DNA of 64,000 nucleotides from contig NC_092648.1 in the NCBI RefSeq assembly GCF_032118995.1, forward strand, positions 15,001-79,000. The letters are read 5' to 3'. Positions 1 to 64,000 of this stretch are shown here, piece after piece (position 1 is the stretch's first letter; every line of letters starts with the position of its first letter). Below the pieces are notes generated by a model. The model was not told the origin of the DNA, searched no databases, and was given only the letters and a program-made list of their open reading frames with translations. The translations under genes were made by a program, and so were the position numbers. Source of the DNA: Asterias amurensis (lineage: Eukaryota; Echinodermata; Asteroidea; Forcipulatida; Asteriidae).

Positions 1-2437
1 GGGGCAGAGGGGGTGGAACTGTGTGCCCATGACACCGGGTTGATGAACTAATTTTTAGTTAACACACGGCGTACTAGTAAAGAAAGTGAAGGGTGTAATT
101 GGAGCTGATCACCGTTGATTGTTTTATAGTTTAATGAAACAAACAATATTCCCCTTCAACAAACATACATGTACTATTGTCAAGATACAGAGATATAACA
201 CATGTAGTCTTGTTGTACAATCATCTGTGTCACTGGTAAGGGTTAACGATTTATACAGAGATAACATACATACGTGTACAGTTCTAATAAAAACATTAAA
301 TAGTGTGCGTTTTTTTCTCATTATTGTCTGGGTACCTCAGAGTCGCACGACTACAATTTTGCAATGGTCAATGTCAAATTAATGTTCACATATGTTTTAT
401 TTAATTTATGCAATAGAAGACCAGTATCCAGTATGACTTTTTACAAGCAAAAATTGTGTCACGTACATTAAACATGACAGTTCAAACCAAGAGACTTGGG
501 GGAATAAAACAAAATGTTAATGACGTTTAATAACTTCTGTACTGGGCTGGGTTACTTTAAGTTTATGTTTTGCGTCACACTGGAAACTTCAATACTTTAA
601 TTGGTTTAGGGAAGGTTCACAATTACTTGCATTGTATTCGGCACTTTGTAGTGCTATATGGGGGTTCCACATTGTGATTAGGTTGTAAGTACGTTATTAT
701 TGTTTGGCCGGTTTAGTGTTTACCGTCGTTTTACGCGGTTTGACGCTATTGACGCTGTAGTTGTCGCGATGATTTTCAGGATTTAATATTTAGGTAATTT
801 GAAAAGTACACTAGTGTTAATGAAGGTCAGTCGGTCTCCTTTGATGGTCAAAGAAATTATTGACGGTGTGATGGGGCCATCACGGAGGTTTTATGGGGGT
901 CACAGACAGTTCGGAAGATGGTAGATGGTCAGTGATGGTATGCATCGGGTGCGCCGTTCAGTGTTCACGCTGTTTTAAATAAAAATTTATTGAAAAAAAT
1001 TTATTGAAAAAAATTAATTAATGACGGTCTTTTTGATGTCTTCACGCTGTATAGAGCCATCTTGACGGTGTTTTAAAAGAAATTACGTTCAATTCAATTG
1101 ACGCTCGTTTTCCTACATTTGTATTTTGTCGTATGCCTCATTTGCATATACCTATAGCTAATGCAGCCCCACCCTACCCAGTAACCCACAAATACAAATT
1201 AAATTAACCCCGCCCACAAATAATTGCCACTCTAAAAGTGGCGCGTGACTTTGTGGTCGGGTTGTGGATCACTCTATGTTCGTAGAGAATATCCACTGCA
1301 TGTATAGCGCGCCTAGCGGTGAAGCTTACCGCAGCAGGGAACCATACTATCCACTGCCTCATCACATCTAACGAAGCTTCAGGGTTCATATATAAGTGCA
1401 TTCAAGTTCCAAACATCCTAGTCATGGTTGCTAATTGTTGCTAAAAGTCGTCAGAGAAATACACATTCAGCACATACAGTTCTACCGAACCTTACAAAAC
1501 TTATCTCAAAAATGATTTGTTATTGTTTTTTATAAGATTACAGCGGAAGATGCTTCAAAAACAACGCGACATTACCGAAAAGCCATATTTTCACGGTCGA
1601 AACTTGTCGATTTCATATGCAAACTATCGTTTTCAGCGCTGAAAGTGAACCAATCACAGACCATTCAGTTTTTTTTAACAAACCAATCGGAAACAAATAG
1701 CATGTAAGCCGGTCTCTCAATCACAAACCCTTCAGGTCATCCACGATAACATAGTACGACGATCACCAAGAACAGCTAAAAACAACCATTTCTTAATAAT
1801 AAGCCAACAGGAAACAAATTCTACATTGCCGGGATCAACAAAGAGATTCAAGTATTAAGGTAAGTCTCACGTTTCAGATTGTTTGGACACGATGTCTACA
1901 TATTCAGACCGAACAAGTAGAAAAACAAACTTTGTGTCTGTGGCCAATAAGCAATAGTCTAGCGATGCATTGTAACCGTAACACTCTGGGATATTTAACC
2001 ATAATGACACACAAGTTAAATTTCAAGTGGTATAGATGACACAGCTCGGCAAAAAAACAATAACACACGTTTAGCAACATGGGCATGGAGAGGAGGCAAA
2101 ATATTATATAATAAAATATTTCAGACAACAAACAAAATCGTAATACTAATTAACAACGCTTTTTAATAGACATCTGTTTCGGTTGTCATCAAATGCTAAG
2201 ATTTTTATACCACAATCAGTAACCAAATCTGTTAATACTAAGAAGGTTGATTATCGGTGGTTTAGAGAAGAAGGTTTCTTTCAAGTAGGGATAAACACAA
2301 AAATAACAATTGATCAGTGCAACTACAACAGTTCAACATAATATATTTATCCAACTGTTGTTTAAAAAAAACAATTGATAGATCAACTTTAGAGATGAAC
2401 TTTTAGAGAGTTCAAATAGTGTCACTTTAAGGGAAGG
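1..2437. other. No gene seen
   Basis: AT-rich sequence with only short frames. A small duplicated run AAAAATTTATTGAAAAAAAT lies near 980-1015. I see no domain, RNA gene or element end. Confidence 0.5.
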
Positions 2438-2995
2438 GTTACATTGGAGTAGGTAGCACTCCTAATGTAACGGCATTACAAACTATTCATATACTAGCAT
2501 CAACAATTAATAAAGCAACAGGTAACAGTGGACTAACACTCTTAATGTAAGGGCATTACAAACTGTTCATTACTAGCATCAACAATTAATAAAGCAACAG
2601 GTAACAGTGGACTAACACTCTTAATGTAAGGGCATTACAACTGCTCATTACTAGCATCAACAATTAATAAAGCAACAGGTAACAGTGGACTAACACTCTT
2701 AATGTAAAGGCATTACAAACTGTTCATTACTAGCATCAACAATTAATAAAGCAACAGGTTACAGTGGACTAACACTCTTAATGTAAGGGCATTACAAACT
2801 GTTCATTACTAGTATCAACAATTAATCAAGCAACAGGTTACAGTGGAGTAACACTCTTACATATGTAAGGGTAAATACACTTGCACATGTAACGGTCTTA
2901 CTCCACTGTAAACTATTGCTTACTAGGATGTCTAAAGGGACCTGGTTACATTGGGATAACACTCTTACACATGTAAGGGCATTACAGAGTAGTGC
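2438..2995 (+). repeat. 79-bp tandem repeat, about six copies
   Basis: The unit contains CAGTGGACTAACACTCTTAA, TGTAAGGGCATTACAAACTG and ACTAGCATCAACAATTAAT. The first copy starts near 2438 and the array decays after about 2870. An inverted pair (ACAGTGGAGTAACAC and GTCTTACTCCACTGT) lies at about 2837-2912. Confidence 0.93.
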
Positions 2996-3623
2996 TTACT
3001 ACAATAAATACAAACTTTTGTATATTCAATTGCAACGACATTTCACATTACAGTAATGTGGTTATGTAAAAGCATGACCAAGAATTACAGGCCAAAGTTT
3101 GACAGCAACAAGAAAACATTTTCACATATGACAACAACACTTCTCAGAGTGCATTTTAAGTCTATTAGCCTGTTAAACAGGAACTTATTTTCAGGCAGGT
3201 AAACTTAACTATATTCACACATTGAATGCACCCCAAAAAGTTCAGGTGGTTTTTCAAGACCTGACTGAATCAAGATAACTCTCAATAACAAAGATAACTA
3301 CAAATGGGGTCTAAGGACATTTCAGCAGGTCAAATGGACACACCCACTAATAATAAGTTTTATCAGGTTAAAGATTCAAATGGGGTCTGCGGCCATAGAC
3401 CGGTGGTTTACAAAATGTATGACAGTACCCATGCCTCGATACATGGCACTTTACAAAGTCTTTTCATCGTGCTTTTTTAAGGTTCACTCTCCAGCTGATA
3501 GTAAAAGCTCTACGTTGAGGTACCTGAACATTTAATGACTGTCAAATATGTTACTTGACATTCAGTGTAGTAAAAACATAGTTTCAATTACTCGGTACAT
3601 AAATTAACTATTTTTTTGGTTAA
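2996..3623. other. No gene seen
   Basis: Only short frames and no repeat structure that I recognise. Confidence 0.5.
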
Positions 3624-3989
3624 ACACACTGCACACTATTGTCAACGACCAAATCTTCTCACATGCTGTATCTGAAAATATACAAAACAAAACAAACCTG
3701 TGAAAATTTGAGCCCAATTGGTCGTGGAGGGTTCCGAGAATAATTGACGAAAAAACACCCTTGTCACATAAAGTTGTGTGCTTTTAGATGGTGCATTTAG
3801 AGACCTTATTAATTCGAAATCTGAGATCTCAAAATCAAATTTTTGGAAAATTAATTCTGTCTAGAAACTACTCTACTGCAGAGGAAGCCGTTTCTCACAA
3901 TGTTTTGTACCATCAAGTTCTCCCCATTACTCATCATCAATTTAATGCCAATAATTATTTTCAGTAGTTTACCAAGGTGTCCACTGCCT
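3624..3989 (+). mobile_element. TTAA-type MITE, diverged copy
   Basis: Left flank TTAA, then ACACACTGCACACTATTGTC; right end AAGGTGTCCACTGCCT. The interior shares the family core (CCTGTGAAAATTTGAG, TTTCTCACAATGTTTT) with the better copy at 11904-12291. Non-coding; mobilised, if ever, by a piggyBac- or Kolobok-like transposase acting in trans. Confidence 0.75.
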
Positions 3990-4004
3990 TTCACTTTACT
4001 AAAT

Positions 4005-4190
4005 TACCTACAGTACAAATAAAGTTTACTTCAAAGAAAATTTAGTGTTCTTTAATTACACTATATGTCCTCCAAGGGAAATTTACTGTAGTTTAATAAA
4101 AGTATGTACTTCAAGGAAAATTTACAGCACTTGTTTTACAATATGTAATTCAGGGAAATTTACTATACTTTCATTACAGTATGTACAGAA
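4005..4190 (+). repeat. Degenerate approximately 55-bp tandem repeat
   Basis: Three to four diverged copies share a core of the type TTCAAGGAAAATTTACAG followed by TTTTACAATATGTA. Copy limits are uncertain. Confidence 0.6.
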
Positions 4191-5308
4191 ACACCTTTAC
4201 AATTTTAAATCACACTTTCACGTTATTTTCAAAATTAGGTTTGATTATTAAAGTCACTGTATTTTGTGTAAAATTGCTGTTTTAATTCTATGAATTTAAT
4301 ATTATTGTTGGTTTCTTTCTAAAGGAATAAAATAAGTGTCTTTGTTTCAAAACAACAGGTCATCAACAAAATTTGTTTCCTTTATGTTTTGATAATGTAT
4401 TGTTCTTTCAGTCCTCAAATTTGGACACTTTGAAAAGCATCAACACCATTTACTGACTGTTTTGGAAAACTTCACATTTGGAAACAATGTTTTTCACCTG
4501 TTTCCTGTCAACTTGAAACTTTTAATGATCGAGCAGCAACTTTGCTTTTGTTTATGTTTTCAGGACTTACCAAGTAAATCAGATTACATAATGCTGCTTC
4601 TTATTATAATAATTTTTATTTTATTTTTGTTACTTTTTTTAATTACTAATATTTGTTGACATGTTATATTTCGACCTTTTGGGTGTAAAACTTGTATTCA
4701 GTTTTCGGCCTGATATATACTTACATCAGTTTATTTCACATTTCATATTTCATTCATGTTCTATTTGCATTTAAAACAACGCAAACAGTTATCTCTGATG
4801 CATTCATTTACAATGCCTTGTAGCTAGTCTAACAATACTTTAATAATCAGTACCCACAAAATGCAAGGACTGGTATAAAATACAAGTCTACTTTCAAGCG
4901 CCACCCAGACTTCGCGTACGTTTAACGAATGTACAAATGGCTTGAGCCCATGCTTTTTCTTCCAGGAGTATCTCGACATTGTACACTTGTTTCACGGATT
5001 GTACAATACAAGCTTTTTTGTAAGAAAGGATCTACAGATAATAATATAGCTTCTGTCCCAAGAAGTAGTCAATAAGGTTACTTTCTACTTTGATACTTGA
5101 GCCTATTTTATGTCGTTTCAACAGTGTTTGTGACCTTCATGTTCGTGCTCATTGACATTGAACTGGTGTTGTGACCGGGCCACTGCACACATGGGAAGTT
5201 GCATCGTTGTTTGGAATTCTTCACTTTCATCGGTAAGTGTGTTACTATTAATGTACTATACTTAGAATACGTAGGACTAGGTTGTAGGTGGAAGCTCACA
5301 GACTTTTA
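4191..5308. other. No gene seen
   Basis: AT-rich sequence. The short frame at 4462-4659 has only low-complexity hydrophobic residues at its end and no splice or homology support. Confidence 0.5.
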
Positions 5309-5768
5309 GGCAATGAGAACGAAAATGATAGATTTGCGTCCACCGCCCGCATGCTCTGAAAGCTACCGCCGAAAAATTTAATTACTTTCACAAAATTTCA
5401 TTAGTTTCACAAAAAAGGCTATGCATCATCACAAATGTTCAAGTTAAAATCATCAAACAAGGGTAAAAGGTTATATTTACGCATTTTAGTATTGTCATTG
5501 CGATCATTCTGTTTGCAGTTAAACACGCATAAGATCTGCTGCCGTTCATCTGTCGAGCACAATCGACAAATTTGCCCCACAAATATTCTGCGCAATTTTT
5601 AATTTGCGCTATGCAGAATAGGCAAATTTGTGTATCGAGCTCCACTTTGCGCAATTTGAAGATTGCGCATCTTCGTGTGCAAAATAATGAATAAAGAAAA
5701 AAGAAAAAAAGCCTCATGTCCTTTCAAAAATGCCCGGACGCAAATCTAAAACTTTCATTCTCATGGCC
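5309..5768. mobile_element. PIF/Harbinger-like MITE (460 bp, TTA target duplication)
   Basis: The left end GGCAATGAGAACGAAAATGA and the right end (inverted) GGCCATGAGAATGAAAGTTT are both followed by AGATTTGCGTCC, giving a TIR of about 35 bp. TTA flanks both sides (5306-5308 and 5769-5771). A 3-bp TTA duplication is typical of PIF/Harbinger; the superfamily call rests on that alone. The interior carries a nested hairpin (ACAAATTTGCC ... GGCAAATTTGT, about 5567-5633). No transposase. Confidence 0.8.
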
Positions 5769-5771
5769 TTA

Positions 5772-7046
5772 AACAAATAAATAAGGGGAGTCCAAAAAAA
5801 AATTTGCAAACGTTAGCTCATATTTTATAAAATGAAATTAAAAACAGGATTCCAAATTGGATTGGGTTGGCATTTTTATCTAAGTTTCGTCTGTTTGATT
5901 GCGGCATGATTTTAAATTTTCATACCTTAATATGTAAAAGTGGTGCATCAGTTCATCGTAGTCATGATAATTTGTGTTGGTTTTTCAAGACATTTATGCC
6001 AAAACACAACCCCATGAAGTAGGCAGCCCCATGAATACCCACTGACAACAGTAGGCATTAAAACTAAGATCATGGGTCACTTTTTGCCATTTTGTCAGTT
6101 TCATGAGGACAGTAGCTGACTGAGAATCACAGAAGAAAAATAAAAAACAACGGTTTAAGAGCAACATTGTAAACATAGCCCACGATTTGTCACAGGTACA
6201 TGTACTTCTAAAAAACTACAGTAACTATAAAGCTCCCCGTGAGAGAGCCTTATAGTTTCTAGAAGTATGTCACTCTGTCTTCAATTACAAACTTCAATAA
6301 TGGACAGACTCCTTCTAAGTTCTATAATAAATAGAGACAAAGCTGCAGGATATGTTTCTTTTTCAGTACTTCAAGGAAGCAGCTTCATGTAACACATATT
6401 CTAATAACTTTTAAGGTTTTACATTTGACGGAATGGACAGAACTGTGAGGTCCTAATCAATCATGTGTTTGGGGAGTACTTGAGTACAATCAATAAGAAA
6501 GCTATAATGCATAAACTTACAACTATGCTTTTTCGTGTCCCCTTCTAAAAACCCTTTTAATCCTGTCTTGCTAGGAACTTTATAATGTGCCGGTGTTATT
6601 TGTACATATTATAATGAAATTCATCTGAATGACTACATATTAAAACAATTTTGTTTTTCTCTCTCTCTTTCTTTAATAGTTCAAACTACAACTTCTCGGA
6701 TTCTTCCTCGACTTGCTGTCATCACAGAAGGCCACAAGCATGGTGAAACAGAGTGACAATGTCACCTCATAGGCTAAACACTCCAAAAAGAGATTGAACC
6801 TGTTGTGTCGGCAAATGTACCCTGTAGGGATGTAAGCAATTGACCAGTCCGTTGGGACAGTTTCTTTTCCTCTTTTTCGGCCAATTGTGTCAGTTCACCT
6901 GACGGGACAAAAAGTGATTGACGGGACATAATACGACTGACGGGACACTATTTCAAGACGTCACATTATTCTCTTTACTAAATATCAGTAAACAAAAATG
7001 GTTTTTGTTTTTTAGTTCAGGCGAATTGGATAGTAGATACATTTAA
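5772..7046. other. No gene seen; short TGACGGGACA repeats
   Basis: No coding signal. At about 6850-6955 the motif GACGGGACA occurs three times within 60 bp. A segment at 6224-6262 (GAGCCTTATAGTTTCTAGA) recurs at about 37316-37334 inside the Helitron. Confidence 0.5.
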
Positions 7047-7387
7047 TACACTGGACACCTTTGGTAATTGTCGAAGACCAGTCCTTTCACTTGGTGTATC
7101 TCAACATACGCATAAAATAATAAATCTGTAACAATTGGAGCTCAATATTTATCGAAGATAACAGACAATAATGGAAGAAAAAACAGCAAACGTTGTGTTT
7201 TTTCAGATTCTTTAATTTAAGACCTCAGCTGAGGTCTCAAATTCAATTCTAAATATGTTGCTTCACAGGGAGCTGTTTCTCACAATGTTTTATACTATCA
7301 ACAGATCTCCATTGTTAGTTACTACTAAGTAAGTTTGTATGCTAACATTTAATAATTTTGAGTAATTACCAATAGTGTCCAGTGCCA
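7047..7387. mobile_element. TTAA-type MITE, diverged copy
   Basis: Flank TTAA at 7043-7046; left end TACACTGGACACCTTTGGTA, right end ACCAATAGTGTCCAGTGCC. It shares internal blocks (ATCTCAACATACGCATAAAA, CACAATGTTTTATACTATCA) with the other copies, in the opposite orientation to the 11904 copy. Confidence 0.8.
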
Positions 7388-10300
7388 GTACAAAAACAAG
7401 GATATACTTCAGTAAATATGGATTTGTGAAGAATATATGACGATCAAAACCCACCGCAGAAAAATGTATGCTGCCATGGAATGTGAATCTGTTGAAATTG
7501 GGGCTTTCTTGCAGGTAAAATTTGAGTTCTGAAGCTTTGACATTTTTCGGCCCCAGAAATGGACCCTGATATCCAGGACATCACTGTAGTACAATACGAA
7601 AGTGTAAGGCCTCCAGGGCTAAGTTCACAGGGAACTTGGATGGCCCAACGTTGATCACAGAGACCGACGCTCAGAGTGAGCTCACTGGGGTTGACAAGTG
7701 CTTGTTCATTATCAGTTGAATAGTCCACCTACTTTGGAAACTTGAATGAGACAAAGCAAAACAGTCGGCGTGCTAGTGCGTGCGTTTTGGCCTTGATAAA
7801 TTTGCTAGTGCATCGGTCCTCCGAGGAGTGCATTTGGGAAGACAGGTTTGTTGAAGGTATTTCAATTGGATTTGAGAAAGTGAGGCAATTAAAGAGTTTT
7901 TTCACATAGAGCTGTGTGTCAGAGTCCCCTCATTTATGTTCTCACAAACCCCCCAGAGATATTTCCAACCCGGCCCCCGGAGTGCAACAGACAAACAGTA
8001 ACCAGTCGGGCAGTAGATTTCCACCAAAACGAGCTTGCAGCCTTAGCCCGAGACTGCTCGTAGTATTCCCCTGGTCTGAGGTTCACTTTGGATTCGGGAT
8101 AAGGGGAACTTTAGGCCCAGTGGTTAGACTTCTCCCAAGACTCCCAAATTCGAATTAGTCTCGCAGGAAACACGCCACAGTATGTGATCATAATATTTCA
8201 TGTGGGTGTGTAAATTTCACCCGGGATTGGAAAAAAGGTCTCAAAGCTGATATTTAACCATTAATACATATCTTAATTGGATGTGAACTACAACACAAAT
8301 GTGTGATTCAATATTTATCTGCTAATTTAGGGTATCCACACCTGTTCCAGATCCTTCAACTTCAATTGTCATAAACATTTATCAATCTAAGGAGACAAAA
8401 GGGTAAAGTGGTTTTGGACAGCTTAGATTGTCTACTTTGCATGCAGTAATTATTTGAAAGCATATAACGAGCTTTTACAATTCAATGCAAAAAACAACAC
8501 AACATTTATGTGGAATTAGCCAAACAAACATAAGTTTGTCTGGGGATCATGTCATACGCAAGTTAAGTCCAAGGAAGAATGGGTTAGACTCATCATCAGC
8601 AATAATAAGTTGTGACACATCTTATGCATTTTGTGAGCACTGTAATGGAACACAAAGCCTTTTTACGGCCTGGGGTCCGGGCCTGCCTACAGGAACAAAT
8701 TTTGCATTTCAGATGCTCTGTGGTGCAATCTAAGGCAATTAAGAGCCCTAATGGCAAACAAAACAGAACAAAATAAACACCCTCACATACTTCTCAAATG
8801 AATATGGAGTCAAATAATAACAGCCCTTAGTGCGAAGTTACCTGGGTAAAATATGACCAATATATCGCTCAAACAAGTCATAGAGGCCGCAGACTGACAA
8901 TGGCATACAGAGATGGCGCGTCTCAATAAAGTAAACATACAGTAACTACAGTACAAGAGAACAACAAAGTATGGAGATGAAACGCATGTACATGTATTTG
9001 CCCTCTTATGAGACACACAAGTTAGCAAAAACTGGGGGAATATTGTTCACCCCAGAACATGGGGGGGACACCCCTGATTGACGCACATGCGTTGACTGAG
9101 TGTAACCCTGATGTAGCTTCGACAAAAAGAGCATTTGAGGTACTGAGCATTATTTTGAGGTAGTGGTACAGTAGTACATGCATTTATTTTTTAAGGCCAG
9201 CTATGGTTAGTAATGGTGTAAGAGGAAATCGCAGCTTGGAAACAGTTCTATTTAATTTTAGATATTGAAAGTGTACATATATGCAGCACAACTAAACTTC
9301 TTTTCCTTGTGGGGGAAACACTTAATACACATACATGGGTCAGCGCATTGTACACAACACAGCTCTTTCTTATTCGTTAAGACATTTTATTGTGATTATA
9401 AAAGTGGGTACAAATGGACTTGCAATTTGAACACAGCAAATTGTAATTAATCACAGCAGTACCATTAGGATCTATACAGGTAGATTCACAGGTAAATTTA
9501 TGCAGAGTTCTTTTGATTGTTGGAAACAGTTTCTATTGTAAAACAGAATTTCAGAAGCTTTATACTGTGAAACTTCTCAGATTCAAATAAATACATACAG
9601 TGTATGTTTCTACATTGACACATTAATTTTAACTTAAATGTAGGGGCATGCATGCATGAGGGTCTGCACGTTTATAGCCCAGTGGCAGAAGTTTGTGCAG
9701 TAAAGACAAGACAAGGCAGTACCATAAACAGGTTCACAGGCAAAATATTTCTTGGAACTATCCGTTCAATTGTTTTAATACTTTATAAATGTAGTTGTAT
9801 ACAATCTTAAAAAACGGGCCCATTTTTTAGATAGCAGAAACTTCCCAGCAAATGTCAACAAAGAAATAATAATCCCTATAGGGATACACACTCTGAAGAG
9901 CATTACTGCCATTATGCTTCTTATATTTAAAAGGCAATGTATTTACTTCACAGTGAAATGTGTCTCAAAGTGCACTTTACTATACAAAGCTGCTGTAATT
10001 CTTACTACATGTATGTAAGTCTTTAATTAGTCATTTTAAAATGTATACAAACCATTTGATCAGAAGACTTCAGTTACAAGTTTAGTCATATTGCTGGTTA
10101 GCAAATTTAAAAGCATGTTAATTGTAAGATTAGATTGGGGCGTCTGAATTTATCGAAACGGGATTTTGTACAATTAGTGTATACCTTTGATTCTTTGAAC
10201 CATATCAATGGTAGAGAATACAATAAAATGAACCTGTGACAAATTAATTTTAATCCGCTTCAGGAGTCGCAATGTGATTACAAAAATCATCCACTGTTGA

Positions 10301-11055
10301 ATAGCTCACTTAATAAGTAGTGGGGTTTCAAAAGACTACAAAATCATTTAAATTGTTTAATCTAGTTAAAACTTGACGTTTATCTAATAGGCAAAACAGT
10401 GGACATTAACTAATTAACAATGTTGGTTTTACACAAAAGTACAATTTGATTCACTTTACGACCATTTGGATATCTTTATCATACCACAGCAGTCTCCACT
10501 CACAAACAGGGCCATTCCAATAAGGAGTTCAAATCAATCTAACAGTAACTATGTTTCTATCAGAACTTCCTATTTGTACACGTATGTATTCTTTGTGAAG
10601 AGATCAGTCCTTGTACAAGCTTAGGCTTCTTGTCTGCGACCTCCCACTATATGATTAACTTCTGTTAAGTAGTTTTTCATTATATTGCACTACCTAATGG
10701 TATGGAAAATAAACCTAATATCTGAACCACCATAATTTAAGTGTGCCACAAACTAGAAAAAGAAGAGTGGACTCAAAAGCTATTAAACTCCCACCAGTAA
10801 ACAAACACTAAATTAAAAGCAAATCAAAAACATGACAATAAGCGTCATACATTAGCCTTTTACCTTTACTAAATTGTATTGGACTTCAGTTTCCATCCTA
10901 TTGGCTAATTGAAGGAGGTTTACAGTCACCAAGTACTGGTTCTATTCTATTTGATTCTATTCTATTCTACTGTCCTATATTTAACGATTCTTTTTAGGAG
11001 ATTTCTTCAACATAGTTAATTGATGGGCTATCTTTGCCTGAGTCTAAAGATGGAG
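7388..11055. other. No gene seen
   Basis: 3.7 kb without recognisable exons. Weak tRNA-like boxes (CAGTGGTTAGAC and AAATTCGAATT, about 8118-8156) may be a SINE scrap. A short (TTCTA)n tract lies near 10940-10970. Confidence 0.5.
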
Positions 11056-11067
11056 TTTGACCGTAAA

Positions 11068-11150
11068 GAAGCAGCACGCACCTCCGCACAAGGCAGAAGT
11101 GCCACACACCTCCGCATCAATGCAGAAGTGGCACGCACCTTTGCATGATG
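11068..11150 (+). repeat. Short approximately 40-bp repeat, about 2.5 copies
   Basis: GCACGCACCTCCGCA..GCAGAAGTG is repeated with slight changes, ending GTGGCACGCACCTTTGCAT. Confidence 0.7.
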
Positions 11151-11307
11151 AGTGCAATCTCACAATGTCACCATTATAGGAGCTGATCACCCATGATGAG
11201 AGACAGACCATACTGGGATACAATGCAAGACATCATACTGGGGTGACGAGCCTTCTAAACGCTGTCGCCTCCATCTTTTGAGTTTAATTAGGTTTACAAA
11301 TGTAGAC

Positions 11308-11390
11308 TAACCCCCCCTTCACACTGCATAATCCCACTCCCCCCATCCCCACCCCCCCTCCCCACCCCCCCCCCTCCCCCCAAAAAGATA
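11308..11390. repeat. C-rich tract (G-quadruplex-prone on - strand)
   Basis: About 80 bp made almost only of C runs of 5-9 separated by A, T or CA, followed by an A-rich tract. On the - strand at least four G runs could stack. Confidence 0.8.
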
Positions 11391-11903
11391 AAAATAAAAA
11401 ATAAAAGTATGTTCCCGAGGCTTTGCACTCATGAAATGTTAGCTTGGTAGCAGAATAATTCCATTCCAATATTGTGCATGTGGCGTGATTGTGTCCAGGA
11501 AAGGTTTTTCATACTCACAGTCCTCACTTGTTACAATGTAGTCACTTGGGAAGTTGGATCCAAAGTGTCCTCTTGTCCAATTAGTACAAATTATTAAAAC
11601 CAAACACCCAACACAAATACATGTCACTTTTATTCTAAAGATAAGGTATTCCATTATTCTTCAAAAGAAGTCTTAATAATAAGGTATAGCATTATCACTC
11701 AGTTTTTGGTCAGGAAAACACATTAAATTTGTGGACATACCAAATCTTTAAAATTAAAAGTATTTCAATTGAGAGCTGACAACTCATCACAATTACACAT
11801 TAATGCCTAAGAATAAACATAAAAGTAAAAATTACCAGACACTTCTTTACTGCAGGTACACATGATTTATTCGCAATAACAAACTTTACAATACCCAATT
11901 AAA

Positions 11904-12291
11904 GGCAGTGGACACTATTGGTAATTACTAAAAATAGTTATTGGCATAAAACCTTTCTTGGTAATGAGCAATGGATATAGGTTGATGGTATAAAACTTTG
12001 TGAGAAACGGCTCCCTCTGAAGTGCCATAGTTTTCGAGAAAGAAGTAATTTTACACAAATTTAATTTCGTGACCTCGAGTTAAGAACTTGAGGTCTTGAA
12101 ATCAACCATCTAAACGCACACAAGTTCGTGTTGCAAGGGTTGTTTTTCTTTCATTATTATCCCGCAACTTTGATGACCAATTGAGCTCAAATTTTCACAG
12201 GTTTGTTATTTTATGCATACAGTATGTTGAGATACATGTACACCAATTGTGAAGGCTAGTCTTTGACAACTACCAATGGTGTCCACTGCCT
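11904..12291 (+). mobile_element. TTAA-type MITE, best-preserved copy (388 bp)
   Basis: Perfect TTAA on both sides (11900-11903 and 12292-12295). Ends AGGCAGTGGACACTATTGGT and (inverted) AGGCAGTGGACACCATTGGT. The interior contains the family core (GTGAGAAACGGCTCCCTCTG) and a central inverted repeat around GAGTTAAGAACTTGAGGTCT. TTAA duplications occur in piggyBac and Kolobok superfamilies; TIR sequence alone does not let me choose. No coding capacity. Confidence 0.9.
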
Positions 12292-12789
12292 TTAAAACAG
12301 CATTGCTTTTTATTTCAAATTAAAAAACAATTTGAAGAAATAAATTAACATAAACAAGTACAGGTACACGTATGTATTCACAAACACGTAACAAGACAGA
12401 TAAACCGCAAAGTTGTCAGCTCACAATTAAAATATTTCAAAGCCATGGCACAACAATTTCTATTAATTGTCATATCGAACACTCGTATTGAAAAAAGGAT
12501 TAAACATTTTTTTTTTTTAAAGGATTAATAATAATAAAAAAAAAAAAGGTATGTTGTTGTAACTCCTAAGCTTGAGTGTAAATGAGGAGTGTACAATTTT
12601 GTGAACTTCTGGGAATATAAAGTATACTATCTGATTGGAATTTCACAGATTAAGTCATAATGCAAATGGCATTATCAAGGTGTACAAAAGGGCGATAGTT
12701 CCATACCTTTGACCTTTATACCCCAGAAACAAATGGAACTTTCTGTTCTCTCAAGTTGCAAGTTCCCCCCCAAAAAAACATAATTACAC
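12292..12789. other. No gene seen
   Basis: AT-rich, with an A/T homopolymer region at 12508-12548. Confidence 0.5.
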
Positions 12790-13031
12790 AACTGAGTTTG
12801 CCCGGAGGCTAGAGGCAGTGTGAATCCTCGCTTAGCAGCAGGTTCTGCAAATGATTTAATAGATTTGCATCCAGAATAAAGAATATTAATTTGGTTTGTA
12901 CCCATATACACTGATGAATTGCCACTCTTTACTCCGTACTTACCCGAGTAAAAAATCACAGGCATATTACTCGGTTGGGATTCGAACCCACGACCGTTGC
13001 AAATCTAGAGCAGTGTCATACCAACTAGACC
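12790..13031 (-). mobile_element. tRNA-derived SINE
   Basis: The - strand reads CAGTGGTCTAGTTGGTATGA (A-box/D-arm) and GTCGTGGGTTCGAATCCCAA (B-box/T-arm), followed by a SINE body ending GCCTCCGGGCAAACTCAG. The tRNA-like head is at about 12972-13031. Adjacent to a related body at 13032-13258. Confidence 0.8.
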
Positions 13032-13258
13032 ACTGAGATTGCCCGGTGGCTAGAGGCATTTTGAATCGTAAGTGTAGCAGTGGGTACTGCAAAGGATTTA
13101 TAGATGTTACACTTGCATCCGAAATAAAGAATATTAATTTGTTTTTTTACCCTTACACACCAATAATTGTTAGCACTTTATACTCGGAACTTACCAGAGT
13201 TCTGCGAAGAAAAAATATCAAAGGCATAAAAAAAACTATTAATCGGGTGGGATTCAAG
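13032..13258 (-). mobile_element. Second tandem SINE copy, more diverged
   Basis: It shares the body of the neighbouring SINE (ATCCGAAATAAAGAATATTA, TACTCGGAACTTACC) and the end CTAGCCACCGGGCAATCTCA. Its tRNA-like head has decayed to GGATTCAAGG. The two lie head to tail. Confidence 0.7.
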
Positions 13259-14605
13259 GAAAAAAACAATGACATCGCACCGTGGCTTTGAAGACAACAC
13301 AAAAAAGAACAACACTAATGCATGCAAGGCAGTATGACAGTCTGATGGTCAACAAACTCCTACAATATCAAGCAAATCTGAAAATGAACAAGCACATAAA
13401 GATTTCTTACATGTACACATTTACAACTTCAATAATGAATCATACTGTCTTGCATAGCATTTTTGGGACGGGAAAGGTGCACAAATACATAACTCTCATC
13501 CATTCAGTCGTTCATTCATTCATTCTATCTACTGTACACAACTAAATGATATGGTTTCATGGATAATGTATAGGAGCAAATAGAGTCCATTTCATACTGT
13601 AACAACTACACTTAATACATTATGAAGTATCAAACACTTTTCAGTTACAAAATGGAATTCATTTACAATTTGTACAACAATCATTCATAACTCCTAACAA
13701 AATACATACGTGCAGGGATACATCTATATAGACCACACACACAAATGTTTGTCATTGGATTAAGGAAAAATGCTTCAAGTGTCATCATTTGTAGGTACCA
13801 GAAAAAATCATTCACAGCACGTCTGTGGAAATGGGTTTTTTTCAAGGAAAAGTGACGGAGGACAGGATTGAAATCTACATGGCATTATCTGCATTTCAGT
13901 CTTGGGTATAAAAGTTTCTGTGTCTTTTGCATATTCATGGAGAGCATTTTTTCCAAGGACAAGCATCTATGAGTGATAATAGTACAACAAATATTGAATA
14001 CATTTCCTTTTTGCATTATCAGAACTTGATCAATCTGCACCATGCATTTTCATATGCATCCAATGTTTGCATTTAACACAACTAACCATAGTCCTTTGAT
14101 GATACTTGCTCCTTCAGTGATGTCAAACATTTCACATAGACAAATCCTAAGAAACATGAAAAAAAGACACATTCAATTTAAATGTTTTATAAGACTATTT
14201 ATGAACAATGACACACAGCATAACAAAACGATTCTGAACTTGTAGGTGACATTAACATAAAGAGACCAAGTTAAGGAAAGGACATACAAACAAAATGAAT
14301 CACAGTTGTGGGTACTCTTTGTTCTTTGATGCATGGTGCACAATTTCAGTAATCATGAAAACTGATTACTTTGTTTTCAATACTTCATATTCATGGACTC
14401 ACAGTCTGGTGTCTCTATTCAGACGTTTTTCCTTTCATCTCAAACTAGGGTTTCTTTTTAGCTCTTTTTGCTTTCGATTTTGTTACGTGCGCACATCATT
14501 TCGTTTTTCTCGTTCAGTCATTCAATTTTGCTTCGCTTTAGGCATTCTATTTCATTTATCATGTTTATAGGTAATCAAGACTTCACTTTGACCATTCTGA
14601 AGTTG
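13259..14605. other. No gene seen
   Basis: Several short + strand frames (13282-13545, 14042-14245, 14295-14570) show no domain or conserved pattern and look like chance. Confidence 0.5.
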
Positions 14606-15330
14606 AATTTCTGTAGGCTCTTTGTCTGGAATATGAATTCCCTAAATGAATCAGAGAGGCAATGAAGATGTCCATAGTGTTCACCTTCAAACTTGGGGGT
14701 GTGTATAGCAAAAGGTGGAGGGGAGGGTTACGGTTAGGCTCTTTGTCTGGAAAATGGATTCCATAAATGAATCAGAGAGGCAATGAAGCAGCACAAAGTG
14801 ATCACTGCATACATGGTGGTATGGAAAGCAAAGTGGCGTGGGGGGGGGTAAGCTCTTTGTCTGGAATATGGATTCCCTAAATGAATCAGAGAGGCAATGA
14901 AGTAGCACACAGTGATCTTCTGCATACATGGTGGTATGGATAGCAAAGGGTGTGTGTGTGTGGGGGGGGGGGGGGGGTTAGGGTTAGGCTCTTTCTCTGG
15001 AATATGGATTCCCTAAATGAATCAGAGAGGCCATAAAGCAGCACACAATGATCCCCTTCATACTTGGTGGTGTGGATAGCCAAGGGTGGAGGGGGGGGGG
15101 GTTAGGGGGTTAGGGGTAAGCTCTTTGTCTGGAATATGGATCCCATAAATGAATCAGAGAGGCACTGAAGCAGCACACAGTGATCTCCTTCATACTTGAT
15201 GGTGTGGATAGCAAAGGGTGGAGGGGGTGGGGGAGGTGTAGGGTAAGGCTCTTTGTCTGGGTTCATTCCATAAATGAGTCAACGAGGCAATAAAGAAGTC
15301 CACAGTTTGTCCAATATTGGTAAACCAGGG
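14606..15330 (+). repeat. G-rich tandem repeat, period 114-137 bp, about six copies
   Basis: Each unit has AGGCTCTTTGTCTGGAATAT, GATTCCCTAAATGAATCAGA, GAGGCAATGAAGCAGCACAC and then a long G-rich stretch. AGCTCTTT/GGCTCTTT anchors occur at about 14617, 14736, 14850, 14987, 15118 and 15247. Several G stretches include GGTTAGGGTTAGG, the TTAGGG telomere motif. Confidence 0.93.
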
Positions 15331-15540
15331 TGGTTCAACCATAAGGATTGTAGCTAGACTCTTTCATAATTTGTTTATTGAATTGTTGTTGATGTTAGCA
15401 GGGATTCTGGCATGTATGTGTGTGTGTACTCCAGCTTATCACAACTAGGCATTCTACACTATACACAGCTAGTGAAGAAATTAAATGCTGGTGTTCATAA
15501 GCGCAGAATAATTTTGCGGTAAGCAGAGCCAAGATTTTGA
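15331..15540. other. Short spacer, nothing recognised
   Basis: No feature apart from a small TGTGTG tract near 15416. Confidence 0.4.
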
Positions 15541-15549
15541 GCCATAGAG

Positions 15550-16248
15550 TAGCCTTGCTCACGGCAGTCGAATTATTCACTCCGAAAAAAGACCTCCGCT
15601 GTATAAAAACCCACCCGTATTCACTGTGCGAAAACCCACCCGTATTCACTGCGTAACATCGCACGGCACGATGCCCCCGTACACTATCCGCATGCGGAGG
15701 CCGTCAGGCCGACAGCCTTGTAGGATCTGTGTTGAAGCCACTGACCTCATTACTATAATAAGCGAAGAGTTCCCACGGTCAGCTCATTACCATAATGCCC
15801 GCGAAAGATGAGACATGTCTACATCATCACACACCACCACCACGGACGCTCAGCGAGCATGATAGGCGTGTGTGATTGGACGTCAAAATGAATAATTCAT
15901 TTGCCTCACATCCTGTGTTGTCTGATAGGTCTGACGAACGATATACACATTCATGAGCTGCATACTAGCATATCCTAGAGCCCCCCCAATTTCGTCCACT
16001 ATTGGAATTTTTTCAATACAACACATTAAAACGGGAAGATACAGACCCGACAAGGCTGTCGGCCTGACGGCCTCCGCATGCGGTTAGTGGTGTGATGACT
16101 TGTGTAAACAGTATTCGTGCGATGTGACAGTGTGTATACGGGTGGGTCATTCGGTGTGATCGCACACACCATGCACAGGGTATACGGCGGGTGGGTTTAC
16201 AGCTGCGTCTTTTCGGAGCGAATAATGCGACTGCCTTGAGCAAGGCTA
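15550..16248. mobile_element. MULE-like TIR element, 699 bp, with 9-bp target duplication
   Basis: Begins TAGCCTTGCTCACGGCAGTC and ends (inverted) TAGCCTTGCTCAAGGCAGTC, with imperfect TIRs of roughly 200 bp that also share CGCATGCGGAGGCCGTCAGG. Perfect target duplication GCCATAGAG at 15541-15549 and 16249-16257. Long TIRs plus a 9-bp duplication point to the Mutator superfamily. Non-coding; GC and CpG content higher than surroundings. Confidence 0.9.
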
Positions 16249-16257
16249 GCCATAGAG

Positions 16258-16624
16258 TGATGTTTTCCGGTCTTAAGTTCCTCCACTTCTTTGATCAGCC
16301 TCTTCACAATCAGCTTTAAATTGTTCCTTTCTACATCCTCATATTTTCGTTTGTGCCAATTATTTATAAGAGATTTAAAATGAAGACAATTATTTGTTTC
16401 CTTTTTCTTTTGGTTTCTACAAACAAACAGCTACAGAACAACTTACTGTCATCTGGCCAATGAAAATGAAAGCCAAACATGAAACCAGCTCCCTCAAGAG
16501 TTCGGCATGCACGATCCAACCCCTTTTTTGAATTTGTCATCCATAGGTGTTTATGCGCATGTGCACGTCTCATTTGCATATTTCATAGGAAGGGCCTATT
16601 TGTCATCAAAGTTTGAAAACCCAA
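16258..16624. other. No gene seen
   Basis: No coding or repeat signal that I can support. Confidence 0.4.
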
Positions 16625-16813
16625 TAAAGATAAAAAAAACCCTTGTTGCAAAACTTTTTTCGAAAACTACCTTTAAACCTATGTTACTTCACAAGGAGAT
16701 GTTTCTCACAATTTGCTTATACTATCAACAGCTCTCTACTGCTCGTGACCAAAACTATAAAGTTTTTGGGCTAACAATTATTTGGTGTAATTACTACTAG
16801 TGTTCAGTGCCTC
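16625..16813. mobile_element. Truncated TTAA-type MITE
   Basis: Only the right half of the family is recognisable: GGAGATGTTTCTCACAATTT, TACTATCAACAGCTCTCTAC and the end ACTAGTGTTCAGTGCCT. Confidence 0.65.
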
Positions 16814-17049
16814 TATAAAGACCATTTTAAAATACATGTATGTACTTACCACAGAACAACAGCAAGATGATTTACAAATCATTGTCAGAAACATTTGTAT
16901 CAGAGTTTCTGTCAAAGCATGGTCTACAAGAGAAAAAAATATACACATAATCAGTTAAAACAAGTGTTCATGATCAAACACACTTGAATCACATCAGGGC
17001 CTAAATTAAAATAAATAAATAAATAGTAATAGCAAAACCATTCTCTATA

Positions 17050-17553
17050 TATGATAAGTGTGCTGATTTTCATACATGACACAACAAACATGACCTACAT
17101 CTTTACGTCCAATCTGAAGGACGGAGCAATAATGGTTAGGACACTTAACCATCGCTTTGACTTTCTGATTGAACGTAAAGCTGTAGGTCCCGTGTGTTGT
17201 AAACAGCATGTAAAAATAGTGCAGTTCACATCGAAAAGCGAACAGGTTACTGTGCCCCAGTATTCCTGGTTTAATTGGCTGCATAATGCGCCATAGCACC
17301 TTGTAAAACAATTTCCAAAAATAGGTCCCATAAATGTAAGCTCCACTGTACCTGGCAGGTAAAATAATGCGCACTTTGATATGCCCCTTAGGGGTGTGAT
17401 AAAGCGCACTGTAAATGTACATGTAAAACAAAGTATTATTAAAAATGCTTAATGACACAAAATGTCACCACTCAGAGTCGAACCCATACTCTGCTGATCA
17501 GAAACACCAGAGCTTGAATTTGGTGTTCTCATCAGCTCGGCCATGACTGCCGC
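17050..17553. mobile_element. Composite of tRNA-Leu-like SINE pieces
   Basis: On the - strand at 17461-17553 is a Leu-tRNA-like head (GTCATGGCCGAGCTGATGAG, anticodon-loop-like TTCAAGC, then ATGGGTTCGACTCTGAG). At 17125-17290 a SINE tail runs on the + strand (GACACTTAACCATCGCTTTG, then AACGTAAAGCTGTAGGTCCC). A second tail piece runs on the - strand at 17050-17125. At least two copies are therefore joined in opposite directions. Limits uncertain. Confidence 0.6.
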
Positions 17554-18346
17554 ATCAAATGGCTCCACCAAAATATTGCATTAACAGCCCACCAAGGTGG
17601 GCTACCTTAGAAAGATATAAATATTAATTAAACTGTATAAAATGTAAGGTGTCTTTCTTCTTCATCCTTTTTTCCCCCTCAAAAATGTATGTTTATGAGT
17701 GTATGTCAAATGCTGAACTTGCATTTCTAGCCACAGATATGAATTGTGAAGGGATTAATGAATATGAAAGAATGTATAAAATATAAATCACTTAAGTAAT
17801 CAAAGTGCCATTTTTCAGAAAGTCAATGTTGACCCTGATAAGATGTTTCTTGAAGAATTGATCTGTGTTTTGAGGCCCAACGTAAGGAACTCCCAGTTGC
17901 AAGAAGTGCAGGGCAAAATGTTTGTCACTCTAAGGGTTGAGATTTAAAGAAACGGTAGCTAGCAAAAAGAACCTATTTTGGTAGTCATGGTAGAGCACAT
18001 GGTACTTACATGGCACATGGTGCAAATGGAAGTATAGGCCAAATACTACTCCATCAGGTTATTATTCACCTTTAACTACTAAAATGGCCAGCCCAGCACT
18101 ACCACAGTCACCTCTGTCCTAACTCTATGCATCCACTGACCATGCTGCTTAGAGTAGCAGAACTTCATGCATTGTCAGTGCTTACTTACAGGTCTTACAA
18201 AATGCTTTCAAAGGAATTTCATGGCAACAAAGGCTCCATTAAAAAAAGGAAGTGAGTATGCAAGAGCATAACAAAGAAAGTGTTTAATGTTGATAATGAC
18301 CAGCTGGAACTCTGTTTATAACCAATTATTTTTGGTTACTATACAC
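17554..18346. other. No gene seen
   Basis: Nothing recognisable. Confidence 0.4.
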
Positions 18347-18456
18347 TAGTCTTGGTGCAAAACAGTTCTTGTTGCGGCCAATGCAGGCGCTGTTGGTGAG
18401 TTGGCCGCGCTGTGTGTTGTGTTAAAGAAAAACGAGGAATGTCTTGCAACAAGAAT
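18347..18456. mobile_element. Miniature relative of the 58712-60166 TIR element
   Basis: Starts TAGTCTTGGTGCAAAAC and ends near AAAACGAGGAATGTCTTGCA. Both ends match the TIRs of the 1,455-bp element at 58712, with internal GTTGGCCGCG shared. Diverged; I find no clear target duplication. Confidence 0.65.
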
Positions 18457-19199
18457 GCATCCAAAAAGTGTCCGAGTCATAGAAATTAAACAACTGCACG
18501 GAGCTCAAGGTCGTCAGAAAACGGATACATTTTTACAGAGTTTCTTAATTAATTATGCCTTTGAACCAAAAAGGCATTTATGAATGGGAATAAAAGAGCA
18601 TTCACTCGTTCTTAAATTTGTGTTTAAAACTATGCAGGGTCGTGGCCATGATTAAAGCCCTCGCCTTCCGCTCGAGCCTTTACCGAATGGCCAAGACCCT
18701 TCCGGTTTCACACTGCTGTTCATGACTACCATTTCGTTCCATTCATTAGACCTTGTCTATTGGATTAAAAAAAATTAAACTTACCTTTATAGCTACTGGC
18801 CAGAATGAGTAATGCTGGGAGTGCATTAAGTTACTTCATTGTATGGTGAAGATCTTATTGAATCTAAAACAGATCAATGGTCAAAGAATAGAAATTAAGG
18901 ATAAATTATAAATTATTATGTCAATTGCATCAAATAATGTCACTACCCTCCAGCAGGACCTCACCAACCTCCAGAAATTGTTATTATTAATATGATTATT
19001 ATTATTATTTTGGACAATCTGTCGTTTTGTGCGCACAGTCTTGTTAACTCCCGAGAGAAAGGTTTACGATATCGCAACTCATCATTCACACTAATCTCTC
19101 TCATAGTACAAACATTGGTTTAACATCTATGATTATGAATTGCACAAATCAAGAAATTGTGATTCAGTAACTAGACGACAATATTTGTTCTCTAGTCAT
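18457..19199. other. No gene seen
   Basis: A (TTA)n stretch near 18985-19008; otherwise nothing. Confidence 0.4.
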
Positions 19200-19202
19200 T
19201 GT

Positions 19203-19290
19203 GAAAACAGCGGTTAGCTGGGGGATTCGAACCCACAATATTGTGATGTAAGTCCTGCAGTCTAACCACCTGACCACGGTGACACTACAT
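19203..19290 (-). mobile_element. tRNA-like sequence, probable SINE head
   Basis: The - strand reads GTGTCACCGTGGTCAGGTGG (A-box), ACTGCAGGACTTACATC and ATTGTGGGTTCGAATCCCCC (B-box). The arms resemble a tRNA, but the acceptor ends do not pair well and no clean anticodon stem is visible, so a SINE head is more likely than a working tRNA. Confidence 0.55.
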
Positions 19291-19356
19291 TCATATGTAC
19301 TTTAACTATACTAACTAGTCTGTATTTATAGTTATAGCCCTATTTAGTATTATTAA

Positions 19357-19555
19357 AAGGAAAGTACACGTTTGGTTATTATTACTCAAAATAAAAATTG
19401 ACTTAAAAACTGGCTTGACGATCATTGGACTTGGATGGCTGATGGAAGTATAAAAAAATGTAGGAAACGACTCCCTCTATGGTTTATATGGGATACACCT
19501 AGTAGTAAGAAGACTGGTCTTTAAAAAAATAACAATTACCAAGCGTGAACAATGC
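19357..19555. mobile_element. Internally deleted TTAA-type MITE
   Basis: Shows GAAACGACTCCCTCTATGG, GATACACCTAGTAGTAAGAA and ACAATTACCAAGCGTGAACA in the family's order, with much of the centre missing. Confidence 0.5.
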
Positions 19556-20717
19556 TTTTCAGTACACTACGTACATACACACGAGCTTACTATTAGATGC
19601 GTAGACCAGCTAACCGAAGAAAACGATTTAAAAATAGCTTCTCTCGAGCGGACGGCGGAATGAACCAGATAAATGTACTCTAACAGCCCTTAGCTTGACT
19701 TGTGTGTTTTAGTTGCTTCATATAATACTTTACACAGATATAACAGTCAAAATTTTCCACTTACTCATTTTATACTTCCCGCGATGATGTTCACCATCTT
19801 GAATTGATCGCGGAATGCAACACTAAACATAACTAGTCTACAGAGGGCGCTAGGGTTGTTCTTAGATGAAATTAATTTTCTTTTGCCCTGTTATGACAAA
19901 ATATACTACTAGACTAAGGTTACCAGCATAATACCATGTCATGTACAGCTTGCGAGTGGTATCCAGCTCGTTTCTGCTTAACATACAATTCTTTGAAATA
20001 ATGGGCCCTGGATGCCATGCCACCTAGGCCCCCCGGGGGGGGGGGGGATGGGGGATGATGGGAGGGGCAAACCCGGGATTGTTCAGGTGCTGGGGAGAAT
20101 GGTGGAAATTGCACTCTCTGTCCTATTAAACTAATTTTGATCATTTAAAATATTGCCTTGACGGGAACAGCCCTTGACTAACAATATTATAGTGGTTATA
20201 ATGTTTATAAGTTGGCAATATCTTAAAAGAAGTATTCAAAGTGTACAGAGGTAACACAGCTTCTCAGACTGAGTACACATTGCTTAAGGGTTTTGGCAAT
20301 ATCTCAACTTCTCAGATTGTGTATTACTATGGGGACTCTCTTCTCTCAGGAATTTTACAATAATATCTCAAAAGAAGTATAAGAAGCGTTACCGCGATAT
20401 CCCCAACTGTGTCTTGATCTAGGGATAATTATTCTTATAGTTTTGGCAATAAAGTAGTGCAGCCAAGCTTGAGTGCAGTGGCTTTGGGTTAAAGTAAAAT
20501 GTGTTTTAAGACATTTTTCACTAGTGGCAAAAAAAAAGCAATTTCTTTTACAGGGGTATTTTATTATTTTAAAATGTTAATTACCACAAAGTTGTTTCTT
20601 GTTTCACATGACCAAGGTATTTATTTCACACTAAGCCATAAACATAAATGTGGCAAAATAAAATGAACATTTTGAAATTACTATACACATAACGGGCAAA
20701 AAACACTTAAAAGTTAA
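19556..20717. other. No gene seen
   Basis: Contains a CCCC/GGGGGGGGG junction at 20031-20047 and nothing else recognisable. Confidence 0.4.
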
Positions 20718-21092
20718 AGACAGTGGACATTATTGATAACTGTTAAAGACTAGTTTTCACAGTTGATGTATCTCAACATATGCATAAAATAACTAACCTG
20801 TGAAAATTTGAGCTCGATCGGTGTCAAAGTAAAGAGATAATAATGAAAGAAAAACCACCGTCACACAAAGTTGTGTGCTTTCGATGCTTGATTTCGAGAC
20901 CTCAAATTCTAAATCTGAGGTCTTGAAATCAAATTCGTGGAAAATTACTTCTTTCTCCAAAACTATGGCACTTCAGAAGGAGCCATTTCTCACAATGTTT
21001 TATACCATCAACTTCTCCCAATATTACTCATTACCAACTAAGATTTTATGCTAATTATTATTCTGAGTAATTACCAGGAGTGTCCACTGCCT
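20718..21092 (-). mobile_element. TTAA-type MITE
   Basis: Left flank TTAA (20714-20717), ends AGACAGTGGACATTATTG and GAGTGTCCACTGCCT. Central inverted repeat CGAGACCTCAAATTC/TCTGAGGTCTTGAAA at about 20898-20935. Opposite orientation to the 11904 copy. Confidence 0.85.
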
Positions 21093-22129
21093 CTAGGTGA
21101 TTGATAGTTATGGTAATAGGCATTAATAGGGCTAACTGAAATTAATTAGGTTAGAAGACAATACCAGTATGAAAACAAGGGGTTGCTACATAGATTGGTT
21201 TTGACCTTATCGCAAATACTTGGTACGCATGCATAGCGATCAAGTTTGATTGCGAGCTGGATCAGCATGCACCTTGTTCAACAGCGAGGGCTTCCCAAAA
21301 GAATTTGCGAAAAAGGTCTTTGATGACATTAGTTAACAACAGGGTGGACCACGTGAAGGTTGTCATCTTCCACCCCACAACAGTTAAAGGGATCATAATA
21401 CATCAAAGTGTGTAACCATTACAACGATTGCTTCATTGGAAATGTTACCCCCCTTTGATACCTAGCCTACGGAGTAAAAAACCAGAGATAACAAATACTC
21501 TGGAAAACCCCACTTAAACTTATCTATAATAACTATGACTTAAGAAAAGGTTTCAATTTTTCAATTAAAGTTGTTGACCATGATTATGCGGTTAAAGAAA
21601 ATTGTATAAACTGTTTTCTTGCAGTAAAACCAATTAATTACTTTCCTTTGTCTAAAATAAGATACATTATATAATTTAAATCAATATCCTATATCGGAAG
21701 TCATTATTAATAGTGGCTAGCTCCCTTTGTCTGCAGAGTGAAGAAACACTCTTGTGAGAAAGTACTCTTGAAAACCCTGATATTAGCATCAAATAGCTAC
21801 TACAAAGGCATTATCAAACTTGTCAACAATTTTGTAATTAAAAAAAACCTTGTTAACAAGTACTTTCAACTATAACACTGTTGTGAATGGGATATCACAA
21901 TACCAATCTTAGTTTGGCATTTTGGCCACGAAATTAACACAAGATAATAAAACCAATGTCATGTCCTTTGTATTAAAAATAAATACCATAATATAATGAG
22001 CAATCTCAACTATTGCAAGGTATAAAGATTATGGATACCGAGTGTAACATTAATGCAACAAAATTAACAATAGATAATATAAATGTTGTGACCTTAGTTA
22101 TAACCATTGCAATTAATTGATATAACAAC
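21093..22129. other. No gene seen
   Basis: AT-rich, no recognisable structure. Confidence 0.4.
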
Positions 22130-22219
22130 TAGTACTCGGTGCCAGGCGAACAGCGCCCTCTATTGAGCAAAAACTCAACATCTTGCACAAATTTATAATA
22201 GCATTGCCTAGCTCATAAC

Positions 22220-22485
22220 AATAAACATTATAATTATCATAATAATGAGGACTCAAACACCCTCAAGGAACACAGTACAATGTCAAAACCATTGTAGTTA
22301 ATTAACATTTTTATGAGGACTCAATAAACCTACAATGCCACGCCCATTATAATTAATAAGTTTACTCGAATACCCTCAATAAACATACAATGTCATGACC
22401 ATTGTAATTAATTAGCATAACAATGAGGACTATAACACCCTCAAGGAACACAGTACAATGTCATGACTATTGTAATTTAAAACCT
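22220..22485 (+). repeat. Degenerate approximately 75-bp tandem repeat
   Basis: Blocks such as CACCCTCAAGGAACACAGTA, CAATGTCATGACCATTGTAA, TTAATTAGCATAACAATGAG recur three to four times with substitutions and small gaps. Confidence 0.75.
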
Positions 22486-22792
22486 TAATAAGAGTTATTG
22501 TGAGTCACAATATTATTTTACATGTCCTTAAATAATAACTAATAAAAAAAAACCCATGGTGGCCACCATGTGGGGGTACCCCCAGAACACTTATAATATT
22601 GTTTGGATGAATAACGGAAAGGCAGTGTGACACTTAATAAAAGGTACCATTCATATTTAATACAACATTCAAATTCAGTAAAAGTATAACTAAATTTTAT
22701 TAGTTTGTAACGTTAAACCACTCATAATAAAATACACTTCATGACAAGCTTGTTGTCTTTATATTTCTAATGAGTTTACCCTATTGTTTCAT

Positions 22793-23032
22793 ATTTGTAA
22801 TGAGCAATTGCATTACAAATATTTGTAATGAGCAATTGCATTACAAATTTACATAACTTTGTTTCAGGCTTGTAATGCAGTACTTCATTACGCACTTGAA
22901 ACTTTGACATACTTGCAATGAGGTATTTCATTGCAAGGATGTTTTGCATGAGTGTAATGAAATACCTCATTACAAACAAGCAATATTAAAAATGTGAATA
23001 CATAAACTTGTAAGGAATTATTTCATTACAAG
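22793..23032. repeat. Cluster of six TGTAATG...CATTACA palindromes
   Basis: Six hairpin-forming palindromes of 25-28 bp at about 22793-22820, 22821-22848, 22869-22893, 22913-22938, 22952-22976 and 23007-23032. Consensus arms are TTGTAATG and CATTACAA with differing 8-10 nt centres. The first two are identical tandem copies. The same cluster, with one copy fewer, lies at about 57553-57775. Confidence 0.92.
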
Positions 23033-23733
23033 TTATTACATATTCTGTCTACAAAATAAGTTGAACAAGGCAGCTTGAAGCAGGAACTTCATCACATCAA
23101 GACATCACTACAACTCATCAACTAAAAGACCTTTAATTCCTACAGCCAGCCCAAGCCATTCCTCATCACACCAGTAGACAAAAGTCTGCAGTTGAAGGCT
23201 ACCATCACCCTTCCAACCATCGGCCATGCATCTCACAAGCTCCAACGAATCGTCAGCCAAGCTCAACTCAAGACCTTCCCAGAAACAAACAAGATTCAAA
23301 CATCACTTCACACAGAAGACCAGCATTCCCTCTGAATGCGATGACACATAGAGGAGACCTGCTGCATTCATATCCATGAGAATCAAGAAACATAAAGCAC
23401 ACAGCAGTCTGGGACACCATGACAAATCACCCTTGATCAAACACTCACACAAACAAAGGGTCTTTCAGAGCCAACACTCACACAAAAGAGTGTACCCACA
23501 AGTCAAATATACATATTTATAGTTTCTTCCTATTTCTATTTACCATGCAAAGCTCCAAGCAGTACTATAAATATTCAAGTCATTGTTCCACAATAAGAAA
23601 ACTTTGTTGTGTAAGTGAGTTCAATCTGCAGATGAATCCGGATGAACACGCTGTAATATCAAGATCCATTGGAAGATTCGTTCAATGTTGTTCATGCTCT
23701 TGGAACGTCTACTCAATGGTGGAAGTACATCCT

Positions 23734-23910
23734 TAGTAACAGTCGAAGCTGGTACCACCAATTTGGATACATCCTTAGATGAGAGCAGTCATCATGAAGA
23801 AACAGTCCTCCTTTACAAAGACTGTGTTGAAGCAACAGTTTTATTGGTGCTGCATAATGTGGCTCAGCATCTTGACGTAACCAGCTCTTAGTTGTTCCAC
23901 TCTGTTCATC
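23734..23910 (-). other. Exon-like piece in copy A, open frame shared with copy B
   Basis: Preceded on the - strand by ATCATATTACAG. The frame reads DEQSGTTKSWLRQDAEPHYA, then APIKLLLQHSLCKGGLFLHD. Copy B (from 58630 downwards) encodes the same residues with one substitution until they diverge. I do not recognise the sequence. It could be an exon of a lost or unusual gene, or merely conserved because the repeats are young. Confidence 0.35.
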
Positions 23911-24044
23911 CTGTAATATGATATAAAACAAAATTGAAACAAAAAGATTTGTAAGTTCAGTTTTTGTGATTAAGCAAAGTTTATTTTCCGCACGTTAATT
24001 AATGGATTTCTCAGATTTATTAGCTAAAAAAGATCTTACCTTCA

Positions 24045-24405
24045 AGAATCCTGTAAGTAGTTGTAGAAATACTTTATGTATATCTCCTCAAGCCATGACG
24101 TATCTATCTTTGTGTTGTGATGTCACATCTTTATGGTCCATGTTGACAGGATGGCAGAAAAGTAGTCATCGCAATAACCTGTATGTCAGTAGTAGTTGAG
24201 CGACAGGTTGTCTTTAGCCAACGCCATCTTGGGAACCTGTGATGGCAGCCTTCTACGCCCTGTCCAGCATCAGCATCTTAAGCTCAGTTGTTTCTGGTTG
24301 TGTGCTGTGTCATTCAGCTGATGTAAGAATGCTACATCAATGGCCATTGGTAGCATTCTTGTATAGACCCCGTCTAGCGGATGACCTCTAGGGGTGCGCC
24401 ATCTG
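24045..24405 (-). other. Exon-like piece in copy A (splice-site pair, no long frame)
   Basis: On the - strand TTTCTTTCAG|ATGGCGCACC near 24405 resembles an acceptor, and ATTCTTGAAG|GTAAGATC near 24040 a donor. Copy B keeps both signals. No long frame runs between them, so a non-coding transcript is possible. Confidence 0.3.
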
Positions 24406-26874
24406 AAAGAAAGTTGTTATCACATCAGTACAAACCATATAGAGACTAATATAATGTAACCATCTGATGATCATTACGGGACTACTGCTTCAAAATCAAA
24501 TCACAAAATTAGTTCAAAAATTAAAGTTCAGTCGCTGCTTTTCAACAACAAGTTTGAACTATTCATGTCATCTCAAAGACATCGATTGTTGTAAAAAGAT
24601 TGACGCAACAAACTTTCTGCGCAATCCTTTAAAGTTATGTTCTTACATGTGTAAAATTTGTTTTAGTTTCATGTCAAAACAAATATAGTTGCCATTATTA
24701 CATCTGTTGTTGATCCATCAGACTGCAATGCATTCTCTCATCAACCAGGGAGACAGGAGCACGCCTCTATGAAGCCAGGAAACCAGCAGTTATCTTCTTG
24801 GTCATCGGCGGATGGACGTCACCAGCACGAACGCAGAGGCCATTGATGTGCAGTCTTCATTGGACTGTGACTTCACAGGCAGTTGGTTTCACATTTCACC
24901 ATTGCAGTAAATAAAAGAAAAAAAATAGATACATTCAGAAAATGCACTTCCAAATAGAGTTATTCCATTTAGTTTGGGGATAGTTCAGGTGAACATAAAT
25001 GTGGGTTTGAGTTTTTCCATCATATTATTCATTAGGGTTTATTTCTTTGAATTTTTAGAGAGTCAAATAATTATTTCTCATCAACTTGTTTGTCTGCATT
25101 TAGCAAATCGTAAAGAAAATTTTAACCTTTTCGTTAAACTTTGATGAACACTGATATACACATCAGAGGAAAGAAAGGAATGTTTAGGTTTTGTTAAGGG
25201 TTAAACTGCATGGTTTTATTAAGCTAGTTTTGTTTGGGCATTCAAAATAAGCCACATTAAGTTTTCAAAAGCACTTTTTTTACGACTTAACACTTATGGA
25301 CAGTAATAATTTATACTGTATTTTACTTTCTTAAGTTGTCTTACACGGAAACTTGCATCCACAGACCATAAAACACCCTCGTCCTCCTCCAATGATCCTT
25401 GGTAGCCATTATCCTTGTGACATCACCTGTATATGGAGAATCATTCAACAACTGCTTCACTAAGTTAGTTCAAAAATTGAGTTCAGTCGCTCCTTTTCAA
25501 CAAGTTTGAACTATTTACGTCATCTCAAAGACATCGATTGTTGTAAAAAGATTGACGCAACAAACTTTCTGCACAATCCTTTAAAGTTATGTTATTACAT
25601 GTGTAAAATCTGTTTTAGTTTCATGTCAAAACAAATATAGTTGCCATTATTACATCTGTTGTTGATCCATCAGACTGCAATGCATTCTGTCATCCACCAG
25701 GTAGACAGGAACACAGGAACACTCCTCTATGAAGCCAGGCAACCAGCTGTTGTCTTCTTGGTCATCGGCGGATGGACGTCACCAGCACGAACGCAGATGC
25801 CATTGATGTGCAGTTTTCATTGGACTCTGTACTTCACAGGCAGTTGGTTTGCATTTCACTATTGCAGTAAATAAAAGACAAAAAATAGATACATTCAGAA
25901 AATGCACTTCCAAATAGAATTATTCCATTTAGTTTGGGAATAAATTAGGTCAACAAAAATGGGGGTTTGTGTTTTTCGATCATATTATTCGTTAGGGTTT
26001 ATTTCTTTGAATTTTTAGAGAGTCAAATATTTCTCATCAACTCGTTTGTCTGCATTTAGCAAATCGTAAAGAAAATTGTAAATTTTTCGTTAAACTTTGA
26101 TGAACATACTGATGAACACATCAGAGGAAAGAAAGGAATGTTTAGGTTCTGAAGGGTTAAACTGCATGGTTTGTTGAGCTAGTTTTGTTTTGGCATTCAA
26201 AATAAGCCACATTAAGTTTTCAAAAGTACTTTTTTTACGACTTAATACTTATGGACAGTAATAACTTATACTGTATTTTACTTTCTTAAGTCGTCTCTTA
26301 CCTGGAAACTTGCATCCTCAGACCATAAGACATCATCGTCCTCATTCCATGATCCTTGGTAGCCATTATCCTTGTGACATCACCTGTATATGGAGAATCA
26401 TTCAACAACTGCATCACTAAATTGTTTCAAAAATTGAGTTCAGTCGCTGCTTTTCAGCAACAAGTTTGAACTATTCATGTCATCTCAAAGACATGGATTG
26501 TTTTCAAAAGATTGACACAACAAACTTTCTGCGCAATCCTTTAAAGTTATGTTATTACATGTGTAAAATCTGTTTTAGTTTCATGTCAAAACAAATATAG
26601 TTGCCATTATTACATCTGTTGTTGATCCATCAGACTGCAATGAGTTCTCTCATGAGACAGGAACACAGGAACACTCCTCTATGAAGCCAGGCAGCCAGCG
26701 GTTGTCTTCTTGGTCATCGGCGGATGGACGTCACCAGCACGAACGCAGATGCCATTGATGTGCAGTCTTCATTGGACTCCGTACTTCACAGGCAGTTGGT
26801 TTCACATTTCACCATTGCAGTAAATAAAAGACAAAAAATAGATACATTCAGAAAATGCACTTCCAAATAGAATT

Positions 26875-27135
26875 ATTCCATTTAGTTTGGGAATAATTTA
26901 GATGAACATAAATGTGGGTTTGAGTTATTCCATTTAGTTTGGGAATAGTTCAGGTGAACATAAATGTGGGTTTGAGTTATTCCATTTAGTTTGGGAATAG
27001 TTCAGGTGAACATAAATGTGGGTTTGAGTTATTCCATTTAGTTTGGGAATAGTTCAGGTGAACATAAATGTGGGTTTGAGTTATTCCATTTAGTTTGGGA
27101 ATAGTTCAGGTGAACATAAATGTGGGTTTGAGTTT
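26875..27135 (+). repeat. 52-bp internal subrepeat, five copies, in third unit
   Basis: Five consecutive copies containing ATTCCATTTAGTTTGGGAAT and GAACATAAATGTGGGTTTGA; the other 0.96-kb units carry one. This accounts for the extra 200 bp of the third unit. Confidence 0.95.
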
Positions 27136-28413
27136 TTCAATCATATTATTCATTAGGGTTTATTTCTTTGAATTTTTAGAGTCAAATATTTCTCATCAAC
27201 TCATTTGTCTGCATTTAGCAAATCGTAAAAAGAAATTGTAAATTTTTCGTTAAACTTTGAGGAACACTGATAAACACATCAGAGGAAAGAAAGGAATGTT
27301 TAGGTTTTGTTAAGGGTTAAACTGCATGGTTTTATTGAGCTAGTTTTGTTTGGGCATTCAAAATAAGCCACATTAAGTTTTCAAAAGCACTTTTTTTACG
27401 ACTTAATACTTGGGGACAGTAATAACTAATACTGTATTTTACTTTCTTAAGTCGCCTTATTACCTAGAAACTTGCATCCTCAGACCATAAGACAGACTCG
27501 TCCTCCTTCCATGATCCTTGGTAGCCATTAGCCTTGTGACATCACCTGTATATGGAGAATCATTCAACAACTGCGTCACTAAATTAGTTCAAAAATTGAG
27601 TTCAGTCGCTGCTTTTCAACAACAAGTTTGAACTATTATGTCATCTCGAAGACATCGATTGTTGTAAAAAGATTGACGCAACAAACTTTCTGCACAATCC
27701 TTTAAGGTTATGTTATTACATGTGTAAAATCTGTTTTAGTTTCATGTCAAAACAAATAATATAGTTGCCATTATTACATCTGTTGTTGATCCATCAGACT
27801 GCAATGCATTCTCTCATCCACCAGGGAGACAGGAACACGCCTCTATGAAGCCAGGCAGCCAGCGGTTGTCTTCTTGGTCATCGGCGGATGGACGTCACCA
27901 GCACGAACGCATGCAGATGCCATTGATGTGCAGTCTTCATTGGACTCCGTACTTCACAGGCAGTTGGTTTCGCATTTCACCATTGCAGTAAATAAAAGAC
28001 AAAAAATAGATACATTCAGAAAATGCACTTCCAAATAGAATTATTCCATTTAGTTTGGGAATAGTTCAGGTGAACATAAATGTGGGTTTGAGTTTTTTGA
28101 TCATATTATTTGTTAAGGTTTATTTCTTTGAATTTTTAGAGTCAAATATTTCTCATCAACTCGTTTGTCTGCATTAAGCAAATCGTAAAATAAATTGTAA
28201 TTTTTTCATTAAACTTTGATGAACACTGATGAACACATCAGAGGAAAAAAAAAAAAAGTTTAGGTTTTGTCAAGGGTAAAACTGCATGGTTTTATTGAGC
28301 TAGTTTTGTTTAGGCATTCAAAATAAGCCACATTAAGTTTTCAAAAGCACTTTTTTTAATACTCATTGACAGCAATAACTTATACTGTATTTTACTTTCT
28401 TAAGTCGTCTTAC

Positions 28414-28495
28414 CTGGAAACTTGCATACTCAGACCATAAGACACCCTCGTCCTCCTCCCATGATCCTTGGTAGCCATTATCCTTGTGACATCAC
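28414..28495 (-). other. Exon-like 82-nt piece repeated in all four units
   Basis: On the - strand an acceptor CTCCATATACAG precedes GTGATGTCACAAGGATAATG; the piece ends GCAAGTTTCCAG|GTAAGACGAC. Related pieces end the other units at about 25345-25424, 26300-26385 and 27462-27545. Donor context is intact in units 2 and 4, and changed in 1 and 3. No protein match recognised. Confidence 0.35.
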
Positions 28496-28700
28496 CTGTA
28501 TATGGAGAATCATACAACAACAAAATTAGCTCAATCACTGAGTTAATGTTACATGACATCATCGGACATAAAAAAAAAATGGGTATGTACATTCCCAAGA
28601 GGAATGTTTGTGTCGAAATGAACAATTTATGTACAACAATTTATCGACCATGTAATTCAAAATATGATGATATCCACTATTGTTTTATTTGTATAAAAAA

Positions 28701-28882
28701 ATTGTTGGGCATCAGAAATAATGGCATTTTACACCATTACAATAATAATGGTGTAAAATGCCATCAGAAATAATGGCATTTTACACCATTACAATAATAA
28801 TGTTGGGCATCAGAAATAATGGCATTTTACACCATTACAATAATAATGGTGTAAAATGCCATTATTTCTGATGCCCAACAAT
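28701..28882. repeat. Nested inverted repeats with 39-bp perfect arms
   Basis: Arms 28701-28739 (ATTGTTGGGCATCAGAAATA...) and 28844-28882 are exact inverted copies. Between them lie further inverted copies of AATGGCATTTTACACCATTA. A single copy of that motif also lies at about 29217-29236. Probably a duplicated foldback MITE. Confidence 0.9.
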
Positions 28883-29254
28883 TTAAGTCAGAGACCCTTC
28901 CCCCAAATAAACAGTTTTAATGAAAAATAGTGAATCCCCAACTCGATTTGACCTTTGCAGGAGCCCCTCTTTAACATAAATTAACAAAATATCATCATTT
29001 CAAGCAAATCTTTTACAAATTACGGTCCTGAATGAACTTCCAAACTACTAACATCATGAAAATAAACTTACCCTCAGGTTGTATTCCTGAACTGTAAAAT
29101 GAGTGTCGTTTCCTCACAGCATACCTCCGCTCACCACAGCTCCAATGATGTCAACAGGGTCTAGAAAACAGCTGAAGGGAATGAAACATAAAAGATGTTG
29201 AAGGTTATCAACCATAATGGCATTTTACACCATTATAAAATGAAGCCAGCGACC

Positions 29255-29296
29255 CCCCCCCCCCCAAAAAAAAATAAATAAATAAATAAATAAACG
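29255..29296. repeat. C run and (AAAT)n microsatellite
   Basis: A run of 12-13 C followed by an A run and about six AAAT units. Confidence 0.9.
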
Positions 29297-29411
29297 CAAA
29301 AGAACTGAACAATTTTCATATCAATTTGAAAAGTAGTGAAGCGCAAAATTAAATTTGAAACTTTTCTTTGCAGGAGGCTCTCTTTTAAGCAATAGCACAA
29401 CATTGATAAAA

Positions 29412-29756
29412 CAGTATTGTCCAAAGACCCACACTTCGTGTATCACAACTTGTACACAAACGTGTGAAAATTTAAGCTCAATCGGTCATCAGAGTCGATA
29501 AAAAATACAGGGAAAACCCACCTATGTTTACACACGTTTCGCCGTGTCACAACAAGTGTTTATAATAATCAGTTGTTCTCGATATTGAGAATTGATGATT
29601 TTATTAATGTCTTCTCAAAAAGTAAAGCATTTCATGGAATAATATTTCACAGGGAAGTCTTTAACCATTACCTTCTGTAAAACCTGTGAGTTATTTATTA
29701 ATCTGTCAACTTTAATTTGTTGTTCTGTTCAGAAAGTGTTCATTGGCTTCAACCAA
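29412..29756. mobile_element. Second MITE family, 5'-truncated copy
   Basis: Shares AGTATTGTCCAA, TTCATGGAATAATATT, CATTACCTTCTGTAAA and the end AAAGTGTTCATTGGCTT with the fuller copy at 41298-41677. Confidence 0.75.
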
Positions 29757-30130
29757 AATTAACCAAATATGATCATTTCAGGATTTTTTGTTTACAACAT
29801 GGTCCTGCAAGAACTTCTAAACTACAAACATCCTGAATATAAACTTACCTTCAGGTTCTATTCCTGAACTTTAAAATGTGTAAGTGTTGTTTTCCTCACA
29901 GCAACCTCCCCTAACCACAGCTTCAATGAAGTCTTCATGGCCCTGGAATGACTGGTGCAGTTTCCATTGGACTCCATAATGCGTATTCCAATGGCAGTTG
30001 GTTCCGCATTTCACCATTGCAGTAAATAAAGAACAGAAAATACATACATTCAGAAAATGCACCTCCAAACAGAATGATTCCATTTAGTTTGGGAATAGTT
30101 CAGGTGCATATAAATGGTGTGAGTGGTTGT

Positions 30131-32112
30131 TACATGACAAGTGACTGATAACGGATGGTGTGGAGTTATAGATGGGGTACGTTTTCGCTGTCGTATAACG
30201 AACCCCTGATTGTTAAGATGTAACATGCAAGCATGGAAATGAGCTTAGTAGATTTTAAAGTGATGGTGTAGATAGGTAGATGGGAGTGAGCTTGTTAATC
30301 ATGCAGTTTGGTGCAGGTTTAATGTTAGAGTGAATAAATGGTGATAATAATATACCTTTAGGATTGGACATAATCCCTCTGTGCCGTAATACCACAGGAT
30401 TACAGTGGTTGCTGGATCTGTCATGAGAGACTGTCATGAGAGAGCATGTAGATGAGGACTCCATCCAAGGTTCTCCATCTCAGTCACTGCATGTGTGGGA
30501 AATAAAGATAACATTCTCTAAGTTGTGAAACATGTTTGCCAACATCAGAGTAAAAGATGGTAGCTCCAGTGGTTAGAGAGTAGTTTTGAAACGAGGGGCA
30601 AGGTGCTAAATAAAGTACTTGAAGGAGACTGAATGCATTGGAATGCCATTTACATGTAAACTTGCTTATAATACGTTTGTATTTACTGTATTTTTGGTGC
30701 ATTTACACTTCTTGTTTTCCTGCCGTTATCATTCACAAAAACTACTAAAAAGCATATAGAGTGAATTTCTCAAGAACTACAGCACCTCAGGTAGTAATAT
30801 TTTTAGGAAAGCTTTATATACAATCATTATCTTTGGTGTAACTTAAATGTAAATCTGCGGACATTGTCTTTTGTGTTACCAAAAGTATCCAATTGCTTTA
30901 ATTTTTAAATAGAAGTAAAGATCACACACTTTGTGAAAGCTTTAAAAAAATATCCAGGGTCTTTCACAGGGTGCAAAGATCTTGCATGCAGCAACTACGG
31001 TTCTCCAGATAAATTTTTTGGTAAATACTTAAACATTGATTTAGATTTATAACGTCATCTAATTCCAAAACTTGTTAAATTTTATTGCTAAACTGAGGTC
31101 TAAGTTCAAAGTGAAACCCTAGCCTTTTTGGATCACACACTAAGCACTTCAATCCAGAATCCATAACCATTCATATACTATAAAAAAAACTTGTGTAGGC
31201 TTCTAACGAAATTTGTCTCATTAACATTATTTTTAAGAGTGACCACTAACTGTTTAACCTTCTTTTATTAACCAGTCTTAAAAAGATCAGGTTTCAAAGA
31301 AGTTTGACAAAGATCAGTTTCCCATAAGCAGCCCATTCCACATGCAGGATTGTAAATGAATGATAGCTGGGGAGTATTTGGTTTTGGCAAAGTTGTTTCT
31401 GTAAATTAAAAGATATCACACCAGGCAAACCATCCAAAATCTCATTGAACACAGGAATTGACTGGCTGAAATTTAATTGTTTCTCTTTAGTGAACCATCC
31501 AATTCACCTTGGGGCATTTTTTTTCTTCACCTGGGCTCTGTTACTTTCACTATGGTTTCAAGGAATGCTCCCCATCCAAGCCCAGACCTTTTAAATTGTT
31601 GACTAATTCTCTGAAATAAAATTTCACACTTCCCCAATTTCACGGCCTCATTTGCTCATACTATGTCATGCTCTACTCCAAATGTAAACAAGCACAGTAT
31701 GTTGGACCATAGAGTAAACTCTATGGTTGAACACTGCTGGACCATAGAGCTAGGAGCCTAGATCCATGGCTGGACACAGTACTGCTGACCTTAAACAAGG
31801 TGAAGGCTTACCAATAAACCACTTATCACTCAGGTTGACTTCCCCTCATTAAACAGTATCTATCTGGCTGTGTTCATGATAGCCTTAGGAGGGTTTGGCA
31901 GTACAGCACAGTAACAACAATTTCAAACTAAGGTTATGGCTAGTCAGCAGAGAACTCCATGAAAACAAGGTCAAAAGGGATTGAAAAGGCAATTTCAAGG
32001 AGAATGATAAACTAGAAGAAGATTTCATAGTGAGAGCATGTCAACCACAGAGTTTCTGTAGTGTTTTTACTTAATACATGGAGGTATGCATTAGCCCACA
32101 AAGATAACCTGG
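30131..32112. other. No gene seen
   Basis: No exon recognised. A perfect short palindrome CCATAGAGTAAACTCTATGG lies at about 31707-31726. 30835-30905 resembles sequence beside the MITE at 41690-41810 and may be another repeat family. Confidence 0.45.
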
Positions 32113-32261
32113 AGTTGTGGACAAGCAGTACTGTTAAGAGCACCAAATTCAAACTCTGGTGTTTCTGATCAGCAGAGTGAGGGTTCAAATCCCTAGCCGT
32201 GCCACTTGTGTCCTTAAGCAAGACACTTAACCATTGCTTTGTCCTTCGGATGGGACGCTAA
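32113..32261 (+). mobile_element. tRNA-Leu-like SINE, interrupted by a MITE
   Basis: Contains ACCAAATTCAAACTCTGGTG (anticodon-arm-like), GTGAGGGTTCAAATCCCTAG (B-box) and the tail CTTAAGCAAGACACTTAACC ... CCTTCGGATGGGACG. The same tail continues GTAAAGCTGTAGGTCCC in the copy near 17.15 kb; here it is cut at that point by the MITE at 32262. Confidence 0.8.
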
Positions 32262-32642
32262 AGGCAGTGGACACTATTGGGAACTACTCAAAATAATTAT
32301 TAGCATAAACCTTTCATGGTGACGAGTATCGGGGAGAGGTTAATGGTATAAAACATTGTGAGAAACGGCTCCCTCTATAGTGCGATAGTTTTCAAGAAAG
32401 AATCAATTTCCCACGAATTTGATCTCGAGACCTTCGATTTAGAACTTGAGGTCTCGAAATCAACCATAAAACGAAACATAACTTCGTGTGACAAAAGTGG
32501 TTTTTTTTTCTTTCATTATTATCTCGCAAGTTCAATGACCGTTTGAGCTCAAATTTTCACAAGTTTGTTGTTTAATGCATTTGTTGAAATACACCAACTG
32601 TGAAGGTTAGTCTTTGACAATTACCAATAGCGTCCACTGCCT
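32262..32642 (+). mobile_element. TTAA-type MITE nested in a SINE
   Basis: Ends AGGCAGTGGACACTATTGGG and AATAGCGTCCACTGCCT; core GTGAGAAACGGCTCCCTCTA. Flanks CTAA/CAAA are altered relatives of TTAA. Insertion into the SINE tail gives a relative age: the MITE is younger. Confidence 0.88.
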
Positions 32643-34140
32643 CAAAGAATCTTATTACATGTATATTTACTATAGACAAGAGACACAATTTTATAATCCA
32701 ATGTTATGCTCAAAAAGTGAAGTGGGTGACATTTATGTATCAATGTTTGGACTATTATCAGGCAGGCTACAATAGAACTTGTAAACTTCAAATAATTAGA
32801 TGTTTAATTGAAGGAAAAAACAGAGATGAGGCAGACACAATAAGAAACTTAGTCTTAAACCTAAAACAATTCAACAAGGGGGAGGCATATATGTTAACAC
32901 ACAAGGGTGAAAATTGGGTGAGCATTTGTTTGCTACTTCTTTTTTGCAGGGAGAATTTTCTGGACCAACGCGACTGAGCTCACTGTGAGAACAAACAACA
33001 TAGAGACAAGCTTGCAAATAGACTAATTGCCAGATGCAGTTTTAAATAAGAATTCCAAGAGTGTGAAGGGCAAAACGTTTCCTAGCCCACCTTGTTGAGC
33101 TGTAAATGGCTTGTGTTTTATTTTTTTTTTCGTTATTTTGTTTCCTTAATAATACAGTAAAACATATAAATAAATAGTGATAATTGAATCACCTAGCAAA
33201 TTTTTAAATTTTTAATAATATTAATGAGGGTTAAAACAACATTCTCCAAAGAAAATGATATGCAAGTTAAAAAGTGTTTGAGAAAACTTTTCCGGAGGAC
33301 AATTTTTCTTTATATGGTCCAACACTGTGACAAATTTTTGTACCTAGTAAAAAGTTGTAGAAATGCCTAAAGCACTAAATTTGCATTTGCAAGTGCAACT
33401 AACGAGTGGAGCCTTACATGGTTCTAAGTTTTGGTTAAGTGATAGGAGACTCTTTGCTTGGCAAGTCAAACCATGGTCAAACCACAAACAATTTATTTAG
33501 AGACCGTTTTTACATCAATCACGAGAGGTAACAGATTTGCCGTGATTATTCATAGGGACACCTTGAAAAATGGACGTCCTACGATACGAGAAGCATGTAG
33601 ACGGCGAACACAGCATTTAGTAACGTAGCACAGCATATAGCACATGGTGCACAGGAAAACAAGGCAAAATACTCCCATAAATATAAAACAACATCTAACT
33701 AACTTCAGTCACCTAGCTTACTTTCAAAAGTTACCATCCGCATCCTGCCACAACCACCCTTAACCGTAGCTTAGCGTTGAGTGAAGTGTGGCCAACCACG
33801 CTGCCAGAGTTTTAACAAAAGTGAAAGAAATCTGAGCGGAAATTTCCACTGAATCACGTGCTAACAGAAAAGAAAAGGAACTTACGTAATACTTTTACAA
33901 CTGGGTAAATCATCAAAACAAAGGCTCATAGTCGAGGGGTAGAAAACTCCACAACAACAAACAAAAGCTGGGCCCGAAGAAATGCAAGCTGTATTTATGA
34001 ATGATTTCAATGGATGGGTAATAGCTTTCATTTCATTGGCTTTTACTTTCCGTGTTCTGATTGGTCTGCTCTGTGACGTATAAGTCACGTACACATCCAG
34101 GGGTCAATTTCATGAATACTGCTCAGCAGGTTTGTCTGCT
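32643..34140. other. No gene seen
   Basis: A short frame at 32717-32977 lacks homology. Nothing else recognised. Confidence 0.4.
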
Positions 34141-34157
34141 TCTGATTGGATGGCCAT

Positions 34158-34510
34158 GGATCCTCATTTTGTCACAAAACTCTTAATGGGATTTCGTGTG
34201 TTAAATGCCCTCCATTAAGAATTGTGCAGGTAAAAATACGAAGATCTGATTGGTCGACAGCTCTCGAGCTTGGATCCTCATTTTGTCACAAAACTCTTAA
34301 TGGGATAACGTGTAGTAAATGCTCTTCATTAAGAACTGTGCAGGTAAAAATACCAAGATCTCATTGGTCGACAGCTCTCGAGCTTGCGGATCCTTGTTTT
34401 GCCACAAAATTCATAATAGGATTTCGTGTGTTAAATGCCCTCCATTAGAACTATACAGGTAAAAATACCAAGATCTGATTGGTCAACCTGCTCTCGAGCT
34501 TTGATCCTAA
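34158..34510 (+). repeat. About 115-bp tandem repeat, three copies
   Basis: Units start GGATCCTCATTTTGTCACAA at about 34158, 34272 and 34388 and end TCTGATTGGTCGACAGCTCT/CGAGCTT. Each contains ATTGG, an inverted CCAAT box. Confidence 0.93.
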
Positions 34511-34624
34511 CGAGGATAACGCCCTGTCTACAAAAGCCGTATGATTTTACCTGTGAGTGCGCCGCCACGCACCGACATTGAGTGATCGGCCCTTGAGGGC
34601 GCCCTATGTTATTGTTGATGATGA

Positions 34625-37548
34625 TCTATACTATTAAAAGCGTAACCTGCGCCATCTTGGATTGAAAATTAGAAGGTCCAGTGGTATGGCATCCTTGTGG
34701 AATCCAACACGGTTGTTTGTGTGGAATTCAATGCGTTTGTGTGGTTTCAGACGTCGGGTTGCAAGTCTGCAAAACCCGGATCCAAACTCACACTTACAAG
34801 TCATGTGATTGGAGGAAGTTTGGGCAAGGACCGTGCGTCAACCACTGGTCGATGTTGTTACCAGACTTCCTAGAAATCTTTCTGACAGGCGACTCATTGG
34901 ACAGTGTTTCGCAGATGGTGCTCCGGATTGGTTCATTCATTGCCCCTTGAACGCCCACCCGCCATTCGATCCGCCCTTTTTGGTCAGGTTACTTTCGTGT
35001 TGTACTAAGCATGGTTCTCCGGATTGGTTCATTCATTGCCGCGCAGGGTCGAAAGGGTCGAAGAGGCTGGGTGCCAGGACAAATCCGAAACCAATCTCAC
35101 GAATTTGACCGAATTTGCATTGAATGGATTAAGTACCGTAGATTGATGTTTCGCAGGTGACCATGTGTCAACCACTGGTCGACGTTGTTATCAGACTTCC
35201 TAGAAATCCTTCTGCGGGTGACTCATTTGTTGAAAAGATTAAATGGAGAATATTTATAAAAAAGCATTCACTTCCAAACGGCATGAGAATTATCATGATG
35301 AACAAGGATGGGATCAAACGGAAGCTTAATAGTTTGGAAACATTGGGTAGGGCCGGCTATAGGTTGGAAGGTGTCTAAGGGAACTATACAATTAAAAACA
35401 TTTTGGGGTGGGGGGGCCTTACACAAAGAGCCATTCTGGTCAGTGTATTGTGAGTGGTGTGTTGTCTGGTTTGAGACAGGCCACCTGTTGCTTGGTGAAG
35501 AAGGTCGCCGTGGGACCACTTTAGGTTGACAGTGGGTGGCGACCTTGGACCTTTTGCCAGTAAACTCAAATGGGTACATGAATACCGTTTTAGAATACGG
35601 TCTGTTCATGGAGGTATAATGTTGCAGTTTCAGAGTTTAACCATGGCGGTAGAATTGTGAAACCATTCCTTACTCTATGGTGAAACTTATACACACACGT
35701 CAAAGGCTGTTTTGAAGCTGTAAAAAAAAAAAACTTTGCTTTGCATTTGGTCAAAGTTGTTAAGCAAAACGACATTAAGTTTCCTGTTGAATAAGTCCAT
35801 TCACAAAATTGGTTAGAGCAGTGTGTCGGTCAGGTCTCAGAATGTACATTTTGCCAAATCCATTATGAAGATTAATTTAGCCATCGGCCCGTCGGGTTGG
35901 TTACTGATGGAGATTAACAAAAGAGACCTCGTGCGGCTGAATGGGGTACATTTTTAGGAGTTTGTCTATTGACCCAAACTGGACGTAACAAACCCTAAAC
36001 ATGACTTGACATGCTTTCTGAAAGTGAAATAAGTTAGAGAAAATTAAGGAGTGGGGACGAGTTTATCGTTTTTATTTAGTTTGTACGATATAGAGTTCCA
36101 GAGATATGGGATGTATGGAGGTTTGTTCCTAGAGCAGCGTGAACATGAACGCGGTCAGAAATTGTGTCGTTTGTCGTTCAAATTTCGCGAGATGCAATAA
36201 GCCCAAAGTGACAATAAAACAAAACCAGACCTGCCAAGTCTCACGCATTAGGAGTGAGACTCACGCATTTGGGCTCTGTCTCACGCTCACACGCACATCA
36301 ACCATTATTGGGGCGAGATCGGGAAAAAAAATTAACGACATTTTTTGTACAAAATTTGTACAAACAGAGCGCAAATTTGCAGATTGCGCACGCTTTTGCT
36401 CATCCAGTAGGTTCAGCTCAAACTCGGCAGAGCGCAAAACGCTTATTGCGCAGAAGTTTGTTACGATTCTTTTAGCAAATTCGTTGAAATGCGCTCCACT
36501 AGCGAAGACACAACAGGCAGAAGAAGTGAGCGATTGATTTTGGACATCATTTTTAGTCTATTTTTTTCAAGTTTGGAAGGATATAATCTGACACAATCGA
36601 ACCTCCACATTAACCATCAACATCTCCTGTGTACCTCAAGTGAGTTTTAATTATTCTGAGGAGGCTTTTGATGCATTTTGAAACACTTTTTGTCCACAAT
36701 TAAATTTCACATTGTTTTATTTATTTATAAAAAAAAAATAATAATAAAAAGGTTGGGCGGCGATTTAAAAAGGCCTTCTTAAACTGGCAATTTTTTTTCC
36801 GGGGGGATGAGGGTTGAGCTTTGAAAAATCTCACACATAGCTAGCCTCTGGACTTGGCATCTCTGCCTGCAAAACACTTTTTTGACGTTCACGTTAAGTG
36901 CTCCCGTTATACATGCAGCCTATTGGCCAGAACGTTTACAAGACCAATTCAGATGAGAATAAACTAAAAAGAGGCCTACGCTCTTACCACCCCCGCCCCC
37001 CCCCCCCGAAAAAAAAAAGTAGATAAATTAGATTTGTGGCACACAGCATGTTCCAAAAACTCGCTTTACTTATAGTGCTGTAGCAACGCTATGTATCGTG
37101 GGACGTAAAAATGTCATTTTTGACGATGTTTTTTAAAAAGGAAATGCAAGCATTATGAATGTATATTGAGTGTGTGGAGAAAGTTTTGGTAGTGTAGTAC
37201 AAAAGAAACTTTAGTTATTGCTGGCTAACGGTCAGTTTCACCTATCAACGCTGATTTGAAAAACGTGTAACGTTAGGGAGGCCCAACATATTAGAACCCT
37301 ATAAGGATCACGGGGGAGCCTTATAGTTTCTAGATGCATAAGGTACGTTGTCTAACCCAAAACGAGGTGGGTACAGCCACTGCAAGTAGTGGTGGACGTG
37401 CGGAATAGCTTCATTTTGGGTTAGAATTATGACGCCATGCATAAATATTGAGAGAGGCGTATAACACCCTCACCCACATTTCGAAATATTTGTGTAAAGG
37501 ATTTTAATATCCTAGCGGGGTGCCGCGCGAAGCGCGGCATCCCGCTAG
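34625..37548 (+). mobile_element. Non-autonomous Helitron, 2.9 kb
   Basis: The 5' end TCTATACTATTAAAAGCG follows a host A. The 3' end has a stem TGCCGCGC/GCGCGGCA with a GAA loop (37521-37539), then TCCCG and terminal CTAG, followed by a host T. This A|T insertion, 5' TC, 3' hairpin and CTAR end are the Helitron signature. No Rep/helicase frame is present. The interior holds duplicated pieces (GGTTCATTCATTGCC; CAACCACTGGTCGA near 34838 and 35169) and a 132-codon frame at 36139-36537 that I do not recognise. Confidence 0.85.
36139..36537 (+). other. 132-codon frame inside the Helitron, unknown
   Basis: Begins MNMNAVRNCVVCRSNFARCN, is Cys-, Ser- and Thr-rich, and overlaps repetitive GCGCAAA/TTGCGCA sequence. 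No domain recognised and no splice support; more likely chance than a captured gene. Confidence 0.12.
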
Positions 37549-37668
37549 TGTACAATAATGGTTGATTTCTACCTCCATGGTTTCCAGACACATATTCTAC
37601 ACTTGTAATTGTACCGATGTCTAAGTCTCAACAAGGTGAGACATTAATATGGAGGAAAATATGGGGAA

Positions 37669-37791
37669 AAGTTTCCGGATGGCGCCACCACTTTTTCATT
37701 CGAAATGAAATAATATAGTATCTAATTTACCTGATTGATATATCCCTTTTTGTAAAAATGAGTGAAAAAGTGGTGGCGCCATACGGAAAAA
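37669..37791. mobile_element. Small hairpin MITE (about 125 bp)
   Basis: Left arm AGTTTCCGGATGGCGCCACC followed by ACTTTTTCA; right arm is its inverted copy (TGAAAAAGTGGTGGCGCCAT then ACGGAAAA). The loop between them is about 55 bp. Lies just outside the Helitron's 3' end. Confidence 0.75.
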
Positions 37792-38330
37792 TATCCAAAT
37801 ATGGACCTGGATTATTCCTTACCAATTCGTAGCTTTAACCAGCTGTGTTATAATTTACACACAGCTCACCGAGACTGGCCTAGAAACAGTCTGTATAATA
37901 GTGTATTCATGAATCATAATGATGGTATTCCATATATTATATATTCACTTCACTTCAGCTTGTTGTGTTGGTTTGTTGATTTTCCATCCTTCTCCTTGTC
38001 CGCCTGTGTGACCTTCACTTTTTGAAGCGGATCCTTAGATGCTTTTAGGGACTTTGACTGTGTACCCCCGATACTCAAACAAAGTCAAGTATGAGCTCAA
38101 TTTCATGGCTCTGTTTTGTGCTTACCGCCGAATCGGAGGATTCCAACCGCTGGGCTGGGTTATAATAAAATGTTGGGAAAGATATTTGCAAATGAATACC
38201 TGAATACAGCCAGTACATGTTGTAACTTGCAATTGTCATAATTTTGTAGAAAAAATATGTAATGGATTAATGGCTCGCAATATTTTATACTTTTAAAAAT
38301 AATGATAATTAATATCCGCACAAGCACGAC
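37792..38330. other. No gene seen; possible BOLA1 5' region
   Basis: No recognisable exon, although the missing first exon of BOLA1 should lie somewhere upstream of 38652. Confidence 0.4.
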
Positions 38331-38459
38331 AAGCAACCATACCAAATAATTTATGGAATTGTTGGTTGCTTGACTCGCAACCATAGCAAACAATTTATGG
38401 AATTGTTGGTTGCTTAACAAGCAACCATAGCAAACAATTTATGGAATTGTTGGTTGCTT
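38331..38459. repeat. Three tandem 41-bp hairpins
   Basis: Copies at about 38331-38371, 38376-38415 and 38419-38459, each AAGCAACCATAGCAAACAAT followed by its near-inverse ending TTGTTGGTTGCTT. Lies 190 bp before the first resolved BOLA1 exon. Confidence 0.92.
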
Positions 38460-38651
38460 GACTCGCCAGCTGACATGGCTAGAGGCCAGTAAAGAAACAT
38501 CTTATTTTATAGTACAAAAGATAAGTACGATACATTCACATTATTTTGGCTTCGGTGTACAACAGTCATGCCAGTATATGCGTATTGACTCTTCTTTACA
38601 AAAGTTGGGGAGCTTCTCAATATTTCCTTTTTTATTATTTTCCTGTTACAG

Positions 38652-39983
38652 TATCCAGAGTTCTATTCAGAGCATTACAAGGAACCTTAAAACAACCAAA
38701 GCAAGTGCTGATCCGCTATATTAGTATGGACACACAATGGCCGGTACAGGCAAGCATACGAAAGAAGTTGACAGACAGTTTTCAGGTGAGTAAACTTTGA
38801 TAAGACCCTACTGCCTAGAGGTTGTACTATCAAACCATCCCCCCCAACTCTCCCTTCAAATTGAATCCAATGCGAGTATTGATATAAAAGACATCAACCC
38901 TACTGCCTAGATTGTTGTACTATCAAACCATCCCCCCCCAACTCTCCCTTCAAATTGAATCCAATGCGAGTATTGATATAAAAGACATCAACCCTACTGC
39001 CTAGATTGTTGTACTATCAAACCATCCCCCCCAACTCTCCCTTCAAATTGAATCCAGTGCGAGTATTGATATAAAAGACATCAACCCTACTGCCTAGATT
39101 GTTGTACTATCAAACCATCCCCCCCCCCAACTCTCCCTTCAAATTGAATCCAGTGCGAGTATTGATATAAAAGACATCAACCCTACTGCCTAGATTGTTG
39201 TACTATCAAACCATCCCCCCCAACCAACTCTCCCTTCAAATTGAATCCAATGCGAGTATTGATATAAAAGACATCAACCCTACTGCCTAGATTGTTGTAC
39301 TATCAAACCATCCCCCCAACCAACTTTCCCTTCAAATTGAATTCAATGCGAGTATTGATATAAAAGACATCAACCCTACTGCCTAGAGATTGTATTTTCA
39401 AACCATACACCCCAACTCTCCCTTCAAACTGAATCCCAACCACTACTAATTACACAAGCGTATCTTTAAAACTACCTCACCTGTGATGAGTATTGGCACT
39501 TTAAGCTAAGTTAAAGGTCACATGCATGCTTTATCAACTGGTAAAGATCAAAATGGTTGTTTTCTTGCAGCCAAGTCATCTGGATGTTATCAATGAGAGC
39601 TTTATGCACAATGTACCCAGAGGCTCCGAAACACACTTTAAAGTAGTTGTTGTGTCAAACAGGTTTGAACAAGAGAGTTTACTGAAGAGGCATCGTCTCA
39701 TCAATGAGGTACTTCAGGAAGAATTACAAGGGTCAGTCCATGCTTTATCAATCCAGGTTAGTGATTTAATTACTTCATTATAAATATCATGTCACACAGG
39801 AATATGAGCAATAATTTGGGTCAAGTTACATGTCATACAACATCCACTATTTACATCCTTGGTTTTCTCCACCTGTAGGCCAAGACACCCTTACAGTGGT
39901 CCCAGAATGCATCTCCAACACAGTCACCTCCTTGCTTGGGTGGAATGGCCAGAGAAAAAACAGAACACTCTGAAGGAAGATGA
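38652..39983 (+). CDS. BOLA1: BOLA1-like mitochondrial protein (BolA domain), 5' exon(s) not resolved
   Basis: Exons are 38652-38785, 39571-39756 and 39879-39983 (stop TGA). Borders are TTACAG/GTGAGT, TTGCAG/GTTAGT and CTGTAG. The reading MDTQWPVQASIRKKLTDSF starts at ATG 38726. It continues LDVINESF..., RGSETHFKVVVVSNRFEQ, LLKRHRLINEVLQEEL, VHALSIQAKTPLQW and ends SPPCLGGMAREK. This matches the vertebrate BOLA1 pattern GSETHF.V.VVS.RFE...RHR...EEL...VHAL.IQ.(R/K)TP.QW...SPPCLGG. BolA proteins work with monothiol glutaredoxins in Fe-S cluster handling; BOLA1 is mitochondrial. Upstream of ATG 38726 the frame stays open to the exon start (SRVLFRALQGTLKQPKQ), a basic Ser/Arg-rich stretch suited to a mitochondrial leader, so the true start is probably in an unseen upstream exon. 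Convergent with the ADAMTS gene. Confidence 0.9.
38806..39425 (+). repeat. About 95-bp minisatellite in BOLA1 intron
   Basis: Six to seven tandem copies of a unit beginning CCCTACTGCCTAGA(TT)GTTG, containing a C run followed by AACTCTCCCTTCAAATTG and ending AAGACATCAA. The C-run length differs between copies (about 6-9), and the last copy is diverged. It fills most of the intron between exons 38652-38785 and 39571-39756. Confidence 0.95.
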
Positions 39984-40138
39984 CCTAGAGATTGTACAAC
40001 CTTTAGAAATGACTGATTGCAGTGAACTTCATTGTTCTATTAATTATTCCCTTGTCTGAAGCAAAGCTCTGTGGTGTAGCACTAGAACAAAGAAAACCTG
40101 GCCCAAGCATTGCCCCATTGTTTAAAATTCTGCATTTA

Positions 40139-40206
40139 AGTTGATGTGCAGAAAGGCACAAACACTGGGATTTTGTGTAAAGGCACAAACACTGGGATTT
40201 TACGCA
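40139..40206 (+). repeat. Short duplication downstream of BOLA1 stop
   Basis: The segment AAAGGCACAAACACTGGGAT occurs twice, about 35 bp apart, in the presumed 3' UTR. Possible poly(A) signals AATAAA follow at about 40380 and 40424. Confidence 0.6.
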
Positions 40207-40429
40207 CAAACAGAAGTATTGTAAAACAAATTAAATCTCCAATGTACCTCATTTAAGAAACTAAGTCTACCTGCATCTACTTAATTGCAAGGCATTTCCT
40301 ATTTTGGGTTTTCCTCAGACTTCTGAAGCTGTTTGTCTCCCATTCGTCGTGATATAGAATGCCTGTGCTTTTGGTTGTGTAATAAATATCAAAAATAATG
40401 TTGTTAAAGATTAAGATTATCAGAATAAA

Positions 40430-41297
40430 TGGACAAAAATTGATATGTAAGAAAAGTTTGAAAGTTTCAGTAGTGTGTATTTAATTAAGCACAACAGCGA
40501 CTTAAACAAAAGCATTTTTTTGGTACAATAAACTACAGCTGATAAGTGAAGTCCGGCCAATTAAATTAGGTTGCACACATCTTTTGTTTTGAAAGTGTGT
40601 GCAATCTTAATTAATCAAATCATTATCTTATTATGTTGTCCATTCATGCCAAAACATGATGTCCATTGTACATTCTTCGCTTAATACTTGAATTGTGGAT
40701 TCATTCCATTGATGTAAACAATCTGAAAAATACAATATAAGGTATAAGGTTACCATCTTCACATCACATCAGTAAAATCAGACACATTATAATCAAATAT
40801 AAAACACAAATACAACTATGTACCACTGCTTTTGCATATAGGCTTTTAATTGCATTTCAAAATACAGCATTATATACTTAATTTTATTTTTAAAAGCCAT
40901 GCATATACACAAAGTCATAATTTTGCAAACAGTAAGATTATTACAAGTTCAGCTTTGAAACATTACATTAATAAAATATCAGTTTTTAATAACGGTTTCT
41001 AAGTGGCATGGGAAGAAATACAAAGTGGGTTAATAATGATAAGGTAATTATGTACAAAAGTTGTGAGTTTCTAAACAAAATTCTTTTCACGGAAAAGAAA
41101 AAAATAATTGAAGGTTTCACCAGGTCCATTTTGTATAAACACACAAAGAAAAGAGGTTTTAAATTCATCCACACACTGCTGGCAAGGTTACTTGAAGCTT
41201 CTATGTAAACATTCACCTGATTACATTTTAGCTTATAGGGTCTGGGTACTTTTGTAGGACAAAAAACACAATGTCCACAGATTTACATTGAACTTAG
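40430..41297. other. Intergenic, between convergent BOLA1 and ADAMTS
   Basis: No coding signal; AT-rich. Confidence 0.5.
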
Positions 41298-41677
41298 TGC
41301 CATTGGACACTTTCAGTTAATAGTATTGTCCAAGGCCCACACTTCTTGTATCACAACTTATATAAAATAACAAACTGTGAAGATTTAGGCTCAATCGATC
41401 AATCAGAGTCGTGAGAAAATAACAGGAAAACTCACCCTTGTTTCTGCACGTTTCGCTGTGTCATGACATGCGTTTTAAATAAATCCGTAACTCTTGATAT
41501 CCGTAATTCTCGATATCGAGAATTGATATTGTTTTAATGTTCTTTCAAAAAGTAAAGCATTTCATGGAATAATATTGCAAGAAAAGTCTTTCACCATTAC
41601 CTTCTGTAAACCCTGTAAATTATTTGTTAATCTGTGAACTTTTATTTTGCTTTTTGTATCGTAAGTGTCCAATGGCT
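41298..41677. mobile_element. Second MITE family, full-length copy (about 380 bp)
   Basis: Inverted ends GCCATTGGACACTT and AAGTGTCCAATGGC; right flank TTAA, left flank altered to TTAG. Centre has an inverted repeat around CTCGATATCGAGAATTG. The GGACACT core and TTAA preference suggest a relative of the AGGCAGTGGAC family. Confidence 0.82.
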
Positions 41678-42020
41678 TTAAACAGTTTGAAGAATATTTT
41701 AGTAGAAAACTTCCCTGAAAATATTACTTGCCTCGGTGATCAGGAGAAAAAAGTTAATGTAAATCTGTGGACATTGTGTTTGGTGTTTAAAAAGTACCCA
41801 TCCTTAAAATTGCAATGAAATTAAGTACCATGAAAAAGAAAACCACTTGGATTGCTTTACACAAAGGACTCATTTGCATAAGGTTGGCCATTTTAATCAT
41901 ACTCTGCTGGTTAGTTAAACTCGATTTACAAATAAAGACGTTCAAACTAAATCAAGTGGTCTTCGTATGCTAAAAAATAAGAATAAAGATAATGGAGGAA
42001 AACTTTGTTTTGCATGTTAT

Positions 42021-42241
42021 CTACAGTTGTCTCCTTCCAGATCGCCCACGGCCTTTCTTCTTTTTCTTCTTCTTTTCCTGAGGGTTTACTGCTACAGTGG
42101 TTTCTTCCTCTTTCTCTTGTTGATTTTGTTCTTGCTCTTCACAAGTTGTACAGCAAACATCACTATAGTTAGGCAAATTGCAGTACGTGCGGAATGAATC
42201 AGGGTTACAGATAACACTCTGCAGAGGAGTACACACATCTT
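42021..42241 (-). CDS. ADAMTS last coding exon: PLAC domain and basic tail
   Basis: After AACTTGTAG the frame reads EDVCTPLQSVICNPDSF, then TYCNLPNYSDVCCTTC, a six-Cys PLAC (protease and lacunin) domain. An acidic EEQEQNQQEKEEE stretch follows, then a run of seven Lys with GRGRSGRRQL before the stop codon. The strongly basic C-terminus could bind heparan sulphate or matrix; that is inference. Confidence 0.93.
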
Positions 42242-45200
42242 CTACAAGTTTGGAGAAAAACAATATCAATCAAATTTAAGTTAATGAGGGTTTAAAACAA
42301 CCACATGTGCTCTAGATCGATCCAAGTATAACAGGTTTGATTTTACATTTAGAACAATAAAACATTCACAGTTTGAAGTATTTAGGGCTTGTGAACTGTA
42401 GCAATGTATTCCTACCTTCTACAGGGCACTCTCCAAGATTGCAGGGACTTGTGTCCATTGGTCGATCTTCAAAACAATTAAATTCTTCAGGATTATCTGT
42501 AGGGGCTCCACACATAACTGTACGACTCATGAACCCATCTCCGCAAGTGACGGTACACTGCAAGAAATGGAGTAAAAAACTCTTTCAAGAAGCTTCAACC
42601 CAAAATAACAAAAACTTTGGGAAGTGACACTGGTTTTTTAATTATTAAGCTTTTATACTCAAATAGTAAGCCACAAGGGCCAGTTTCCCTTGTCTTTTAT
42701 TATTTTGTATTTTAAATAAGAAACCACACCCCCTGAAGGTGAACCCTGGCTGCTTCCCTGACTAAATGCAGGCCCAGTATGTTTATCCAGCTGGAGGTTC
42801 TTGGTTCAAATCCAAAGTCAATTTGTCTCCGTTCAACCATTATTAAACAAGATTTAATACTGTGATGTAGTTAAACAATAAACAGTCTGGTACTTACACT
42901 AGACCAATCCCCAATACTCCAGAATGCTGGACAAAGTTCCTGGTTGCAATTCTGACGAGTCGCTGGCTTCTCCTCAATACACCTCTCAGCTGCAGTAGAT
43001 GACACCTTTCTACCATTTTTTTTGATACAGCGTACCCCTCGTGATTGGACACCATTAGAACCACAGGTATGAGAGCACGGGTTCCATTCATCTACTTGCC
43101 ACTTAAAAACAGGTGTCTTCTTTCCTCTTCCTGATGGTTTAAAGGGTTTCTTTGTCACTGTAGGAGTGGTTGGTGGTCGAGTTGTTCTTATAGTTGTCGT
43201 TGGTGGAACTGTGGTTGTCATTTTGGTGGTAGTCTGCATTGTTGTTGGAGGCTGAGTTGTAGTGGGAGGTTGGGTTGTAGTTTGCTGGGTTGTTATTGGA
43301 GGCTTTGTTGTAGTTTGCTGGGTTGTGGTGGTACGCTGTGTTGTAGTTTGCTGGGCTGTGGTGGTACGCTGTGTTGTAGTTTGCTGGGTTGTGGTAGTTT
43401 CAGGCAGAGTAGTTGTGATAAGCTTAGATGTGGCAGGTTGTGGCATTTGGGTTGTAACTAAAGGGGCTGTTTCTGGTTCAATTCTTCACAAATGGGGAAA
43501 GCAAACAAAGTCTGATTTTAAACCAATTTTGTGTTTTTCTGTTTTCCAGAGGGAGGAAAAAATAGAGTACCAGGACAAACACACTATGAGAGAACCAAAG
43601 TTACATAAAATATGATTGACCATTAAGCTTTGAATCTAATAGGGTCAGAAAAGCAAAAGTGGGGTGCTTTATGCAGTACCTATGTTATCCATAAATATAA
43701 CATTGCATTAATTGTGATGCTTTGAGAGGTATAACTGGATTGATAAGGCACATATTATTATTATTATTAAAGACCTCATACTCGAACATAAGGTAGCAAC
43801 CTCTTATTGAATTTGGAGGCGTCCAGAGTAAACATTGTACAGGCTTCAATTGGCTTTGGGGAACTTTTTATAACATCTTAATGATGTCTAACGGCAAAAC
43901 AATTTGGAAATCAAATTACATTAGGAACATTAATGCATAAAACAAAATTGACCACAAGGAAAATGAGAGGCTTCTAGCTTACATAGTTTCATCACAGGAT
44001 TGTTCATTGCAAGGTTTCTTGGATGCCTTAGGGTTGTAGCTGCCCTGTCCACAAAAGGTTTTCTTCACTCTAGAATCGTCACTGCTCTTAATACACTGGA
44101 AGCTATGGAAAGAGAAACCTACACAAAAAGAAAACCCAGAGTAGAAGGATTAATCTCAATAATTCTGATTTGATTGAAAATTCTTTCGAACAATATTGTC
44201 TGCTTTTGTATCTTCACATCTGGCTATTAGTTACAACCTCTTATATGTTATGACAGCAACATCCACAGTTTTCCTAACAGGCATCCAAGACAGCAGAAGC
44301 CCAAGATCTTAAGAGCACATCCCACCGCTCCTTCAATTCCTTCACTGTCTTCCCATTACCAAGGGAATCAATTTCAAAGTCTTTCTTTTACTTGTTTTTA
44401 AAGCCAAAAAATAGTCTCGCTCCTACTTATCTTCAGAACCTTATTTCAAACAAATCCTGCAGTTCTTGCAATCTACATTAATCTTCAAGTGATAGAGCAT
44501 TCACAGTCAGAGCTAAAACTATAGAAAAATCTCCCTCTTCACATCCGTCAGATAGAACAATCTCCCTCTTCACATCCGTCAGATATCGCTTCTTGAATGC
44601 TTCAAAGCCATGGCACAAACTCATTTAGTTTGATGCCAAGTTTATTATTCAATTGGTGTTTATTCGTATAGATGCTCTTGTTCAGCGCTTTGAAACTTTT
44701 GTAAAAGATGCTTTATAAAGTATTGTTATTATCAAAATTAAACACTTATTTTCACAAATCATCCTTCCACGACTCTTTCTCACTATAAACACTTTTACAA
44801 ATATTCCCTTACCTCCACCACAAGTTCGGGTACACTGAGTCCATCCCATATCCTGCCAAATAAACTCCACTTCTACTATAGGAACATGAGGGGGATCTGT
44901 AACAACAGCAGGCGCTGAGAAAATATGTACAGAGGCCGTTTGTTCTGTATTAGTAGAATCAGCAGTTTTCTCTATATAGTAGCTATAGGTTATATTGATG
45001 GGTTTGCTGTTCTTTTTCCAGAAAACCTAAAATGGGATAATAATAATAATGATAATAATAATAACATGCATTTATAAAAGCGCTTAATGCAGGGTGTTTA
45101 AGCGCTGAAACATACAGTAATTAGTAAGACAATAAAGTGTACGACAACAGTTTTAAGAGGGATGAACTAGCTGAACTGAACTAGCTGATGATTCACATTT

Positions 45201-48200
45201 TAAAAATTGTACAAACTGCTGTCAGGAAACTTGGGCCATAATTATGTGCTTTTAAGGTGGAGGGTTATTATTCATCATAAAACTTTAGAGGAAGTGCAAA
45301 CTAAATGTTGGTCCCATAAAGAAACATAACCACAAGGAAAACTGACCGAGTAAATTTGTAAATGATTTTTTGGGGTTAAATAAAGAAAAAATTAACTCGA
45401 GCAGGATTCGAATGAAAGACCTCTGGATTATTTTGCCGGTGCTCTACCTGAGCTATCTAGAAACATGGCAGAATTTACACAAATTACTATCTGTAAAAGA
45501 ATTTTTATTTACCAACAAATCCAGATCTGCTTGAAGTGGCCCAACAGTAAAGACTCTATCCTCATCAGGGGCATAAACAAATCTAGCTCTGCCTTCAATA
45601 AAAGAATGTGGTCCAGACTGGGTGCTACGAGCATTCAGTATGTAAGACTTGTCAGCTTTTCTTAATGCTGAAAAAAAAAATCAATACAAAAAAACAACTA
45701 TCACATCCAAGTTGAAGACTTATTTTTGAGGAATATTAATCTATACATCAAGCATAAAATAACCAATGAATACAATTAAGTTGTGATTCACACAATCTGT
45801 GTAAGAGTCATGTAACCTTGCAAGTCTACAAAGTGTTTTACTTGCAAACATGAGCAAACTTTACTACAGTTACAGAAAACCTTCAAACCAAAATAGTTGT
45901 AAACTCACCAATAAAGCTATCCGTGTGTGTGTTTTCCCTGACGTCGATATAGCGTGACCCAGCAGGTAATACATCAATCTGTTGATACTCTACAAGCAAG
46001 CAAGATAATATAAAGAGAACGTTAAGGTACCTTGATTCTGGCCATCAATAAAACACAGAATAAAGCTACACCCTCAATGACAATTATAGTAAGAAAGTAC
46101 TGAGACCAAACTTTGGGGAAACAAAAAATGGTAGATCAGTTTGCATGTATGATTTCATTTATTTTTCTTCTGAGGTTTTTTACAAATAATTATTTTGTTC
46201 AAAAATAAAGATGTAGCTATAAAGTTTTCAACCTTTATTAACTTCAATTTTTTCCACACTGATCAAGTTTCCTTGGTAAAGCTATATCTTCGGAGTTCTG
46301 ATAGGGTTTTTTGTGAATCAAATATCAAGAAAATTTGATAATACAATTTGATAAAAAAGGGTGGCTTTCAAACAACATTATAGCTTCTCTTACTTTTCTT
46401 TGGCTCACTGTAAAAATGTTTCTGAATGAAGTTACACTGGCTACTATCTCCGTCACATACTCCACATCTGTCTTCGACTTTGCTTGAATCAACAACTTTG
46501 TCACACCCTAGTTTCTGTGATCGATAGATAAGAACATTATTTCACATTTTACTGATAGTTGCATATACCAAGGAAAGTAAAAGAAATGTTTTTTTTATAT
46601 TAAATAACTTCATTCAAATGACAAGTTCAAGGTTTAAAACAAAATGATTACCCTCTCTCAAACACTAATTCACTTAGCATTTTGGACAACACACATTTCA
46701 GTCTCAAATTGAGCACAACTTATTTCATGTGTTATGCTCTCACTTGAAGTTTGGAGGGTTTGATCAAGTAATAGCTTCTTACCACACATTGGCCTTGTAC
46801 ACAGATACTGTGATGGTCATCATATGAACAAGGTGTTCCATCCGTCACATTGTAGTCAGTCACAACAACATCTTCTGTCTTACTGGAGATGCATGTTAAT
46901 CGACACTGTAAGGTTTCTATGGCAACAAAGTCAACGGAAAACAAGTAGTCAGTTTAATAAAAGATATTTTACAAATTCCACACAGCAGTAAGATTATTTT
47001 TTTAAGTTCAATTTTAACTTCTACTTCTATAACAGTGACTTACTATTTCTATTCTCAAATGGGAGCCATGAGTGAATTGTTGATCTGTGAGTAAAGCTGG
47101 CTAGATTGTCTTCACACTGCTTAGCTCTTCTGTCTTCCAAATCACCAACACATTTCTAAAATAAATATCATGCAAATGATAAAGAAAATAATAATCAAAT
47201 CAGAATAAAAATGGACTTCACAGAAACTCCATTTTGAATAAATTTGTAGGTGTATAGTTCTTTTGCTGTGTATATTTTGAGAAGATTTTAGAACTTCAGG
47301 AACTTCCTGTCTCTCATGAGCTGTGCTGAGCCTGATCCAAATCTATGACATGGTCTAGATCGGTAGAGCGTTTTAATTTGATTTGTCATAATCCCTTCTT
47401 CTACCTTGTGCTTCATGTTCTTTCAGGCTTTTATTAAGGTCTCTACCAGCATCTCCTATAAAAACACTTTCCTTCAGACAATAGCTTAACTGAGATTGAA
47501 CATTTACCTTGGTATTACACAGACGGTATTCATAAGATTCTCCTTTGCAGTCTTTTCCTCCATGAGAGGGCCTACAAGGACAAACAAAATATCTTGAATA
47601 GATCTCAGACATTCCAAAGTTCATTATTAACCCCCAAAATGGCGTGGCCATTTCTGAATCTGTAGTTAATTAAATACGGACCAAGAAAAATGTATGAAAA
47701 TGTTAGAATTAAATACTCACGCTGGGTTATCACATTTCCTAGTTCTGACTTCAACACCAACATCACATGGGTAGGAGCAATCACTCCATTGAGACCATTT
47801 ACTCCACTCCCCATTCTGTCGGCCCATGTCTCTAAAAACACAGATTCCTTGAATGCACCACTAAACACAAACATAGAAACTGGTTACTCACACTTTATGG
47901 TTTCAAATACACATAATACAACTACATCTATTTTTGGAAGTGTGTTTATTGCCACAATTGAACCAAGTGAGGCACCACAACCAATATCACTTTTTAACAT
48001 AACAAAAATTATATCAACATCTTATACCCCTTTGAGGCATTGTTGGTACTACACAATACCTACAAAAACTATTGAAGGAGCTGATAACAGGTGCAGCACC
48101 TATCAACATCCACCTGCTAACCCCCCATTTAAGTCTTTGCTAACTAAAGAACAAGCATTCCTACCTTGTCGCTACCACAAGCAGACCCATCCAGTGCTGG

Positions 48201-51200
48201 TCCCTTCTTGGTACGGCAGTACTGGGGATCCCAGGGATCAATACACCATAATTGATGACAAGATTTAGATTCCTCTGGCTGCAAACAAAGATTGAGCAAT
48301 GAGTTCTGAATAGTAAGTTTGACAATAACATCATCTATCTGGTCAATAAAATAGGAAGTTGTGTACCATAAAAACAGATGAATAAAAGCCCTTTTATACT
48401 TGTATTCATTGAGATGATGGTTGTGATCACAGCATTGGTCAAAATGATTTGAATTTGGATTCAGGAACAATCTTCTGCCAAATAGAGAAACGCTTCATTG
48501 GTTCTGTTCAATTTAAAATACATAATTATACTCAACAACATCTATGAATGTTACCACAAAACTTCCAGTAATATAAACACCTGGAAATGTACTCTTCTTA
48601 AAGAAAAAAAAATCACCAATGGTTAAAAAACACAAAATAATATGGAAAACAAAACCAAGGTGAACTTTAAGCACAAAATGATCTATAGGCATAGTACACT
48701 ATAGTAAACATTGTTGGTTTGACTGACTGATGCACATTTACAAGAGGTTTCTGTTAGACCAATTTAGTTATACTTTAGCCTAGGCAGACCTTGCTGTTCA
48801 AAGGTCAGGAACCGATGAATTAAACACATTATGAAAAATCTGGAAAATAATTTGAAGTTAAAAACTTCTTCAAAGAAATTCACAGCCCTGAAATTTACTT
48901 TAAAAGGTTCATCCCTGTTTCCCAGGTTGTGGTCGTTTTGAAATAATTTGTTTAACACTATTTTATGGGGGTTATGGAAGAAGTGGGGCATAGTTTCAGT
49001 TATTTTTCTGGAGAGAGTATGTTGATTGATATGTGAACCCCAACAAACTGCAATTCCCACAACGTATTAGTATGTGATAACAAAATTACATAGGAGAGCA
49101 AAAGTGTGACTCTGGCTATTTATAAACCCCACAGTTTTTGCCACTGATTATCAATTAATGTTATTTATCAAATAAAAAATGCTTTTCCCAGTGAAAGAGA
49201 TGTCACTCTCTAAAATGAAGTTACATAAACTAAAAAAAAAGCTGTAAAATTCTACACTGGCTCAGGTCAAGCCCCATCAGAGTAAAACTACTTCAATTCA
49301 TGCACAGAAACATACATTGAAACTACCATTCATGCACAGAAACAAACAATGAGACTACCATTTTCAAAGGAAAAATATAGGCAAAAAGAAAGATAATGTT
49401 GTTACATTGCAAAATGGGAAAAACTTCTCTAATTTGAAGTTGCAGTTTGAATGCAGATTAGGTTGAGAAATACAAAACTGTTGAACTAAAAACTTGAACA
49501 AATAAAAACAGAAATTAACATCAATATTTCCCAGGCTCCAATGTCTAAAGCTGCTAAGCGATGAAATTTTGCTCAGCACGTACCATAAATAGGTTAGCAA
49601 TATTTTACTTTAGAAGCCATACATATTTTAATAAAATATTTCATGCAGGGAATCATGCGATGAAATTAAAATCATAACATGTTGAGAGAAATGCAAAGCT
49701 GTAATGAAATATCTGTTGTGAGATTAACATGTACCATACATAATGTGCAAGTCTGATTTGTCTGATAATGCGCTGTGAGAACAAAGACCCTGTAAAAAGG
49801 ACTCTATTAGGACATCCTTAAACAAGATGATCATAAGCAGGTCATTAAGAACCACTTGAGGCCCTTTCATGTCAGTGCACACTTAGGACAATATTCTTGT
49901 ATAGATTTCTGCTTGAGGAAAATCTTTTCACTTAGCAACTCGGTGAGATTGGGCCCACATATAACGGACCTTACTTTTCTCAAAAGAGGGCATTTGGAAG
50001 GGTCTACATTGGTGTCATCAGCCAGACTGGTTAAGAATTGTGTGACCCTGCAAAAAAGCCTCAGCACTTGCCGGTGGGCTCGCTGTCAGGTGAAAAATAT
50101 CAGCTTTATTGAATAAGTTTGTTATCTTTTGAATAGCAGTTTTAAGTGAAACAGTGATTGAGAAAAAGAGTGTTTATGGTATAAAATAGACAAGCTACAT
50201 GATCATGCAAGTAAGCAAGTAAGCATGCATGTCCTAAAACCAATCCTCAATGCAACCCCACCATGACAACAAAATAAATAAATAAATGAAAAACAATTCA
50301 AACAAACTAAAAAATGTATTATAATACGAATTGACAAAATTTTCACAAAAGTGTGGAAGAGAGAAATTAACTTTAAAGTGTATAAGGCAAAAGTCATTTA
50401 GTTTGACATAGATTCAGTTATAGCAACTGAATGACAAGGTCTATTTTAGATTTTAGTTCGTCTTCCTTTTCTTTTTTGTTTATTGTAAGAGCGCAAACTT
50501 TTGCTTTTTGTTTAAAAAGGGTAGGAGTTGATTGTCACAACAATTTAAGCAACTTTGAATACAGTGGGCCTGGTTGACTAGTCTTGACTGAAGTCACCCT
50601 TGACATAACCTATGTCACTTTTGACGTGAATTATCACCCTTGATGACCAGCCTTCATAAATCATCACTATTGGGATAAACATACTTTACCGTGGTTATAC
50701 AATCAACTGCTTACAAGTTGTTTCACACAAGGGGATGAGGAGAGTCCACACTTACAAGTTTTAACTAGCTTGTTTTATTGAAAGGGGATTTATTGTGTTT
50801 AAAAAGCTTTATATATCATCAATAGTGACATCTAGAAAAAGAAAATAAAAACTAATAAATTCACTAGTTGGACTTGTGAAACATGTTGATTGCTTGATTT
50901 TAAATTCACTCATTGTTTTGAACTAATTAAGTACACACTAATGAAGCTCACTCCAAAGTCCCAGTGGAATAACACAATGACAAGGGGAAGTAAATCCTCG
51001 CCCTGCCTATAAACCCAAATGAATGACCGTGCTGGGTGCCAAATATCAAAGCAAAGATGGTTAGAAACAAAATATTTTGATAACAAGTTCCCTGTAACAC
51101 TACATTATTTTTTCCTATTTCCTTTAAAGCAATAAACAAAACCTGTCAATGACAGGTACAGGTTGGTATAAACAATGATGATGACATTTATCTGTATCAC

Positions 51201-54200
51201 GATGAGAGGACATTTATTGGCTGAAACCAAAGCAAACTTTACATATTTGTACACTTGTTAAAAACAAGCAAGTGAAAACAAAATATTTATGTGCTCAACA
51301 TGTGTTAAATGTTGGTCATCCTGATGGTAGGAATGTTTCATGATACAAATTTCTTTCAGCCTTTGAGAAAGACTCTGCTAGGGTTGAAACTTCAGGCTAT
51401 TGTTTTTATTTCTACCATATGGGTTTTTGGTTGGTAAGCTGTTAGCAAAACAATCCAATATTTGAAGAATGGAATTGTGTAAGCTTGAAAATTTAAAAAG
51501 CTAAGGGAGTCTGTCTAAAGTAATTAGGTGACATGATTTGCCATAGGTCAACAGTGCCCCAAAACAAATCAACACTTAATGTTGAATTGCTTGTTGGTGA
51601 AGTGAACTGTCACATCATTATTATTTTTTTTTCTTATTCTGAAACTTAAACAAAAATGTGCTGGGAATAAATGGGTCCAAATTTTCTTATACTATTGCAC
51701 ACTATGGAAACATCTTCTATACCTTAAAAAAAAAACATAGTTTATAATAATTTGTGGGGGTCAACTCTGACTACAAAGAAGAAAAGTGGAGCAAGGGTTT
51801 CCAGACCTTGTTACAGAATTCCAAAATGAAATGTTAGTATCAATGACATTATTAAATTACCAATTACTAGAAAACCAGGAACGATGATCAAATAACAAAA
51901 ACTTGAGTCATACTGTTTATTCCAAACAGCTGGACCCTTTTCAAGGAAAACTCTCATGCACCCACAAAAGTCCTTATTTAGAGGATATTTTAACATTAAC
52001 TGATTTAATTCCTTTCTTGTAACAAAGTGTCTCTGATTAATACCCTCATACTTTGGGAAGGTATTAACAACAATGTTTTATGAGCTCTGCAGTCTTGTTC
52101 ATTTTGGTTCATAGTTTCAGAAACGTGTTAAAGCATGTCCTGATCAGAGGTAAACAAAAAAACAGCAGGAAAAAAAACAATAACAAAAAAACTTTGTTTT
52201 TGTTTTTGTAGATTAAACAAATAAATCACAGCCACTCACAAACATTTATCTGAAAAATTTGCTAGTTCCATTAAAATCTGATCGGCTGAAATAATTAAAA
52301 TACACTTATTTTCCATAAAAAAAATATATAGACTATGAGAGGAATAATCCTGGATATGCAAAATTTCCAATTATGGCAGAGTGGTTTCAATATTTGCAGT
52401 CAGGAAAGAAGAGGGGAAAAGAGGAAATAAGAATACTTACAGTTCCACAAAGTTCAAATTCTTCACCAAAGTCAAATTTACACTGATCATTCATATTGTA
52501 CCATTCCCCTGGATATCCATCTAACTCTGGAAGGCCACTTTCAAATGGAGAATCCTCTAAACAGGTGTAAGCTCTGTAAGGAAAATGGATCATCGGTTTA
52601 TTATTGCATCAAGAAATCAGGGGTTTCAAGCTAGTATTCTAAATTTGAACAAAGTATATTCTTCAAGATACATGATACATATTGACATCATTTAATACAC
52701 TCAAAAGTTTCCAGCACTGTATCATTAACTTTTCTGAATCAACATCTCATCTAAAAGAAAAAAACACACCAAAGCTTTGAAAGTAATTGTTAATGATGTT
52801 CCTGTCTTTATTGGGAGCTTATGGGAATGTGGGAGCTTACTAACACAGACTCTCAGATTGCTTCTGTATAACACAAGAGTAACTCACCTAAGGTATCGAA
52901 GAAGCTTACTAACACAGACTCTCAGATTGCTTCTGTATAACACAAGAGTAACTCACCTAAGGTATCGAAGAAGCTTACTAACACACACTCTCAGATTGCT
53001 TCTGTATAACACAAGAGTAACTCACCTAAGGTATCGAAGAAGCTTACTAACACAGACTCTCAGATTGCTTCTGTATAACACAAGAGTAACTCACCTAAGG
53101 TATCGAAGAAGCTTACTAACACAGACTCTCAGATTGCTTCTGTATAACACAAGAGTAACTCACCTAAGGTATCGAAGAAGCTTACTAACACACACTCTCA
53201 GATTGCTTCTGTATAACACAAGAGTAACTCACCTAAGGTATCGAAGAAGCTTACTAACACAGACTCTCAGATTGCTTCTGTATAACACAAGAGTAACTCA
53301 CCTAAGGTATCGAAGAAGCTTACTAACACACACTCTCAGATTGCTTCTGTATAACACAAGAGTAACTCACCTAAGGTATCGAAGAAGCTTACTAACACAG
53401 ACTCTCAGATTGCTTCTGTATAACACAAGAGTAACTCACCTAAGGTATCGAAGAAGCTTACTAACACAGACTCTCAGATTGCTTCAGTATAACACAAGAG
53501 TAACTCACCTAAGGTATCGAAGAAGCTTACTAACACAGACTCTCAGATTGCTTCTGTATAACACAAGAGTAACTCACCTAAGGTATCGAAGAAGCTTACT
53601 AACACAGACTCTCAGATTGCTTCTGTATAACACAAGAGTAACTCACCTAAGGTATTGAAGAAGCTTACTAACACAGACTCTCAGATTGCTTCTTTATAAC
53701 ACAAGAGTAACTCACCTAAGGTATCGAAGAAGCTTACTAACACACACTCTCAGATTGCTTCTGTATAACACAAGAGTAACTCACCTAAGGTATCGAAGAA
53801 GCTTACTAACACACACTCTCAGATTGCTTCTGTATAACACAAGAGTAACTCACCTAAGGTATCGAAGAAGCTTACTAACACAGACTCTCAGATTGCTTCT
53901 GTATAACACAAGAGTAACTCACCTAAGGTATCGAAGAAGCTTACTAACACAGACTCTCAGATTGCTTCTGTATAACACAAGAGTAACTCACCTAAGGTAT
54001 CGAAGAAGCTTACTAACACACACTCTCAGATTGCTTCTGTATAACACAAGAGTAACTCACCTAAGGTATCGAAGAAGCTTACTAACACACACTCTCAGAT
54101 TGCTTCTGTATAACACAAGAGTAACTCACCTAAGGTATCGAAGAAGCTTACTAACACAGACTCTCAGATTGCTTCTGTATAACACAAGAGTAACTCACCT

Positions 54201-57200
54201 AAGGTATCGAAGAAGCTTACTTACACACACTCTCAGATTGCTTCTGTATAACACAAGAGTAACTCACCTAAGGTATCGAAGAAGCTTACTAACACACACT
54301 CTCAGATTGCTTCTGTATAACACAAGAGTAACTCACCTAAGGTATCGAAGAAGCTTACTAACACACACTCTCAGATTGCTTCTGTATAACACAAGAGTAA
54401 CTCACCTAAGGTATCGAAGAAGCTTACTAACACAGACTCTCAGATTGCTTCTGTATAACACAAGAGTAACTCACCTAAGGTATCGAAGAAGCTTACTAAC
54501 ACACACTCTCAGATTGCTTCTGTATAACACAAGAGTAACTCACCTAAGGTATCGAAGAAGCTTACTAACACAGACTCTCAGATTGCTTCTGTATAACACA
54601 AGAGTAACTCACCTAAGGTATCGAAGAAGCTTACTAACACACACTCTCAGATTGCTTCTGTATAACACAAGAGTAACTCACCTAAGGTATCGAAGAAGCT
54701 TACTAACACACACTCTCAGATTGCTTCTGTATAACACAAGAGTAACTCACCTAAGGTATCGAAGAAGCTTACTAACACAGACTCTCAGATTGCTTCTGTA
54801 TAACACAAGAGTAACTCACCTAAGGTATCGAAGAAGCTTACTAACACAGACTCTCAGATTGCTTCTGTATAACACAAGAGTAACTCACCTAAGGTATCGA
54901 AGAAGCTTACTAACACACACTCTCAGATTGCTTCTGTATAACACAAGAGTAACTCACCTAAGGTATCGAAGAAGCTTACTAACACACACTCTCAGATTGC
55001 TTCTGTATAACACAAGAGTAACTCACCTAAGGTATCGAAGAAGCTTACTAACACAGACTCTCAGATTGCTTCTGTATAACACAAGAGTAACTCACCTAAG
55101 GTATCGAAGAAGCTTACTTACACACACTCTCAGATTGCTTCTGTATAACACAAGAGTAACTCACCTAAGGTATCGAAGAAGCTTACTAACACACACTCTC
55201 AGATTGCTTCTGTATAACACAAGAGTAACTCACCTAAGGTATCGAAGAAGCTTACTAACACACACTCTCAGATTGCTTCTGTATAACACAAGAGTAACTC
55301 ACCTAAGGTATCGAAGAAGCTTACTAACACAGACTCTCAGATTGCTTCTGTATAACACAAGAGTAACTCACCTAAGGTATCGAAGAAGCTTACTAACACA
55401 CACTCTCAGATTGCTTCTGTATAACACAAGAGTAACTCACCTAAGGTATCGAAGAAGCTTACTAACACACACTCTCAGATTGCTTCTGTATAACACAAGA
55501 GTAACTCACCTAAGGTATCGAAGAAGCTTACTAACACAGACTCTCAGATTGCTTCTGTATAACACAAGAGTAACTCACCTAAGGTATCGAAGAAGCTTAC
55601 TAACACACACTCTCAGATTGCTTCTGTATAACACAAGAGTAACTCACCTAAGGTATCGAAGAAGCTTACTAACACACACTCTCAGATTGCTTCTGTATAA
55701 CACAAGAGTAACTCACCTAAGGTATCGAAGAAGCTTACTAACACACACTCTCAGATTGCTTCTGTATAACACAAGAGTAACTCACCTAAGGTATCGAAGA
55801 AGCTTACTAACACAGACTCTCAGATTGCTTCTGTATAACACAAGAGTAACTCACCTAAGGTATCGAAGAAGCTTACTAACACACACTCTCAGATTGCTTC
55901 TGTATAACACAAGAGTAACTCACCTAAGGTATCGAAGAAGCTTACTAACACACACTCTCAGATTGCTTCTGTATAACACAAGAGTAACTCACCTAAGGTA
56001 TCGAAGAAGCTTACTAACACAGACTCTCAGATTGCTTCTGTATAACACAAGAGTAACTCACCTAAGGTATCGAAGAAGCTTACTAACACACACTCTCAGA
56101 TTGCTTCTGTATAACACAAGAGTAACTCACCTAAGGTATCGAAGAAGCTTACTAACACACACTCTCAGATTGCTTCTGTATAACACAAGAGTAACTCACC
56201 TAAGGTATCGAAGAAGCTTACTAACACACACTCTCAGATTGCTTCTGTATAACACAAGAGTAACTCACCTAAGGTATCGAAGAAGCTTACTAACACAGAC
56301 TCTCAGATTGCTTCTGTATAACACAAGAGTAACTCACCTAAGGTATCGAAGAAGCTTACTAACACACACTCTCAGATTGCTTCTGTATAACACAAGAGTA
56401 ACTCACCTAAGGTATCGAAGAAGCTTACTAACACACACTCTCAGATTGCTTCTGTATAACACAAGAGTAACTCACCTAAGGTATCGAAGAAGCTTACTAA
56501 CACACACTCTCAGATTGCTTCTGTATAACACAAGAGTAACTCACCTAAGGTATCGAAGAAGCTTACTAACACACACTCTCAGATTGCTTCTGTATAACAC
56601 AAGAGTAACTCACCTAAGGTATTGAAGAAGCTTACTAACACAGACTCTCAGATTGCTTCTGTATAACACAAGAGTAACTCACCTAAGGTATCGAAGAAGC
56701 TTACTAACACACACTCTCAGATTGCTTCTGTATAACACAAGAGTAACTCACCTAAGGTATCGAAGAAGCTTACTAACACAGACTCTCAGATTGCTTCTGT
56801 ATAACACAAGAGTAACTCACCTAAGGTATCGAAGAAGCTTACTAACACAGACTCTCAGATTGCTTCTGTATAACACAAGAGTAACTCACCTAAGGTATTG
56901 AAGAAGCTTACTAACACAGACTCTCAGATTGCTTCTGTATAACACAAGAGTAACTCACCTAAGGTATTGAAGAAGCTTACTAACACAGACTCTCAGATTG
57001 CTTCTGTATAACACAAGAGTAACTCACCTAAGGTATTGAAGAAGCTTACTAACACAGACTCTCAGATTGCTTCTGTATAACACAAGAGTAACTCACCTAA
57101 GGTATCGCAGAAGTTCTGCATTACTGCATTCTGACCAGAAATGATTATTGTACGTTGAAATGACAACAGGTGCCATAATGGAGCCAAGATAGGGATCCTC

Positions 57201-57240
57201 TGTACAAGTATTTCCAGATCCATCATGCTCCATACCAAAT
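42021..57240 (-). CDS. ADAMTS-family secreted metalloprotease, 3' part of gene (15 exons, N-terminus missing)
   Basis: Joined exons (- strand order): 57097-57240, 52441-52573, 48165-48278, 47721-47860, 47508-47571, 47044-47155, 46783-46916, 46394-46514, 45909-45989, 45513-45667, 44813-45026, 43983-44118, 42898-43483, 42416-42557, 42021-42241. All have GT-AG borders with matching phases, giving one open frame of 831 residues plus stop TAG. Domains in order: end of the catalytic domain (FGMEHDG with the third zinc His, Met-turn SIMAP), disintegrin-like domain, TSR1, Cys-rich module, spacer, TSR2, Thr/Gln-rich mucin-like linker, TSR3, TSR4, PLAC domain, Lys/Arg tail. The family consists of secreted zinc proteases of the extracellular matrix. 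The signal peptide, prodomain and HExxH half of the active site are not in the visible exons. PLAC plus several TSRs recalls the vertebrate 6/10, 7/12 and 16/18 groups, but I cannot assign an orthologue. It is convergent with BOLA1. The exon model is my own reading; family certainty is very high, individual borders high. Confidence 0.95.
42416..42557 (-). CDS. ADAMTS exon: TSR4
   Basis: The exon lies between TTTCTTGCAG and GAAG|GTAGGA. It encodes CTVTCGDGFMSRTVMC ... SPCNLGECPVE, a complete CxxTCGxG...C...CxxxxCP pattern. Confidence 0.94.
42735..42820 (+). mobile_element. Possible tRNA-like SINE remnant
   Basis: A B-box-like TTGGTTCAAATCCAAAG follows about 30 bp after TATGTTTATCCAGCTGGAGG. 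Only this arm is convincing, so it may be chance. Confidence 0.25.
42898..43483 (-). CDS. ADAMTS exon: Thr-rich linker, TSR3, start of TSR4
   Basis: This 586-nt exon is the longest of the gene. After IEPETAPLVTTQMPQPATSK there are about 90 residues of TTT/QQ/P repeats, a mucin-like stretch likely to be heavily O-glycosylated. TSR3 follows (WQVDEWNPCSHTCGSNG ... CNQELCP), then the W-rich start of TSR4 (FWSIGDWSS). The Thr repeats are low-complexity at DNA level too and may vary in length between alleles. Confidence 0.92.
43983..44118 (-). CDS. ADAMTS exon: TSR2
   Basis: The exon lies between TTGTGTAG and ACTAT|GTAAGC. It encodes FSFHSFQCIKSSDDSRVKK..., then KKPCNEQSCDET. It completes the second thrombospondin type 1 repeat. 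Confidence 0.92.
44260..44745 (+). mobile_element. 3' fragment of a CR1/L2-like LINE (in ADAMTS intron)
   Basis: The + strand reads SSDRAFTVRAKTIEKS, resembling the C-terminal 'DRAFSVxAxxLWNxLP' end of non-LTR retrotransposon reverse transcriptases. About 200 bp later comes AGCGCTTTGAAACTTTTGTA, ending TTATAAAGTATTGTTATTAT, like the 3' tail of CR1/L2-type LINEs. The reading frame is broken by several stops, and a 36-bp segment (44525-44597) is duplicated. Only a dead 3' end remains. Confidence 0.6.
44813..45026 (-). CDS. ADAMTS exon: spacer end and start of TSR2
   Basis: The exon begins after CCATTTTAG with VFWKKNSKPINITYSYYIE, a typical spacer ending (I.Y.Y). It continues through a variable stretch to IWQDMGWTQCTRTCGGG at donor GGAG|GTAAGG. 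TSR2 keeps the CTRTCGGG O-fucosylation-type motif. Confidence 0.93.
45030..45115 (-). mobile_element. LINE/SINE 3' tail with TTA microsatellite
   Basis: On the - strand AGCGCTTAAACACCCTGCAT, AAGCGCTTTTATAAATGCAT and a (TTA)n tract follow one another. This resembles the tail of CR1/L2-type elements and their dependent SINEs. It lies directly upstream of the spacer exon 44813-45026. Confidence 0.45.
45395..45470 (-). mobile_element. tRNA-like SINE head
   Basis: The - strand shows a D-arm/A-box-like TAGCTCAGGTAGAGCACC and a T-arm/B-box-like CATTCGAATCCTGC about 30 bp apart. This is the internal pol III promoter layout of a tRNA-derived SINE. It is too diverged for a working tRNA. Confidence 0.5.
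45513..45667 (-). CDS. ADAMTS exon: spacer
   Basis: This 155-nt exon lies between a poly-T tract with TTTCAG and TTG|GTAAAT. It encodes ADKSYILNARS, ...RARFVYAPDEDRV..., ending LDLL. It aligns by pattern with the family's 'YxLNG...F.Y.....E...GP' spacer region. Confidence 0.92.
45909..45989 (-). CDS. ADAMTS exon: spacer
   Basis: This 81-nt exon lies between GCTTGTAG and ATTG|GTGAGT. It encodes YQQIDVLPAGSRYIDVRE, the spacer's conserved 'LPAGAxxIxI' strand. Confidence 0.94.
46394..46514 (-). CDS. ADAMTS exon: end of Cys-rich module, start of spacer
   Basis: The exon starts after GATCACAG with KLGCDKVVDSSKVEDRCGVC, then DGDSSQC. This is the conserved GCDxxxxS...DxCGVCxGD..C motif of all ADAMTS proteins. 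The donor is AAAA|GTAAGA. Confidence 0.96.
46783..46916 (-). CDS. ADAMTS exon: Cys-rich module
   Basis: The acceptor GTTGCCATAG was chosen because it keeps phase; the more obvious downstream TTACAG would shift the frame. The exon encodes TLQCRLTCISSKTEDVV, then VTDGTPCSYDDHHSICVQGQCV. This matches the family's CRLxC...DGTPC...D(I/V)CVxGxC. The donor is GTG|GTAAGA. Confidence 0.93.
47044..47155 (-). CDS. ADAMTS exon: start of Cys-rich module
   Basis: The exon lies between TATTTTAG and AAATA|GTAAGT. It encodes KCVGDLEDRRAKQCEDN and then HSWLPFENRN. It corresponds to the family's 'FReeQC...W.P' segment, though the usual RDFR is here LEDRR. Confidence 0.9.
47508..47571 (-). CDS. ADAMTS exon: end of TSR1
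   Basis: This 64-nt exon lies between CTTGTAG and AAG|GTAAAT. It completes ...CDNPAPSHGGKDCKG and ends RLCNTK. The motif P-x-x-GGxxCxG is diagnostic of ADAMTS TSR1. Confidence 0.95.
47721..47860 (-). CDS. ADAMTS exon: end of disintegrin-like domain and TSR1
   Basis: The exon begins after GTGTTTAG with WCIQGICV, which continues the previous ...GSDK as the family's KWCxxGxCV signature. It then encodes TSR1 with the W-rich WSKWSQWSDCSYPCDVG. The C-mannosylation-type WxxW pattern is intact, but the usual CSxTCG O-fucosylation motif is CSYPCD, with Pro in place of Ser/Thr. The donor is CCCAGC|GTGAGT. Confidence 0.95.
48165..48278 (-). CDS. ADAMTS exon: disintegrin-like domain, second half
   Basis: This 38-codon exon starts at TTTGCAG|CCAGAG and ends GACAAG|GTAGGA. 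It encodes CHQLWCIDPWDPQYC and then DGSACGSDK, the usual ADAMTS CxxLWC...DGTxCG pattern. Confidence 0.95.
48279..52440. other. 4.2-kb ADAMTS intron, nothing recognised
   Basis: The intron separates the two disintegrin exons. Short frames, for example around 49867-50116 on both strands, match no family I know and lack splice support. AT-rich, no clear repeat. Confidence 0.6.
52441..52573 (-). CDS. ADAMTS exon: disintegrin-like domain, first half
   Basis: The exon is entered from TTCCTTACAG, completes the split Arg codon and reads AYTCLEDSPF, then YNMNDQCKFDFG, ending FELCGT at donor ACT|GTAAGT. The pattern YxxxxQCxxxFG is typical of ADAMTS disintegrin-like domains. The intron between this exon and the previous one is 4,523 bp, almost all tandem array. 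Confidence 0.95.
52834..57111 (-). repeat. 69-bp intronic minisatellite with embedded splice donor, 62 copies
   Basis: Unit starts (AGCTTAC on the + strand) run from 52834 to 57043 in exact 69-bp steps: 4,209 bp is 61 periods, without an indel. On the - strand each unit reads ...CTTCTTCGATACCTTAG|GTGAGTTACTC..., copying the last nucleotides and 5' splice site of the ADAMTS exon at 57097-57240; the 62nd copy runs into that exon. Two main variants (CACAGACT and CACACACT on the + strand) follow a higher-order pattern. Rarer variants include TATTG for TATCG, and TTACTTAC for TTACTAAC in copies 21 and 34. Because 69 is divisible by 3, long + strand frames of a 23-residue repeat arise; these are by-products, not genes. 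Confidence 0.98.
57097..57240 (-). CDS. ADAMTS exon: end of catalytic domain
   Basis: The acceptor is CATGTTTGTAG and the donor AG|GTGAGT at 57096. The exon encodes FGMEHDGSGN, then SIMAP (Met-turn) and a stretch ending ELLRYL, leaving AG of a split Arg codon. The His of MEHDG is the third zinc ligand; the HExxH part must be on an upstream exon that I did not find. The last 17 nt and the donor are the parent sequence of the adjacent 69-bp array. Confidence 0.93.
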
Positions 57241-57286
57241 CTACAAACATGACACAAAATTAATGTAATGTAAAGGGTTTCTACAT

Positions 57287-57440
57287 ACATAGTAGTAACT
57301 GTATTGTTATTGTTTCAAATAGTTCATATGAAGGGCATTGGTAGTAACTGTATTGTTATTGTTTCAAATAGTTCATATGAAGGGCATTGGTAGTAACTGT
57401 ATTGTTATTGTTTCAAATAGTTCATATGAAGGGCATTGTC
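57287..57440 (+). repeat. About 50-bp tandem repeat, three copies
   Basis: Three consecutive copies of a unit containing GTAGTAACTGTATTGTTATT and ending TTCATATGAAGGGCATT, just upstream of the ADAMTS exon on the - strand. The last copy is joined to unrelated sequence. Confidence 0.92.
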
Positions 57441-57552
57441 AATAATGTACTTATTTCCTCAGTGGCCTTGAGCGAGTCCTGGTCCAGTGTCAATAGGCCC
57501 TTTACAGGTTCAAGCTGCATATGGTGCATATTATTCAGTTTTACCCTATTGT

Positions 57553-57775
57553 TTCATATTTGTAATGAGCAATTGCATTACAAATTTACATAACTTGTTT
57601 CAGGCTTGTAATGCAGTACTTCATTACGCACTTGAAACTTTGACATACTTGCAATGAGGTATTTCATTGCAAGCATGTTTTGCACGAGTGTAATGAAATA
57701 CCTCATTACAAACATGCAACATTAAAAATGTGAATATATTAACTCGTAAGGAATTATCTCATTACAAGTTATTAC
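57553..57775. repeat. Palindrome cluster, second copy
   Basis: Five TGTAATG...CATTACA palindromes in the same order as at 22793-23032, lacking one of the two identical first copies. Confidence 0.9.
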
Positions 57776-58711
57776 GTATTCTGTCTAAAATAAGTTGAAC
57801 AAGGCAGCTTACAGCAGGAACTTCATCACATCAAGACATCACTACAACTCAACGACTAAAAGACCTTAAATTCCTACAGCCAACCCAAGCCATTCCTCAT
57901 CACACAAGTAGACAAAAGTCCGCAGTTCAAGGCTACCATCATCCTTCCATACATCGGCCATGCATCTCACAAGCTCCAACAAATCGTCAGCCAAGCTCAT
58001 CTCAAGACCTTCCCAGAAACAAACAAGATTCAAACATCACTTCACACAGAAGACCAGCATTCGAATGCGATGACACATAGAGGAGACCTGCTGCATTCAT
58101 ATCCATGAGAATCAAGAAACATCAAGCACACGGCAGTCTGGGACACCATGACAAATCAGCCTTGATCAAACACTCACACAAACAAAGGGTCTTTCAGAGC
58201 CAACACTCACACAAAAGAGTGTACCCACAAGTTAAATATACATATTTATAGTTTCTTCCTTTTTCTATTTACCATGCAAAGCTTCAAGCAATACTATAAA
58301 TATTCAAGTCATTGTTCCACATAAGAAAACTTTGTTGTGTAAGTGAGTTCAATCTGCAGATGAATCTGGATGATCATGCTGTAATATCAAGATCCATTGG
58401 AAGAATTGTTCAATGTTGTTCATGCTCTTGGAAAGTCTACTCATTGGTCAAAGTACATCCTTAGTAACAGTCGAAGCTGGTGGATATGACCTTCTTTGAT
58501 GAGGGCAGTCATCATGAAGAAACAGTCCTCCTTTACAAAGACGGTGTTGAAGCAACAGTTTTATTGGTGCTGCATAATGTGGCTCAGCATCTTGACGTAA
58601 CCAGCTCTTAGTTGTTCCACTCTGTTCATCCTGTAATATGATATAAAACAAAATTGAAACAAAAAGATTTGTAAGTTCAATTTTTGTGTTTAAGCAAAGT
58701 TTATTTTCCGC

Positions 58712-60166
58712 TAGTCTTGGTGCAAGACGTTTCTCGTTTCCTTTTCACACACACCACGGCCAATTCACCGACAGCGCGCGCAACGACTCACCTGACTTAT
58801 AGTCCACTCACAGCCGGAGAAACGTCTTGGTCCGTGTACAGATCGCTCGGGAAATTCCGAGCACATTCCAATCATGCCATGCTGCGCTAGGCCTGCATAA
58901 CTCTGACGTAGCAGTATCAGCACAATTTCCCACAGTCTGGTATCTGTACGTCTTCGGTGCAACGCAACCAGAAACAGCCAGGCTTCCTCGTATGTTGGTG
59001 TGTAGGGTTTGTAAATTTAAGTTCGTCTTTTAATTTTTGTAAACATGATTGCTGCTGAACGATGTGCGAATTTTAGTTTGCCCTAAAATTTGTTTTTAGG
59101 AGAGATTTTGAGAATTTTTGTAAGTGCAATTAATTGAGGGGAATGGAATCTTAAAATGTTATGAACGAGGATGTTTATTAGCAACAGAGCTAACAAAAAT
59201 AGATCGATGTACACGAACATGGGATTTTCTGACATTTTTAGTCTTAGTCCAAATGGTAACTTTGTAGGTACAACTAATTATAGGGTCACAGTGCCTGAAA
59301 GTACTTTTTATGCAGAAAAGAATAAATACTACACCCGAAACTTCCGTATCATACTCACACAGCTTGGTCAAAATCAACCGGTGGTCGACCACCATTATAT
59401 CTAAGCCTACGAGTAATTTGACACGTCTTCGCGCGAAGATAAGAAGCCCAGCCACAACACCACGTTGGCATTAGGTTGTGTACCGTGTGCATGTGTACAA
59501 GAAGGTACATGTACATGTCAGACATATCCTTTGCCAACACACTTGGCCACAATTAGACGTGACGTGAAATGAATAACAATTGTCGCCCAAAACTGTGCTT
59601 TATAGTAAAGTGCAGATAGCCATTTCTTTATTTTCGAAATAATGTGCAAATATAACCATACAAGTTACAAGTTCTCTCATCCGCAAATAAAACACTCGAC
59701 TCCTCGAGTATTGTCGATGCGGTCAGCAATATTGTTATAGTATTTTTTCATTGACTGACAGATTCTTCCCTCTTACAATCGATCGCAACCGCTGATCTCT
59801 AATTAATAATAACATAAAGATCAGTGATCGCCTAGCTTTGCATGCACAACAAAACGCACATGGTGAATATTCCCGGGTTCCCGCCGAAGCATGACAGAGC
59901 GAGGCTTTCACTCGACACGTCGGGTGCATGCAAGTTACCAGGCTGGCCCGCTTGTCTGTTTCCAGTTGTGCGCGTGCGTAGTATTTTGTTGACCCACACG
60001 TTGAATATGTATGTGAGGTCACATAACTCAAACATGTACACGGACCAAGACGTTTCTCCGGCGGTGAGTGGACTTATAAGTCAGGTGAGTCGTTGCGCGC
60101 GGTGTCGGTGAATTGGCCGCGGTGTGCGTGATATAAGAAAACGAGAAACGTCTTGCACCAAGCCTA
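58712..60166. mobile_element. MULE-like TIR element, 1,455 bp, with 9-bp target duplication
   Basis: Starts TAGTCTTGGTGCAAGACGTT; inverted end TAGGCTTGGTGCAAGACGTT. TIRs run about 125 bp (both include GAGTCGTTGCGCGC on one strand and GTACACGGACCAAGACG). Perfect ATTTTCCGC duplication at 58703-58711 and 60167-60175. The 9-bp duplication and long TIRs fit Mutator. Inner sequence is non-coding as far as I can tell; richer in CpG than the host. A lone related end lies at 61165. Confidence 0.93.
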
Positions 60167-60593
60167 ATTTTCCGCACGTTAATGGATTTCTCAGATTTAT
60201 TAGCTAAAAGAGATCTTACCTTCAAGGATCATGGTAAGTAGTTGTAGAAATACTTGATGTATATCTCCTCAAGCCATGACGTATCTATCTTTGTGTTGTG
60301 ATGTCACATCTTCATGGTCCATGTTGACAGGATGGCAGAAAAGTAGTCATCACAATAACCTGTATGTAAGTAGTAGTTGAGCAACAGGTTGTCTTTAGCT
60401 GACGCCATCTTGGGAACCTCTGATGGCAGCCTTCTACGCCCAGTCCAGCATCAGCATCTTAAGCTCAGTTGTTTCTGGTTGTGTGCTGTGTCCTTCAGCC
60501 GATCTAAGAATGTTACATCAATGGCCATTGGTAGCATTCTTGTATAGACACCATCTAGCGGATGACCTCTAGGGGTGCGCCATCTGAAAGAAA

Positions 60594-61164
60594 CATCAAA
60601 ATTCACTTGATGTTTACTCAAAATCTGTAATACCTATTTGAACGATTCCAAGTGTAGTGCTATCTGCAACTTCTGTTAAGCATTAGATGGGTAAGTTTCA
60701 TGATGCAGAACATTGCAGATGGTTTTTCAAGGATTCCGAAAGGTTTTGATATCAGTGGTGCTGGGGCCAAGGATACGGAGTGGATTGGACCGAATGGCTA
60801 GACACCCACCAGAATGTTTTGTATTTATTGTATATTGTATCGAATTCGAAGGTGAAAAAAACATTTTTCGAATAGAAACACAGGTTTTTATGTCGAGATT
60901 TTCCCCCAGTTGTTTCACTTACCGTAGCACCTTGGGGAAAGCACATTAACTCGAAAATGTGCTCGCTCGTTTTGGTGTAATTCTATGAAATATTATCTGC
61001 CCACATCACATGCACCACTTGTTTGTTGTTGATTCCTTGCTCACAGCGCCACCACGGGACGTGCATCAGCAACAAGCCGAGCGGAGTATACTGCGCGCAG
61101 TAGCGACAAAAAAAGACTAGCTCATCGACTCGGCAGTCATGATACAGGTTTGACTGATGTACGT
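60594..61164. other. No gene seen
   Basis: Short frames on both strands (60713-60949, 60983-61288) have no recognised domain. Confidence 0.4.
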
Positions 61165-61195
61165 TAGTCTTGGTGCAAGACGTTCGTTTAACCGT
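61165..61195 (+). mobile_element. Solo end of the TAGTCTTGG element
   Basis: TAGTCTTGGTGCAAGACGTT matches the terminus of the 58712 element exactly for 20 bp; no partner end is evident within the window. Confidence 0.6.
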
Positions 61196-61499
61196 AGGCG
61201 CCGTCGCGATTATTCTACCATTTAGAGGGCGTTTATCGCCACCGAACTTTGGCCCTTTTCGAAACCAAGGCTTCGGCTTTGGATGCACTTAGTCTTAGTG
61301 GATGTTCCGTACCAACGTTCCTTCTAACTTGATAAGAATCGCCACACTCTAGACAGTCAGTAGCACAGTAAAGTCTTCTTGACTATATTTGTTAATTCGA
61401 AACTCGAAAACTGATCAACCACTAGAAATATTGAAGTTTTCTTACCTCTCTTTTCTTGCTATTTAGCAGACGACTTACGGCAAAATTTTTAAGTCTGTT

Positions 61500-61527
61500 A
61501 TAGCGCCCTCTATTTAGAGGGCGCTAT
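61500..61527. repeat. 28-bp perfect palindrome of GCGCCCTCT
   Basis: ATAGCGCCCTCTA, two T, then its exact inverse. Similar GCGCCCTCT words also occur near 19841 (inverted), 22151 and 61671. Confidence 0.85.
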
Positions 61528-61867
61528 GTCGGTATCGCCCATCAACTGTGTGCCCCATCTGTCCTGGGAAATAAATAAACAGCCGGCTAGCTTGCCCCTG
61601 AATCCGCAGGAGAAAATGATGGCTCAATATACGGCTAGCCTCAACTCACGGGATGGTACAGCGCCCTCTTTTTGATAAGAAACTACCATTCAAATAGTCT
61701 TTTTACAAGGATAAAGACAGGTCCCAGGTTCCAGTGATTCCATGGGATTGGTCAAACGTGCACCCAATAATATGCCCAAACAGTATACACTGCTCTCAAG
61801 TCCCACCTGAATTTGACTGCGTACATATCTCTATGTGAAATTAAAGAGGTCAAAGGTTCAACCACAT

Positions 61868-62285
61868 GTCAGATGCAATTGTGTCCGCCATGCAATACTG
61901 TCCGCTCCGGACACTTTTGCATATGCAATTATGTCCGGGGCTATGCGAAACCGTCCTGCGGACACGATATATGACTGTACATGTATGCACGTAAGCGAGC
62001 GTGCATGCACTATATGCAGCACTATTCACGTATTTTATGATTGCAGCGAATACCCATGCAACGGCCGAACATTTCCCATGTCATGCATTCATGACATGCA
62101 CTTTATAGCTAGTAAGAAAATGACGATTGTGTTTCGCGACCAAGGGCGTTTAATTTACTGCAAGGATGGTTTTGCACGGGGGCGGACACAACTGCATATG
62201 CAAATGTGTCCGGGCAGACACAATTGCATTATGCAGCAGCGTCCGGGCGGACACGATTGCATATGCAATATGTCCTCCGGATAGT
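61868..62285. repeat. Interspersed TGTCCG / TTGCATATGCAA repeats
   Basis: Words GTCCG or CGGACA occur about ten times, often next to the palindrome TTGCATATGCAA or a close variant, in two clusters (61868-61975 and 62165-62285). Spacing is uneven, so it is not a simple tandem array. Confidence 0.75.
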
Positions 62286-64000
62286 ATTGCAAAGAGGAAA
62301 TAATTGCATGGACACCGGTCTCTGGCATTATTCATGAGCATCGAAGTGTGTCATATCAGATCGTTTCAGGCTACCATTCAAACTGTTCTTTCAAAAAGAA
62401 GGGGGCATAATTTATCAAGATCGTTTACTTTCACACGCACAGTTTGTTTTGAGAATGTTTTTTTTTTTGCAAAAGAGAGCGCTATATAGAGCGCTTTCTT
62501 CAGAAATTTATTCACCTGAAAATTAAAAGAAACATCAAAAGCAATTAATACTCCTTGCTTTGGCATTATATGGGCGCCACATCTGCCAAGGTTTGTAGAG
62601 CGGTAAGTGCATTCTTCAGTGATATGATTCACTTTTATTAATTAACACGGTTTTGCAGGTGCCTATGCTGCCCTACACTTTCCTACATGCTGCCCTACAC
62701 TGCCCTACATATTCAAGTCCCATTCTTGAGTGAAAGATCCCTAAGAATGTAGCATACAGTACCAGAGTGTGGTCTGATTGGTCTATTCCTAAGTGACGTA
62801 GCTTGTCACTACTACAAACTTTCGCTAGAAACCACGCCCATATACTTTGTACCTCCTCTTATCCTAGGAAAAAATAAACAGTCAGCTGGCTGGCCCCGGG
62901 AAACTTTGGCCCAATATACGGCTAGCTTCAACGATGATGTGCCTCAGCAATCAAACTCAAAGTTACACAACAGACGTACAAAACAAAACATTCCTTGTGG
63001 ATGGTGTTACTATTGACATCTAGGGCCCTATGTACATTAGTAAGTGATACTTTAAGTTTTTACTTACAATTACATCGTTTACTTATAGTAGATACTGCTA
63101 GAGTTGTTTGTTGTAATTGAACTTTATTTTGAAGAGGTGTCGTCGTGTTCCTGCCTGGCCCTGGTCAGCTGGTCCAGCTGGTCGCGCTCTTTGCACCTTA
63201 CATTACACAGTGTAAGTGTTACAAATACAACAGCAGTACGACTACAGTACTACTACTACAAGAGGAATGTATTTCACCGTATAGATAGATAGATAGAATA
63301 TAACTTTTATAAATAAGCAGTTGAGAAGCCCTACTAAAAAATACTATACTATTTTACTATTTTATTAAAATCTAATAAGCAAATCAGTCCAACAGCTGCT
63401 CTGAATACAGAATAGCGTAACAACACTAGCCAAATTCAAGGGACATATTCTCCCATGATATAAGCAACACCAAATCGTAGTCTATATCCACACGCAGTGG
63501 GCAAGTTAGCGTTGATGTATCCGGCAGGATATTTTGCTGACTTAACCAATGGAGATGGAGATGAAGTTCAGAATAGATAATGAGATACCTGGATTGCGGG
63601 GCCAATTGGACATGGTGGATGATTGATATTGATTGCTAATTTACATTGTCTAGATAATAATATCTCAATAGTGTTGAGGCAGTATATTTTTTATTGTATA
63701 AATAAGCTCTGTGGGGAGGGCGGTCTTGTGTTTTTTAATTTGAATAGTATTAGTAACGCCTTATCCATCGTATTTTAGTACAAATATTGAATGTCGGTCA
63801 CTTGGTACTCAAGTCACGTCATACATGAATGAATTGGGTGCGGTTGTAAGACAAAGGAAACAATATGAAATTAACCTTTTTTCTTTCTTTTTTCAAAACC
63901 AAAGTTGGGGATTTGTTTTTGTTATTGTACCGGTACTGGTTATCAGTAAACAAAACATTCACTTTTTAGGAGAGTTTTTACAACAACAAATGTTGTTATT
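62286..64000. other. No gene seen
   Basis: Contains AGAGAGCGCTATATAGAGCG near 62474, a segment (ATATACGGCTAGCTTCAACG, about 62915) resembling one near 61630, and a (GATA)n scrap at 63283. No coding evidence. Confidence 0.4.

Follow-up and report, generated by a model that had tools for sequence, protein, structure and literature searches.

The intron between two exons of an ADAMTS gene is occupied for most of its length by tandem copies of its own 5' border. On the minus strand of the window, which is the whole 64-kb stretch of DNA that was analysed, 62 head-to-tail units of 69 bp fill positions 52834-57111, and each carries the splice-site motif CTTAG/GTGAGT, in which the slash marks the exon-intron junction. 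The array is probably a young intronic minisatellite seated on a 5' splice site, which would have begun with duplication of an exon edge, expanded to 62 copies and left the exon-proximal donor as the one mostly used. It provides a natural test of how the spliceosome chooses one donor among 62 near-identical ones in series, and bears on the question of position versus sequence in donor choice.

The structure of the array was assessed by TRF, self-identity and motif counts. TRF places it at 52834-57113, with a period of 69, 62.0 copies, 98% matches and 0% indels, which confirms the 62-copy, indel-free array of the preliminary description. Self-identity at a shift of 69 is 0.989, compared with 0.144-0.335 at the remaining 19 shifts of 60-79, and the starts of all 62 units, from 52834 to 57043, are spaced exactly 69 bp apart, as had been described. 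The sequence CTTAGGTGAGTTACTC occurs 62 times on the minus strand, and CTTCTTCGATACCTTAGGTGAGT has 56 exact occurrences, the remaining six units being five C64T units and the exon's own. Eight haplotypes are present, represented by 30, 22, 4, 2, 1, 1, 1 and 1 units, with a mean pairwise divergence of 1.18%. The HindIII site AAGCTT is present 61 times within the array. CTTAGGTGAGT is found in all 62 units without any variable position; since variation is confined to six of the 69 unit positions, this invariance is uninformative about selection on splice motifs. Units 21 (54214-54282) and 34 (55111-55179) both carry A9T, a change that gives the unit a second donor-like sequence, GTAAGT, on the minus strand.

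The host gene runs on the minus strand through exon A (57097-57240; 144 nt, phase 2 at both ends), which encodes the end of the metalloprotease domain, exon B (52441-52573; 133 nt), which belongs to the disintegrin-like/cysteine-rich region, and exon C (48165-48278). The typed peptide of these three exons matches Pfam ADAMTS_CR_2 (E 7.7e-16) and, below the cut-off of 20.8 bits, Reprolysin (E 0.0034, 17.9 bits). It also matches eight distinct PDB sequences (E up to 0.001), each of which is named ADAMTS13, 5, 1 or 4. Five of seven further ORFs scanned contain ADAMTS_CR_3, TSP_1, TSP1_ADAMTS or ADAMTS_CR_2 above cut-off, and the gene is assigned to the ADAMTS family because one strand carries the end of a metalloprotease domain together with ADAMTS cysteine-rich and TSP1 modules. 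No HExGH, a form of the zinc-binding HExxH motif, was seen in the three minus-strand frames of the window; presumably the 5' part of the gene lies beyond it, or the motif is split by an intron. A separate 33-bp (11-codon) array is located at 43251-43395 within an open ADAMTS frame, in a Thr/Gln-rich linker ahead of a TSP1 module.

The intron separating exons A and B (52574-57096, minus strand) is 4523 nt long, and the array contributes 4263 nt, or 94%, of it. With a single copy of the unit it would be 314 nt, so that it illustrates about 14-fold growth of an intron by copying of its own border. Its acceptor had been placed at 52574, a position that holds as the last base of the intron; the next exon begins at 52573. 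At the other end, unit 62 (57043-57111, minus strand) contains the edge of exon A itself and the true donor at 57096, and is the presumed parent copy; position 66 sets it apart from the other 61 units. The array was earlier said to abut the exon. The two do adjoin, but the array overlaps exon A, unit 62 holding its last 15 nt. The exonic match spans 17 nt (57097-57113), with a sole mismatch at 57108, where the exon reads CTG and the copies CTT, both encoding Leu.

In register, the unit thus comprises 17 exonic and 52 intronic nucleotides, and both, with the donor between them, would have been copied when a 69-bp segment spanning the 3' edge of exon A was duplicated in tandem. The alignment with ADAMTS13, 5 and 1 continues through the residues that the exonic part of the unit encodes, which makes exon A the likely source of the array; this alignment and the in-register unit lend good support to the origin from the exon edge that was first proposed. 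Compared by eye, the copied junction and the two parent sites have CT in common, the pattern of a duplication that involved about 2 bp of microhomology. The rest of the 64-kb window contains no further copy of the unit by blastn (E up to 0.01), on which ground a satellite or mobile element is rejected. Rfam gave no match at gathering score within the window, and one 28-base core of the array has no exact match in viral contigs, a weak check in that the collection is not animal DNA.

Once established, the array most likely grew partly in multi-unit blocks, to judge from the order of its variant units. A run of 12 haplotypes in units 14-25 (53731-54558, minus strand), including the rare A9T unit, is repeated in units 27-38 (54628-55455, minus strand) at an offset of 13 units. 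Of 2000 shuffles, 6 yielded a recurring run this long at a fixed offset, and the run is therefore taken as support for the duplication of blocks of several units; another 12-unit run is seen at an offset of 7. The repeated run fits growth by replication slippage or unequal crossover, as originally suggested, although the mechanism itself is inferred; in such a scheme unequal exchange or slippage, partly in multi-unit blocks, would have raised the copy number to 62. A regular higher-order periodicity is not supported: autocorrelation of a C/G marker, examined at 30 lags, has its maximum at lag 7, with a non-significant p of 0.39 once the maximum over the lags is taken. Expansion driven by hairpins finds no support either, as three units fold no better than shuffles (z 0.33 for RNA and 0.09 for DNA).

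It is unlikely that the array is genuine but its length wrong through an assembly error in copy number. Units about 99% alike and a 12-unit run that is itself repeated are features that would favour such an error. However, the variant units are irregularly ordered and both ends of the array are joined to unique sequence, which is what long reads would be expected to give.

The copied donors are strong. By approximate donor and acceptor weight matrices, TAG/GTGAGT scores 10.89 bits as a donor, compared with 6.03, 8.29, 6.40, 7.25 and 7.98 for five other donors scored in the gene, and 8 of 3775 GTs outside the array on the same strand score as high. The array has 62 occurrences of the motif AGGT[AG]AGT, against three elsewhere on each strand. 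As a control, AGGTRAG is absent from either strand of 19 intervals holding other tandem arrays, hand-picked from 38 TRF rows after short-period and redundant rows were dropped, versus 62 occurrences here; the exon list used in this comparison includes one ORF (42874-43485) and one approximate exon start (47840). The window is generally rich in minisatellites, with 20 selected, partly overlapping intervals summing to 8067 bp, or 3787 bp without the 69-bp array. Three identical copies of a 49-bp unit are located at 57292-57438, 52 bp from the opposite side of exon A. A dispersed repeat is also present in two copies (57540-57800 and 22775-23066), which are 95-100% identical over matched pieces and hold TTGTAATG-like internal repeats.

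In addition to the true donor at 57096, 61 decoy donors were counted, in line with the earlier figure of about 61. Depending on the donor used, exon A would measure 144, 213, 282 nt and so on. Exon definition would in general favour the shortest exon. Most splicing of this pre-mRNA probably starts from the donor nearest the exon, because pairing with the acceptor over a 144-nt exon would be preferred to pairing over 213, 282 or more. Use of a decoy would extend exon A into AGG TGA, an immediate in-frame stop; leakage to an inner donor would therefore retain n x 69 nt, meet the TGA at once and yield a truncated or decayed product. The array may be tolerated because it is intronic, and by default it is regarded as a near-neutral minisatellite. 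Effects on splice-site choice, which the preliminary description had raised, are plausible in light of the human ABCA7 precedent discussed below. An effect of another kind, in which skipping of the next exon grows with array length as in ABCA7, is possible.

The juxtaposition of AG and GT in all 62 units raises the question of whether copied edges of this type can splice recursively. CTTAG/GTGAGT could be dual-specific, serving first as an acceptor and then as a regenerated donor, so that the intron would be removed in multiples of 69 nt; every path would give the same mRNA, and the array would be hidden from selection. The AG preceding each array donor scores 5.43 bits as an acceptor, close to the weakest of the five real acceptors scored (5.77, 9.11, 8.88, 10.45 and 6.42 bits; the acceptor of the exon starting at about 47840 is outside this set). 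Of the 180 AGGTs outside the array on the same strand, two reach the level of the unit in donor as well as acceptor score, and the sum of its two scores is equalled or surpassed by five. Precedents exist in the dual-specific array of UBC and in juxtaposed ratchet points. However, 204 of 3162 AGs outside the array score equally high as acceptors, and the 69-bp unit lacks a yUnAy branch motif. All five real acceptors have one or more yUnAy motifs in the nearest 60 nt, although for one of them the sole motif is at -56. Outside the exon-array region the motif has a density of 1.69 per 69 nt, which by a hand Poisson estimate gives a probability of about 0.18 that 69 nt lack it by chance; the missing motif counts mildly against splicing at the array AGs. 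Recursive removal of this sort is accordingly hard to credit on balance, and it is more doubtful still that the array forms a full ladder of 61 AG/GT steps, 69 nt apart, in which the copied exon edge neutralises its own decoys. Such a ladder would let the intron grow at little cost, with a failed step exposing the immediate stop.

U1 snRNP is known to suppress premature polyadenylation, a function called telescripting. It may be that the 62 strong donors act as a platform that holds U1 snRNP and thereby suppresses premature polyadenylation or alters skipping of the next exon, as would suit both the strength and the number of the donors. The remainder of the intron contains two AATAAA and one ATTAAA, the array none, and ABCA7 offers a case in which exon skipping rises with VNTR length. 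The sequence bears no sign of such use, however, and a platform of this type is improbable.

Very improbable is a ladder of pseudo-exons, in which the 45-nt segment from TTATACAG to the next donor (RSNLRVCVSKLLRYL) would sometimes be spliced into the mRNA, so that repeats of 15 residues would be inserted where the protease part meets the disintegrin-like part. The segment is stop-free and in frame (phase 2-2), and TTATACAG/A has an acceptor score of 6.93, higher than two of the five real acceptors. On the other side, the unit offers no branch motif, 45 nt is short for an exon, TTATACAG is intact in only 60 of 62 units, and a frame and openness of this kind are expected by chance roughly one time in six, by our own estimate. 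A coding array is rejected as a gene, since each of the three minus-strand frames of the unit contains a stop (read by eye). One plus-strand frame is open through the unit and interrupted at C64T (ORFs of 306, 988 and 91 aa); the repeat peptide it encodes matches nothing in Pfam above cut-off.

The favoured reading, a donor-anchored intronic minisatellite, has published relatives. The array consists of tandem intronic units of minisatellite size that include the true 5' splice site of the flanking exon, and it is a large, clean addition to the known minisatellites of this type. Since such minisatellites have already been published, the kind of object is less new than the first reading implied. 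Searches of open-licence literature turned up no such array in any ADAMTS gene, which is not proof of absence.

The closest comparison is with the VNTR in intron 18 of human ABCA7, which is reported to include the exon 18 donor, with alleles of 298 to 10678 bp whose length differs among people (PMC5954066). Like the ADAMTS array, it is an intronic tandem array directly beside an exon, includes that exon's donor in its first bases and measures several kilobases in some alleles. Low-level retention of one VNTR unit leads to a premature stop in ABCA7 (PMC5954066), comparable to the immediate TGA predicted here for decoy use. Skipping of exon 19 grew with VNTR length in that report, whereas unit retention was unchanged with length (PMC5954066). 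The ABCA7 unit as described is 25 bp, C-rich and begins at the GT; the ADAMTS unit, at 69 bp, reaches back 17 nt into the exon and includes AGs that resemble acceptors. The IFI6 (6-16, G1P3) minisatellite provides multiple splice donor sites, its repeat units being used as donors (Turri et al. 1995, via a citing paper). Use of downstream units, a possibility in the ADAMTS array, is reported in IFI6.

RT-PCR shows that human UBC is spliced through dual-specific AGGT sites arranged in tandem (PMC10809524). In both arrays AG/GT recurs with constant spacing, and the spacing (228 nt in UBC, 69 nt here) is divisible by 3. The UBC units are coding and demonstrably spliced, whereas those of the ADAMTS array lie in an intron, carry a stop in each of the three sense frames and offer candidate splice sites. 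The ratchet points described in fly introns are likewise juxtaposed acceptor-donor pairs. Finally, tandem duplication of an AGGT-containing segment is reported to be able to create introns, as in the Rogers model, ATP2A1 and the 24-bp repeats of fission yeast (PMC4974935). The ADAMTS array would share that type of duplication; in those cases, however, a new intron arises within exon sequence, whereas here an existing intron has been lengthened.
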